Assembly (NCBI GenBank): GCA_963383645.1
Contig: OY726566.1
Span: forward strand, 96,687,321 to 96,751,320
DNA length: 64,000 nucleotides
Origin: Muscardinus avellanarius
Taxonomy: Eukaryota; Chordata; Mammalia; Rodentia; Gliridae
Direction: 5' to 3'
In this document: one piece after another, positions 1 through 64,000 of the stretch
Position numbering within the stretch: position 1 is the first letter of the stretch
Layout: each line of letters begins with the position of its first letter
The notes under the pieces: model-generated
What the model saw: the letters and a program-made list of their open reading frames with translations, nothing else
Told to the model about the DNA's origin: nothing
The model's database searches: none
Program-made: the position numbers and the translations under genes

Positions 1-430
1 TAATTGTGGGAAGTATTTCTATCCCTTAATCAATCTCTGAAGGCCTGAACTAGCCAGAGGGGATTTTGCTATTTGCAATTTTTAAAAATTGACCTGTATT
101 CACTCTTCCTCTTATTATCAAATTCTGCTCTCAGCCAAATCTTTTTGTAACTGACAAAGGATGAAATAAATTCTCACTGCAATCTTTTTTTTCATTTCAA
201 TTCACACATGGATAACAATCCTGAAAATTAATGAGGCAAGGTCCTTTCTATCTCCAACAAGGTTATGAAATCTAATGGACTACAGATATCCTCTCCGTTG
301 GATTTTAAAAGCTTAATTTAATCCACTTAGAAAGCCAATAAGAACCTGTCCCTTCTTGGAATTGAACATCTCAGTCCTGAAAGGTCACCATGGACTGGGC
401 CAGACATGGGTTTATTTATTCAGCTTCTTT

Positions 431-651
431 TTTTTTTTTTTTTTTTTTTTGGTGGTACTGGGGGTGGAACCCAGAGACTTTCTACCTCCAGGCTATACTC
501 CCAGACCTTTTTTATATTTTATTTGGAAACAGGGTCTCACTAAGTTGCTGAGAGCCTCACTAAGTATCTGAGGCTGGCTTCGAACCTGTGCGATCCTCCT
601 GTCTCAGCCTCCCAAGCGCGGGGATTACAAGCGTACGCCACCACGCCCGAC
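431..651 (-). mobile_element. B1-dID-type SINE, full length
   Basis: On the minus strand it runs from a B1-like head near 651 (GC-rich, ending in the A/B-box type region) through an A-rich linker to an ID/tRNA-like half and a long poly-A tail (poly-T at 431-450 on plus). It is flanked by a 14-bp target-site duplication, TATTCAGCTTCTTT at 417-430 and TATTCAGCCTCTTT at 652-665, with one mismatch. These show L1-mediated insertion. The low divergence from other copies suggests a fairly recent insertion. Confidence 0.93.
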
Positions 652-665
652 TATTCAGCCTCTTT

Positions 666-2440
666 AATCTGCTGAATTAGGAGCAGAAGCCAAGAAATCA
701 CATTGGAAAGCAAAAAAAGATTCCTTACTTTGTTACTTTATTTTAGCTATTATTCTATTATTCGACAATATACTACTTGGTTGCTTTGGATGAAGCGAAG
801 GAGTAGGAAATCCCATTTGAAGAGCAGAAGAAAATGCCCATTTTAGAAGTATGAAAGCTCAGCCTTACGCTATGGAGCACAGCCAACATTTTCAGAAGAC
901 CACAGAATGCTCTAAATGACAATCCCAAGACAGACTTTCCAAAAGAGGATGGGCATTAAGTGCTCCATTAGCAAGCGCAGACTCAGCACTATCACGGCTA
1001 ATTATTCTTTTCTACATGTAGGACACTACATTGTTCATGTATCAGGTCACCTGGCAGAGGTGAACAGGAGGCACCAATGAGATCCCACAGTTAATGGACG
1101 GTAGACAAGCGTGACAATATTTATAGCACAACTCAATGCGTGCATTGTGAAGAAAAGAGATCTAAGAATAGACTGTCTCGGGAAAGCGGATAGGCTCAGA
1201 ATTCAAGGGAAATTATATGTCCGGAACGGCAGTGCACATTAAAGTTATTATCTGTCAGGTCTAAACTCATCCTTCTATGTGCTACTTCATGTTCCCCAAT
1301 TAATGATTTTAGATGTCGTTAACTATAATTTATGTTTATCCTCTCTGTTTAAAATGATTGGCAAAGTTTATTTTGTGGCTGTTCCTGACTGATGGAGAAA
1401 TCTGAAGTAGGCCTGAGGTCAGGGATCAGATGCTCAGAGCTGGCAGATTGGGACTGCAGTGGCTCTGTCCTTGGGCCTGAACACAGAGATGGGCTCCCTG
1501 CCAAAGGAAAACGGATGCAAATAATTATGCCCTGGAAGGGCATCGCTGCTGAACAAGTGCACACCTGTGGTTGATGGTGATAAAGTACCCACTGAAGACA
1601 GGGCCTCAAGGGCCCAGATGGCAGCCTGTCCTTGACCATGGCGGGGTCATTAGGGCCGCAAGGACAATGGCTGAGTACCTTCAATCAGTTGCAGAAAGAA
1701 GTGACAGGTTTTCACATCATAGAAAAGAACTGAGGTGGCAGCCCTAAAGGAATCTCATTTCTTTTAACCTCTGAGCCAAAACTGGTAAAAAAAAAAAAAA
1801 AGCACAATATGTAATTGAAGGTCTAGCAGAATTACAACCTATGTTGACGTCACCATTTCACTAGTTTTTTTTCATGTGTGTGTTTGGACACTGTTTGTGA
1901 AAGTGTTCCTAATGCTTAGAAAGGGCAGTTCTAGCTGGATTCAGAATAGATCCAAGGTCTTAAACCTTTGACTTCCTTTGAGTTTCTAATTCTCTTAATT
2001 TATCAATGTCAACTGGAAAAAAAAATGTAGTCTCCAGGTTCCCAGTGCGCACCACAGGGTAGAGAGTAGCAGGTTGAGTCTGGAGCTGAGAGATGGGCAT
2101 ATAGAATCCAGCACACTTGTGCACCTGAAGTATATCGATTACGAGAGGTGACATCATGCACTGCAAAAGCCCAGCTCAATGTTTAGTGACGTCATCTCTG
2201 CTTTCCGTTCTGCACGCATTTATTGGAAATAACATCATAGATTGGTAACCTAACTTGTATTTAAGCAGCAGCAACCTTCTATCAAATAAAACCATGTATA
2301 AAACTTAATATATAACATATATTGAAAAAGCTGCTCTGATTATAGCTGGTATCAAAGTGGGAGGACTTCCCCTCACCTGCTGTGTTTCCTCAAGGTACCT
2401 CTTCACATCCAGAGAAAAACATACCAAGGGCTGTGTCCAT
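666..2440. other. Single-copy AT-rich DNA with two CRE palindromes
   Basis: No gene or young repeat was recognised. A 15-A run lies at about 1788-1802. Two perfect TGACGTCA palindromes occur at 1845-1852 and 2187-2194. Open frames on both strands at 1349-1684 are short and overlap each other, with no recognisable domain, so I treat them as chance. Confidence 0.5.
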
Positions 2441-2520
2441 CTTTATTTGTATCACTTTAACTTTAATTATGATGTATAATGACATTGCACCAATAAAAGT
2501 ATTAAAAATGGAGTCAATAA
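2400..2520 (+). mobile_element. L1 3'-end fragment (old)
   Basis: The stretch ending ATGATGTATAATGACATTGCACCAATAAAAG matches, with divergence, the terminal L1 3' UTR at 54560-54615, which also runs through a GATGTATGA-type motif and CACCAATAAAA into A-rich DNA. A similar old fragment lies near 18735-18825. Only the 3' terminus is recognisable. Confidence 0.6.
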
Positions 2521-2525
2521 ACCTT

Positions 2526-3394
2526 TAAATGAAATAGTCTCTAATGGCTTTTCTAAAGGTACCTGATTCTGAGACTTCATGTTTAAAGCACCTGTTCTCA
2601 GATCCCTAGCAGCACCGTACCTGGGCATTTTTTTCTCTGAGGAACATCCTCAGGGCTCTGGACTCAAACTACCTCAGCTCAACTCGATCTCTTCTCCCTC
2701 TGCTGTGTAAAGGTGAAGCACAGTGCGTATCCCTGCTTCAATCTCACTGTGCAGTTTCCATTCTGAGGTCTTCCTCTACTAAGGGAATACCAATCTCATA
2801 AGAAAATCCCATTAAGAGGACGAACACGTATTCCTGAGAAATTCCAGGAGAGGTATTTCCCATGATTACATGTGTCAAATGGCACAACGGAAGGTAATTT
2901 TACAGACGCAGGCCGAGGTCATCTTTCATTAGTAACAGGAGCCTCCATCTTTCAAACAGGCTGCTTTAGAAATGACCAAGGTAAGTTACCAGAGGATCAT
3001 GAGGCCCCCAGTGAGAGCAGAGAGAGCTTTCTTTGCAGGAGAGAATGTCCAGGCATTTCGACAGGAACTAAGGAGGGGACCAAAGCCCTCCTGGGGAGAT
3101 TCGGGTTGCAGAAGGGGCTCCCTAAGCATTACCTTTCCTGCAAATTAGCCAGCTGCCAGATCTGGTGAACATCATAAATCTCTAAGAACAGGGCTGCACT
3201 CATGAGAGAACCCAGGTGTTTGACCATAGAAAGTGTTGAAATATGCAAGGCCAGCCCCGCTGGTGCCAAATGGGTCACAGCCACCCCTCTGTGCTCAAGT
3301 TTCCCAGGCCCCTTAGTGGAACGGCTCACAATTAACTGCTTTGTGTGTTCCCAAGGCCGGCCTCTCTGTTAGACATGGGGTTCCTCTCAGGTTG

Positions 3395-3439
<45 letters not shown>

Positions 3440-3794
3440 CCCCTCCCATCCTCCCTCTCATTTCTGCACAGCAATCTTAATCAGACATCAGAGGGCACAC
3501 CCGTCAACTCCATGTCTCCAAGGATGTCTGTGCGTCCATCACTGGGCCTGTCAGCCTTGATGAGAGGAGGCCTGGGGGTGCGGGGAGGATCTGGGGATGT
3601 GGATTCTGGCTCTGCTTCCCCTCCTCCTCTTCTTGCCTCCAGACATTCATCATTCTACTCTTCTCAGTCACAGATCGGAATACGATTCTTAGGTGTCTTC
3701 CCACTTTGCTTATGAGAGTTACGTTTGAGTATCAAGCATTTAATATTCACATCTAAGCACTAATTTTTAACTTATGTCCAATCACCTCCAGTAT
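2526..3794. other. Single-copy DNA with a (CT)n microsatellite
   Basis: No gene was recognised. A pure CT dinucleotide run occupies about 3397-3436, and open frames crossing it (for example 3341-3715) are serine/leucine artefacts of that run. The remainder looks like unique intergenic or intronic sequence. Confidence 0.5.
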
Positions 3795-3915
3795 GTGGTG
3801 CCAGGCATGGTGTTGCACGCCAATAATTACAGTAGTTGGGAGACTGATACAGGAAGATCACAGGTTTGAGGCCACCCTTAGCAACTTTGCAAGACTTTCT
3901 GCCACCTAGCAAGAC
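3795..3915 (+). mobile_element. Diverged B1-like SINE fragment
   Basis: It has the SINE head order in diverged form: a GCCAGGCATGGTG-like start, a 'GGGAGACTGATACAGGAAGATCACAGG' type core and a 'CTTAGCAACTT' segment. The right, ID-like half is not recognisable, so this is a truncated or old copy. Confidence 0.7.
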
Positions 3916-6900
3916 CAGGATCAATTCAGTCGTTTACCTGCCTCGTGAACGAGGTTTTAGTTCAACAAAAAGTGAAGTCTTTCCAAGGTTAGCCTTTGCC
4001 CCCTTCGGTCTACTCTCAGGAAGGTTAAGTCTCCAAAGAAGGAATTGCTGGAATATCCGAAACTCGAAGATTCTTTGGGGAGTATTTGCTAAAACTCAAC
4101 ATTGAATTGAGGCACATGGGGGTCTGAAAATAAACATCTTTCTGCAATTTTTCCAAGACCACAGTGCAGTCTTCCCTTTCAGCTCACAGATTTGTTGTTT
4201 GTTTTGTTTGTTTGTTTTGTTTTCTATTTGGCTGTTCAGTTGCCTCTGTAGTCATTGAAATGGAAAACCTAGTATTTCTCCCCCGTGGAGTTTTGTTTTC
4301 CATTTTTATCAGAATCTGACTGAATCTTAAACCATCTCATGGTGTCTACAAATGTTATTCATAGTTGTGCAGATGAGGATAAGGACAAACTGCCAAGAAA
4401 GACCCAGGGACTCTGGGGCTGGGTCCTTTGATACAGCAGGCCAGGCACACTGCCTACCCTGCAGCTTCACAGGACTTTGCAAGGACACATCGCCCTATGC
4501 TTTTCTGCATTTAAGTAGCTGACCACGTGACTTGCAAGGGTCAAAGCGAATGTTAAGTAGTCTAGGTGACTTTTCCAGTCTGCCTTCCTGGTACACCCTA
4601 CTCCAGACACACACCACACGTGCCCACAACACCTGAGTGTGCCCACAACACCTGAAAAGGCAGAAAACAAACGCTCCCTTTGTTTTTGAGCTGAACAAAA
4701 TCCCCCTTTACAATTTGTATGTGCTAAAAATATGCTTGATCACTTAAAAGGCATAATACATGCATTTGTATTTAAACAAGCACTGAACAGCTTCATTGTT
4801 ACTATTATTTTTCTAGGAGGAAATAAACCTTTCTTCTTCCTTTTTCTTCTCTTCTTTTACTATAATTCACTCGCCCACTCACATTCGCTCCATTCCCCTT
4901 CAGTTTACTCGGACTCCTTACTTACCTGACATCAAAAATAAGAGCCACAAGAGGGGTTATAAAATCTTGCTGGATGGCAGGACCTTTCAGTGCCAAATTA
5001 AAAGACAAAGACCATATTTTCTAACCATCCAATCGGCATCACTGCAATGATAACTAGATCATTTCACACTCCTAGAAAACGTAGCACGGCTGTTTTTTCT
5101 TTTAAGAGTCTCTTACCTGTCCTTGCATGAATAACATACACTGAACTGTATTTCTACCGAGATTAGGAACGCTTTAAGGGCATGTGAAGCTTAAAGTAAT
5201 TTCTGAGAGAGATAAAGAGGAGGAGAAAAGCCTGGATAGCACAAGAGAGCTAAGGCAGAACTTGGGAGTACTGTGGAAAATAATGTGACTCTGGACATTG
5301 AAGAGAGAAAAATACACCTTTCTATAACACCATGGGTGCTCCTCCCCCCCCCCCTTCAAGTTTGCAGTATGCACTTTGTGTTGATTTTCTGGCATTCACT
5401 TGTCAATTGAATTTCCATCCTAACAGCAGCTGCCATACACAGAGCAGCTCTCTGCCTTCTCTGGCCCTGCAGCTCGTGTCCGCCTGCCCCACAGGACACC
5501 TTGTTATTTACCTTTCACATATCCTCATGTGGCTGTTATTCTTCTTGCAGAGCTAGCTGGGATTGGGGGAGTACTCTGTGTTAGATTTTCTGACTTTATT
5601 TTTTGCAGACTCAAAGTGAGCTTTGAGCTGGACCCTACGCACCATGGATCTGTAATGAGTATTCGACAATGTGTTTTGTATCCACAGGTGTCCCATTCAG
5701 AACACTCGGGCTAATGGGCAGTTAAGGAAACAGCCCGACAGCTGTTAGGACTCCTTCCTATCGCCAACCTGTTTTCCTGCTCCGGGTGGCACTGAATTAG
5801 ATAATATATGTGCAGCTAAACAAGCAGAGACGCTCCAAGATCACTACCCGCTTTCTCCTCCAAACTGTAAGGGTTAATACCACTTAACAAACTCACTTAA
5901 GACTGGGCCGTATACCTATTTGCTTTGCAAGAATAAAATCCTTTAGAACAAACATGGCTTTAATATAGGTTTTAACATAAAACTTTTACATAGATTTCTC
6001 TTACAGTTCACGTTTCGTAGCCTAAAATGGTAATCCGATGTCTTCATACTCACAGGCTAGTAGCAAAACTAGTTAGTGGCTACATTTTTTTTGTCATCAA
6101 CAGTGTTTGTCATTGTTCTTAGGCAGCTGATGCCAAGAAATGTTCAATATACAGCATTGTAATTTCGCAATAGCAATGCTACTTTTGCTTGATATTGACT
6201 AAAGCTTGAGTGTCTTTTCTTTTCTAATTAACAATAGCACATGATTTCGTCTTGTCTCAACACTATTTAAAATGCATTTCTCAGCCAAGCGTTGACCACA
6301 GCCATTTGAACTTAAACATATGACTCTGGACCTAAGTATCTATGAACACCAAAAGGAAAATGTCGTTTAATGCTCCAATTACAGAAGAGAAAGTTATAGT
6401 ATTGAATTAAAGGTCTGTTTATAAATTAATTATTAGTGGATTTTCATTTGTTTTACATAAAATAGGCCTCAGGTGACAAGAATAATTAAACAATAGGTTT
6501 GCTATTAATACGTATTTAATTTTCATAACTAACAAAAGTGCAAAATTAGAAGTTTGGATGTGGTCTTTGTGTTAAAGAGTATAAGATATAACAGTTATTT
6601 TACTCCAGTCCAGGAGCAGAAATGCATTTGGTTGAAACTCAGGGGCCTTCCCGGATCCCTTTTCCTAGTCCCCCTCCTTCCCTCCCACAGGCATGGCCCC
6701 TGCTCATCTCATTACCCCCTTTATCTTCTTCATAACCCTCACTACTAACTTCAATTGTGTCTACATGTTTGCTTTTCATTTATTGAGAATGAAGGCAGAA
6801 CCTCTTCACTCTGGTGTTGTCTGGGATGAGAATATTATGTAGGCATCCCATAAATATTTGATGAATGGATAAATGAATAGATGTTTTCAGTTGGTGACCT

Positions 6901-6955
6901 GCGCTCTACTTGAAAAATGTAAAGCTTTTCTCGCCTAACTATATTTTTCAGGAGA
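3916..6955. other. Single-copy AT-rich DNA, no gene seen
   Basis: About 3 kb with no recognised gene or young transposon. It contains a (GTTT)n-like run at 4195-4222 and a C14 run at about 5341-5354. The part at 5870-6540 is especially AT-rich, with several TAATTA-type words. That could be conserved noncoding DNA but could equally be base composition. Confidence 0.45.
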
Positions 6956-6959
6956 GAAT

Positions 6960-7022
<63 letters not shown>

Positions 7023-7106
7023 TATATATACATACATACATATATGTATATGTATGTATATATACATATATATACATAAATGTATGTATATATATGTGTA
7101 TATATT

Positions 7107-7150
<44 letters not shown>
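6960..7150. repeat. Compound (CA)n/(TA)n/(GTAT)n microsatellite
   Basis: A CA run of about 15 units is followed by TA runs, mixed ATGTAT/ACATAT words and a long final (TA)n at about 7110-7144. All three open frames over it encode only Tyr/Ile/His/Val/Cys repeats and are artefacts. Confidence 0.97.
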
Positions 7151-7152
<2 letters not shown>

Positions 7153-7452
7153 TTACTTTGCACAGCAGTGTGGGACCATAGAAAATGATTATGGAACCTG
7201 AAGCCATGGAAAGCAACTTTCATATTCACTGGGAAAACTTTTGATTATCCTGTGAGGTTTGAAGGTTTTTGTCCAGTCATTAAAAACTCTCTTAATATTA
7301 TTTTAATGCATAAATAAATTAAAATAGAGTAAAATTAATATTTTAATATATTGTCAGGTAAAACATTAGAAATATTGAGATTTAAAATAGTTTAGTTGTA
7401 GTGAGGTTTTTTGTTTGTTTTGTAAACTATGTCTCAAGAGTATTTAAAACAG

Positions 7453-7453
<1 letters not shown>

Positions 7454-7497
<44 letters not shown>
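7454..7497. repeat. (GT)n microsatellite
   Basis: About 22 uninterrupted GT units. It directly abuts the poly-A side of the minus-strand SINE at 7498-7668, so it probably grew from that SINE's tail. Confidence 0.97.
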
Positions 7498-7500
<3 letters not shown>

Positions 7501-7668
7501 TGTATTTGGGATTAAAACCAGGAGCATTCTAACCCCCAATGCTTGCTTTCCATATCTTATTTTACAAATGGTCTCACTAGGTTGCTGAGAGCCTGCTAAG
7601 TTGCTGATCCTCCTGTCTCAGCCTCCCAAGTGCTGGGATCACAGCAGTGCTCCACCATGCCTGGCTGG
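7498..7668 (-). mobile_element. B1-dID SINE, diverged
   Basis: The minus-strand order is complete: ID-like half (GGGATTAAAACCAGGAGCATTC region), A-rich linker, then the B1 half with CCTCCTGTCTCAGCCTCCCA and a CACCATGCCTGGC end. The divergence is moderate and part of the linker is missing. Confidence 0.85.
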
Positions 7669-7669
7669 A

Positions 7670-8978
7670 ACAGTCTGCTTGCCTATTTTCATAGTACACG
7701 GTACAATACAAATGAGCATCTTTTCGATGCCTTGCCAAATTGCCATACACCCTTGTAGGCTCGGGTTAGCTTCCCATGTTTTATTCTTCCCTCTCCTGGT
7801 GGTGTAAAATAGATCCAAGAGCGCCATTAGTGGTTTTCTTGCCAGCATCGACTCCTCTGGGACAGCTTCCTCCTTTGTGTTAACCCCACTTGTGATGGTC
7901 ACAGTGACTAGTGCGTCTTTGCAGAGTGTGTTTGCCCAGTGGGAAGAGCCTCTCAAATGACAGAAGTGTCAACATCCTCCCCTTCAGATACTTCTCTAAC
8001 TCTGTCTCTCTTTGATCTGAATTTCACGCCCAGTGTTAAGTGACTACTCATTTCTTGCCTGTACTACTTTTGTTAGCCAATTCTCTCTTTGGATTACTTT
8101 TTTAACTGTACAAAAGAGACTTTTCATGAGTAAAAATATAATTATTGGCTTATTAGTCATCATGCATTGATAGGACATCGAAGTGCACACATATTAAGGC
8201 AGAAGCAAATGTTAACAGATTTAGGACTACCCTACAGCTGTCTAGCGTCAAATCTTTACTAGAGAGAACAAAATTGGTAATTAGCATTTCCTAACATATG
8301 CCCTAAATTGATAAAGACAAGTGAAAATGCCCACTGATTGAAACACAGGTTCAATTTTACTTTCCATTGTAGAGTTGAATCATTTTAAATTTATTTACTT
8401 TTAGTAGGTGGTGTCGAACATTATTCTTACTTGGCATTAAGTAGAACAGCTCAACTTTGTAAATATACACAAAAATCTGAATTTCCCATTAAATTATAAT
8501 TTCTTATAACAAATGCTTACTTTTATGAAATAAAAAATGTCTTGCAGGTTTATCAGTGGGAGACAAGGAGGCAACAAGCCTTGCACACTGCCCCTGAAGT
8601 CAAAAACAAATACACCATGGCGAATTACAGACAGATGATGAAAAAAGCAATGTGATTGGCCACCGACAGTAAGACACATCTGTCATTCATGTGCTGATTT
8701 GAGGACTGAGTATCTCACATTGAAATGTGGACCTTATGCAATTCTTTATGGCTGCTTTACTAAAAATGTGAACCATGTTGTGGAGGTCTGGTGTTAGTTA
8801 ATCCAACTGTGGTAAGTAACAGGCATGTGTATTGGAACCATGAAAACAGAGGACTGCCAGTAATTGAAAACTTCATTTCTTGGCCAAATTTCCATACGTT
8901 TAGGTATGGAAGAAGCTACTTTAGAAACCTGGAAAACTGGGTTTTTATCCTTGAAAGTCACATATTAAAAATAAAGAT
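7670..8978. other. Single-copy AT-rich DNA, no gene seen
   Basis: No recognisable repeat or gene. Short open frames at 7601-7956 overlap the SINE edge and lack any domain. Confidence 0.45.
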
Positions 8979-9166
8979 GAAGCCGGGCATTTTATAAAAA
9001 ATAAAGATGGCACATGCCTGTGATCCCAGTATTTGAGAGGATGAGACAGGAGGATTGTCGGTTCAAGACAAGCCTTAGCAACATAGTTGAAAATAGAGAG
9101 GCTGGGAGTGTATCTCAGAGGTAAAAGGCCCCGAGTAATAACTAAAATAAATAAATAAATAAATAT
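8979..9166 (+). mobile_element. B1-dID SINE, head interrupted
   Basis: The SINE head GCCGGGCATT is broken by a repeat of the flanking AAAATAAAGATG-like word before the body resumes at GGCACATGCCTGTGATCCC. The ID-like half is short and ends in (AAAT)n at about 9149-9166. Confidence 0.8.
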
Positions 9167-9296
9167 TCTTACTGCCTTTCTTTGGTCACAAACAGCAGGA
9201 ATCCTTTAGTCGTACCCACAGCATAGGTTGAGGGAAACAACTGTAATCATAGAGTTATATGCTTGCATTTCAAGACAGGATCAAGAGCCTTTAAAT

Positions 9297-9476
9297 CAGT
9301 GGTTCTCTAACTCTTTCCACATCTGAGAACCAGCCGGAGGGCTTGTTTAAAACACAGTTGGCTGGTTCCAACCTCAGAGCTTAGGGTGCTGAAAATCTGC
9401 ATTTCTCCAGAGTTCCTATGTAAAATTGCGACTGCAGATCTGGGAACCCGGCTTTCAGATTCACTGGCTTAGACAC
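9297..9476 (+). mobile_element. MER5A-like hAT-Charlie DNA transposon fossil
   Basis: It begins CAGTGGTTCTC and ends in a diverged inverted terminus (TTCACTG). The internal words GGAGGGCTTGTTTAAAACACAG and TCTGCATTTCT match the non-autonomous MER5A family of eutherian hAT-Charlie elements as I recall it. The length of about 180 bp agrees with that family. Confidence 0.75.
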
Positions 9477-9677
9477 AACCAGAGGGAATCTTAGGAGGAA
9501 GACATGAGAATCAGAGATCCTATGGTAAGACCAAAGGCCATGCATCAGAGAGTTTAAAGGGATCCCGGAGGTCTTTTAGTTAGGCCCTTGTTTCACAGTG
9601 CTATGGAAGCCGGAAATATGTAAACTAATTTCGCTCAAGTGGATGAGGCCATTGTCACTCTCCTTCTTGGAGAAGCC

Positions 9678-9842
9678 CTGGCTTAGTTTCCTCCATGCTC
9701 AGTATCTAATTTTTCTCTTCCATAGACAGGAAAATAATATTAAAACTGATCTCATAGAATTGCTTTGGGGATAAAATAAGATATACGAAAGCAATTTGCA
9801 AACACCTAAATAGTATCTGGTTGTTAGTTGTTACATTCGTTA
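9678..9842 (+). mobile_element. MIR-like ancient SINE remnant
   Basis: The order is MIR-like: a TTAGTTTCCTCC word, an ATAATATTAAAA stretch, then CTCATAGAATTGCTTTGGGGATAAAATAAG and a run equivalent to the MIR tail. It is heavily diverged. Confidence 0.5.
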
Positions 9843-10035
9843 AAGAAAAGCCTGAAGAGAGTATGAATTTCTTTTTTAAGTATCAAATGGGTCATCTACA
9901 GATAAAAAAAAAAAAGTTTTAGACATACTATAGTAGCAGAAACTACTGATTGGTCAAAGGAACTTCCTATCTAGCAGAAGCTTCCTGATCAGTCAGAAGA
10001 ACCAAGGAAAGCAGATCTTTAAAGACAGTCCCAAA

Positions 10036-10259
10036 GCCGGGCGTGGTGGCGCACAGTTGTAATCCCCGCACTTGGGAGGCTGAGAAAGGAGGATCGCACA
10101 GGTTCGAAGCCAGCCTCAGCTACTTAGTGAGGCTCTCAGCAACTTAGTGAGACCCTGTTTCCAAATAAAATAGAAAATAGGTCTGGGAATGTAGCCCGAA
10201 GGGAAAAAGCCTCTGGGTTCCATCCCCAGTGCCACAAAAAAAAAAAAAAAAAAAAAAAC
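10036..10259 (+). mobile_element. B1-dID SINE, full length
   Basis: The head GCCGGGCGTGGTGGCGCAC, the B1 core, the ID-like half and a poly-A tail of about 23 are all present. The flanks CAGTCCCAAA (10026-10035) and CAGTCCCGAAA (10260-10270) form a target-site duplication with one extra base. Confidence 0.93.
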
Positions 10260-10270
10260 CAGTCCCGAAA

Positions 10271-11005
10271 TGTTACCCTCTTTCTCCCCAAATGACCTAG
10301 TTCAGGAATCGCTGACTAAGCCCTTCCACCTGGAACCACATTAAACTCAACATCTCTTGAGTGAAGTGGCTTTCCTAGAAAATATCTTGTCTACTCTCTG
10401 TCCCCATGATATTTCCTCCCCCTTCTGACTCACAATTAAAGTGGAGATTGGAAACCGGACAATTTTGACTTCCTGAACTTTCTTTTAGCAAAGCTGAAAA
10501 AATAATTTTTAAGGAAGAAAAATAAAAATGATCTATTTACCCTCAACATTACCCTCACCACGAAGGAGGATCCCTGGAGTGGGATAAAGATAAATAGAGA
10601 AAAGGAAGGGAGTCTCTTCAGATCCCTGCAGAGCATGGGAGAAGGAGGTGCAGAGAGCCCAGTCAAAGAAACAACCAAAGCAGAAAGCATCCTCCCAGGA
10701 CAGGAGCCCTTTCAACCACCAACATAACAGACTGTTTTTACCCGTGATGGTAGCCCCCACGCTTCATATGTCTCCCATCTTTTAATCCATGTTTATTGTG
10801 CAATATCATTCTGGCTTAGACTATCGCTTGCATTGAGTTCCATGAGTAGCTACATTTTCCACCAACTGCAGAAGCAAGGACCATACTTGCCTAGCAGAAC
10901 ACCAATTATAGGGGCACAAGACAAGGAGCCGTTTCAGGGGAAGACCATATCTCAGTGTGGCTGTATCAGTGAGCATGTAAAAAAAAAAAAGGGGGGGGGG
11001 CTTTC
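10271..11005. other. Single-copy DNA, no gene seen
   Basis: Unique-looking sequence. An A run directly joined to a G run lies at about 10980-11000. Minus-strand open frames at 10436-10760 show no domain. Confidence 0.45.
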
Positions 11006-11180
11006 CAGAGCCAAGCATGGTGGTTACACCTATAATCCCCGTACTTGGGAGGCTGAGACAGGAAGATCCCAGTGCCAGATTAAAGACCAGTGCCAGTAAC
11101 TTCGGGAGAACCCAGGCAATAGAGGTATGGCAAGAGGTAGAATGCTCCTAGGTTCAATCCCCATTACAAAAAAAAAAAGT
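11006..11180 (+). mobile_element. B1-dID SINE, diverged
   Basis: The head 'AGCCAAGCATGGTGG', a GGGAGGCTGAGACAGGAAGATC core, a shortened ID-like half and an A12 tail are present. The middle is rearranged compared with other copies. Confidence 0.82.
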
Positions 11181-11493
11181 CTTCCTGATACACCTGTGTC
11201 CAGCTCATGCTGAGTTCCAAATACAATCTTCTCTCCCCACAGTTCTTCAGGCCTGGAACACTCTCCTCTTACCCCAAGTCGACCCTTCCTGCAGATTCCC
11301 CTTTCCATCCATGGAACTAGAATTGGTCCAACAATTTCAACATCACACTTTTGGCTTGCTCTTCATGCACCCACTTTCCTCAAGAAGCTAGACTCCAGAG
11401 AGTTTTTATTTTCCTTCATAGTGTCTTCAGAAAAGAACTTTGCTAACTACTACTACACTCAGGCATCAGCCCTTCCTCCCTCCCTTCCTTTTA

Positions 11494-11543
11494 CCTTCCT
11501 TCCTTCCTTCCTTCCTTCCTTCCTTCCTTCCTTCCTTCCTTCC
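11494..11543. repeat. (TTCC)n microsatellite
   Basis: About 12 tetranucleotide units, with imperfect CCTT-rich sequence just upstream from 11470. Confidence 0.95.
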
Positions 11544-11699
11544 ATTGCTTAAAGCATTTGGGCTAAAAGATCCATAGTCATGTAGGGAGGGATAATAATT
11601 TAATTAGTACATGAAAAAAATGGGGCAGAGAGTCACACCATTAAATCTACCTAGACTCAGACTTTATCTTTTATTTTCTTCCAACTTTTGAAAACAAGT

Positions 11700-11880
11700 C
11701 AGAAGATACCTCCTCCTGGAAGCTTCCCCTGCATCCACTTTCTGCTGCTATAGGTGTCTCTTCCATGAGCATGTTAGTACATATAGCCCACTGCACTGAC
11801 TGATTTGCTATTTATGGGCCTACCTGCTCCCTGTAGAAACTATGTCTTTTATGGTTTGAGGACAGAAACTGTATATATAT
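11700..11880 (+). mobile_element. L2 3'-end, left part
   Basis: It has the L2 3' signature: a CCTCCTGGAAGCTTCCCCTG-like start, then TTTGAGGACAGAAACTGT near the break. It resumes at about 12124-12215, after a microsatellite and a SINE, with a CCTGACGCATAACTTAGAGCCTGGCATG-like word and a TGAATGAATAAA-type end. Confidence 0.65.
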
Positions 11881-11886
11881 ATACAC

Positions 11887-11933
<47 letters not shown>
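11873..11933. repeat. (TA)n/(GT)n microsatellite
   Basis: A short TATA run is followed by about 20 GT units, adjoining the tail side of the SINE at 11934-12123. Confidence 0.95.
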
Positions 11934-11934
<1 letters not shown>

Positions 11935-12123
11935 TTTAGGTACTAGGGATTGTACCTCTAAGCTACATCTCCCTACCATCAGCTCTTTTAGTTTTTGATT
12001 TTACACACGGTATCACTAGGTTGTTGAGAGCCTCGCTAAAGTTGCTGAAGCTAGTCTCAGATCTGTGATCCTCCTTGTCTCAGTTTCCCAAGTACTGGGA
12101 TTACAGGCGTGCACCACCACATT
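11934..12123 (-). mobile_element. B1-dID SINE inserted in L2
   Basis: A complete minus-strand SINE: ID-like half, linker with TTTTACACACGGTATCACTAGG, and B1 half ending GGCGTGCACCACCAC. It separates the two parts of the L2 copy. Confidence 0.88.
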
Positions 12124-12215
12124 GTATCAGATTCATTTCTGTATTCCTGACGCATAACTTAGAGCCTGGCATGTGGCATCTACTACATAGTTCTGAATGA
12201 ATAAATTAAAACGAT
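12124..12215 (+). mobile_element. L2 3'-end, right part
   Basis: It continues the L2 at 11700-11880. The order (origin-of-tissue style CCTGGCATG word, then CATAGTTCTGAATGAATAAA) is that of L2 termini. Confidence 0.6.
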
Positions 12216-14280
12216 AAAGAAAATCCATAGGCAGTTTTGGAACAACAACAACAACAACAAAAGAATAAGTGTTCATTTAACGGGGAGAATAACGACAATT
12301 TACACGGGGAAGGTGGCATTCAAGCCAAGCTCTGAAGCGTGAACAGGATTTCCAAAACTAAAAAGAGCTTTGGAGGAGGAGGACACGGAAAATTACTTGT
12401 AACCTAACTGTTTCTCTCCACCCTTAACCTGTTCCTTCTCCAAAAATCAGCTTTTCTTCTGTACTGTAATGAACCCTCGGCAATTTTTTACTATCTAACG
12501 CAATTCAAGCAGGTCAGTGTGTGCACGAAAGAGCTTGCTCTGTTCCCTGATATTTTTCTTAACTCTAACGTCCATCCCCAGCTGCTGTGCACAAATCAGG
12601 CCCATCTGTCCTCTGTCGGTCTGATGCTGGACATCATCTCCTTCTTCATCCCTTACCCTAAAAGTTTTCCCTGACCTTTGAAAAGTCTGACCCTGTTATG
12701 TAGCCTCATTTTCCACTCCAGGTTTTCCTCTTCTGGAAACCTTGATTGCCTTTCTTTTGTCACTTAATCATATGCTAATTTTATCACCATATGTCTTCTC
12801 TTTTTCTCTTAGGAGGACCCCGCAAAGGGTAATGGATGGAGTCATGTAACATGGACGGTGTCACGGACAAATAATCTGTGAATTAAAAAGCCTTTTCTTC
12901 CTAAGCATCCCACTAAGAACTCAAGCTGATACCTTGCAACCCAGAGCCAACAGATGAGAGGGATACTTTGAGTAGATACAAGATTGAGTTTAGGGAGAAA
13001 AGTGAAACTACTATTGGTGTTGTCTAGAAATCATTGACTTAGTTTATGCTATGAAAGAGAAACTTCCTACTTCCCTTTTTGGAGGGCTTTAGGTATGATG
13101 AGGTACTGGATATTTTCAAAAAGCGAAAGAAAGATGCTTGAATGCTTTTACTATAAAGAAAGGACAACTGTTTGAGGAGATCGGTATGTCTGACCCGAGT
13201 TAAACCTGATGTTAAAACATCAGGTGGGACCCAATAATGATGCACAACTTTTGTGTCTTTATGTCTCAGTTAAAAGGAATTTAAAGAAAAACTTGCTACT
13301 TTCCTGTGTCTTTGATAGAAATACAGCTATAACTATTTTTACCTCTTCCATGCAGTCCGACCACTGATGTTTTCTCTGTCTGACTAACCCTTCACCATAG
13401 GTACCTTGGTTCTTGTAACCATGGGGTTTCCACAGATTTACAGACCTCCAACTTTTGCCCTCATCAAACCCCATCAACATCAGTCTCAAACATGAATGGT
13501 AAAAGACATTTGGGGGGACAGAGGGTTCAGGCTAGAGTAGTGACTTCATCACATTTGGCAGGCTTCAGGGAACATAAAATCCATCCCCCAACCTTTCCCA
13601 GCCCCTGCTCATCTGCAGCCCGCTGTCAGATGGCCAAGCTCGACAGCCAATGCTTTCGAATGAGAAACTGTAGCAGGACTTTTTTTTTTTTCCCATCCTC
13701 TGGTCCCTATTGTATGTTCAGCTGCACTGGGGCTAGCTGCTAATCAAAGCCAGAGACTCTCATGCACAAACAAACGCAGCATTGTGGCCTCCCCCAGGGC
13801 TGGAACACAGCAATCCAACAAACAATTCAGTCAGGTGATAGCAGGCTCCAGCCTCAGCAGGAGCAGCTCCTGGGCACCCTCCTGCCTGCACTCCACTCCA
13901 AGCTGACCCCCTTCCTGGGCACAGGCATATTGAACTCCCTTCCCAGACAAACTGAGGCTCAGGAAAGCAACGGAGAATGAAAAAAGTAGCAATGATATGC
14001 AACCAAGCAGGTGTAGTCTAGGGACTGCAATCGTTATGAAAGACAATGTATTCTCTAGAATACAATGGGGTAGAAATATATGACTTAGAGAGCAGATTCC
14101 CAGGCTCAGAAAGGAAAATTAAATTTAAATGCCTTCAAATATTCTCAGGGCCCTTGTCATGAAATAAGGAGATGGAAGTAGAAGGGTATTGTAATGAGAT
14201 GCTTTGTGGTTATGATACGTTGGTCTACACTTTGTGGTTAAGATTGGGCTAGCACTGAGCGCAAAGGTCTAGTACCACAC
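12216..14280. other. Repeat-poor single-copy DNA
   Basis: No young repeat except (AAC)n at about 12241-12260. Part of 12640-12860 might be a very old L2 but is too diverged to call. Open frames around 13492-14046 overlap on both strands and lack domains. Confidence 0.5.
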
Positions 14281-14332
14281 CACCCACCAGATAAGAAGCA
14301 CTCAATAAATAGTCTACTATTATTAATGTTGG
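14280..14332 (+). mobile_element. MIR 3'-tail fragment
   Basis: The AGATAAGAAGCACTCAATAAATAG word followed by a TATTATTA tract is the usual MIR tail. Only this end can be recognised. Confidence 0.4.
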
Positions 14333-17250
14333 TGAATGGTGCTTAGAAAAGAAAAAGGTCTGGGAACTACTGAGAAAAGCAAGCCAGGTCTTCAGTTTCT
14401 AGAAGAAGCTGGTGTTAAGTGGCAAAGTCTATTCCCAGGCCCTGGCAGTTCCTTGGAACAGCATCTCAAAGCACTAGGAGGCACTGAACTTTCACTGATT
14501 GCGACAGGTCCCAAGAGCATGGCAAGGGGACCTAGGGCTGGTATGTTGGTGGCTGTGCGAAAGCAGAATACAAGATGTATGGAGCAGGAGGCTGGCCTGT
14601 GTGCTGGAGCATCGAAATTGGATGTATTCTCTAAGTACAAAGAGTAGAGTAAGAAAAAATAAAAATAAAAAAGCCGGAAATGTTAAAAAAAAATGCTTGC
14701 CATCACGATCTTGGGTGAGTCAACAGTTGACCTTGCCAGCCCTGGTGGAGAACTTAGGATGAGAAGAAGGAGAGAAAGGAATAAAAGGCTATTCCAATTC
14801 TATGCAACAACAAACATAGATTGAGCACCTACTGCATTCCAGTCCAAGTGGGGATAAACTGAAGGAACCGGACACGATTTGATTGTAAGTTAGTAGAAAA
14901 ATACAGGGCTCAGTTCAAAGAAACATGGCCACAGAAACTTAGGATTAATATAGTGGCTTATTTTAAATATAAGACTAATGGCCCAAGGTGATTTGCCCAG
15001 TGACATTGCTTCACATAGAAAATTCCAAATGGAGAAAATACCAGACCTTCTCGGCGTCTCCTGGGACGAAGACAGAAGATCCGCAGGGTTGCCTTAGTAA
15101 GCACCAGTTAACATCTCTATGCGCTATACTTTCTAGCATCTACCTTGAATGCCCCTCAGGTGCACGTGCCATTCCTCACTGGAGTTTTCTCTCATCTTCA
15201 TTGCAGTAAAAGTCATATTTATTTAACAAATCAGTTCCCAAGTTTCTTCATTTACACCCAGTAAAAGACTGTTTTTGTTCCTTACTCCTTAAGGCCTTCC
15301 TCGATGATCTCTGCTTCTCTCCCTGGGTTCTTTCCAGGGAGAGGAAGACACTCCATTTATACTACAGAAAAATGATGCATAAATCATACAAATATTTGAA
15401 CCTTCTCCATGAGCAAAGCATGATTTTGTTAAATGCCACCAAGAGTCAAGAAACCCGACGTTAAGTTAAAAGGCCAATGAAATCAGTCCGTTCCTGTTTG
15501 AGAAAAATGGCCTTTAATTCTTGCACTGAGCGTCCTTTCTAAAGAAAACACTAAAATCACCCGAAGAAGAGAAGTCCCACCTTCTCCTGTATTTCTTTCC
15601 AAATGTTGTTCTAGGTCTAATGGCTGCTCATGATAAAGCTGGTTACATCTTGGTGTGGACTTGCGTTTCAGATAAGGAAGGAGTAAAATTTGAGGTGGGA
15701 GGAAGATAAGAGAGTCATGTTTGATGTTTAAATATGATAGTTTTTAATAGAAATGCCCAAACCTAAAATTTTTTGGAATTGAAACAGATGTGTAACAATA
15801 CAATTGTGTTGTACAATACTGATAAATAGCTGATAAATAGATAGCAGTCAAGGCAGAAAACCAACCCAGGACCCTGACAGGTCAGTGCCCAGCTGTACCC
15901 TGGGCTGAAGAGACCATGTGTGCTCTAGCCCATGAAAGGGGCCTTTAGTCTCCTCTCACTCCATAATGCCCACCAAGGGTAGGGGGGACATGGATGGGGA
16001 GACACTGGCCTGGTGAGCGGGCAGCATCAGGGACTAGGGGGGTCAACTCTACAGGCTCTGGTTAAAACAGAAACTCTTTGCTGGAACAACTGATAATGCT
16101 TTGACTTCAGAGGACAGCAAGAGGCGCACGGGGCCGCTCTGCAGAGTCGAGTTGGCTCCATGAGATTGTTATGGCCAGAGGCATCTGGAACCCAAGAGAT
16201 TCAGAAAGTGAACAAAGAAAATCCACCCCCAAAGAAATTTCCCAAGGAACATCGGCACAGCCAGATGTGTCCACACGACCCAGTGGCGTCTGTCCAGTAG
16301 TTCATCCGTAGGAAAGGAAGCCTCAACGAGCCAACAAGCTCGAAGAGGATGTTCTGTGAGCTTCCATCTCTCCCAACCTTGGACCTTTACCCTAAGGGCT
16401 CACTTCAAGCCCACTCGCATTTCTTTGTTCCTCATGGTTCTGCAGTCTTTGAAGTTAATGGCTCTTAGTTAACCTCTTGCAAAAGAGCATTACTGGATAA
16501 GTCGTTAGAAACCCACAGAGTTAGCTGCTTTTAGAGAATGTGAACGTGTTTAGAGAGAAAATGGTGGAAATCCACATCGACCCCACTTGAGTTCCCGCTG
16601 AACTGTTTTTGATCTTCTTCTCCAAGCCAAATGTAGGTATGACGGCCTTGAAGCACATCTTCAAACCCCGAGATATCACATATCAGAAGGCAAACGCGGG
16701 CTCCCTCACCGTCAGACTAGAAAGACTAAAATGCACTCCGGGCTGAAGTTGGTGGGAATCCTAATACTGGCATAGACAATAAAGGCATTTGACTTTCATT
16801 CCTCTGTGATCAAGAATGTGGTTGTCAAACCCAAATTTGATCTGACTCACTTTCAACTAGAGCCAATTGTACACTAGTCACTCCAAATAATAACAGAGCA
16901 AATAAATAACTCCCGGGAGGGTGCCAGGCCCTGGAGCCACAAGCATCAAAAGCTCTTTTGGCCCTGCAGTTTACCCACCTGCGGGGCATGAGGCCCACTC
17001 CCACGAACCCCAGGGCAGCTCAGAAGTTTCCCAGGCTCCTGGGACCCGCTGAGGAGTTAGATGGGACCCAGAGGGACCAGGCAGCTGTGTCTGCCCTGGG
17101 GAGACTCTTATTCTTGGATATGTGGAGGGGTCCTCCAGCTTAAGAATGGACAACAGTGTTTACTCAGCTTGACCTCTAACTGACACACTAATTCCTCAAC
17201 ATTATCTGTTCCCATCCAAACAGCCCATCTTTTGCAGGGACAAAGACTTT
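14333..17250. other. Repeat-poor single-copy DNA
   Basis: About 2.9 kb without a recognisable transposon. Together with 12.2-14.3 kb it forms the longest clean stretch of the window. No gene or splice pattern could be established. A (TTTG)n run follows at 17251-17277. Confidence 0.5.
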
Positions 17251-17303
17251 GTTTGTTTGTTTGTTTGTTTGTTTGTTGCATAGGCTATTTGCTTATTTGC
17301 ATT

Positions 17304-17347
17304 TTTCTACTTTAAGATTTTTAATGAGAATCCATAATATTACCAAG
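17304..17347 (+). repeat. Source copy of a 44-bp direct repeat
   Basis: This 44-bp segment, from TTTCTACTTTAAG to TATTACCAAG, recurs without mismatch at 18596-18639, about 1.29 kb downstream in the same orientation. Confidence 0.93.
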
Positions 17348-18215
17348 CATTTTGCTGTGGTCTTCATTTGCTCATATCAAGCTAAGTAAATTAAATTTCC
17401 ATCTTAATTGGTTTATTTGGTAGCAACAAATGCACATGCTAATGTGTGGATCACTGCTTAAAACACTGCACACATCAATTATACTGTCGGTAGAAATGAA
17501 GGACGCGCAATTATGCATGCAACTGTTTTTAAAAGTTATACTAGAAAGACTATAAAAGTATATCAGAGTTTTAATGGTGTATCCATTTTGAGGATTATAA
17601 GTTAAGTTTTTTCCATAAAACTTGAATACCTTGTACCATAAGCACATTTTTTTTTTATTTAGAATGAGAAAAATTACTGTTTTTCTTCAGGTATATATGC
17701 ATTTTCCTAATAACAAACATAAGAATGAAAATAAAAACTTTCATTATTTTTCATGAGGTTAAATTAATCAACCTATGCACACGTTTGACATACACTGAAC
17801 TCTATTTGAGATTCTACATATTTCCAGAGACATTGTTCAAAATTGAAATTACATTTTTCTAAACAAAAGAGGATGAGAAGAAAGGCTTTATTTTACTGTT
17901 GCAAAGATGTAAGCACGTACATTTGTTAAAAATAATCTAACCAATTACCTGATTTCTTTCCTGTAGATACTTCAGGCTTCATTTGAAACTCTTCTAAGGC
18001 AGTGCATTGCATGCAGAGGGCATTTTTTTTTTTTTTGTAGTAAATACTTTTTGAAGAACTAAATTGGCCATTTCAATCTGATTCTCCAAAACTGCAAGAT
18101 TTTGTTGTTTTGTTTTAATTGTGGGTCCGAACCTTGGCTTACCAGAATGAAGGGTGCTCAGTACACATCTGAGGATCTTCTGCTCACAAATGAATACCAT
18201 TTTATGTTAAAGCCT
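17348..18215. other. Single-copy AT-rich DNA, no gene seen
   Basis: AT-rich unique sequence with short homopolymers (for example T14 near 18028). No gene was recognised. Confidence 0.45.
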
Positions 18216-18223
18216 CAAAGAAA

Positions 18224-18440
18224 CTGGACGTGGTGTCTCGGGTTTACAATCCCAGTACTTGGGAGGCTGAGATAGAAGGATCGCAGGTTTGCAGCCACCC
18301 TAGACTACTCAGTGAGACCCTCCACAACTTAGGCCCTGTTTCAAAATAAAGAATAAAAAAGAAAACTGAGATGGGGTGTAGCTTGGAGGTAGAATGCCCC
18401 TGGGCCCAATCCCCAGTACAAAAAAAAAAAAGAAAAAATT
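18224..18440 (+). mobile_element. B1-dID SINE
   Basis: A diverged head (GGACGTGGTGTCTCGGG), a B1 core, the linker CAAAATAAAGAATAAAAAAG, and an ID-like half ending CCCAGTAC plus an A tail. Short flanking repeats CAAAGAA at 18216-18222 and 18441-18447 are a plausible target-site duplication. Confidence 0.88.
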
Positions 18441-18560
18441 CAAAGAAGGTTCTGCCATTTCTGCTATCAGAAGCCATGACCCCACAGCTAAGGCTAATAA
18501 AGGTCACACTCTCAGCAAAGAGGAAAAGACATAATGAAAAAATTGTTCTTGACAAAGAAA

Positions 18561-18663
18561 ACATTTAAGATAATGCTATATACAGTTTAAGATAATTTCT
18601 ACTTTAAGATTTTTAATGAGAATCCATAATATTACCAAGATACATTTAAGATAATGCTATATA
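18561..18663 (+). repeat. Local 22-bp duplication enclosing the 44-bp patch
   Basis: ACATTTAAGATAATGCTATATA is present at 18561-18582 and again at 18642-18663. Between them lies the 44-bp copy (18596-18639) of 17304-17347. The arrangement resembles a templated insertion during break repair. Confidence 0.85.
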
Positions 18664-18734
18664 AAATTATGGAGACCAATCTCAATAGCATGTACAGGAA
18701 GGAGCTAGCAGGGTAGGATCCGGAAGGAAACATA

Positions 18735-18825
18735 CCAAGTGCTGTGTGTGTGTAAGTGTTTATCACCCTGAACCTCGTTATGATGTATAATTGCAGTGCT
18801 CCAATAATAGCATTTTACAAAAAGA
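18735..18825 (+). mobile_element. L1 3'-end fragment (old)
   Basis: A TTATGATGTATAATTGCAGTGCTCCAATAATAG-type terminus followed by an A-rich stretch, diverged but co-linear with the L1 ends at 2400-2520 and 54560-54615. Confidence 0.55.
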
Positions 18826-18829
18826 AAGA

Positions 18830-20015
18830 AAACATTGTTCTGAGGTGCTGTATGGCTTTCATGTGTTTTACCCCAGATGAAGACTTTTTTGTGTGCCTGA
18901 GAATATTACCAAATTGTGTTTTATTCATTAAATCTGGGCTTGAGGCAAAACAGGCCTGGCTCTTTCTCTGTGCAACCCAAGGCCTTCAAGAAAGTCACAG
19001 AGGGATGGTATCTGCTCTTCTTTCCTGATGGTATGGCAAGAGACCGTTGAGTGGAAAATAGATATTAAAATCCAGAACAAGACAATAGTATCTTTAAAAA
19101 GCCTACTAAATATATCATTTTGATATTAAAAACAAACTCTCCTAAACACTTTTCACTAGCCTTAAGGCAAATTAAGAAGGCAACATGGGGCTCTCTTATA
19201 CCTCTGCAGGGAATTACCTCAACAGAAGCCATGTTAAGGAGGAACCTTGCACACTGGGCCAGGGAGCTGGCTTGAAGGGGCTTCAACCAAGACAGTCGAC
19301 ATTAGGAGGCCCGCCAAATTCCTTTCATAAATATCAAACACTGCAAATATTTGCGCATGAGGATATCGACGTGAACAGTTTTTGCATGTAGTAAGAAGTG
19401 TGACTACCAGTGACTCTCACCGCATTTAGTAAGCTGCAAGTACGATGAGCAGGCCTTGCTGGTCCCTCTATTCATTTGCTGAATAAATAATGGATCTCTA
19501 CTCAAGTGAGGTTACCCAGGCCAGTATCACCGGTGTCAAACGGGGGCCTATTAAAAATGCAGATAATGAAAGCCCCCGGGAGACCTACAGTACCATCTGC
19601 ATTTTGACAGGTGACCAGAGCGGATGGTAAAGTCACAGAAGCTCAACGGTTGCGCAAGCCAAGTGCAGCTTTGACAACAGTGAAGAATGAACATTAGTGA
19701 GAATAACCAGCTAAAAATCTGGAGTGCATCCTTCACGACTCTCAAGAAGGAACTAGCACACAGTATTTAGTACCAGAAGTCATGGCTGCTTGAGGTTTTG
19801 CCTTATTTAGGATTGTCTTCTCACCTCTCTGTTTCTCTCTCTAAACTGTGACTCAAGTTTCCTTTTTTCATTCCTGTCACACGTCTTTCCTACTCCTCCT
19901 CGCTTCACTGGGTCACACTTACCTTCTGGCATCTTAAGCCGTCTCTAGGGGTCCTGAGAAAATGGCAATGACGGCAGTGGAACTGGAGAATTAGAAAGAC
20001 CCACTTGCCCCCTAG
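18830..20015. other. Single-copy DNA, no gene seen
   Basis: Nothing recognisable as a gene or young transposon. Open frames at 19065-19391 overlap on opposite strands without domains. Confidence 0.45.
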
Positions 20016-20017
20016 CT

Positions 20018-20145
20018 TTCAATAATGGCAGCTCACGCTTAGTGTTAACGGTTTACAGATGGTACATTGCGACCCTGTACCTTAGCACCGACCTGTCCAG
20101 TAGGCAAAGCAAGTAACGTCGTCATCATCATTTCCAACAAAGAGG
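20018..20145 (-). mobile_element. Possible MIR remnant
   Basis: The order of words (a CAGATGGTACATT stretch, GGCAAAGCAAGTAAC, ATCATCATTTCC) is loosely that of a minus-strand MIR. The divergence is too high for a firm call. It ends near (AAAT)n at 20149-20164. Confidence 0.3.
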
Positions 20146-20230
20146 AAATAAATAAATAAATAAAACCAACAAGGTTCCAGAAGATTCGGTGTCATGTTCA
20201 GCACTGTATAGACTGAACCACTGGCAGTTT

Positions 20231-20374
20231 TGAGCAATCAGTCCTGGGGCTTTAATAACATAGTGTGTTATAGAAGATGCAGGGTTCACTCTCTGGAGGT
20301 AGTAGTGAGTCAGAAATCATGAAATGTTTAAAGTGATGGAGGCGGGCCGAGTGTCATGAGAAGGAGACGCTCCA
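20231..20374 (+). repeat. Direct duplication, copy 1
   Basis: About 145 bp, starting TGAGCAATCAG and ending at ACGCTCCA, repeats at 21770-21918 in the same orientation. By eye the identity is near 80%, including an exact TGAAATGTTTAAAGTGATGG block. Confidence 0.88.
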
Positions 20375-20604
20375 ACAAGCAGAACGGACATGAAGTGCTT
20401 GTTTCTGAATCTCACCTTGAACCCCTCCTTTGGACTGAAGCCTCCATCCACAGGGATGGGAGAGGACCAACTTATAGGGATTATCAATCTCAGGGCCATA
20501 AAGTGGCTATCTGCACCTTCGAATTCCTGCATGCAAATAGCCTCCATGACTTTGGGAAAGGTCAAGGTCGAATGGCAGAAGCCTGATTTGGAGAGCTATG
20601 GTTT

Positions 20605-20828
20605 TTATTTTTATTTTTCTTATTTTTTGAGTACTGAGGATTGAATCCAAGGGCATTCTCCTCTGAGCTAAGCCTCAAGCCCTTTTTATTTTTTAATTAA
20701 AAAAAAATAGGGTCTTGCCAAGTTATTGGTAGTCTTACTAAATTTCGGAAGCTGGCCTCAAACTCCCAACTCTCTGGTCTCAGCCTTCCAAATACAAGCA
20801 CTACAGGCATTCACCACCATGCCTAGAT
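20605..20828 (-). mobile_element. B1-dID SINE, old
   Basis: A minus-strand SINE in the usual order: tail, ID-like half with GAGTACTGAGGATTGAATCCAAG, A/T-rich linker, and B1 half ending CACCACCATGCCTAG. Its divergence is greater than that of the CG-rich young copies. Confidence 0.85.
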
Positions 20829-21049
20829 GGCTTAGAGATCTTATGTGCTAACTCCCTTGCCCCATCCCACCCCAGGCCTTGAGGCAGGGATGTCTGCACA
20901 GGTCTCTGCTTGCATGTTTGTTAGAGAACTGAAGGGGGTATCAGACATAAAAAGCAGTGCAGGAGTCAGGAAAGAGGGCATTGTCATCCAATGCCACTTC
21001 ACCACGATCATCATCTTCATCCTCTTCATCAAACACTCCCAGCAATCAG

Positions 21050-21240
21050 ACTCTGTGTTCAGTCCTTCACATTCGTTTTCTAAATACTCACATGTCAATC
21101 CTAGAAGGTAATAATTGGTGCCCCGGGTAAAAGACAAGGATGTTGAGGTGGGAAAGACCGCAGTGTCTACTCATGGTTACATGGCTAATAACAACCCCAG
21201 TGGTTTATACTTCAGGGTCTTTGGCTCTGAATCTTCAAAA
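21050..21240 (-). mobile_element. MIR remnant
   Basis: It runs like a minus-strand MIR: CTAAATACTCACATGTCAATCCTAGAAGG, AAAGACAAGGATGTTGAGG, then TGGTTACATGGCTAATAAC. Diverged. Confidence 0.5.
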
Positions 21241-21584
21241 GGAGACTATTGTGGCAAAGATTTCTAATGGGTCATTTATATCCAGATATCCTGTCATATA
21301 TCTGTGTTGCTGGATCCCACCTCTTTAATCTCCATCTCTGAAGATGGGCCCAGAGCATCTGGATGCTAAAACATGACTAGTTAACCTGATAATATTGAAG
21401 ACAGAGAACCAGTGCTCCAGGGTATTTATCCTATTATACATACATTGGATCTGAGGTTTACTGTAAGAGGCAACTGAGAGATACAAATTTGTTAGTCAAA
21501 AATAGAGATGGAATTATATAATACAGGAGAAATAAAATACCCAGATTCCAAACTAGGAGTTTAAAGACTTCTGTTTTTATTATC

Positions 21585-21725
21585 TATATGTTATTGAGTG
21601 GATCCTACTACCCCTAAGCCTGAATTTCTTCATCAAGTTTTTTTTTAAAAATCCCACTCATCCTACCTGGGTAGAGTTGTTATAAAAATAAGTTGGAAAA
21701 ATGAATATGGAAAATTCTGGAAGCA
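21585..21725 (+). mobile_element. MIR remnant
   Basis: Plus-strand MIR-like words: CTGAATTTCTTCATCA, a gap-like T/A tract, then TACCTGGGTAGAGTTGTTATAAAAATAAG. Partial and diverged. Confidence 0.45.
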
Positions 21726-21769
21726 AAGACCTCATAACTCATATTGGAGTTATGATGAAAAACATACTT

Positions 21770-21918
21770 TGAGCAATCAGCCTTGAGGTTTTTATAACAC
21801 AGTGTGTTATAGAAGAGGGTGGGTTTGCTCTCCTTTCTGGAGGAAGCAGTGAGTCATAAACCGTGAAATGTTTAAAGTGATGGAGGTGGGTGGAGTGTCA
21901 TTAGGAGGAGACACTCCA
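21770..21918 (+). repeat. Direct duplication, copy 2
   Basis: Partner of 20231-20374. The interval between the copies is about 1.4 kb and includes a SINE and MIR remnants. Sequence just outside the repeats does not match. Confidence 0.88.
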
Positions 21919-22480
21919 GAGAGCTGCAGAGCCTGCAGGAAGGAAGAACAGAGCTGAAGAGCACCCCTCTAGGGGCCTGAGGAAGAGACCGGGGGCTTGG
22001 CACTAACAGGTAATGGGCACCAGGGGATGTTTGTATAGAAGACAGTCAAGGGATGAGATCTTGGTAGGTAAAAAGAATGAATGGTGCTCGGGGTCATCAG
22101 TTTATATTTTCACATAGTTGTAAGGCATCTTTCAATTGCCCTGCGTCTGGTACTCCATCTAGGGTTCTGATGCTGTTGGTGAGTCAACAGGTAACCTCCT
22201 GCTCTTCCTGTGGTAACTCTGCTGGGAGAGAAGGGCCATGGAGGTCTAAAGAGGGGAGCATCCAGCTCCCCCTAAAGGGACGGAGGCCTTGCCTCCCAGG
22301 GCCTCTGGTGCCTTAGATTCCTGCCTCATCTATAGTTTTACCCATATTCACAGATAGAGGATTTGCTCCCCCCCCCTCCATGTAAATGTTTTCACTGAAG
22401 AACAGTTATTTCCTGTCTTATATGGATTTTTCTAAAAAGGAAATTTAAGTTTAAGTGTCATGACTTTAAAATTATGTTTA

Positions 22481-22693
22481 TTAAAAAAATTTTTTTGTGG
22501 TACTAAGGGTGGATCCCAGGGGCTTTCTACCTCTGAGCTATACTCCCAGATCTGTTTTATATTTTATTTGGAAACAGGGTCTCACTAAGTTAATGAGAGC
22601 TTCACTAAGTAGCTGAGGCTGGCTTCGAACCTGTGCGGTCCTCTGTCTCAGCCTCCCAAGTGGCAATTACAAGTGTGCGCCACCCCATCCGGC
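22481..22693 (-). mobile_element. B1-dID SINE, full length
   Basis: The minus-strand SINE is complete, from a poly-T-like start to CGCCACCCCATCCGGC. It is bounded by a perfect 13-bp target-site duplication, AAAATTATGTTTA, at 22468-22480 and 22694-22706. Confidence 0.95.
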
Positions 22694-22953
22694 AAAATTA
22701 TGTTTAATCTAAATAAACGCAGACTGAATTCTTAAGCTCTGATGCCCAATGACTTTTTTCTTGTTATGTGGCAAATGTGAAATGAAAGCATCAAAACACT
22801 GACAGCTTAGTTTCTCTTCTAGAATAAGTTACATTAAAGCAACAAAAACGGTGCTTTAGAATCAGTATTTAGTACCATTTAGCCTTTCATGAGCTCTACA
22901 TTACTTTTACTCATAAAAATATGATCTCTGTGTCACTGCAACTATTTAGGACA

Positions 22954-22957
<4 letters not shown>

Positions 22958-22986
<29 letters not shown>
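22958..22986. repeat. (TA)n microsatellite
   Basis: About 14 TA units in AT-rich DNA. Confidence 0.95.
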
Positions 22987-22989
<3 letters not shown>

Positions 22990-22999
22990 GAAATAATTT

Positions 23000-23130
23000 G
23001 TCTTCTAACTTTACATATATATTAAATAGACCACAAACTTCTTGAAGACATATTTATCTATCTTTGTATCCCCAACACACTACCTGATGTGTATAGTAGG
23101 GGAGTCAGTATTTGTAGAAGTCTATTAGGG
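23000..23130 (+). mobile_element. L2 3'-end fragment
   Basis: L2 terminal order: ACCACAAACTTCTTGAAGAC, TTTGTATCCCCAACAC, then a diverged tail. Typical of old L2 ends. Confidence 0.6.
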
Positions 23131-23241
23131 AGAAAAATAAAATAACAAGGAGCCCTTTACTTTAGTCTCTTTCCTCAAATGGGATTGTGGCCAAATGATT
23201 CCCTTCAGTATTCATTCAAGAGAAGAAAGAAAAGGAAAAGA

Positions 23242-23243
<2 letters not shown>

Positions 23244-23287
<44 letters not shown>

Positions 23288-23324
23288 ACGCGCGTGCGTA
23301 AGAGAGAGAGAAAGAGAGAGAGAA
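23244..23324. repeat. (GT)n followed by (GA)n
   Basis: About 21 GT units pass through a short alternating CG/CA stretch into GA-rich repeats. Confidence 0.95.
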
Positions 23325-23347
23325 CGAGATTTAAAATGTGAGTCTAG

Positions 23348-23588
23348 AGCCTGGTGTGGTGGCGCACGCTTGTAATCCTCACACTTAGGAGGCTGAGACA
23401 GGAGGATCGCACAGGTTTGAAGCCAGCCTCAGCTACTAAGTGAGGCTCTCAGCAACTTAGTGAGAACCTGTTTCCAAATAGAGTACGAAATAAGTCTGGG
23501 AGTATAGCCTGGAGAGCCCCTGGGTTCCACCCCCAGTACCACATACACAAAATAAAATAACATAAAATAAAAATAAAATAAATAAAAT
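23348..23588 (+). mobile_element. B1-dID SINE, first of a pair
   Basis: A complete plus-strand copy with a long AAAAT-type tail. The flanks AAAATGTGAGTCTAG at 23333-23347 and 23589-23603 are a perfect 15-bp target-site duplication. Confidence 0.95.
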
Positions 23589-23627
23589 AAAATGTGAGTC
23601 TAGAAGTTGATTTAAAATGTGAGTCTA

Positions 23628-23831
23628 AGCCGGGCATGGTGGCACACGCTTGTAATCCCAGCATTTGGGAGGCTGAGACCGGAGGATCGCAGTTAGCAGA
23701 CAGTCTCAGCTACTTAGTGAGGCCCTCCGCAACATAGTGAGACCCTGTTTCAAAGTAAAGAATAAAAAATAGGGCAGGAGGTGTAGCTCGGATGTAGAAT
23801 TCCTCTGGGTTCCATCCTCAGACCCACAAAA

Positions 23832-23872
<41 letters not shown>
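23628..23872 (+). mobile_element. B1-dID SINE, second of a pair
   Basis: A complete plus-strand copy of another subfamily (linker AAAGTAAAGAATAAAAAATAGGGC), with an (AAAT)n tail at 23829-23872. The flanks AAAATGTGAGTCTA at 23614-23627 and 23873-23886 are the same target word used by its neighbour. Confidence 0.95.
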
Positions 23873-23874
<2 letters not shown>

Positions 23875-23887
23875 AATGTGAGTCTAG

Positions 23888-25008
23888 ACCTCAGTAGAAA
23901 GGAGAGGCTTGAGAATTTTCCTAATGAAAGCTGGGGTTGAAGCTCTCAAAAGAAATGTAGTAGTCTTGAAGCATCTGAAGTAGAGAAAGAGTTGGAGGAG
24001 AAACAGAGAAAGGAGGGAATTTTAAAATGAATAACTACTTTGGAAGCTAAGAAAACAATTTAAAAAGATTGAAGAAATAAACAAAAAAGTCAGAAAGAAA
24101 AATAATAAGATACAGAGATGGCTACCAGAGAAGATCATCATAACGAGGTAGAATCAGCAGGCGGTGCTGCTACCTGGCCAGCAGAGGAAGAAGGGTGAAA
24201 TGCCAGTGATCTGATTAAATGGCCTGTGACTTTTAAAGTTTTAAAGTGAGGGAAGCATGGGCTTTAATTATTTGAGATCTCTGGAAACCAAGATCCTTCC
24301 GCCTCTGTCTGTCAGGTACTGGGATTACAGGCATGTGCCGCCACTTCTGCCTCGAAATTTCTTGGAAGTGAATTTTTAATAGAATATTTCACAGGTAAGC
24401 ACCACTCAAACAACACCAAGTATTTGAAATTGTAAAGCTATGAGTCTCTACATAAATGAAACTGGACTATACTTCTTTAATATGCTACACTATCCAGCAT
24501 GGATCGGGCTTCTAACTAATGTACAGTAAATATTATGAAGTTGACCAGTCGGAACAGCAAGAATTGGGCTGTCAGGTAGGACTGGGAGGCAGTGCTGGAG
24601 ATGAGCAACCCCAGCTGTGCCCTCCACTGGACCCAGAATGCTGAAAGAAGAATAAAACCAACATATTACAGCAGAAGATGTGTAAGCTGATCTTACCAAG
24701 GTCTGAATTAAAAAAGAAAACATTTAGTTGGGTAGGAAGATACTGCATTGGTGCTAAGAACACTAATGCTAAGATTTGAGTGCACCAGGCTTAAAACAAA
24801 AAAAATGTCAGCTAGCAATTTCCAACTTTCTATAAATTTTCAAGATATGAGCAGACATTCCTGATTCGTATGCACAGGAAAACAGACCATCGCTATCTGA
24901 GGAAGGAACTGGGTAAGACACCATGAGACTTGGATGGAAAATGATAGCAAATGATTAACAAAAGGGAGAGAGGAGAGGGAGGAGGTGGAAGTAGGTAAGG
25001 GCAAAAGA
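23888..25008. other. Single-copy DNA with a small SINE relic
   Basis: Unique purine-rich sequence. A minus-strand SINE head relic sits at about 24275-24352 (CTGGGATTACAGGCATGTGCCGCCAC). No gene was recognised. Confidence 0.45.
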
Positions 25009-25011
25009 TAG

Positions 25012-25206
25012 AATTGAGCGGTGGTGTGCATCTGTGTAAGCGCTCGGGAGGCTGAGACAGGAAGATGGCAGGTTTGGGCCTAGTGCACAATAACTTAGTG
25101 AGACCCTATTTCAAAATAATAATTTAAAAATGCTAGTGGTTATTACTATATCTCAGAGGTAGAATGCCTCTATATTCTATATCCCAAGTACCACAAAGGA
25201 AAAAAG
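25012..25206 (+). mobile_element. B1-dID SINE, old
   Basis: The SINE order is preserved, with a damaged head (GCGGTGGTGTGCATC), a GGGAGGCTGAGACAGGAAGATGG core, a diverged ID-like half and a short tail. Confidence 0.82.
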
Positions 25207-25227
25207 CTGGAAGAAATGAGAACAAAA

Positions 25228-25454
25228 AGCCAAGTGTGAAGATGCATGCCTCTGATCCCAGTACTTTAGAGGCTGAGACAAAGGATCAAAAGTTCGTGGC
25301 CAGCCTTAGCAACTTAGTGAGGCTTTCAGCAACTTAGCAAGGCCTTGGTTCCAAATAAAAAGAAAATAGGTCCGGGGGTGTAACCCTGAAGTTGAATGCC
25401 CCTAGGTTCTATCTGAAGTATTACAAAGAGATAGAGAGAGAGAGAGAAGAAGGA

Positions 25455-25514
<60 letters not shown>

Positions 25515-25535
25515 GAGAAAGAGAGAAAGAAAGAA
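25228..25535 (+). mobile_element. B1-dID SINE with (GAAA)n tail
   Basis: A SINE body of about 200 bp followed by a (GA)n/(GAAA)n purine tail at about 25428-25535. The tail evidently expanded from the SINE's A-rich end. Confidence 0.88.
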
Positions 25536-25540
25536 GGGCA

Positions 25541-25835
25541 AGCTGGGTGTGGTGGCGCATGCTTGTAATCCCCGCGCTTGGGGGGCTGAGACAGGAGGAT
25601 CATGCAGGTTTGAAGTCAGCCTCAGTACTTAGTGAAGCTCTCAGCAACTTAGTGAGACCCTGTTTCCAAATAAAATATAAAATAGGGCTGGGAGTATAGC
25701 CTGGAGGTAGAAAATCTCTGTGTTCCACACCCAGGACCACAAAAAAAAAGAGAGAAAAAAAGAAAAAAGAAAAGAAAAGAAAAGAAAGAAAGAAGGAAGG
25801 AAGGAAGGAAGGAAGGAAGGAAGGAAGGAAGGAAG
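25541..25835 (+). mobile_element. B1-dID SINE with (AAAG)n/(GGAA)n tail
   Basis: A younger copy (head GCTGGGTGTGGTGGCGCATG) immediately downstream of the preceding one and in the same orientation. The tail passes from A-rich to AAAG to GGAA repeats, at 25740-25835. Confidence 0.9.
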
Positions 25836-25839
25836 TTAG

Positions 25840-28190
25840 AGATACAGCATCCTATATGTGTTTTAAAATTATGTTTTGGTTTTTGCTAAGACCGAACCCA
25901 ACTAAGAAGGCTCATTAGTTACTGTCACTCATTTCGCTTAAGATTAGTATATAGTAATATATATTGTTGCTGTTGCTATATTATGTATGAAGCTTCAATA
26001 TGTAAGCATTCAGCTTTGGGGAAAGTCATTATGATAAATTTTCTTTTCTATTCAAAATACCAACTTATTTAAACCTATTCTGAAGACATGATGCCAACCA
26101 TAAAGAACACTGTAAGAAAGTAAATGTTATTTCTCAAAACAATTCAAAGCATGAACTATTCACTGTCTTTCTTGTCTATTCCTTAAGAAATAGGGATTTA
26201 TGCTGAGTGTTATTCACATAATCAACTCTACATTATTACCATAACTGTAATGTCCTTTGACAATGTTTCATAATAGCTGCCCTTTTGGGCTAAAGAACCG
26301 TAAATTCTTATAAAAGGCTCTTCAGCTTTTGCAATTTAGAACATTGGTAATGACACCATGAAAGTGGTCCCACATAAGATGGGCTCAAAGTGCCTGAAAA
26401 AAAAAAATGGCCCAGTGAGTGGAAACTTGAAACACATCAAGAATGGAGACCAGTTTCCCAAAGTGAGACCCTGGCCCAAATTCCACTGGAGCCAAATGAC
26501 TCTGGAGAGTCAGAGCTCAGAAACAAAAGGTCTGTAACTGAATATTACTTTACCCCCAAAGTCCCAGGGCAATGGCATGGTCTTGGGCCAGGAGAAGACA
26601 AAAGTTCTTCCATTTATTTATCAGAATAGCAGCCAAAGGAGAAAACATTTCTCACCCCTACAGAGAAGCTCAACTGAGCAAGGCAGGAAACAAAGGCAGT
26701 TGGAAGGCTGTGGCTTGGCTTGCTCCAGGGTAAACCAGACCCCAAGTGAGCGAGGTGTGTGCCAGTGTAGACACATTTGCTCTCCGGTCACCCACAGTAG
26801 TCTCCATTTGGACGTCAGCGCTAGGGGACACGCAAGGGCACACCCTTACCACGAAGCCCCCATGTTAAGACCCATAAATTCTTGGAGAACTGCAGTTTAT
26901 ATTCTAAATTCTGACTTCACAATTCAGTCTATTGTGAAGTGATAGCACCATTTTGAACAAGCCGGCTGAATTCCATATCTTGGGAAAGTTTGGAGTAGCA
27001 GTACAATCACCACATTTCATCAGAATTCACGTGAGTGTCAAGCGGAACGGCAAGAGTATATCCAAAGGGAAATAGTGCATCTGAACTTAAATTTCTGACA
27101 TCTGAGATTGATTTTTATCAGTAAAAGTGATTAAAGTGTTTGGAGATCTATGTTAATTTTCAGCGATCAGGTTTTGTGGAAATTCATACCAAGCCATTGA
27201 CTTTACCTGAAATTTTAAATTTAGGAGGGTGAGGAGGGCCGTATATTGCTATATGGACTGGCTGTATATTGCTATATGTAAAGATCAAATAAAAGACATG
27301 GGAAGCTTTCAACAAATTAGTAAGTTTATGGTTCCAAATCTCATAGAACGAGGCCCAGGTAAACAGAGAAATGTATTCTGCAGAATGCACATCATACATT
27401 CTACTGCATATAGTCAGACCTGTTTTATTATTCTCATTCTCTATAATACCTCTTTTAAGAGTCAGATAATTAAAAAGTCATACCTAACAGTAGTTTCATT
27501 TCTCTGAGTTCTCCCTTTGAGAACAGAAGGCATTTGTACCCACAAGCAAAGGGCTGGGATCCAGCACCTAATGGGGTCACATGTGGCTCAGGGATTCGAT
27601 CCTTGTACTGGCTGTTCAGCAGATGGGAGGAATTGTCCTGAAGACGATTTGTGAACAGTAGGAGAAGAAAGATCACCTTGTACATATATACAGCATGAGC
27701 AAAGAACTTAAAGCAGCAAAGTTTCTTAAAACACAAAAGAAAGAACGACATGAGGATTTTTCTAAAATAATTTTGAGAAGCCCACTCTCTGATTTAAATA
27801 AGTCCAAATCAGGACAGTCTGGAATAAATAACTCTGGTCCCAAAGGGGAGGGAAAAAGACATTGTCTATCTAATGTTCTTTGAATTTAGCTGGACTGTAA
27901 GTGTTTTTAATGATTTGGTCTTTGAGGCACATGATTTACTTAAAAAGAGACATAATGAAGATGAAAACGCAGGCTCTCTCTCCAGGGTTGGCAGACGTCT
28001 CCTTTGTCTCACTCCCATTATCTTTTAATATTCCTACAAATCAATTCATTCCCAGAGGATCAAAGGGCTAAAATGGGCTCTGCTGTTTCATCAATATCAC
28101 GTTTGCCCGGGATCATAAAATTGCTCCATTAACTTATTAGTTCAAAAGCTTTTCTTGGTAGTTCCTGAATCACATCCCAGGCCTTTCCCT

Positions 28191-28192
<2 letters not shown>
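25840..28192. other. Single-copy AT-rich DNA, no gene seen
   Basis: About 2.35 kb without a recognisable transposon. Open frames at 26390-26942 and 27695-27883 have ordinary composition, no recognisable domain and no splice context, so I do not call them genes. Confidence 0.45.

Positions 28193-28193
<1 letters not shown>

Positions 28194-28239
<46 letters not shown>
28194..28239. repeat. (CA)n arm of an inverted pair
   Basis: About 22 CA units, followed by CCCTTTCTC. Its reverse-complement-like partner lies at 28381-28426. Confidence 0.96.
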
Positions 28240-28243
<4 letters not shown>

Positions 28244-28380
28244 CTCAAGCTGCTGGAACAAAATGTCTGAGAAGCCTTAACACAAGAGATGGCTAAAAAA
28301 AAAAAAAAAGAAAAAGACAAGAACTTCGATACTCCTTACTCCTTCATAGAGTTCATTCCCTCTTCTCCTGGCCCACCCTC

Positions 28381-28386
28381 AGAGAA

Positions 28387-28426
<40 letters not shown>
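28381..28426. repeat. (GT)n arm of an inverted pair
   Basis: GAGAAAGG precedes about 19 GT units. With the CA run at 28194-28239 it forms an imperfect inverted repeat around a spacer of about 140 bp. Confidence 0.96.
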
Positions 28427-28427
<1 letters not shown>

Positions 28428-28429
28428 CA

Positions 28430-29080
28430 GAAGAGGGGAAGTTTCCTGTCTGGAGCATCAAGGAAGGGGCTGAAGAAACACCCCTCTCGAAAATATTTTG
28501 TAAACTTACCAGAAACATCAACTTAGGAACTCTAAGTATCTGGCAAATTGGTACCAAACACAACCCCAGTGAACAGTCTGCGTGCCTGCCCCAGAGTGGT
28601 GATTAAATTAGCATTCAAATGAGAGCTGGTGCTCAAGGTGTGTCTCTGAAACTTTGGACTGAACCATTTCTGGACTACCAGGCGGGTCTAGGAGTGCCAG
28701 CTACCGGAGGACTGAGGCTGGAGGTCACTGGCTCTGGGAAGAACCGAGTCCCAGCACCATGCCTAGAAATGCCAGCTCAGAGGCATCTGTAGGCAAGCCC
28801 TGGGGCAGCGAGAGGGGCAGAGAGAGTGGGAAAGAAACATTGCTGGCTGGGCTACCTTACTCGCTCTCCTCTTTCCACCAGCCACAGACACACCTATTGA
28901 AGCTCAAAGGTTTGCAAACAGCAAGCCTTCCCTCTCTGCTGGGCCCTGAGTGTTCTCCAGCAGGTAGCCAGCCAGAAGGCCAAACGCTTCTTTTTTTTTT
29001 TTCCTGCTCACCTAACTAGCCCGAATCAAACCCCCCCAGTGGGCCTCAGTTGGCCTCTGGAGCTAGCCAGCTTTAGGAAC
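28430..29080. other. Single-copy flank of the CpG island
   Basis: GC rises towards the island. No coding exon could be established. The open frame at 28759-29019 shows no domain. Confidence 0.45.
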
Positions 29081-29084
29081 ACTC

Positions 29085-29580
29085 AGTCCCAGCCGCCGAG
29101 ACGGCAGCCCGCCTCTCTCCTGCACCTTCTCCGCAGGCAGCCCCCGCGTGGCACCGGGGAGGGCGGACTGATCCGAGCCCCCCGGGGGGAAAGCGCGCCT
29201 TCCTCGCACTTACTTGGAGTTGCAAATGTCCTCCCGGGCGCTTGGGGCTGCCTTTGTCGCGAGGGGCAAGGTTGGCTGCGGCCGGAGACCAGGTAGGCTC
29301 GCTGCTGCTCCCGGCCCGCGGCTGCCGCTCTCCGCCCTTCTGCACCGATGACTCAAAGCTTTCTTCCTCTCTCTCCTCTGGATTTCCCTCTGCTCTGAGG
29401 CTCCCTTGGCGGGATTTTTGGACTGGAAGGCGGGGGAACCTGATCCTGCCTTTGACTCAATTACGCCCAGACTGGGAGGGAACGGAAGAGAAATGGAGAA
29501 AGGGAGGGATGTCAGGGGAGAGAGAGGAGGCAGGCTGGGCGCGGGAGGGAGAGCTTTGCCCCAGAGCGGATTGGGAAGCT
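29085..29580. promoter_or_regulatory. CpG island, probable promoter with noncoding first exon
   Basis: CpG dinucleotides are dense (roughly 28 between 29085 and 29345 by eye), in sharp contrast to the CpG-poor remainder. On the minus strand a CCCAATCC (CCAAT-type) word lies near 29566-29573, and a strong donor, CTCCAA|GTAAGT, has its GT at 29213-29212. The candidate exon between about 29480 and 29214 has no minus-strand ATG, as expected of a 5' UTR exon. On the plus strand a weaker donor CAG|GTAGGC has its GT at 29293-29294. An E2F-like TTGGCGGGAT lies at about 29406-29415. Direction and gene identity are unknown. Confidence 0.6.
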
Positions 29581-29599
29581 TATTAAAAGCAGAATACTC

Positions 29600-30380
29600 C
29601 AGGGGCAGTCGCTCCCCACGGAGCAAGAAATGGGATTTGAACCAAGAGGCCTGGAGATGGAAGGATGTTTTGTTTTCTGCAGAGACCCAACGCGAGATTT
29701 CTTTTTCCAAACTCCAAGCTGATGATCTATTCTTTGCACGGGTTGCTGCAGCCCCTCCTTTAACCAACCCGGACATCTTAAATTGGACACTTGATGGTAT
29801 CTGAGGCCCCGGTTTGGGCTTCACACAATTTTTTTTAATGATATTCAAGATGAGAAAGCACAGTTTTCAAAACCAGCCCCAAACACCTTCCCTGTGCAGT
29901 TAACTTGAGCTGTCAGTCCAGGCCCCCCTGCAGCCACAGTACCTACCTGCGAAGGACTTTTTCTGACCCTCCCCAAGAGTGGCAGAGCTCTCTGAAAGTT
30001 CCCAATTAAGCGCCACCTCTCTTTAAAGGCCATCTTTTCATTTTCTCCCCTCCCCTTTTTGACTTCCATGGTGCCTTGAGTGACCTATTTAGTGACCTGC
30101 CTTCCCCATCCAAGAATTTAGGGGAATAATCCACGTGGCTCAAACGCTGAGGTTTATAAAATGAAGAGGCTGGAGTTCCCTGGCTTTGGGGTATTTGTAC
30201 CTCATTTAATTGAGGGAAAATGCTAAGGTGATAGAGGCAGGGTTGTTTGAGCTTGACATACAGCATGACTTATGATGCAGGTGAAATAAAATTATTGTAG
30301 AAGTGATTCCGACATGTAAAGCAATCCTGCCCAAACATTTTCAAAATATAAATCTTGAGGGTTTTGGGGGGTTTTTTGTT
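29600..30380. other. Single-copy DNA downstream of the island
   Basis: No repeat or gene recognised. CpG density falls back to background by about 29700. A (GTTT)n-like run begins at 30376. Confidence 0.45.
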
Positions 30381-30402
30381 TATGTTTGTTTGTTTGTTTG
30401 TT

Positions 30403-30522
30403 GCAGGTCTGGGGATGGAATCCAGGGGCATTTGACCTCCAAGCTACACCCCTGCCCGTGAACCGGGATCCTCTGGCTCCGGAATGCTGGGGTTGCAAGC
30501 ACACACCACCGCCAGGCTCCAT
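30403..30522 (-). mobile_element. B1-dID SINE, internally deleted
   Basis: The minus-strand ID-like half (GGTCTGGGGATGGAATCCAGG to CTACACCCC) is joined directly to a short B1 end (GGAATGCTGGGGTTGCAAG to CACCACCGCCAGGC). The linker and most of the B1 half are missing. Confidence 0.8.
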
Positions 30523-30702
30523 GTTGAGGTTGTTTCCCCCAGTTCATTTGTTCCCTGCTAGCGCATCTCATTCTTGTCAGTTTTATCATTTGGTGACACC
30601 CACCGCAAAGTAGTTGTGAAACAGACAACTAATTCACAATTATTAAACAATTATTTCCCATAATTCTGAAGTTACAACTTTTCTATTCAACTTGACAAGG
30701 GC

Positions 30703-30915
30703 TTATTTTTATTTATTTGGCGGTGCTAGAATTGAACTCAGGGTTATATTACCTCTGAGCTACACCCCCAGACCGATTTTATTTTTTATTTGGAAACAGG
30801 GACTTGCTAGGCTGCTGAGAGCCTTGCTAAGTCACTGAGTCTGGCTTCAAACCTGTGGTTTTCCTGTCTCAGCCCCCTCAACTGAGATTTTATATGAATG
30901 CCACCAATCCCAGCT
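30703..30915 (-). mobile_element. B1-dID SINE
   Basis: A complete minus-strand copy with a TTTATTTATTT tail and a damaged B1 terminus (ATGCCACCAATCCCAGC). Confidence 0.85.
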
Positions 30916-30975
30916 AAATGTTTATTAAGCAGTTCATAAAACTCTTAACATTTACACTTCTTAGGACCATTTCTC

Positions 30976-31002
30976 CTTTCTTTCTCTCTTTCTTTCTTTC
31001 CT

Positions 31003-31059
<57 letters not shown>

Positions 31060-31254
31060 TAGTACTGAAGATTAAACCTAGAATCATTCCACCCCTGAAC
31101 TACATCTCCACCCTTAGCCCTATTTTTTTTAATACGGTCTCACTAAATTGCAGAGGGCCTCACGAAGTGGCTGAGGCTGGCCTTGAACCTAAGATTCACC
31201 TGTCTCAGCCTCCCAAGTACTGGGATTAAAAAGGTGGGCCACCATGCCCAGTTC
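30976..31254 (-). mobile_element. B1-dID SINE with (CTTT)n tail
   Basis: The tail on the plus strand is (CTTT)n at 30976-31059. The ID-like and B1 halves follow, ending GGGCCACCATGCCCAG. The large tail is a SINE-seeded microsatellite. Confidence 0.88.
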
Positions 31255-31260
31255 TTATGA

Positions 31261-31332
31261 CATTTTCTAAACCCCAAGCCTAGAAGCATTGTTTTGCCAT
31301 TTTCTAAACCCCAAGCCTAGAAGCATTGTTTT
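31261..31332 (+). repeat. 37-bp tandem duplication
   Basis: A 37-bp unit starting CATTTTCTAAACCCC occurs at 31261-31297 and again from 31298, identical through 35 bases. This suggests a recent slippage or repair event beside the SINE end. Confidence 0.95.
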
Positions 31333-31572
31333 ATGGCAGGTAGGTTTTAGGGACTTGGGGCTCTTATATTGACTGTTACCTGGAAAAATACCCCATGGTA
31401 GGTCCAGCTAGAGAAAAAGAGGTAACCTTGAAAGTGGAGCTTTTATCAGCCAATCAACCAAAATTCAATCTTTTTTCAAAACCTCATTTTCACACTCCAG
31501 TCTATTCCCTAACCAAACTCCCCACACACAACCGCCTTCTGATGAAACAAATGAGAACCTGTCTTCCTTTTT

Positions 31573-31798
31573 ATTTATTTTAACTTAATTAATTTTTTAC
31601 AGTACTTGGGATATAACTCAGGGGCATTCTACTCTGTAAACTCACCCCCAGCCCTATCTTTTATTCTTGATTTTGAAACAGGCCCTCACTAAGTTTCAGA
31701 GGGCCTCACTAAGTAGCTGAGGATGTCTGGGAACCGCAATCCTCCTGTCTCAGCCTCCCGAATGCTGGGATTACAAGCGTGCGCCACCACACCGGGCT
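31573..31798 (-). mobile_element. B1-dID SINE, full length
   Basis: A complete minus-strand copy. The flanks CCTGTCTTCCTTTTTA from 31558 and CCTGTCTTCCTTTTA at 31799-31813 are a target-site duplication of about 15 bp. Confidence 0.93.
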
Positions 31799-32004
31799 CC
31801 TGTCTTCCTTTTAGATACAGACTTCAGGTACCTGTTCTTCTCTTGCAATTCCATTTTCTACAGTCTTTGTTTTAGTCTTGTTTCAGCTGTGGAATATTGG
31901 ACATTAGCATTTTTTAAGTTATTTTTCCTTTTATGGAAAGATATATCTCACCATTTCCTATCACTCCACGGAGATGGAATTCCTAGGCCATTCAATAAAG
32001 AGGT

Positions 32005-32115
32005 TTTTTTTTTAACTTTTATTTGTGCATTGTAATTATACATCACGGTGAGAACCAAAGTGACAGAGGGTTTTGTTCTTTCTTTTTCTCCCTAAGCTCT
32101 CCCTTCATACCTACT
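32005..32115 (-). mobile_element. L1 3'-end fragment
   Basis: TTTTATTTGTGCATTGTAATTATACATC is the reverse complement of an L1 terminus and nearly matches the minus-strand L1 ends at 57500 and 61440. Only a short stretch is recognisable. Confidence 0.6.
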
Positions 32116-32271
32116 GCAGTAACGTGCTACAATGCGGAGATCAGGGAGGCAGAAGATGCAGTTCATAAAGTGAGCCAAGGACCCTCATGACTTCCACTCG
32201 GTTACCTGTGCTATAAAATCTCAACTTCTTATTTTACCTAAATAGGTATGTGTGAAAATGACTTACATCAG

Positions 32272-32462
32272 CACTTCTTAGTCAGGGACAGTTGTGTCCT
32301 CCAGGAGACATTTGGCCCCGGTGGCTGTCAAAACATGGGGGAAGGGGCTGCCCTGGAATCTAGACCATAGCAGCAAGGACACATCATACAATGGACAGGC
32401 CAGTACCCACCACAAACAATGATTTGGCCCCAAATGTTAATAGGGTCAAAACTGAGAAATCC
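32272..32462 (+). mobile_element. MER20-like hAT-Charlie DNA transposon fossil
   Basis: It starts CAGCACTTCTTAGTC and ends TGAGAAATCCTG, giving diverged inverted termini. Internal words (CCTCCAGGAGACATTTGGC, ACAATGGACAGGCC, GGCCCCAAATGTTAATAG) match the eutherian MER20 family as I recall it. Length is close to that of the family. Confidence 0.75.
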
Positions 32463-32524
32463 TGCCTAAAGTTATTTACTTTTATCTTTTAAGACTACAA
32501 AAGATTAGTAAAGTTTTCTAAAAC

Positions 32525-32640
32525 TATTTTGGTGCATTTTAATTATGCACGAGCATGGGATTCATGGTGATAGAGTCATATATGCTCTTAACATGATTGG
32601 GTCTGTTTTCTTCCCCATACAAGACAGTTTTTTTTTCAAT
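32525..32640 (-). mobile_element. L1 3'-end fragment
   Basis: TATTTTGGTGCATTTTAATTATGCAC resembles the minus-strand L1 terminus. The rest is diverged. Confidence 0.45.
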
Positions 32641-32659
32641 AAATAGAAATCTGTGAGAA

Positions 32660-34195
32660 TAGTCTTAATTCAATTCAGAATTATCACCAAAGTTTAAGAG
32701 GAACACACCTTGATTGGTGTATCATAATTATATGCTATAGGAAGTCTCAAAGTCATACAAACTTGCACACAGGTCTTGGTGTGTTTCCCTTCACGTCTGC
32801 CTCACAAAACAGTGAGAATGGTCATGCCACCGTCATAGATGAGCACAGCATCATTTAAATTGCTAAAAAATATTTTTAATGCATTCCGATGTCTTCAATC
32901 TCAAGTCCACACCTCATCCCTTCCTGGGGCATACTCATGGGGCTACTGACTTGAAATTTCAATTCATTTGGCCAACATTTTTTTAGTATCTCACTTTTTT
33001 AGTTACTAGAACCAGAAAGAAAAACAGATGAAAATCAAGACTGTCAAATAAGTTATATTTTGCTTTCTAATTAATTAATAAAATTTAGATTTGAGTGACG
33101 ACTTCAGAGTTGAAGGAGTTGATTAAGAAAATGATGGGAGAATAGTCTCTGGGGTGGACAAAGGGGAGAGCAAGTACAAGGGCCCTGGGGTCTGCCCCAT
33201 GATGGAGACCTCGTGAGGGGAGGGAGGGACAGAGCTCAGTAACTGGCCAGATCAGGTCAGGCCTGGGTCCACTGGAAGATGCTCCCTTTAACTCTACTCT
33301 GAATGTCCTGGGAAGACATTGGGAGTGACGGAACTTGACCCTGATGTGCAAGGTCTCTCTGCTGTGTAGACTACATCACAAAAGACCGAGAGGACCAGGG
33401 GGAGCACTATAGGAGGTTTCTGCAGTAATCAGCTGACCAAATGCCTTCCCCAGGTTCCTGTTTCTTGGGAAGAATAACTAACTCCAAACCTGCCTTGTTT
33501 AACACCTCCTTTCCTCCCAGTGCTCCTGTCAGCAGTTCTTGGAGCTCCCTAATGTGCCTCTCTGCAGGCGCTCGGTGTCTCCGGTGTAATTAATGAGCCC
33601 CCTGCACCAGGGTTTCTAGGCTAAAGTGTAACTAATGCAAGGTGATTTGGAATCATAGAAATTATAACATGCCCTGAGGATGTTCTGGAAATGAGGCCAC
33701 TGGTTCTGTAGTGACAAATACAAAGAGAAGGGTGATCAGCATGACGTTTAAAAATGCGGAGGGACCTGGCGAAAGCTTCACCAATGTGCCTCTAGTAATG
33801 CCTGCCTGCGGGACCAGGGGGTTCTTGATTATGTCTCCCCCGCTCTGCAGTACCCCTAGAATGCAAAAGGACAATCTGTCAGTTTGCTAGAAGTCCCATG
33901 AGTGTATTTCTTGTCCTCTTTTTAAATATATATTAAAAAATTAAAAGAAATTTAAAAAATTAAAAATTCTTTATTTTATTAGTGTAACTAGGTTATAAAA
34001 TTTCTTTCTGTATTAGATGATTTTCATGATTATGCTATTTTTCATTAGAAAAAAAATGACATAAAGTACTAATACAAATGCTAAAACAATGCAGGATTTT
34101 ATCTTACAAACAACACAGGTTGGTAAAATCAGTCCTTCCGAGTTTTCAAGGTTTTAGATCTTTCCATTTTCTATTGCTGTACCTTCAATTCACAA
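32660..34195. other. Single-copy DNA, no gene seen
   Basis: No transposon or gene recognised in about 1.5 kb. The open frame at 33085-33351 on minus lacks any domain. Confidence 0.45.
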
Positions 34196-34196
34196 A

Positions 34197-34487
34197 GCAG
34201 CTTCTCCTCCTCTTCCTCTTTCTCCTCCTCCTCCTCCTCCATCTCCTGGACCTCCTCCTCATCATCCTTCTCCTCTGCTCTCTTCTCATCCACTGCTGAG
34301 GATTGAACCCAGATGCGTTCTACCTTTGAATTATGCCCTCAGCCTTTCTTTTTTGGTTTGTGAAACAGGGTTTCCCTAGGTTGCTGAGAGTCTCAATGTA
34401 TGGATGAGGCTGATCTCCAACCTTCAACCTCCTATTTCAGCCTTCAAAGTACTGGGATTAGAGACCTGTTGTACAAGGCCCAGCTCC
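34197..34487 (-). mobile_element. B1-dID SINE with (CTC)n tail
   Basis: A CTC/CTT-rich tail at 34197-34290, then a diverged minus-strand SINE from TGAGGATTGAACCCAG to CAAGGCCCAGC. Confidence 0.82.
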
Positions 34488-34500
34488 AAGTCGTCATCTT

Positions 34501-34590
34501 CCTCCTCCTCCTCCTCCTCCTCCTCCTCCTCCTCCTCCTCCTCCTCCTCTCCTCCTCCTCCTCCTCCTCCTCCTCCTCCTCCTCCTTCTT
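34501..34590. repeat. (CCT)n microsatellite
   Basis: About 30 trinucleotide units with one interruption near 34550. Frames through it encode poly-Leu or poly-Ser artefacts. Confidence 0.97.
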
Positions 34591-34599
34591 CTCTTCTTC

Positions 34600-35138
34600 C
34601 TTTTTTTTTAGGGACATTCTACTTCCAAGTTACACCCCCAATCCTACTTTTTTTTTTTTTTTTTTTTTTGGTGGTACTGGGGTTCCTGGAAGCCCTTCTG
34701 CCTCCGGGCTACACTCCCAGACCTATTTTATATTTTTGAAACAGGGTCTCTTAAGCCAGGCGCGGCTGGCTTCGAACCTGCGCAATCCTCCTGTCTCTGC
34801 CTCTCAAGCGCGGGGATTACAAGCGTGCGCCACCACGCCCGGCCCAGACCTATTTCTTAAAATATATTTTTATTTGGAAACAGGGTCTCTTTACACCAAC
34901 CAGGCTGGCTTCAAACCTGCGCGATCCTCCTGTCTCTGCCTCCCAAGCGTCCAAGCACGGGGATTACAAGCATGCGCCACCATGCCTGGCTCAGTCCTAG
35001 TTTTTATTCTTTATTTGAAATGGTCGCACTGAGTTGCAGAGGGCCTCACTAAGTAGCTGAGGCTGGCCACAAACCATGATCCACCTGTCTCAGCCTCCCA
35101 AATGCTGGGATTACAAGTGCGCACCACCATGCCTGGCT
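34600..35138 (-). mobile_element. Nested cluster of minus-strand SINEs
   Basis: An outer SINE starts at about 34600 (GGGACATTCTACTTCCAAG), breaks at about 34647 and resumes at about 34992 (CAGTCCTAG...), ending GCCTGGCTT at 35138. The inserted block holds a young CG-rich SINE at 34648-34843 (CCACGCCCGGC end) and a further SINE body at 34844-34990 that lacks its own ID-like start. Three SINE bodies are therefore stacked. Confidence 0.85.
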
Positions 35139-35203
35139 TCCAAGTCTTCTTAACATGGTTTCTAGGATCTACAAACATAGCTGGCTTTTAAAAGTGAATG
35201 ATC

Positions 35204-35407
35204 AGCCCTGCGTGGTGGCACATGCTTGTAAACCCCGCCCTTGGGAGGTTGAGACAGGAGGATCGCTCAGATTCAAAGCCAGCCTCAGCTGCCTTAAGAG
35301 ACCTTGTTTCCAAATAAAATATAAAATAGGTCTGGGAGTGTAGACCGGAGGTAGAAGGGTTCCATCCCCAGCACCACAAAAAAAAAGTAAATAAAAAATA
35401 TAAAAAT
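35204..35407 (+). mobile_element. B1-dID SINE, stack member 1
   Basis: A complete plus-strand copy flanked by AAAAGTGAATGATC at 35190-35203 and 35408-35421, a perfect 14-bp target-site duplication. Confidence 0.95.
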
Positions 35408-35421
35408 AAAAGTGAATGATC

Positions 35422-35645
35422 GCCGGGCGTAGTGGTGCAAGATTGTAAGCCCAGTGCTTGGGAGGCTGAGACAGGAGGATTGAACAGGTTCGAAGCCAGC
35501 CTCGGCTACTTAGTGAGGCTCTCAGCAACTTAGTGAGACCCTGTTTCCAAATAAAGTATAAAATAGGTCCGGGAGTATAGCCTGGAGGTAGAAAAGCCCC
35601 TGGGTTCTACCCCAGTACAAAAAATAAAAATAAAAACAAAAAATA
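35422..35645 (+). mobile_element. B1-dID SINE, stack member 2
   Basis: It begins GCCGGGCGTAGTGG directly after the AGTGAATGATC copy at 35411-35421. After its A-rich tail comes AGTGAATGATA at 35648-35658, the same target word. Confidence 0.94.
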
Positions 35646-35660
35646 ACAGTGAATGATACA

Positions 35661-35860
35661 GCCGGGCGTGGTGGCGCACGCTTGTAATCCCCGCGCTTGG
35701 GAGGCAGAGACAGGAGGATCGTGCAGGTTCGAAGCCAGCCGCGCGCGCTGGCTTAGGAGACCCTGTTTCCAAAATGAAAATGTAAAAATAGGTCTGGGAG
35801 TGTAGCCCGGAGGTAGAAGGGCTTCCAGGAACCCCAGCACCACCAAAAAAAAAAAAAAAA
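35661..35860 (+). mobile_element. B1-dID SINE, stack member 3
   Basis: A young copy of the subfamily with a contracted B1 centre and a CTTCCAGGAACCCC ID-half. It is flanked by AGTGAATGATACA at 35648-35660 and 35861-35873. Confidence 0.95.
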
Positions 35861-36394
35861 AGTGAATGATACAAATCTTACTGGAGAATAGGTCAGCCTT
35901 CTTAGTCACTTGGCCACACAGACACAGACTCTGCCACTGAAGGGTAGAAACAACTTGGGAAGCAACCAACAATGCTTTCTGCAATTTTTCCCGGAAATAT
36001 TATATATTTGCATTTTATCAATCAGTCTCTTATGACCTGTGAAATTTCTAGAAAATAATAGAAGAAAATTGATGATCTATGTTTTTTTGGAATAGGCAAA
36101 GACATCTGAGCTAGCACATATAAATGTTATTAAAACATTGATAAATTTGACTTCATTAAAATTACAATTTTTCTGCTTGGAATTCATCATTAAAAATATT
36201 AATAAAGCAATTCTGGCCATGCAAATAAATAGTCTCAAAAATTCATGAGTGACTGAATGTGCTTCGGGGTTTTTAAAAATCTCATATAAGTCAATAATTA
36301 AAAGTCAGCCATCCAATTAAAAATAAGCAAAAGATCTGAACAGATACTTTATAAAAAATTAGGTAAATGCTAACAAGCATGTAAAAAACACTTT

Positions 36395-36799
36395 TTAAAA
36401 TTTTTTATTGAAAGTAGATGTTATACATTTAATCTGTATTTGGTGCCCTCTCCTTCCCCCCTCGTTTCCCTTCCCCCCTCCCGACACTTAATAACCAGGC
36501 TAACCTTGCTATATTCGTACTTTTACACCTATTTGGAAGTAGCCCCTCATCAATCAAGCTCAGCCTCCTTCCTCTCTTAGTTTTCCATTCAAACTTAGCT
36601 GAGATTTCCCTTCTGTTATCTGGAGTCCCTCTGGTATTCCCAATGTGAGATTCCATCTAACCCCAGTCAGAGCGGCAAGCATAAAGAAATCAAACAACAA
36701 CAAATGCTGGCGAGGATGTGGGGAAAGAGGAACTCTTTTACACTGTTGGTGGGAGTGCAAACTAGTTCAGCCACTATGGAGATCTGTGTGGAGATTCCT
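36395..36799 (-). mobile_element. 5'-inverted young L1 inside the L1M
   Basis: The 3' part (about 36395-36640) is a minus-strand L1 3' UTR with a pyrimidine-rich tract (CCCCCCTCGTTTCCCTTCC on plus). The 5' part (about 36641-36799) is plus-strand ORF2 (GAGATTCCATCTAACCCCAG to GTGTGGAGATTCC). The insertion is bounded by a perfect 13-bp target-site duplication, TAAAAAACACTTT, at 36382-36394 and 36800-36812. This is the structure produced by twin priming. Confidence 0.9.
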
Positions 36800-36904
36800 T
36801 AAAAAACACTTTACGTCATCTGTCCTGTCAAGCTAATGCAAAGTAAAATGTCTGCAAGCTACCACTACATACCTCCTGAAGGGGTTAAAATTCAGCTGAG
36901 TCAG

Positions 36905-37052
36905 TGTGCCTGGGAGGCTGAGACAGGAGGATCATAGTTTGAGTTTGAGACTAATGCATGGTAATTTAGTGAGCCTCTGTTTAAAAAATATTTTTAAAAA
37001 GCTGGGGACACAGCTAAGTAGTAATACACACTTGGGTCCAGTCTCTAGTAGT
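36905..37052 (+). mobile_element. B1-dID SINE, 5'-truncated
   Basis: It starts within the B1 core (TGGGAGGCTGAGACAGGAGGATC) and runs to an ID-like half near CACTTGGGTCCAGTCTCTAG, inserted in the L1M. A short CA-rich stretch follows. Confidence 0.78.
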
Positions 37053-37794
37053 GCGTGCATGTGGACACGCACAGACACACACACACATACTTAGAAGTGT
37101 GCATATATAAGTTAAAATGTAAAAGGCTGGCAATCCTGAGTGTTAATAGGAATGCAAAATGGTATATCCACACTGAGAAACAGTTTGACAGCTTCTCATA
37201 CATTAAACATGCATTTAGCATATGATTGAATTTTTCAAGACATACTAAACTTTTCATGTTTAAGTACTTAACTCAAGAGAAAATGTCTCACACCAAAGTT
37301 TGTCTGTAAACATCTGTTGCTTCTTTATTTGTAATGGCTCCAGAATCGAAGCTAATCAATATATTAATAAAATGTGCTGGATCCATTCAATGAGGTACTT
37401 TTCAGTCATAAAGAATATGGATATGTACAACAAAATGTAACAATTTCAGAAACACACTGAGCAAAACAAGTTAGACACTTATGAGTACATGCTATATCGT
37501 TCTATCATATAAAATTCTAGGAAAATCGAACATAATCTAGTTTTTAAAAAAAAAATCAGTGGTTTCCCAGGACTACAGGACAGCAAGCTGAGACTGGGGA
37601 AAGACTTATGGAACCACAAAATATCTTATCGATGTGGTAATTACACGTAATATACATTTGACAAGCATCATCAAATTATAGAGTTATGCAGAATTATAAG
37701 AGAAAATTATAAGAGGTACATTTTATTGTATATAACTAAAATTTCTAAAATACAATAAAATTATATTTTCAAGATAAACAGAATGGTGAGATGG

Positions 37795-38010
37795 TTCAGT
37801 AATATTGGCCCTGTGACAAGTCAGCCGAATTGTAAAACCTTTCACTTTCCGGCTATATAACCTTCGGTTAGTTATATATATCTTCTGTGCTTTGGATTTT
37901 ACAATTTAACTAAGGATAGTAACAGTCCCTACCCTATAAATTTGCTTAGAATTAAACTTTTAACGTGTTTATGCCAATGTTTGGTAATTAGTAAACATTG
38001 TCATTCAATA
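37795..38010 (+). mobile_element. MIR
   Basis: A nearly full-length diverged MIR: GAGATGGTTCAGTAATATTGG, then TATAACCTTCGGTTAG, TTTGGATTTTACAATTTAAC, GGATAGTAACAGTCCCTACC, and a tail with GCCAATGTTTGGTAATTAG. Confidence 0.65.
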
Positions 38011-38198
38011 AATTAATAAAAACTTTTAAAAAATATCACTACACTAAATTCTACACAAGGCACTGCATGAAATTGGGGCTAAATCCATGTAACAACAAAT
38101 ATATGTTGTGAAGAAAACAATCTTCTAAATATATACATTCTCTGAGAGAAAAGCTATATTCTAAAACTTTCAAAAATAACTCAAGAAATTTATTTTAA

Positions 38199-38430
38199 GC
38201 CGGGCGTGGTGGCGCACGCTTGTAATCCCAGCATTCGGGAGGCTGAGACAGGAGGATCGCGGTTCGCGGACAGCCTCGGCTGCTTAGTGAGGCCCTCTGC
38301 AACTCAGTGAGACCTGGTTTCAAAATAAAGAATAAAAAATAGGGCAGTGGGTGTAGCTTGGAGGTCAAATGCCCCTGGGTTCCACATCCAGACCCGAAAA
38401 AAAAAAGAAAAAAAAAAGAAAAAAAAAAGG
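38199..38430 (+). mobile_element. B1-dID SINE, young, CGGTTCGCGGAC subfamily
   Basis: The head GCCGGGCGTGGTGGCGCAC is intact, the B1 centre carries CGCGGTTCGCGGACAGCCTC, and the ID-like half ends CACATCCAGACCCG before an A/G tail. The many CpGs retained suggest recent insertion. Confidence 0.92.
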
Positions 38431-38655
38431 CGATCTGCAGTGGGAAGGTGCCTGGCTAGCAGCCCTCTTAGATTCTGTCCCAGGACCAGCTCATCCCGGG
38501 CGACCAACCCATGTCCTCAAAAGGATAACGTTTATGGCACTGCTGACAAATGATTTTGAGATTATAGTAAAATGTTTTTCCTCAGTTCAGGGTGAAAAAA
38601 AAAAATCCACCTCAAAGACTAGGGAAAGATCACTCAAAAGAAATAGAGGACCTTA

Positions 38656-38962
38656 TGCCAGCGTGGTGGCGCACACCTGTAATCCCCGCGCTTGGGAGGC
38701 AGAGACAGGAAGATAGATCGTCTAGGTTCAAAGCCAGCCTCTCTGGCTTAAGAGACTCTGTTTCCAAATAAAAATCTAAAATAGGTCTGGAAGTGTAGCC
38801 CAGAGGTAGAAAGGTTTCCAGGAACCCCAGTACCACAAAAAAAAATAAAGAAGAAGAAGAAGAAGAAGAAGAAGAAGAAGAAGAAGAAGAAGAAGAAGAA
38901 GAAGAAGAAGAAGAAGAAGAAGAAGAAGAAGAAGAAGAAAAAGAAAGAAAGAAAGAAAGAAA
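38656..38962 (+). mobile_element. B1-dID SINE with (AAG)n tail
   Basis: The contracted subfamily (CTCTCTGGCTTAAGAGAC; TTTCCAGGAACCCCAGTACCAC) at 38656-38848, followed by about 30 AAG units and AAAG repeats to 38962. Confidence 0.92.
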
Positions 38963-39127
38963 GGAGACGACCTTAAACTGAGTTCTTTTATTTTTCTATT
39001 TTCATGTGCATATTTATATTAACTATGTTTTTCAGCACGTATATCTACAGAAATAAAACACCATATAAAACCTTTAGACATAAAACTTGATAACCCTTGA
39101 AGCTGTATACTTACTACTCACAAAAAG

Positions 39128-39440
39128 TAAAAAATGAGATGCTCTCCCTAATATGTGGAAACTAGGGGGAAAGGGGGCCATAAAAGGAACTCTAGCTGAA
39201 GGAGAAACCATAGACGAGCAAATACGGCCACGTAACTGAGGGGGATTGGAGGGGAAGAGGGAAATTTCCTAATGTACGTGATGTACATTCACAATCATAT
39301 CAAACATGAGCAGGAGTGAGGGGGAGGGAATGGGGCTGGAATTGAGTAAGGGCTAAATGAGCGATGTGTGCACGTGTGCCTCTACCGTCTTCATACCCCA
39401 TTAAGATGTATAACTATGTTGAGTTTTGAAAAATTGGTTT
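39128..39440 (+). mobile_element. L1 3' UTR fragment
   Basis: It starts GAGATGCTCTCCCTAATATGTGG, the region equivalent to the end of ORF2/3' UTR in the copies at 43450, 57790 and 54320. It includes a G-rich tract (GTGAGGGGGAGGGAATGGGG) and ends in a CCCCATTAAGATGTATAAC-type terminus. Confidence 0.82.
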
Positions 39441-39444
39441 AGAA

Positions 39445-40093
39445 AAAAAAATGTTAGGAGCATGATGAGGGATGACAATTGTTCTGGGTGAGGAGGTCCA
39501 AGAAGTTTGGGAGGAATTCTGGGAATGGGTCACAGATAATTTGGGGACTGGTTGTACTGAAGCAGAAGGATCAGACCCAGGAGCAGCCATAGGTTAGAGG
39601 GACATCTGCTTTGTGGTGGCTCTTGAATTGTCTATACTAAAGACACCGCAGAGACATGGGAAGGTTCCAAACAGATTCACACAATGCAAGTTATACTTAG
39701 GAAAATTAATTTGGCAGACATATAAAGCATGAAAGCAGCCTACAAGAAAGACAATCTATTAAGCACCTATCAGCCTGTCAATCTTTCATTCAAGAATCTA
39801 AACTTTATAGCACTAGGTAAAACTGACTTGAAAAACATCATCTACCTTTTGGCTTTTCCTAAGGCACTCATTTTCTTACAGCTCTCAAGGTGTTATTCTA
39901 TCTAGGAACTCTTCCCCATGGCCTCTGGACACAGCATGCTTTCTCATGTATCTAGGTTTCTGATATTTCCTGTAGCTAAAAGGTCCTCCTGGTTCTAGTA
40001 CATTTACCTAAATTTGCCCTTAAGGATTACACAGCCACACAGAGCGACCTCAACACCAACGGCACCTCCTTCAATGCTCAGGATTTATTTATT

Positions 40094-40095
<2 letters not shown>
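39445..40095. other. Single-copy DNA, no gene seen
   Basis: Unique sequence. A part near 39870-39990 might be very old L2 but is not callable. Confidence 0.4.

Positions 40096-40097
<2 letters not shown>

Positions 40098-40140
<43 letters not shown>
40098..40140. repeat. (CA)n microsatellite
   Basis: About 21 CA units. Confidence 0.96.
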
Positions 40141-40143
<3 letters not shown>

Positions 40144-40431
40144 ACATTTGGAAGAAATACATACACAAGACTATGAAGTTAAAAATAGAGTCAGAGTCAG
40201 GTTTCCTTGGTTCATTTTCTGACTTTATATGAATCATCAATGGCTGTTGACCTACAATTTCTTCTTCTCTGAAATGTACAACTAGCACTCTTTACAATGC
40301 CTGCTGTTTTGAGTATGGGATTAGACACTTTATTATCATTTTAGGAATTTAATAGCCTTCAGATAAAAAATGTTTACAGGAACTCAGTCCCCTTTGCTTC
40401 TTATTGTCCCCCTTTAAGTATTGTCATCTTA

Positions 40432-40884
40432 GCCAGGCATGGTGGTGCATTCTTGTAATTCCCAGCATTTAGGAGGCTGAGACTGGAGGATTGCAGTTCA
40501 CAGACAGCCTCAGCTACTTAGTGAGGTTCTCTGCAACTTAGGGAGACTCTGTTTCAAAATAAAGAATAAAAAATAGGGCCCAGCGTAGTGGCGCACGCTT
40601 GTAATCCCCGCACTTGGGAGGCAGAGACAGGAGGATCGCGCAGGTTCGAAGCCAGCCGCGCTGGCTTAAGAGACCCTGTTTCTAAATAAAAAAGTATAAA
40701 AATAGGTCTGGGGGTGTGTCCCGGAGGTAGAAGGGTTTCCAGGAACCCCAGTACCACACACACACACAAAAAAAAAAGAATAAAAAAATAGGGCAGGGAA
40801 TGTAGCTCAGAGGTAGAACGCCCCCAGGTTCCATCCCCAGACCTGTAAAACAAACAAACAAACAAACAAACAAACAAACAAACA
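40432..40884 (+). mobile_element. SINE carrying a second SINE in its linker
   Basis: The outer B1-dID copy occupies 40432-40579 and 40795-40850, with a (CAAA)n tail to 40884. The inner copy (40580-40774, contracted subfamily) inserted in the outer A-rich linker. The duplicated target AAAGAATAAAAAATAGGGC is seen at 40561-40579 and, with one extra A, at 40775-40794. Confidence 0.95.
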
Positions 40885-40969
40885 TTGGCATCTTCAATTG
40901 CTGCAGGACAGCACCTGCCCTGCATAATGGAAGTTTTGCAATATCTTTCATAGATCTTTTATCAGTTAA

Positions 40970-41120
40970 TGCACAGCATGAACCATATCAGGACAGATAT
41001 CATTATTTAACAGATGAGGAAGCTGGGGTTTCATTCTCTAAAGAGGAGGGTGATTGCTTTTCCCAGGAGCATCTATGTGTCACCTCAGAGTTCCCATCCT
41101 CATTTCTTCGATATCTCTGC
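40970..41120 (-). mobile_element. MIR remnant
   Basis: Minus-strand MIR-like words: ATATCATTATTTAACAGATGAGGAAGCTGG, then a diverged continuation. Confidence 0.45.
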
Positions 41121-41124
41121 TGGT

Positions 41125-43130
41125 TCCAGAAAATGCATGTAATTTATAGCTGAGATTAACTGATTTCCCACTAATGGCCATTATGTGATATAATGAAAAG
41201 GGGCAAGCTTATACACATGGACTCAATTTAGCCCTTCTTTAAGACATTAATCTTCCCTTTCCTGTGTCAGCATACATTTTTTTAGGAGAATCAGGCAGAG
41301 ATGTGTGTGAGCCCAACTCATCTGGTTATGATGTGTTGGGGCTCTATGGTTTATTGTAAAATCATTGCTCTTTAGTAATTCATGATCTCAGTGTCTTTTT
41401 GAACATGACATTCAGTTTCCACTGGGCCTGAATATCTAATATGAGGTTATTATGATTTGAGACCAAAGTTGATCCTATGAAACTCAGCAGAGCACTTTCC
41501 AAAACAGAAGTGGAATGTATCTCTAGGACACTTTATTCCAGATGGATTCTGCAGAGCATGCACCACACTATGCACACAAATGCCCAGTTACATGCACACA
41601 CACAAGGGGAGGAATCCAAGGCACTCTGTCAACAAATGATATATTACATATGGCCTCTTGTAAAGGCCATACGCACACACACATATCTAAGAAAGGAAAT
41701 GTGCCCATAAATTAGGTTTACCAAATTGTTCTTTGAGATGAAATTTCAGAATAGTCCTGAGTTCATTAAAGGGAGAGAGAGAGAGAAGGAGGAAGGGGGA
41801 GGGAAAAGAAAAAGAAGTCTTAACACACTGAATACCTCGTTCTTCCAAGGTTAACTTAGAGTATCTTATATCTATACAGTAACTTTCCTTTCAAGGACAG
41901 ACCAGATTATTTGTTTCCTGCTAAATGTGCATAACAAAGTAGATACAGACCGCGATTAACTGAGTAAAAAATGTACATTTTCTCCTTACTCTTGGGGTGC
42001 AAGAGTTCAGAGTTTGCAGCAATTCCTACTTCTGCCTTCTCCCCCCACCTCCCCAGCACGGGTTTGGGTTGTGCATGAAAAGGGAGATTCTGTGACTAAT
42101 ATCAATGAGACAAAGAAATGAAAGCTCTCTAATCCCCGGGCCAGGCGCCAGCAGCCCCACTGTACAGAGCCACTGGCCAGAAATCCCACTGTATACTGGG
42201 CCCAAAGCCAACCAGGATTGGATACAATGAGTTTCACAGCCACCTTTTCAGAACTGACAGCGAATGCCAGGGCACCAACAGCCTTTGATAAGAGCTCCAA
42301 CTTTCTCTCTAACGTTTCTCCCCAATAATAATAAAGCTTTTTTTTTCTTTAAATTTATTTATAAAGCGGTACTCTCTTGAAGATTACTTAGTGCTTTTAG
42401 AGACTCAAACTCATTCATCTCAATACTTATAGTGAGAAGAGATGGGGCTGGTGGCCAAGACTGGGAAATCAATATTCTCTTCCTGTTTTGAGAGAGAGAA
42501 AGAGAGAGAAAACACATTACTTTATGCAACAGTTCATTCTATCACTGAAATTTCTAGACAAAAGCCTCACATGAATATTCTTCCTTCAATTAAATGTGCT
42601 TGTCATGAGCTAACCCAACCTGGTTGTGTGATTCCTAATGAGTTGTTTACTTAGAATATCTTCTGTGCTCTTAAGACCAGAGGCTTTTGAAAGGCCAAAC
42701 ACATACACCAACCAGTTAATACTGGCACCCCTTGCTGAACTTTCAGGCTGTTTCAAATTTAAATATTGATTTATTTCTCTCTCTCCCTCTCCCTGCCTCT
42801 TCACGATGGCAGCAGCTGCTAGGAAGTTGGAAAGTTTATGCCAAGAAAACACCCATGAGGATATGAATGCCATTAAAATATTTTTATCTTATACTTTATT
42901 ATTATTCTCTAAAGCCCTTGAGTAGCTAGTTGACTATTGGGTAACCAAGAAGAATTGCTCCACCACTAGGGAAACATTGGATCTGATTTCCATTAGAGAT
43001 TCTGAATTATTTAGAGGGAACCGAGTGCCCCAATCATCTTCCTCTAAGCAGCTGCCTCGCCGTGTCCATTCACATTCACTCTGTGCCGGACTTCTCTTGA
43101 AAACACAGCACGCATTATTTACAACCCGTA
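41125..43130. other. Single-copy DNA, no gene seen
   Basis: About 2 kb with short GA-rich stretches (41774-41815, 42490-42510) but no recognised gene or transposon. Minus-strand frames at 42007-42300 lack domains. Confidence 0.45.
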
Positions 43131-43131
43131 C

Positions 43132-43701
43132 ATTTTAATGTTTTTATGGGTGCATTATAGTCATACATCTTAATGGAGCACAAGATGTTAGAGGCATACA
43201 TGCACACATCACTTTAGCCCTTCCCCAATTTCCACCCCATTTCCCCCCCCCTCCCTTTTTCTCATGTTTGGCTTAGTGATTGACTTTGATATGTTTGTGA
43301 ATGTGCCTCAAGTACATTAGAGAGTTTCTTTCTTCCCCCCTTCCATCACCCCAGTTCGGTCTTCTTATTTGCTCATCTATGGTTTCTCCTTCTTCGTCTA
43401 GAGTTCTTCCTATGATGCATTTTCTCCCTAGCTTCCACATATTAGGAAGAGCATCTGATTTCCTACTGTTATGTGACTGCCTAATCTCACTTAGCATAAT
43501 GTTCTCCACTTCCATCTATTTCTCAGTAAATGCTGTAATTTTTTCTTCTTTATGGCTGAGTAAAATTTCATTGTATACATATCTCATAGTTTTGTAATAC
43601 ATTCATTTGCCGATGGAGATCTTGGCTGGTTCCATAGTTTGGCAATTGTGAATTGTGCAGCTATGGACATAGATATGCATATATTAGTTTAGTAGTTTGG
43701 T
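43132..43701 (-). mobile_element. L1 3' end, minus orientation
   Basis: It reads on minus as the end of ORF2 and the 3' UTR: the plus strand shows GGTGCATTATAGTCATACATC, a C-rich tract near 43240, GCTTAGTGATTGACTTTGATATG, then TCATTTGCCGATGGAGATCTTGGCTGG. It matches 57500-58040 closely in order. Confidence 0.9.
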
Positions 43702-44250
43702 TAACCAAATGCGGAAAAATGGAAATAAACCCCACTTCCTGGCCCTGCACAAGAGTCAATTCAAGATGGATCAGCACTAAAAGAACAACCCAATCAAAAA
43801 ATGGGCAAGTGAATTAAATAGACACTTCATGAAAGAAGAAATTCAAATGGCCAATAAATGCACAAAAAAATGCTCAACATCATTGGCAATCAGAGAGATG
43901 CAAATAAAAACTACCCTGAGATTTCACCTAAATCCAACTAGAATGGCAATCATTCAAAACACAAACAACAGCAAATGCTGGTGAGAATGTGGAGAAGTGG
44001 GAACTCTAAAACATTGTTGGTGGGATTACAAATTAGTGCAAGCACTTTGGAAAACAGTATAGAGAATCCTCAGAAGACTGGGAACAAAACTTACGATTTG
44101 ATCCAGCAATACCACTTCTGGGTATCTAACCAAAAGAAAGAAAACCAAACTAATGCATGCGTATCTATGTTCATAGCTGCACAATTCACCATAGTCAAAC
44201 TATGGAACCAGCCAAGATGTCCATCAACAGATGAATGGATTACAAAACTG
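43702..44250 (+). mobile_element. L1 ORF2 3' segment, plus orientation, cut by gap
   Basis: Plus-strand ORF2 from GCGGAAAAATGGAAATAAACCCC to GATGAATGGATTACAAAACTG at the gap. Relative to 58930-59430 about 300 bp are missing internally near 43769 (GGATCAGCACTAAAAG). The last 110 bp or so also exist, reversed, in the adjacent minus segment. Confidence 0.88.
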
Positions 44251-44450
44251 NNNNNNNNNNNNNNNNNNNNNNNNNNNNNNNNNNNNNNNNNNNNNNNNNN
44301 NNNNNNNNNNNNNNNNNNNNNNNNNNNNNNNNNNNNNNNNNNNNNNNNNNNNNNNNNNNNNNNNNNNNNNNNNNNNNNNNNNNNNNNNNNNNNNNNNNNN
44401 NNNNNNNNNNNNNNNNNNNNNNNNNNNNNNNNNNNNNNNNNNNNNNNNNN
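44251..44450. other. Assembly gap, 200 N
   Basis: Exactly 200 N, so the length may be a placeholder. The sequence after it is not L1, so the right end of the L1 insertion is lost in the gap. Confidence 0.99.
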
Positions 44451-45180
44451 GGGAGGTAACCATATTTTGCTAATTTCTCACATCAAAGTATTCTGGAAAT
44501 AAGCAGATCATGTCTTTGTTAACCAAAATACCTGATTATCTTCTATTTAGTAACAAAGTTGACAGCTTCACTGCATCCTGTATTTCACCCCAATCACCCT
44601 CTATCTTATCCAATACTCATGCTCTTCTTTTAACCATTTCAATACTTTTTCCAATGAATAATTAACTTGCAGGCATATTTTGGCTATTACTTAAGGCTTA
44701 TAGTTTCAGTGTCTTAAAAGCTGCCTAATTTTGTTTTGCGCTATTTTGTTTTGCACATGTGTCAGTACTCTTTCTAGCTCTTGTTTATGTTTCAGAGGAC
44801 CGACGTACCCTGACTTCTGATATTTTCCTTCCCCCAGCTGGTTGCTGTTTCTCTGGTACAGTTTTTCCTTGTGTAGGACTGCTGCCCGCCTCCATTTACT
44901 TTTATACCCCAATACCTTTTCCCCAAACACTATTTATGTTACCCTAATTTTGCTCTCATCCTTACAAGAATAGTACAGTAATTGACTTGTGAATAATCTC
45001 TAAAGAACTGAAATAATTAGTCAGTTAAAAAAAAAAAAGAATGGCACTAGTAGGCATTTTGTGAAGAAGGGGACTATTAGTAAAACTGAGCAATAAATAC
45101 AAAATAAAAATTTCTTGAGAAACTGGAAAAAAAGCAATGTGGTTTCAAGAAGATTACTGTAAAATTGAACATTTACTGAT
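44451..45180. other. Single-copy AT-rich DNA
   Basis: No recognised repeat or gene. Confidence 0.4.
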
Positions 45181-45187
45181 AATTTCA

Positions 45188-45372
45188 GAGGTATACAATA
45201 ACAGCACATTATGATCATTATATCTTCCAGGCACTGGGCAGGCAATTTTCAAGTATCACATGTAATCGTTGCAAAACCCTATATGGTAAATGGCCTTGAG
45301 TACCTCTACTTTTCAGATTGGCTCCCATTCCTAGAAGTGGTTTAGTCGAAGTTTGAACCAGGTCTGACCAAC
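45188..45372 (-). mobile_element. MIR remnant
   Basis: Minus-strand MIR order: CCAGGCACTGGGCAGG, CACATGTAATCGTTGCAAAACCC, TACTTTTCAGATTGG, and GTTTGAACCAGGTCTGACC. Confidence 0.6.
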
Positions 45373-45874
45373 AACGTAGTTGGGTTCTTTTGAATCATTA
45401 CCATCCCCAATTTTTCATTATGTTTTTTTGCCACATCACACAAGATTTTGATCAGTGAGAAATGGGTCACTGTGATCATTTGACGTTTAAAATAGCTAGA
45501 AACAAAACCATGCAGCAATTCAATGAGATGTCTATCCCCAAATGTGGCCTCCAGTTTTGAGACTATTTAGGAATGCTTTCCATTTCATGTAACGCAAAAT
45601 CCTGACAAACAATGTTCTCACAGAAAGATTTCTGGAAATCGGTGGTTGCTGGCATGAGTTCAGGGTCTCAAAGATTTGAGAGCCGGGGTGTCTTTGCTGT
45701 GCTCTGTATGACTATAAGATGGCTGCATTTAAGGGGATATTGGTTAAAGGGTTAATTCCTGATTGTCTCTTTCTCATGAGGAAAGAAGAAATTTTTCCAA
45801 AGGCTCCCAGAAGAGACCTATATATACAATGTAAGGAGGGACACACACACACACACACACGCACACACACTGAA

Positions 45875-45920
<46 letters not shown>

Positions 45921-47460
45921 AATACACCAAAGATATGATTTTTATTTCAGCCCCTGTAATGGAAAGCCAGCAAATGAAATGAGAGCTGAGGACAGCTTTA
46001 GGAGAGCCAAAATCCACATCTGCTATGACGATCTCATGGCAGCCTTTTTCCCCTGAGGTATGATGAACAAATTGTAATTATACAATCGCTTCTCAAAAGT
46101 CCAAACATAGTTCCTTGCACCTACCTGAGACTCTTTTTATGCTGAATGTTATTTCCTTCATCATTACCAAGTTTTAGAAACCCCTTTCATTTCCTTTCAC
46201 TGCCCGGGACTTAATAAGATGTTGTTGCAATGGAAAATGATTATTTTACTCTTTATTTCCATCCGATCACTTACTTCATGGCTTCTGCCTGTGCCAACCT
46301 TCTGCAAACAGCCTATTCTTTTTCTTTTCATTTTCTATTTCAGTCTCGTCCTTTAGATTTTTCAGAGTTGATCTCATCTTACAAACTCAGAATTCTGCAG
46401 CAAGATCTATTGGTAGCCAATTCCTATGCACTGAACTTGTCGATATACTTTTAGTAATATCATTTTTTTTTGGTTTCTGGCTCAAGGAAAAGAAGGTGGA
46501 GTGGGCAGGTGAGAAACTCACTGCTTCTTTTTCCATTAGAATGCTCAGAATAAGAAATTACTAATAACATAAACAGTGTTCACAGTAATTCATGCTAATG
46601 TCTCATTTAGCCAAATATTTTACCTCGGATTGTGCAACAAAAGGTGTCCATGTGGCTAAATGTTACTAAAGATGCTGTTTAAGGTAAAGAATATTCATTT
46701 TTCCTAACAAGCCAATCATGGCTCTCCTTTCAAGGAATTTTTAAAGACCTAATTATACCGATTCACATTTCTTTACTATTAAAGGGAAGCAAAATCTGAG
46801 AACCACAGGTTCTTGCTTATCAGGGGCTGTGTCATTCTAGAAGCCAGTAATCAGCAGCTCACTTTTTCTTCTTAACGAGACAAAAAAGTCCAATAAAAAT
46901 TTATCAGAATAGAAGGTAATATTGGGGGCTTTCATTTGCTATGTTCTATTTTATTTATATAAGTCCTTAAGTCAGTTTTTCAAAATATCTTCTTACTCTA
47001 TGTCAAATTATTCTGACTTTCAGAGATCACCCTGTCATTATACTTCATCTTTTAAAAGGTCTATGGTTTACTTCCATAGTTTAGGATCCTTCTACTCTAT
47101 TATGTTGTTAAGACAGTATAACATTCAAAAATTCAGTGAGAGGCTGACTAATAAGATTGCAATTGAACAGTGAGAAGAAATACTAGTGTCAAGAGTAGAA
47201 AGCTCTTTGAGTAGAGACTAATTTAATTAGTCATGTGCTCAAAAGTGAATGGTCCTTTGCCATGGCAACTTTTAATTTTTAATTCTATGAATGGCTGCAG
47301 TTACAGAGACTTGAGTAATGACAACCTGAGTAGATAGGTTACTACTTTTCAATTACCTCAATTTTATAGTAAACTTGATAAACTATTCCTTGAACTCTAA
47401 TTTTTAACCTTAAAGATGTATAAGAACAAACCGCGTGTCTGAAATAACTTTTAATAATTT
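45373..47460. other. Single-copy AT-rich DNA with (CA)n
   Basis: About 2 kb. A split (CA)n microsatellite lies at 45841-45919. No gene was recognised. Confidence 0.5.
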
Positions 47461-47463
47461 ATC

Positions 47464-47688
47464 TAGCTGGGCCCGGTGATACATGCCTATAATCCTTGTA
47501 TTTGAGAAATGGAGATAGGAGGATCACATGTTTAAGGCCACCTTAACAACATAAGAATATTCTCAGCAAGTTAGCAAGACCCTGTTTCAAAACCCAAAAA
47601 AATAAAAAAATAAAAATGGTGAGAGGTGTAGGTTGATGGTAGAGGTAGAGTGCCCCTGGGTTCAATAGCTAATATCACAATAAACTGT
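47464..47688 (+). mobile_element. B1-dID SINE, old
   Basis: A diverged head AGCTGGGCCCGGTGATACATGCC, core, linker and ID-like half ending GGGTTCAATAGCTAATATCAC. Confidence 0.8.
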
Positions 47689-47919
47689 TTATCTTGCCTC
47701 AAATCTGATGATTCTTCATCCTCCTGGTTAGATTGTGATCCTCCTGGCTGATCACATTGGCCTTCCTGGGCTTCAGAAACTCACAGACGGACCCCTCCTT
47801 TCCCAAGAGCTTAAAGTATCTCCATTAGAAGCCTACAATGCCTTTAAGTCATTGAATGATGGGATTTCTATCAAAGCAGAAAGAAGGAAGAAAGAAAGAT
47901 AGAAAGGAGGAAAAAAGGG

Positions 47920-49105
47920 AGAGGTAGATAAATCCAATCCAACCACCTTGAACTGTTGGAGAATCTACCCCCAAAAAAGACTGCTCCTGCCCCACATGCT
48001 CAGGAATTCTGGACAACATACTATGTAAAAACAATGCTCAGGATGAGGGCCAGGATGGTGGCAGCAGTGGCCAGTATCTGGGAGAGACAGGTAGATTCAT
48101 TCCAATCAACCCTGAACTGTTGAGGTAATCTCCCCAAAAGTAGACTGCACCTGCTCCACATGCTCAGGAACTCTGGACAACATATTATGTAAGAAAAATG
48201 TTTGGGTGCATCAGATGGAGCCCCACATAGTCGGGTCAGCCGGCGTCATGTGTCCCGGGAGCCAAGGGTGCTCCTGGCCGCTGTGATCCTCTGTGCAGTG
48301 CTGGGACTAGGTGCGCTCGGAGCAGCAGAACCTGCTCTCTGTGGTAAAGTTGTGGGCCTCTGCTCTTGGCAGGGAGATAAAACACATTGCTACTAAGTAC
48401 TTGGGCCCCCAACTCCTGCAAAAGACACATACTGTTTTCTTGTATTAAAAAATATGGAAGAGGGAGGAAGATGACTGCAGCTTCAGCTACAGTGGCGACC
48501 ACGGCCAGAGGGGTATAGGTTGGCAGCAGCTGAATAGGACACGCATCCCTCTGAGAAACCCTGGACAACAGATTATGATTTAATAGCTGATTGGGACAAC
48601 ACACAGAAACATTTCCAGTCATGACTTCCTATATGAAATATAGGAGAGAGAGTAAAAATGGCAGAATTAGAGGCAAGACGGCAGTGCGGTGCCTGCCACT
48701 GCAAGAAAAGTAATTTTTGGAGGGATACCCCAGAAGATTTCCAAAATTAGACTGCTCCTGCCACACATGCACAGGAATACTTAACAACAACATACTCTAG
48801 GAGAGACCAAGAAGGCGGCGGTGACCAGTATTCAGGAAAGCCAGACTCATCCAACCAAATCCATCTAGAATTTTTGAAGAAATCTTCCCAAAGTAGACTG
48901 TTCCTGCCCCAAATGCTCAGGAACTCTGGACAACATATTATGTAAAAAAAAGTTTTGCAGAGATGAAACAAGATGGCGGCAGCCAGTATTGGGGAGAGGC
49001 AGATAGATCCAATCCAATTAACCTTGAATATTTGAAGAAATCTCTCCCAAAGTAGACTGCTCCTGCTGCACATGTGCAGGAAATCTGAACAACATACTCT
49101 GTAAG
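47920..49105 (+). repeat. Monomer array, about 160-bp units
   Basis: Recurring block order: an AAGATGGCGGC-like word, CAGTATT..GGAGAG, ATCCAAT, TTGAAGAAATCT, GTAGACTGCTCCTGC, then GGAACTCTGGACAACATA. AGACTGCTCCTGC-type words sit near 47979, 48139, 48749, 48891 and 49051, so spacing is about 142-160 bp on either side of a different module at 48200-48460. That module (GTCCCGGGAGCC; ACACATACTGTTTTCTTGTATTAAAAAATATGG) has its counterpart at 62985-63205 on minus. Confidence 0.8.
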
Positions 49106-49385
49106 TGTTAGGTTGAAAATAGAGTTAGGGAGTTTTGGAGGGAGGTAAAAACACCAACTGGGTTATCGGAGACCGCTGCTTTATTCAGACCCGGCCCCTC
49201 TGGAGAGTCAGCCAGCCATGGGTAAACTGACCAATGGGCCACACATCTGGAGAGTTGCACATAGTCCTGATTGGCTGGTTGGGTCACGTGGTGGATCGGA
49301 GGCACCGATGTTTTATAGGCGTGCTGATTCTCTCACAACATCTGTAGTCTCACGATGTTTGGCGTCTCGAGACACCTGGAGTCTC
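49106..49385 (-). mobile_element. ERV 3' LTR (shared part)
   Basis: It matches 53196-53474 over the whole length with about 10% differences by eye. On the minus strand it has a TATAAAA box (plus 49311-49317), an AATAAA signal (plus TTTATT near 49180-49185) and a terminal ...CAACCTAACA. The U3 side may continue beyond 49385, where the partner is interrupted. Confidence 0.88.
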
Positions 49386-49663
49386 GCGATATCTCCACTT
49401 CTGGCTTCCGGGGTTCTGCCTCCTGTTCCCGCTAGGAGATCACTTGAGAGAGGGACCCAACTTACCATCCCGGCCTTTTGGTGATAATGGGCAGAGTCTT
49501 AAACTACTTCCTGCTGTCAGGGAGCATCACAGTGGGGGCTTTTGGCCAGGAGAGGTTGGGTCCTCCAGACTTGGGCAGGTGAGAGTATGGCTGCAGCAGG
49601 AGTCGGAGGTTATCCTGGACAGCTTTGTAATGTGAATTTGAGCAGACTTTAACGGATAAGGAG

Positions 49664-49996
49664 CTATTGAAAGAAAAGGAAAATCATGAGAGTGAGTCCT
49701 GGGAAAGGCAGGAGCCCATCAGTTAATGGCCCTTGCCCAGAAGGGAAGGAGCTCAGCAGCTGCTGGCCCTTGCTGCTGGCCCTTGGAGCCCTTCGAAATA
49801 TGAGGTAGTTTGTCACTGGATTTATTAATATGATAGCAGTATTTTTCCTGAGAAAGACGTACAACCACCCTTTTAGCAATGAGTGGGTTTGGGTCAGTCT
49901 GGTCAAATGAAAACATGCTATTGGGTCAGGAGCATCAGTGACAGATTTTAGAGGTTTAATACTTATGGCGGTTTGGCATCTGAAGAGGGAGAGCAC
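49664..49996 (-). pseudogene. ERV env transmembrane-subunit remnant
   Basis: Two overlapping minus frames (49664-49996 and 49719-49916) each contain half of a short region resembling the class I ERV transmembrane subunit around its cysteine motif. A frameshift divides it and the expected cysteine arrangement is not intact. Only about 150 bp separate it from the integrase end, so the surface subunit is essentially deleted. No functional protein can be read. Confidence 0.5.
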
Positions 49997-50147
49997 CGTA
50001 GTATGTAAACAAGTGGACCTGCTAAAATAAAAACATCAAAGAGAATTATGCTGAGAAAAAATGAATCTTAGTAGACCCTAACACTATGCAAGAGAATTTG
50101 TCATGGGACTGTTGTAACGGAGCCCTTTTGAGCTGAGTAAGATGATG

Positions 50148-50910
50148 TCAGTTGGGGTCCCCCAGCAGTTTGGCTGTGGTAGGTGTGGTGAGGAACACTG
50201 TGAAGGGCCCAGGCCACTGTGGTTGCAGATGTTTTGGTTGAAGCGACTTGTGGAGGACTTGATCCCCTGGCTTAAGGGCCTTGACTGCAGGATGTGGAGC
50301 TGGTTCTTCAGTCCTGGGTTGGGGAAGATACCAGTCTGCATGTTCCCTAAGAAGGTGTCTGAGAAAAGACAAGTAAGAAAGATAAGAAGACAAAGGAGGG
50401 GGGTCCGAAGGGAGAGCGTGATTAAGCAGGAAAGAGTGACTGTACAGCAATTCAAAGGGGCTCATAAAGGTGGGGCTTTGAGGGGTGGCCCTCATACAGG
50501 GAAGGGGCTAGTGGCAGGAGTTCAGACCATGATACTCGCAGCTCTAGAGAGAGTTTTGTTAGGTGGTTCTTAAGGATCCCATTCATTTTTTCTACCTTTC
50601 CTGATGACTGCAATTGACATGGGATGTGAAGCTTCTATGAAATGTCAAGAGCTTGTGCCACCTGTTGAGTAACCTTAGAAATAAAAGCTGTTCCGTTATT
50701 AGACTGTAAGGAATCAGGGAGTCCAAACCGAGGGATGATGTCCGAGCATAGAACATTGGCCACCATGTTGGCTGTCTCATCCTTTGAGGGGAAGCCTCTA
50801 CCCAACCTGTTAGGGCATCAACTATGGTAAGAAGATATTTAAGTTTTTGTGAGGCGGCATATGGGTGAAGTCAATTTGCCGGTCTTGTCCTGGCAAGTGT
50901 CCTTTCATTT
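50148..50910 (-). pseudogene. ERV pol integrase, core and C-terminal domain, broken
   Basis: On the minus strand, scattered frames give a gammaretrovirus-like integrase in order. There is an IDFTHM word near 50880, then a region ending in SNNGT at 50684-50713, where the family has an acidic catalytic residue and this copy reads Asn. A GKVEKM word follows near 50600, and the C-terminal domain (frame 50148-50495, with SPFELLY and PGDQVL words) is still open. Stops and frameshifts break the core. This identifies a class I ERV related to the HERV-H/HERV-F group of gammaretrovirus-like elements. Confidence 0.85.
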
Positions 50911-51407
50911 GGTGGGTAGAAAAAGAGGGGGCGAAGGCCTCCTTGAGGAAGCATAGCAGTGCAAGTAGAACAGGGGGCACTGACTTTACTAATCAGGTGC
51001 TGCAGGAGAGGAAAATAAAACAAGGGGCTTAGGAAATGCTTCAGCACCATAGGTCCCACGTAAAGGTAATTGTGTATTAGGCTAATGGCCTTTTTGGCCT
51101 GAGCTTCAGGCAGAGCAATCTTATCCTGTAAAAGAGGGCCTGTAGTGCGTGGACAGGAGAGCTTGCTGTCAATCCCCTGTGCTAAGATTGGAAAAGGAAA
51201 AACTAGAACCTGAAAGGATGGAGGGACTGAGCAGGCAACCAAAAAGGAGACTGGCTTACTGCTACCTGGAGAGTTACTTTGGTCTGGCAAGGAGGATGAA
51301 GGTTGAGGGATCCAGGAGCCATCAGTCTTCTGCCAGGCTGAGTAGGGCCAGTGGCGGGTCCTTGTCTGGAAAAGTAGTCCTCCTGTGTTGAGGCACCTGG
51401 GGCTCAC
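50911..51407 (-). pseudogene. ERV pol, integrase N-terminal zinc region and upstream remnant
   Basis: The open minus frame 50871-51407 ends in an integrase zinc-binding region. The Cys pair is present as CSTC, but the second His position reads Tyr (IHNYLYVG). The N-terminal 90 residues or so are not recognisable as reverse transcriptase or RNase H, so most of pol is missing upstream. Confidence 0.7.
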
Positions 51408-53172
51408 CGCTTTTCCAAGGGCACTGTTCCAGTGACCCTCCTGGCCACACTCCGGCTTGGTCTGATTGGTGGGCGTGGCCTTGGGGCACTTGAGGCAGGT
51501 TCCTGGAGGTAGTCATCTTTTCTGTCCTCCACCCCTACGTGGTGCTCCAGAGGGCTGAGCCGCCACCACCAGCCACAGGGCAGTCGGAGTGCACACTCCA
51601 TCTCTGCCTGTTCCTCTCTGGAATTAAAACTTTAAATGCCATGTTAACCAAATCTTGGATAGGGGTTTAAGGACCATCCTCAGCCTTTCTTAATTTTTTT
51701 GAAAAGCCTCCTGAGTTGGTTCCTTAAGGGAGGATGGCAGAGGGAACAGAGCGGGTTAGAGTGGGAGGCTGCCCTGGGATAGGATGGTGACCGGGGCGGT
51801 GAGGAGAGAACCAATGGATCAGGATCTTCAGAAAGTGGTGCCTACAAGACAGCCAGGTCAGATGCTGGCATCCACGTGTCACCACAAAATGTGGACTGTG
51901 CCTGTGACTCAGCAAAATTGCAGGCCAAGATGGCGACTGTGTAATGTCACAAGGTCGCGACCAACATGGTGACTGTGACGTCACCAGGCAGCAACTACAC
52001 GCCATCACAAAATGGCAGCTGGTGGGAAAATGGCAGCTGATGAGAGAGAGCATTTGGAGGGATGGTAATGCAGAAAAAAAAACCCTGGACATAAAGACTT
52101 AGGACCCACTTACCAGACCACTTACAAAAATTGTTAACCATTCTTGGGTCACCACAACCCATTACCCAACTGGTATCAAGGCCAAACAGACATTCAGGGC
52201 ATAAGTCCTCTGCTAGTTTAAAGGTTCGACTTCCCATAATTGGTTTGCAGGTGAAAATGATGAACAGGATATAGGTGTTCCCGTTTTCCTGATCAATTGT
52301 TTGGAAACAGGACTTAAGAGATTGGGAAAGATGTCTCAGTCCCTTCTCAAAAACCAGAGGATGACCTGGTCATCCAGAGGGTGGTCCCAGTGGACTGGGG
52401 GACAGTGAGTCACCAAGCGCTTGGATTTCGGGGTCCCAATGGACCGGAAGACCCAAGTCCTTAACCCGCTAACCAAGGGAAGCGGAGGGAGCTTACCAGA
52501 GTGAAGTGATGCTGGCCAGCGCTGGCTGCAGCAGAAGCGCTGAGAAGCTGCTGGGGGCACGGTGGAGCCAGGGTGCACAGAGCCTGTGCCTGGTGTGGGC
52601 AGCACTGGCGGCTGGCATGGGCAGAATCACACGGTGGCACCAGGCACGTAGCAGATGCTGAGGCCGGGCCATCGAACGCACCACATGTGAGCCTGGCTCC
52701 GTGTAGGCGGAACAGAGCAGTGGCAGCATGTGAAGCTATGCCTGCAAGTCAAGCCTGACATAGGTGACTGTAGCAGACACCGAGGCTGGCCTGTGTGCCA
52801 GAGGTTCTGGCTGTGACCAGAGCCGAGCCAGAACAGTGGTTGTGGGAAGTCCAAATGGCGGGTAGAGGTCCTGGCCTGCACAAGCAATCAGCAGGTTAAG
52901 CAGATGCCAGTGGCTGCAGGACGTGCACCCCAGTGAGCCTGGCTCAGGCCGGGTGCAACTGGTGGCTGGCAGAGCCTGCAGTGGCCGCATAGAGACTGCA
53001 AGCGGTGGCAGGATTGGAGCCTGCACGCCATGCAGTGGCAGCGGCACAGGTGGCAGCGGCAGGCTGAGCCATGCCTGTAAGCCAAACACCAGAACCTCTT
53101 GGTTGAGCTGCTGGCAGGTTGGAGAGTCCGGGGCTCAAAAAGAGAGGAATAAAAGTGGGGGAACCCCAAAAC
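51408..53172 (-). mobile_element. ERV leader/gag-side internal region, unrecognised
   Basis: It lies between the 5' LTR/PBS and the pol remnant. It has a candidate donor (minus TCTG|GTAAGTGGG near 52110-52120), a cluster of short diverged repeats with ATGGCG/TGACGTCA words at 51885-52040, and a GC-rich irregular repeat stretch at 52500-53090. No gag domain could be identified. Confidence 0.55.
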
Positions 53173-53174
53173 TC

Positions 53175-53192
53175 CTCCGGGTTCTGGCACCA
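53175..53192 (-). other. ERV primer-binding site
   Basis: Three bases inside the 5' LTR, the minus strand reads TGGTGCCAGAACCCGGAG. The TGG start and position are those of a retroviral PBS. The best match I know is tRNA-Phe (about 14 of 18 positions), so assignment is tentative. Confidence 0.65.
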
Positions 53193-53195
53193 GAA

Positions 53196-53474
53196 TGTTA
53201 GGTTGAAAATAGAGTTAGGGAGTTTAGGAGGAGGTAAAAACACCAACCGGGTTATCAGAGACCGCTGCTTTATTCGGACCCGGCCCCTCCGGAGATTCAG
53301 CCGGCCATGGGGGAAGGGACCAATGGGCCACACATCTGGAGAGTTGTGCATAGTCCTGATCTGCCAGCTGAGTCATGTGGTGGATCAGAGGCACCGATGT
53401 TTTATAGGCATGCCGATTCTCTCACGACATCTGTAGTCTTGCGATGTTTGGAGTCTCGAGGCACCTGGAGTCTC
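53196..53474 (-). mobile_element. ERV 5' LTR, U3-truncated
   Basis: It has the same TATA and AATAAA signals as the 3' LTR. Similarity stops abruptly at ...GGAGTCTC (53474), where a TATG-rich microsatellite begins. The outer U3 end and the target-site duplication therefore cannot be seen. Confidence 0.87.
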
Positions 53475-53533
53475 TTATATGTGTGTGTATATATGTGTGT
53501 GTATATATATGTATGTGTAATGTACATGTATGC

Positions 53534-53600
<67 letters not shown>
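53475..53600. repeat. (TATATG)n/(GTAT)n microsatellite
   Basis: Mixed GT/TA words become a regular TATATG hexamer array (about 12 units, 53528-53600). It sits exactly at the broken LTR edge. Confidence 0.96.
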
Positions 53601-53601
<1 letters not shown>

Positions 53602-53929
53602 GGAGGAAAAAATGGGAACCTCTATAAACGTCCTGCCCACAGTGACAGAGACTGGAGCCCACCATGCGGTGAGGCTGGGTCTGGAGCCAGCGAGGCCGGG
53701 CCCAGAGCCTGTTGTGTGGCAGGCCTGGAACTAGGGCCTGCTCCACAGCAAAGGGCCAGTGGGTTTCTTCAGCTGTGTGTCCAGGAAGCACTAGAAGCTG
53801 CCGCTGCCTCACCTCATCTCTCAGCAGACTTCCAGATCCAAGTGACCTCTATTAAAAAAATTGGTTGTGAGTGGATCATCCTGTCAAAGTTACTCACCTT
53901 CTGGCTTTCAGGTTTTCAGTGAGTGGGAA

Positions 53930-54617
53930 TAAGTGTGGAGAAATAGAAGATCTAATACACTGTTGGTGGGATTGCAAGTTGGTGCAACCACTTTGGAGAA
54001 CAGTATAGAAGGTCCTCAGAAGGAGGAAAACGAACTTACCATATGATCCCGCAATACCAGCTCTGGTATGTACCCAAAAGAATGAAAACTAAAATACCAA
54101 ACTAATGCATGAACAACCATGTTCATAGCTGCACAGTTCACCATTGCCAAACTGTGGAACCAGCCAAGATGTCCTTCAACAAGTGAGTAGATTTCAAAAC
54201 TATGGGATATGTACACAATGGAATTTTGCCCAGCTATAAGGGAGAACAAAATTATGGCATTTACAGTGAAATGTCGCAAAAAAATAAGAAATCAGATGTT
54301 TTTCTTAATTTGCAATATATTAGGAAGAAATGGGTGTAACAGGAGGAATCTAGATGAAAAAGGGACCCTATAGAGGAGCAATTAGGGTGACATATCTAAG
54401 GCGATAAGAGGGAGGATAAGGGAAACTGTTTAAAGCACATGATGTACTTAAACTTATCAAAGTCAATCAGGAAGCCAAGCCTGGGTAGGAGGGAGGGGGA
54501 GGGGAGGGGGTAGAGATTGGGTAGGGGCTGATTGGGTGATGTATGAATGTATATTTCCACAAGTTTTTTATCCCATTGAGATGTATGACTACAATGCACC
54601 AATAAAATTTTATTTTT
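53930..54617 (+). mobile_element. L1 end of ORF2 and 3' UTR
   Basis: It starts at GTGTGGAGAAATAGAAG and runs through CACTGTTGGTGGGATTGC, CAGCCAAGATGTCCTTCAAC and the 3' UTR with a strong G-run tract (54487-54512) to CACCAATAAAATTTTA. It is co-linear with 43990-44250 and, reversed, with 57500-58200. Confidence 0.92.
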
Positions 54618-54734
54618 AAAGGAGGAGAAAGAGGCAGGGAGAAAGACAAAGAGACTGAAAAAGAGAGAGAACTAACTGAAGTCTAAAGGTCAGAAAAGCC
54701 TGAGACTGAAGTTCACTGAGTTTTTGAGAATTCA

Positions 54735-54965
54735 AGCAGCAGAGTGTGTGGTGCACACTTGTAATCGCAGTACTCGGGAGGCTGAGACAGGAGGATCACA
54801 GGTTCATGGCCAGCCTCAGCTATTTAACGAGGATGTTCACAACTTAGCAAGACTCCTAAAAACTAGGACTGAGGATATAGCTCAGGCAAAGAATGTCCCT
54901 CGGTTCAATCCCTAGTGATACTACTGAAAAAGAACAAAAAAAAAAAAAAAAGAGAGAGAGAGAGA
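54735..54965 (+). mobile_element. B1-dID SINE, old
   Basis: A diverged head, the GGGAGGCTGAGACAGGAGGATC core, an ID-like half and an A16 plus (GA)n tail. Confidence 0.85.
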
Positions 54966-55231
54966 GAATTGAAGCAAAGCCCTCTAATTAGAGATGAATG
55001 AAAATGAAATATTCTCTTTTAATGACCAACTACCAACATAACTGCTACTTGGATAAGGAGAGTAAATAAATATCCTATTAATAGTGTCAGTCCTTCATTT
55101 TACGCTTATCTCAAAGATCTGATTATCAGCATATATTGTGCATATAACCAAGCATCTGACACTTTTGTATTTACATTGCTAGAAAAATATAATAATGATA
55201 GCAAATTAATGAATATTAACTTAACATTTTA

Positions 55232-55424
55232 TTTTATTTTTTTATTTTTGGTGGTACTGGGGTTCCTGGAAGCCCTTCTACCTCCGGGCTACACTCCCAG
55301 ACCTATTTTATATTTTTGAAACAGGGTCTCTTACGCCAGCGCGGCTGGCTTCGAACCTGCGCGATCCTCCTGTCTCCGCCTCCCAAGCGCGGGGATTACA
55401 AGCGTGCGCCACCACGCCCAGCGT
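55232..55424 (-). mobile_element. B1-dID SINE, young contracted subfamily
   Basis: Minus-strand copy with TTCCTGGAAGCCC in the ID-like half and GCCAGCGCGGCTGGC in the centre. The flanks TTAACTTAACATTTTA (55216-55231) and TTAACTTAATATTTTA (55425-55440) are a 16-bp target-site duplication with one mismatch. Confidence 0.95.
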
Positions 55425-55440
55425 TTAACTTAATATTTTA

Positions 55441-57464
55441 TATGTTCCAGGTGTTGCCAACAGTCTATTTCCATGAGAGTGTAAGAGATCACTGTAATCA
55501 ATATGGTAGATACCAGAAAGATTCAAGGTCTGAATTCTACTCCTAGCTTAACTTTGCTGAATTCCAGGGTTTTTTTCTTCAGTTTTCAAAGTTGAGTGTT
55601 TGAAATGCAGAAAGAATGCTTTGGTAGGACTTTCCAAATCCTTAATTCTATGATTATACAGTGCAGTTCAAGCCACTCCAATGCCACAAATTCAATTATT
55701 GGTTGGGGGGAAATGTGTCATATTCCTTCCCCATCCCATAGATCACAAATTGCCAAATCTGTGGGGCTGTCTCTTTTCTGGCACTGAGACTCTGATTTAA
55801 TTATCTATTACTAGGTTAAAAACCACCCCAAACTCGATGAGTTTAAAAATCAGCAATCATTTGCTTGTATGAAATCTGCAGTCCTGAGAAGGTTTTGCAG
55901 AGCACATTCGACTCTGTCACATGCTAGAGAGGGATCGTTCATCATGGCTCCTTCAATCACTCCTGTGATGGATCCCTCAGCTAGAATGGCCAAAGCAGAT
56001 GTGGGCTGGCCAGACGTCTGTCAGGTAGCCTCTCGATATGGCTAGCCTGGGCTTTCTCATAATAGTGCTAGGTTTCAAGAAGGAACACACATCAAAAGGG
56101 TAAGCTCTGATGGGCTAACGTTCATTCAAATTGTGTCATTCACCAGCTCAAGACCCAGTTTGCAAAAGGAAGGAACCCAAAAGCAGTGTGGGAGAGGACT
56201 CTACAGCACCTTAGTATCAGGAGCCAGGGTTCATGGGGCCATCAACCAGAAACACCTATCTGGGATGTCTAGGCCAAAGAATTCATACTACCAAATATAC
56301 TGATCTATCTCATGAACCAGGCTTCTGCAGCACCTACTTAATCCTTTGAAATAAAAATTCTAATAAAACTAATAAATCTCCGAGAAATCCGTGTTTTCTT
56401 GAACATACCTATTAAACCAAATGACTGATACATCATTCTACTATGGCCCACACAGTTGATATTCAATATTTGCCATTCATTAAATGTTTACACACTACTT
56501 CTTTTTAGACAAGACAAATAGGATGGAAAATATGAGCTGGGTTTAGGTTGGGGTTGAAAAATTGTGTTCTTTCAGCATTTTCTTGACAACTTAAATGATC
56601 GTTCCACATTTGTTGATTAAGTATATGCTTTATCCCAGAGGCTCCCGTTGGAGGAGTGGGGACCTCACTCTTGATCGCCTCTGTCAGAGGAATGAGCATG
56701 TGGCTGGCAGACAGAGCAGCTGCAAACTTTCCCCACAAAGTGCCAGCAGCTCACGGAGCCAAGACAAAGTACTGTTATTTATTTTTCTATGTAGATAATT
56801 GAAAACAGCTCATAAGTGTGTATTTCATAGTCGTCATCATCGTCAGTGACAATAAACAGGCCTTAATTCATGCCACTTTATGATGGTCCTTACAGAAAAC
56901 CTTAGGTTTGGGTTGAAGGAGTATTTTTCTTTCGAGGGAAGTACAAAAAAAAAATTAAGCTCAGAGGAGCCCAGGCCAAATGCAATTTCAGAACTGAGAT
57001 TGAAGTTATGGCTAGAGGACATGTAAAGATAGACTTGAAGCACTGATACAAGATGCAAGGAGTGAAACTAACCCAATGCGATAGCTGGAGTAGATGCTGA
57101 GTATCACCACAGCGTAAAGATGGCCAGATATTTTAACGTTATAAAAGAATCTTTAAACATTTGGCTCTGTGCTGCCTGAATTTGGAAACCTGGTGATTCT
57201 CAGAAGACTGAAGATGGTTTTTAAAAGGGCCAATTTAAAATAAGAAAGCTATGCAAAGACTTTAAAATTAAATTTGTTAATGTGAATTGAGTGCTTGCAT
57301 TTCCAAAAGAGCCAGCACCACAGCAGTTTCCTCTGAACTCAGCAGGGTCCACAGACTTACGTAATATAAAACTAGATTTGGGACAAGCTAATTTTTTCCC
57401 CATTTTCATTTCAAAAACTGGATACATTTATTGTACATTTTCTTTCACTGTAAGTTTTCAAAAT
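55441..57464. other. Single-copy DNA with an unnamed ancient repeat
   Basis: The part at about 55800-56240 (CTATTACTAGGTTAAAAACCACCCC and following) has the look of an old eutherian interspersed repeat, but I cannot assign the family. The rest is unique. No gene was recognised. Confidence 0.4.
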
Positions 57465-57479
57465 AATTGTTCATTATTT

Positions 57480-59428
57480 TTTGTTTTATTTTTATTTTTA
57501 AGTTTTTATTGGTGCATTGTAATCATACATCTTCATGGAGGACAAGATGGTGGAGCTATCTATGCACACATCACCCACTTAGCCCTTACCCAATTCCCAC
57601 CCTATTCCCTCCCTCTCCCTCCGTCTCATGTTTGGCTTAGTGATTGACTTTGATATGTTTGTTGATGTACATTATGAACATTAGAGAATTTCCTTCTCTC
57701 CCCTCCCATCCCCTCAGGTCGCCTTATTTGCTCCTCTATAGAATCTCCTTCTTCATCTAGAGTTACTCCTATGACCCATTTTTTTCCCTCACTTTCACAT
57801 ATTAGGGAGAGCATCCGATTCCTTATTTTTTGGACTGACTAATCTCATTTGGCATAATGTCCTCCAGTTCTATCCATTTACATATAAATGATGTAATTGT
57901 GTTTTTTATTATGGATGAGTAAAATTCCATTGTGTATATATGTCAGAGTTTTGTAATCCATTCATCTGTTGATGGACATCTTGGCTGGTTCCATCGTTTG
58001 GCAACAGTGAATTATACAGCTATGAACATAAATACACATGCATTAGTTTGGTAGTTTGGTTTCCATTCTTTTGGGTAGATACCCAGAAGTGGTATTGCTG
58101 GATCATATGGTTAAGTTCACTCCCATTCTTCTGAGGATCCTCCATACAGTTTTCTAAAGTCCTAATTTACAGTCCTACTAGCAATACATTAGAGTTCCCA
58201 CTTCTCCACATCCTCGTCAGCATTTGTTGTTGTTTGTGTTTTGAATGACTGCCATTCTAGTTGGAGTTAGGTGAAATTTCAGGGTAAATTTGCATGGTGT
58301 CTGGATACAAACTCAATCTTAAAAAATAAGAAGCTTTTCTGTCTACCAACCATAAATCCACTGAAAAGGAAATACACAAACGCTTCCATTCAGATTATCC
58401 CACAGAAATATAAAATACTTAGAAATAAACTTACCAAGGAGGTAAAACACCTCTACAAAGAAAATTATAAAACATTGAAAAAAGAAATCAAAGAAGACCT
58501 TAGAAGATGGAGAGATCTTCTATGTTCATGGCAGAAGAAATAACATCAAAATGGCCATACTTCCAAAAGTGATCTACAGATTTAATGCAATGCCCATTAA
58601 ATTACCAAGGTCATTTCTTACAGATATAGAAAAATCAGTCCTTAAATTCATTTGAAACCAGAAAAAAAACAGAATAGGCAAAGTATTTCTCAGCCACAGA
58701 AACCATGCAGGAAGAATCACAATACCTAACATTAAACTATACTACAAAGCCATAGTAATAAAAACAGCATGGTACTGGCACTAAAACAGATAAATAGACC
58801 AATGGAGCAGAATAGAAGACCCAGAAACAAATATACACACTTAGAGCCAATTGATTTTTGACAAAGGGGCCAAAAATATACACTGGAAAACAGATAGCCT
58901 GATCTGCAAATGGTGTTGGCAAAACTTGTTAACTATATGCAGAAAAATGGAAATAAAACCCACTTTCTACCCTGCACAAGAGTCCATTCAAGATGGATCA
59001 AAGATTTGGAAATTAGATCAGAGACTTTGAGGATCTGTGAAGAGGGCATTATGTCCAACACTACAACACATAGACTCAGATAAAAACTTTGTCAATAAGA
59101 CCCCAAAGGCAGAAGAAACTAAAAGGCAGATCAATACGTGGGATTGCATGAAACTGAAGAGCTTCTGTATAGAAAAGGAAACTATCCAGAACCTCAATCA
59201 AGAGCCAAAATAATGGGAGAAGATTTTTGCCACCTACTCCTCTGATAGAGGACTAATATCTAGACTATGTAGAGAACTCAAGAAACTCAGTGCTAATAAA
59301 ACAAATGACCCAATCAAAACTCTGCAAGGGAACTAAATAGACACTTCACCTAAAAAGAAATTCAAATGGCCAATAAATGTATGAAAAAATTCTCAACAAC
59401 ATTAGCAACCAGAGAGATGCAAATCAAA
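57480..59428 (-). mobile_element. 5'-inverted (twin-primed) L1
   Basis: The minus-strand part, 57480-58284, carries the poly-A (poly-T on plus), 3' UTR and ORF2 end. The plus-strand part, 58285-59428, carries ORF2 upstream of that point and stops at AGAGAGATGCAAATC, almost exactly where the minus part begins. Together they give one continuous ORF2 segment with its 5' portion inverted. A perfect 15-bp target-site duplication, AATTGTTCATTATTT, lies at 57465-57479 and 59429-59443. Stops and frameshifts inactivate the frame. Confidence 0.96.
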
Positions 59429-59468
59429 AATTGTTCATTATTTATTGCTGTAAAAGTTTGCATATCTT

Positions 59469-59681
59469 TTTGTGTGTGTAGTACTGGAGATTAAACCAAG
59501 GGACATTCTACCTCTAAGCTACACCTCCAGCCCTATTTTTTATTATTTATTTTTTAAATAGAGCCTCACTAAGTTGTGGAGAGCCTCACTAAGGAGCTGA
59601 GGTTGGCCAAGAACCTGGGATCCTCCTGTCTCAGCTTCCCAAGTACTGGGATTACAAGCATGTACCACCATGCCTGGATTA
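59469..59681 (-). mobile_element. B1-dID SINE
   Basis: A complete minus-strand copy, just downstream of the L1: tail, ID-like half (GTACTGGAGATTAAACC), linker, and B1 half ending ACCACCATGCCTGG. Confidence 0.88.
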
Positions 59682-59699
59682 TCTTTAACTTTTAACGAC

Positions 59700-59899
59700 T
59701 TTTTTGTGGTACTAGGAATTGAACCCAGGGACATTACCTCCGAGCTATGCTCCAGCCCTATTCTATTTTTATTTTGAAACAAGTTCTTAATAAGTCACAA
59801 AGGGCTTTGCTAAATTGCTGAGGCTAGCCTGGAACCTATGATCCTCCTGCCTCAGCCTCCTAAGAACTAGTATATAAGCATGTGCCAATATGCCTGACG
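59700..59899 (-). mobile_element. B1-dID SINE, old
   Basis: A second minus-strand copy in tandem with the previous one. The ID-like half begins GGTACTAGGAATTGAACCC and the B1 end is worn (GTGCCAATATGCCTGACG). Confidence 0.86.
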
Positions 59900-60089
59900 T
59901 TTTAAAGACATTTTTATGAGCTAGAGGAACAAAAATTATTGAAGCAAACTTTAGGTTAGAGTTTCAATGTCAGGACAAAGAAGATTAAGTAAATTGACTC
60001 AGCAGTCCAAGATAAGCGCATCTGGGAGGGACCCTCACTGCTTGTCCCCTGCCTCACAGCTTAAAGAACCACTCTAGAAGCATGATAAG

Positions 60090-60530
60090 CACTTTATCAA
60101 TGTTATCATTTCAAGTTTATTTGTGCAACTACAATTTGTTGAGTACTTATGATGTGCAAAGCTTTAAATGGCTTCTGTATTTTTGTTCATGTACCTGGGG
60201 ATAGAACCCAGGGGCATTCAACCTCCAAGTTACACTCTCTGCCCTATTTTTTATTCTTTCTTTTGAAACAGGATCTCATTTTGAAACAGGGTCTCACTAA
60301 GTTGCGGAAGGGCCTCACTGAGTAGCTGAGGCTGTCCGTGAACTGTGATTCTCCCATCTCAGCCTCCAGAATTTAAGTCGCTTCTTGGCCCATGTCTTAA
60401 TGTACATACCAACTCCCTTCGGTGAGGTGTTATTGTCTTCCATTACCAAACAGGGAAACTGAGGACCAGAGAAAGAGTGTTACGAGACCAAGTTTATTCA
60501 GTCTATAATTTGCAATGTAAGTGCCAAATC
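60090..60530 (-). mobile_element. MIR remnant interrupted by a SINE
   Basis: Minus-strand MIR words on both sides of the SINE: GTTGAGTACTTATGATGTGCAAAGC before, and GTCTTCCATTACCAAACAGGGAAACTGAGG after. Confidence 0.55.
60177..60371 (-). mobile_element. B1-dID SINE in MIR
   Basis: The minus-strand SINE has a duplicated ATTTTGAAACAGG word in its linker. The flanks TTTAAATGGCTTCT (60163-60176) and TTTAAGTCGCTTCT (60372-60385) look like a target-site duplication with two mismatches. Confidence 0.88.
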
Positions 60531-61407
60531 CAGTGCTGTTCATGTTGATTCAGAAAATGGCAAGCACAGTCGAAACCGCACTAATTAGATGAACCCGTGA
60601 AGGAGAAAAGCCCTTTCATGGTATCATATTCTCGATGCAGTTGTAAGACACAATAGTTACTAAGCCTCTGTGCTCTGTGTAAGTTCTGGTCCTTCCCCTC
60701 GGTGTGAAACTGAGTGAATTATCTTTCCACCTTTGAAGTGATACCTTGTAGAGCCAATGAGTTAGCAGCAGGAGGCGGCCATTCTGGTCTCTGAAAGTGA
60801 GTACACCGAGAATCTCTCAAGTCGTTTGTAAAACATAAATCCATAGATTTAAAAGATATTTGAGATTTTTAAAACTGCAAATCAAATGTTAATACTATGA
60901 TAAATAGTATTTACCCAGTTGACCCTAGATTTGGCGTTATTGGGATTTCCTATGTGAGGCTCTTGAGTGTAAACATTTTGAAACTGTTCCCACTCTTACA
61001 ATGAGTCTTCTATTTCAGAGAATCCCAGCACTTGAGGGACAGAGTTCTTGGACTTGTAATCCTATGTTGCAAATAAGAAAGTCTGGACCCAAAGAAAGCC
61101 AAGAACATGCTCAGATCCTCAAGAAGAGAAATGGGCTAAGATTCTACCACAAACACCACCCATTTCCTCCCAGGACCAAATGCAGGTCAACTCCAAAACA
61201 TAGGAACATGGCACTGTGATACCAGCCACAGATGCCCTGAGCTTTGGTCAGGGGCTCCCGTCACAAGCAAGCTTGGTGATTATGGGAAATTTTATTCTCT
61301 TATAATCACAGTTTTCTTCTTTCTAAAATGAACTTGTTCAGTTTTATTTCTAGTCATTTGGTTCACATAACATGGAACTCTGATTTCAAACTGTTACATT
61401 TGTGAAT
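60531..61407. other. Single-copy DNA, no gene seen
   Basis: Unique sequence. The frame at 61001-61219 has no recognisable domain. Confidence 0.4.
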
Positions 61408-61439
61408 TCATGCCTACTTTTCTTTTTTGTATTTCTTTT

Positions 61440-61775
61440 TTATTGGTGCATTGTAATCATATATTACATTGGAATACAAGACGTGAGAGGATATACAAGC
61501 ACACATCATCCAATTAGCCTTCATCCAGCCCCCATCCCATTCCCTCCCCCTCCCTTGATCCCATGCTTGTTTGGTGATTAACTTTGATACATTTGTTTAT
61601 GTACCTCCTGCGTTTTAAAGAGGCTCCATCATCCCCTATTCCATACCCTCTGATTGGTCACCTTAGTTGCTTCACTATAGGGCCCTTTCTATAGCTTGAC
61701 CTCTTCCTGTTGCCCCTTTCCTCCTAGTTTTTGCTGATTAGGGGAAGCCTCTGATTTTTATTTTCTGCGATATTT
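61440..61775 (-). mobile_element. L1 3' UTR module of the composite
   Basis: The plus strand shows TTATTGGTGCATTGTAATCATA, CCATTCCCTCCCCCTCCCTTG and TGGTGATTAACTTTGATACATTTG, co-linear with 57505-57830. It ends near the ORF2/3' UTR boundary. Confidence 0.9.
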
Positions 61776-61799
61776 CTCTGTGCATGCTGCGTTGCAAGT

Positions 61800-62460
61800 A
61801 CCGATCTCACTCTTGACGGCCCCAGTAGTGGCCTAGCTACCCAGTGGACTGATCCAGACCTCTCTGGCTCAAGCAGCAACCTTGCCTCATGGGAGGCCCC
61901 AATTCTGGTCTCGCTGGCCCTGACACCAGCCTAACCCCTCGGCAGGCTCCGATCCCGGCCTCGGAGGCCCCAGCACTGGCCTAGCCTCACGGCAGGCTCC
62001 GATCCCAGCCTTGCTGGCCCCAGCACCGGCTTAACACCTCGGCAGCCTCGGATCCCAGCCTTGGGGGCCCCAGCACTGGCCTTGCCTCACAGCAGGCTCC
62101 AATGATGGCCTCGCTGGCCCCAGCACCAGTCTAACCCCTGGGCAGTCTCCAATCTGGCCTCGGAGGCCTCAGTAGCAGCCTTGCCTCACGGAAGGCTCCG
62201 ATGCCAGCCACTGGCCCTGGCACCAGCCTAACCCCTCGGCAGGCTCTGATCCCAGCCTCAAAGCCCCAGCACCAGCCTTGCCTCATGGCAGGCTCTGATC
62301 CCGGCCTCCCTGGCCCCAGCACCGGCCTAACCCCTCGGCAGGCTCCGATCCCAGCCTCGGATGCTCCAGCACCGGCCTTGCCTCACAGCAGGCTCCAATC
62401 CCAGCTTTGCTGTGTCTGTCACCGGCCTCACCCCTCGGCAGGCTCCAATCCAAGCACCCT
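61800..62460. repeat. GC-rich minisatellite, 50-bp units in 100-bp pairs
   Basis: About 12 units alternate between a form with GCCTCACGGCAGG and a form with AACCCCTCGGCAGG. The second form recurs at about 61941, 62041, 62141, 62238, 62337 and 62437, a 97-100 bp period. Frames through it are repetitive artefacts. Confidence 0.95.
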
Positions 62461-62469
62461 CTTCGCCCA

Positions 62470-63021
62470 ACCAATTGTCCCATGTTCTCAAGGGTGCGTG
62501 GTGGTAGCATTCTGCCTCTGGGGTTATTATTCCAAAGGTTCCAGGTGTAATGCATCAGATCTCTGCCTCCCCTGAGTACTAGCCACTGCCATTTCCACTG
62601 CCTTCACCGTTTCAAATCTTTCCCAAGCTCTTTTTCCACTCTGAATGTTGTCCAGTGTTCCTAAGCATGTATGACGGTAGCATTTGACATTTGGTGTAAT
62701 TTCTCCAAAAAAAAAATAAGGTTGGTAGGATCCAATTTCTGCTTCTCCCGAATACAAGTCTCCACCGCCATCGCGGAGACCGCTTTCAACACCACCTCTC
62801 TCCTTGGTCTCCGCTAAACTCTCTCCTTACAGGTGATGTCCAAGATTCTTAACAATATAGAGAAACAGCAGTACTCCTTCTCAGGGAATTTTTCCATAAG
62901 TTCCAGTGCATTTGGATAAGTTTTGTCTGCATCTCCAGTATCCTGGCATCCGCCATGGCCTTCTTAACCCCTCTCCGATATTTTTTTTTTTCTTTTCCTT
63001 TTCCTTTTTTTTTTTTTTTTA
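62470..63021 (-). repeat. L1-like 5' monomers of the composite
   Basis: On minus, units begin with CGATGGCGGTGG (plus 62764-62777) or CCATGGCGGATG (plus 62949-62960). They continue with TATT/TACTGGAGA..GCAGA and A-rich blocks, and end TAGGAACACTGGACAACATT (plus 62647-62666). Block order matches the array at 47920-49105. Confidence 0.82.
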
Positions 63022-63220
63022 ATAAGAGAAGACAGTATGTGTGGTTTGAGGGGGTAGTGGGATCAGGCACTCAGTAGCACTGTGACCCGGCCCAGTTTCC
63101 CCATGGGTCTGGCATGCTACGTGCGGTCCGGCCCGGGGCCCAGAGTCCCACAACCCAGGCCCCAGCTGGCGAGCCCCATGCGACCCTTGCCCAGGACTCA
63201 GGGTCTCATGCCTACTTTTC

Positions 63221-63591
63221 AAAAAGTACACAAACCTCCCTTTTCCTCAGTAAGATTCTCTAGATTTCTTATGATTCCTGTTGTTGGAACTAGAATTTGG
63301 TTCTAAATAGACATTTTCAGACAAGCAAGAACTCAGAATTTATGTTCCTGGGGTCTAGCTTTAAGAAACAGTTTGTAGCTATGTAGCAACATAAATAAAA
63401 AGCTAAGAAATAGGTGAGAGTCATTGAGGGATAAGAAAAACATAAAAGTCAAAACAAGAAAATCCTAAAGTGTCTATGAAACAATTGATCTAAGGTAAAA
63501 AAAAAAAAAGTTAGATGGCAAACAGAAATGACTGGATTCCAACAATGATCAGGGAGCCAGATGATACTAGGTGCATATTGAACAAGTTGTT
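63221..63591. other. Single-copy AT-rich DNA
   Basis: No recognised feature. A13 near 63498. Confidence 0.4.
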
Positions 63592-63606
63592 TGTGTGTAT
63601 ATTTTA

Positions 63607-63827
63607 TTTTATTTTATTTTATTTTTTGTGGTACTAGGGGTGGAATACAGGGGCCTTTCTACCTCTGGGCTATCCTTCCAGACCTATTTATATTTTATTT
63701 GGAAACAGGGTCTCACTAAGTTGCTGAGAGCCTCACTAAATAGTTGAGGCTGGCTTCAAACCTGTGCGATCCTCTTGTTTCTGCCTCCCAAGCGCTGGGA
63801 TTACAAGTCTGAGCCACCAGGCTTGTC
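63607..63827 (-). mobile_element. B1-dID SINE with (ATTTT)n tail
   Basis: A complete minus-strand copy. A perfect 15-bp target-site duplication, TGTGTGTATATTTTA, lies at 63592-63606 and 63828-63842. Confidence 0.95.
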
Positions 63828-63842
63828 TGTGTGTATATTTTA

Positions 63843-64000
63843 ATCTCTTTTGAAAGAAAAATAAGGAGGTAATAACAAACACAAACAAAAGAACTCATAA
63901 AAAGTGTACCAAAGGATGCAAATCTAAAGCAAATCTAAAATATGGTATAATTTAGAACAACCAATGTGGGGGTGGGGGGAGGAGAGGGAGAGAGAGAGAG
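63843..64000. other. Single-copy DNA ending in (GA)n
   Basis: AT-rich sequence ending in a G-rich and GA-repeat stretch at 63966-64000 that continues beyond the window. Confidence 0.5.

Follow-up and report, generated by a model that had tools for sequence, protein, structure and literature searches.

The closest described counterparts of the element analysed here are the VNTR composite retrotransposons, which the available part of PMC4432496 calls specific to hominoid primates. SVA elements of hominids have 5' tandem repeats, a GC-rich VNTR of ~50-bp units that varies between copies, a distinct 3' module, an A tail, L1-type target-site duplications (TSDs) and very young subfamilies, all of which recur in the element described below; the SVA features used for this comparison come partly from the accessible text of PMC5753468 and partly from general knowledge. 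As determined by assay, SVA depends on L1 in trans (PMC7353768, accessible part). The LAVA, PVA and FVA elements of gibbons are VNTR composites with exchanged flanking modules, and LAVA also has an L1 piece. Two further groups are related to L1 itself, namely human SpIREs, which arise by splicing within the 5' UTR or between the 5' UTR and ORF1 and are generally dead ends (PMC5860796, in the portion available), and HAL1, which encodes ORF1p (PMC5753468, accessible text).

In the window, i.e. the whole 64,000-nucleotide stretch of Muscardinus avellanarius DNA analysed, positions 61423–63205 constitute a single insertion on the minus strand, bounded by a perfect TSD (TCATGCCTACTTTTC, 15/15 bp) that is read directly at 61408–61422 and 63206–63220. 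Read in the sense orientation, the order is GC head, A-rich stretch, diverged monomers (~520 bp) and 50/100-bp GC-rich VNTR; beyond the VNTR exit come the L1 3' end and an A-rich tail. The parts are as follows.

61408–61422, no strand: TSD copy adjoining the 3' end of the element, an exact 15-bp match to 63206–63220.
61423–61444, minus strand: A-rich tail with an AATAAA signal, read from the sequence.
61437–61792, minus strand: L1 3' module, about the last 32–35 ORF2 codons and the 3' UTR, aligned with L1 3' ends of the window that lie behind ORF2 remains.
61793–61879, minus strand: VNTR exit, the common junction with the L1 module, run through by 40 of 40 scored matches (self included).
61880–62455, minus strand: VNTR of 50/100-bp GC-rich units, 5.8 copies of 100 bp (Tandem Repeats Finder).
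62457–62980, minus strand: monomer module of ~3 diverged ATGGCGG-type units (by eye), present in all seven aligned copies and homologous to 47.9–49.1 kb.
62981–63021, minus strand: A-rich stretch, read from the sequence.
63022–63205, minus strand: GC head, the last unit of a 117–125-bp 5' monomer array and the array exit; the units are tandem in other copies.
63206–63220, no strand: TSD copy adjoining the 5' end of the element, an exact match to 61408–61422.

The 3' end of the element shows 72–73% identity to three L1 3' ends in the window (54257–54607, 57741–57486 and 43373–43141), each of them preceded, on its own strand, by remains of the ORF2 C-terminus. The L1-derived part begins within about the last 32–35 codons of ORF2. 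Within the VNTR, Tandem Repeats Finder places the 50-bp array at 61924–62455 and the 100-bp array at 61880–62455, and the GC head is one unit of the ~117–125-bp repeat that is tandem elsewhere. The longest sense ATG frame in each of seven copies is 41–90 aa, none being longer than 90 aa. The initial annotation had described a composite of GC head, A-rich stretch, ATGGCGG-type monomers, 50/100-bp minisatellite and L1 3' UTR within one perfect 15-bp TSD. That layout holds except in two details: the motif is degenerate in the window copy (GCCATGGCG, GCGATGGCG and GAAATGGCA), and the L1 part starts inside ORF2 and not at the 3' UTR. The motif proper, AAGATGGCGG, is found in an older composite near 48.97 kb, and a scan for ATGGC-type motifs found none in both young copies tested and in one older copy.

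A search of the host genome (2.497 Gb in 104 contigs) with the whole block as the query gave 39 further places that matched at 81–91% among the best 40 scored of 12,532 first-look candidates; this and all further candidate totals are loose first looks and not copy numbers, and the scored matches are the best ones. At 18 of these 39 places an alignment crosses the boundary between VNTR and L1 module, and inclusion of L005, L006 and L008 in a further comparison brings the number to 21. With the 3' module and VNTR exit as the query (2,903 candidates), all of the best 40 matches, self included, span the exit, the others at 95–97%, and VNTR sequence lies immediately upstream of the 3' module in all five copies fetched from that search. 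Three copies (L055, L057 and L058) are 5'-truncated within the VNTR.

Three generations with a common module order are present: an old one, that of the window copy and a very young one. The first is represented in the window at 47.9–54.6 kb on the plus strand, as an older relative of the 61.4-kb element that is split by an LTR-type insertion. It comprises the following parts.

47932–49105, plus strand: monomers, a head-like stretch (about 48225–48462) and monomers; 39 other scored copies at 84–88%.
53601–53870, plus strand: short VNTR, ~2 units by eye, z 12.6 against shuffles; at the same place in L065 and L066.
53934–54262, plus strand: ORF2 C-terminal remnant, located by tblastn with the ORF2 of the young L1.
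54257–54607, plus strand: L1 3' end, 72% identical to the window element.

The LTR-type insertion occupies 49106–53480, with a similar stretch of ~270 bp starting near 49106 and near 53198 (by eye). Four modules of the 61.4-kb element match their own generation-1 counterparts far above shuffles (z 8.4, 14.0, 12.6 and 85.9), which they do not do against the other parts. A search with the left module of generation 1 gave 3,358 candidates, with 39 others at 84–88% among the best 40 scored (self included). Two other generation-1 copies (L065 and L066), read downstream, have the same order, with ~2 and ~5 VNTR units by eye and an ORF2 remnant that runs from aa ~1124 and ~1138 onward, respectively. 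Generation 1 is characterised by 2–5 repeat units (by eye) and this longer ORF2 remnant. A TSD was sought for the window generation-1 copy and none was found.

Generation 2 includes the window copy, L002, the older copies in L003 and L007, and L008, with pairwise K2P distances of 0.05–0.08 in the monomer module and 0.04–0.08 in the 3' module. In L003, a SINE-like insert (L003:3236–3443, by eye) lies within the older copy's 3' module.

The first young copies seen were a nested one, which has the TSD AAAATGCAGGAGATAC and interrupts the older L007 copy in the 3' module, and a second (Y2) near L003. With the 3' module of the nested copy as the query, 39 others match all 471 bp without a difference (best 40 of 1,490 candidates), and with its left module 39 others match ~100% of 491 bp, with 1–2 differences as judged by bit score (best 40 of 1,227). 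Five young copies beyond the query have one left-module difference each; together with the query, these six lie in different flanks (by eye) and carry 4–10 head monomers. Three young copies read to both ends have the TSDs AAAAATGCTAAAGATA, AAAAACTGCTAGTTGA and AGAAATGTCTTTTTG, and their 3' modules differ at 0–1 of 357 positions. Y2 differs from the nested copy and three other young copies at 3–4 of the 357 3'-module positions. Because dozens of the newest copies share hundreds of bases without a single difference, the family probably jumped very recently. The A-rich tails of L060 and L061 (L088 and L090) contain an extra ATTACC that is absent in L062 and the nested C3 copy, a pattern which suggests source-copy lineages within the young generation.

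The VNTR differs in length between young copies that are otherwise identical. Pairing of the left and right young matches (40 each) gave eight complete copies with 1,219–4,665 bp between the queries, and the differences from the shortest of the eight fall 1–6 bp below whole multiples of 50. The left–right gaps in L060, L061 and L062 are 3,267, 4,164 and 2,417 bp, respectively; Tandem Repeats Finder counts 78 of the 50-bp units in Y2, and at one locus (C1:6.706–6.718 Mb) the VNTR exceeds 6 kb. Given the varying gaps between near-identical flanking modules, the number of VNTR units changes fast while these modules remain almost the same.

Intact L1s are present in the same genome. Open stop-to-stop frames of 329 codons (ORF1) and 1,279 codons (ORF2) were found in 8 of 16 fetched L1 loci, and 10 of the 15 other L1 loci match L021 at 98.9–99.5% over the common part. 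This young L1 family lies at L019–L030, L033 and L034, with L021 as the member compared. The host genome thus holds young L1s, unlike the ground squirrel, which the available part of PMC5857283 lists among mammals with quiescent LINEs or SINEs. Comparison of the 5' and 3' UTRs of L021 with the composite gave no similarity above shuffles, only short words being shared, and the possibility that the composite ends in the 3' UTR of today's intact L1 was rejected. The suggestion of the initial annotation that the element uses its L1 3' end is hence unsupported as a hook to the current L1, since the 3' UTR of the intact young L1s is unrelated. Given the unrelated UTRs, the element would not depend on the 3' sequence of the current L1, and mobilisation in trans via the A tail is most likely and the best-supported interpretation.

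At C1:6.706–6.718 Mb (L009, L067, L068 and L069), a young composite breaks off in the 3' module and continues in the same orientation as a young L1. The L1 part is 5'-truncated, extends from inside ORF1 to the A tail and is 99.4% identical to L021 over the part read. No composite 3' module was found in ~300 bases behind the A tail of this L1, and there is no clear microhomology at the junction (at most AT). Towards its 5' end the chimera consists of VNTR over all of the >6 kb read, the outermost 3.2 kb included. This chimera is a candidate product of template switching by the L1 reverse transcriptase, possibly reflecting shared machinery; a neighbouring insertion combined with a deletion is also possible.

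As to the origin of the family, a tentative account, possible and somewhat doubtful, is that of an internally deleted or spliced L1, in which one L1 of an extinct lineage would have supplied the 5' module (as its 5' UTR) as well as the 3' end, ORF1 and most of ORF2 having been removed by splicing or deletion, as in SpIREs. The 3' module is indeed L1, generation 1 kept a longer ORF2 remnant (aa ~1124/1138 onward), and ATGGCGG-type motifs together with tandem 5' monomers resemble L1 promoters. However, the head and monomer modules have no match in 26 loci with ORF1 hits (21 distinct places, mostly young L1s, the loci with 1.5-kb flanks holding part of the 5' UTR), and no L1 with this 5' module was seen there, which does not favour the spliced-L1 reading offered by the initial annotation. 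Moreover, in the two generation-1 copies that were read downstream the next parts are directly the VNTR and the ORF2 end, and the VNTR is without a counterpart in the young L1. The deleted-L1 account concerns origin and is compatible with mobilisation by L1 in trans.

The hallmarks of an L1-mobilised non-autonomous retrotransposon, i.e. TSDs, an A-rich tail and 5' truncation, are all found in the family. Perfect TSDs of 13–16 bp, all different from one another, bound 10 of 21 copies, namely the window copy, L002, C13:23.9M, C11:12.7M, L055, young C3, young C6, L060, L061 and L062 (each at least 13 bp). A clean TSD of at least 13 bp is absent from the other 11 of the 21. In four of them it is weak or ambiguous (L003 older, 9 bp; L058, 11 bp; C19:31.7M, 10 bp and A-rich; C9:22.3M, 14 bp, running into an opposite L1 end), in C9:86.7M it is imperfect (14/16 by eye), and in six (C10:60.7M, C11:62.6M, C1:96.4M, C3:66.2M, L008 and L057) none was found. 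This set leaves out L054, L056 and, in L007, the older host copy. When the flanks of the 10 clean-TSD copies were paired wrongly as a control, 89 of the 90 pairings had 6–10 bp in common and one had 13 bp. Long words do occur by chance, L002 also having a 14-bp word away from the insertion ends (250 bases upstream searched).

The L1 endonuclease prefers TT before an A/G-rich start. Such a TT is present at 6 of 12 insertion points (window, L002, young C3, L060, L061 and L062), as judged by eye and without a background count. The young C6, C11:12.7M and C13 points have an A-rich start without TT, and those of L003 older, L055 and L058, also without TT, fit the pattern poorly (all by eye). The tails of the copies are A-rich, with AATAAA in the window copy.

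Segmental duplication or satellite-like expansion, in place of retrotransposition, would suit the large tandem arrays (>6 kb at one locus), but the flanks of the six young copies differ (by eye), and perfect TSDs, A-rich tails and 5' truncation occur among the tested copies; this very improbable explanation was rejected on the different flanks and the TSD control with mismatched flanks. The idea that separate insertions and a local minisatellite came together by chance has the mixed composition in its favour and nothing beyond; it deserves practically no credence and was rejected, as the same junctions are found again at tens of dispersed places and the TSDs differ between copies. The window block is therefore an older copy of a dispersed mobile-element family without an evident protein gene. 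The initial annotation had proposed a non-autonomous family moved by L1, to be recognised by many copies with a common minisatellite-to-3' junction and independent TSDs; the junction at 21 of 39 other places and in 40/40 scored 3'-module matches, with mutually different TSDs in 10/21 copies, bears this out. Neither outcome named there as telling against a family, a junction unique to this locus or a chance assembly, was encountered.

Compared with the known systems, the central GC-rich VNTR of ~35–50-bp units, variable in number, by which SVA and LAVA are recognised has its equivalent in the 50/100-bp units and the 1.2–4.7-kb gaps of the eight young pairs, a likeness of layout. Unlike SVA, the element has a 117–125-bp monomer array and further monomers at the 5' end, and an L1 end at the 3' end instead of a HERV-K10 part. 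No CCCTCT hexamer array appeared among the Tandem Repeats Finder results for seven copies, the fuller copies starting in the 117–125-bp monomer array. It resembles LAVA, PVA and FVA as a VNTR composite, but these have the hominoid VNTR and an Alu-derived region in common (PMC5753468, accessible text). Like a SpIRE, it could be an L1 without its coding part; unlike SpIREs, the family amplified over three generations and has a VNTR. It is also like HAL1 in being a non-autonomous L1 relative, and a HAL1-like family in the host genome (L031 and L032) has a related 3' end; in contrast to HAL1, seven copies of the composite have no ORF longer than 90 aa.

The HAL1-like copies (L031:1430–4340 and L032) have AAGATGGCGACCGAG near the 5' end and open ORF1 frames of 337 and 331 codons, with no further frame of 150 codons before the L1 3' end related to that of the composite. 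The apparent TSD of L031 is AATAGTTGGAACAC (by eye).

A SINE with a pol III head was rejected, as Rfam (E up to 1) gave no 7SL/SRP, tRNA or 5S match in the window copy; the two matches listed were both to SOX2OT and below threshold (17.7 and 16.1 bits, against a cut-off of 70). With no Rfam match, no hexamer array and no ORF1, the element is therefore not classed as SVA/LAVA, HAL1 or SINE. It works like SVA and LAVA without shared parts having been found, and is probably an independent VNTR composite retrotransposon. No published rodent or squirrel VNTR composite was found among titles and abstract openings of the open-access literature; the family may already have a name in Dfam or Repbase.

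The explanation that the sequence data make very probable is a family of retroelements built on a VNTR core, without an evident coding frame: the element's own 5' repeat array likely drives its transcription, and L1 proteins likely act in trans to copy the RNA via target-primed reverse transcription. Some L1s carry tandem 5' monomers with promoter function and, by analogy, the 117–125-bp monomer array is the predicted promoter. Polyadenylation would occur at the AATAAA of the L1-derived 3' end. Trans mobilisation through the A tail is accepted for SVA and LAVA, and the RNA of the element may be captured by L1 ORF2p in the same way. Generation 1 may have arisen by fusion of the 5' module, a short VNTR and an L1 3' end without ORF1; most of the ORF2 remnant would have been lost in generation 2, and both tandem arrays would then have expanded in generation 3.

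It is likely, judging from the copies compared, that an SVA-type VNTR composite arose here independently, in a lineage other than the hominoid primates, continues to jump today and has its whole history in one genome: a few-unit ancestor, a middle generation and an exploding young one with up to ten head monomers and >70 VNTR units. If so, a growing tandem core would be a recurrent, selected route to a good L1 passenger. Given the description of VNTR composites as hominoid-specific (PMC4432496, available part), a second family with the same layout and apparently no common parts would be a natural replicate of the hominoid composites. The features common to both families (tandem GC-rich core, 5' repeats and A tail) could reveal what an RNA needs for uptake by L1, and the ordered generations would show how a VNTR core grows. 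In the host species, the young copies, being identical, would serve as markers and might act as mutagens.
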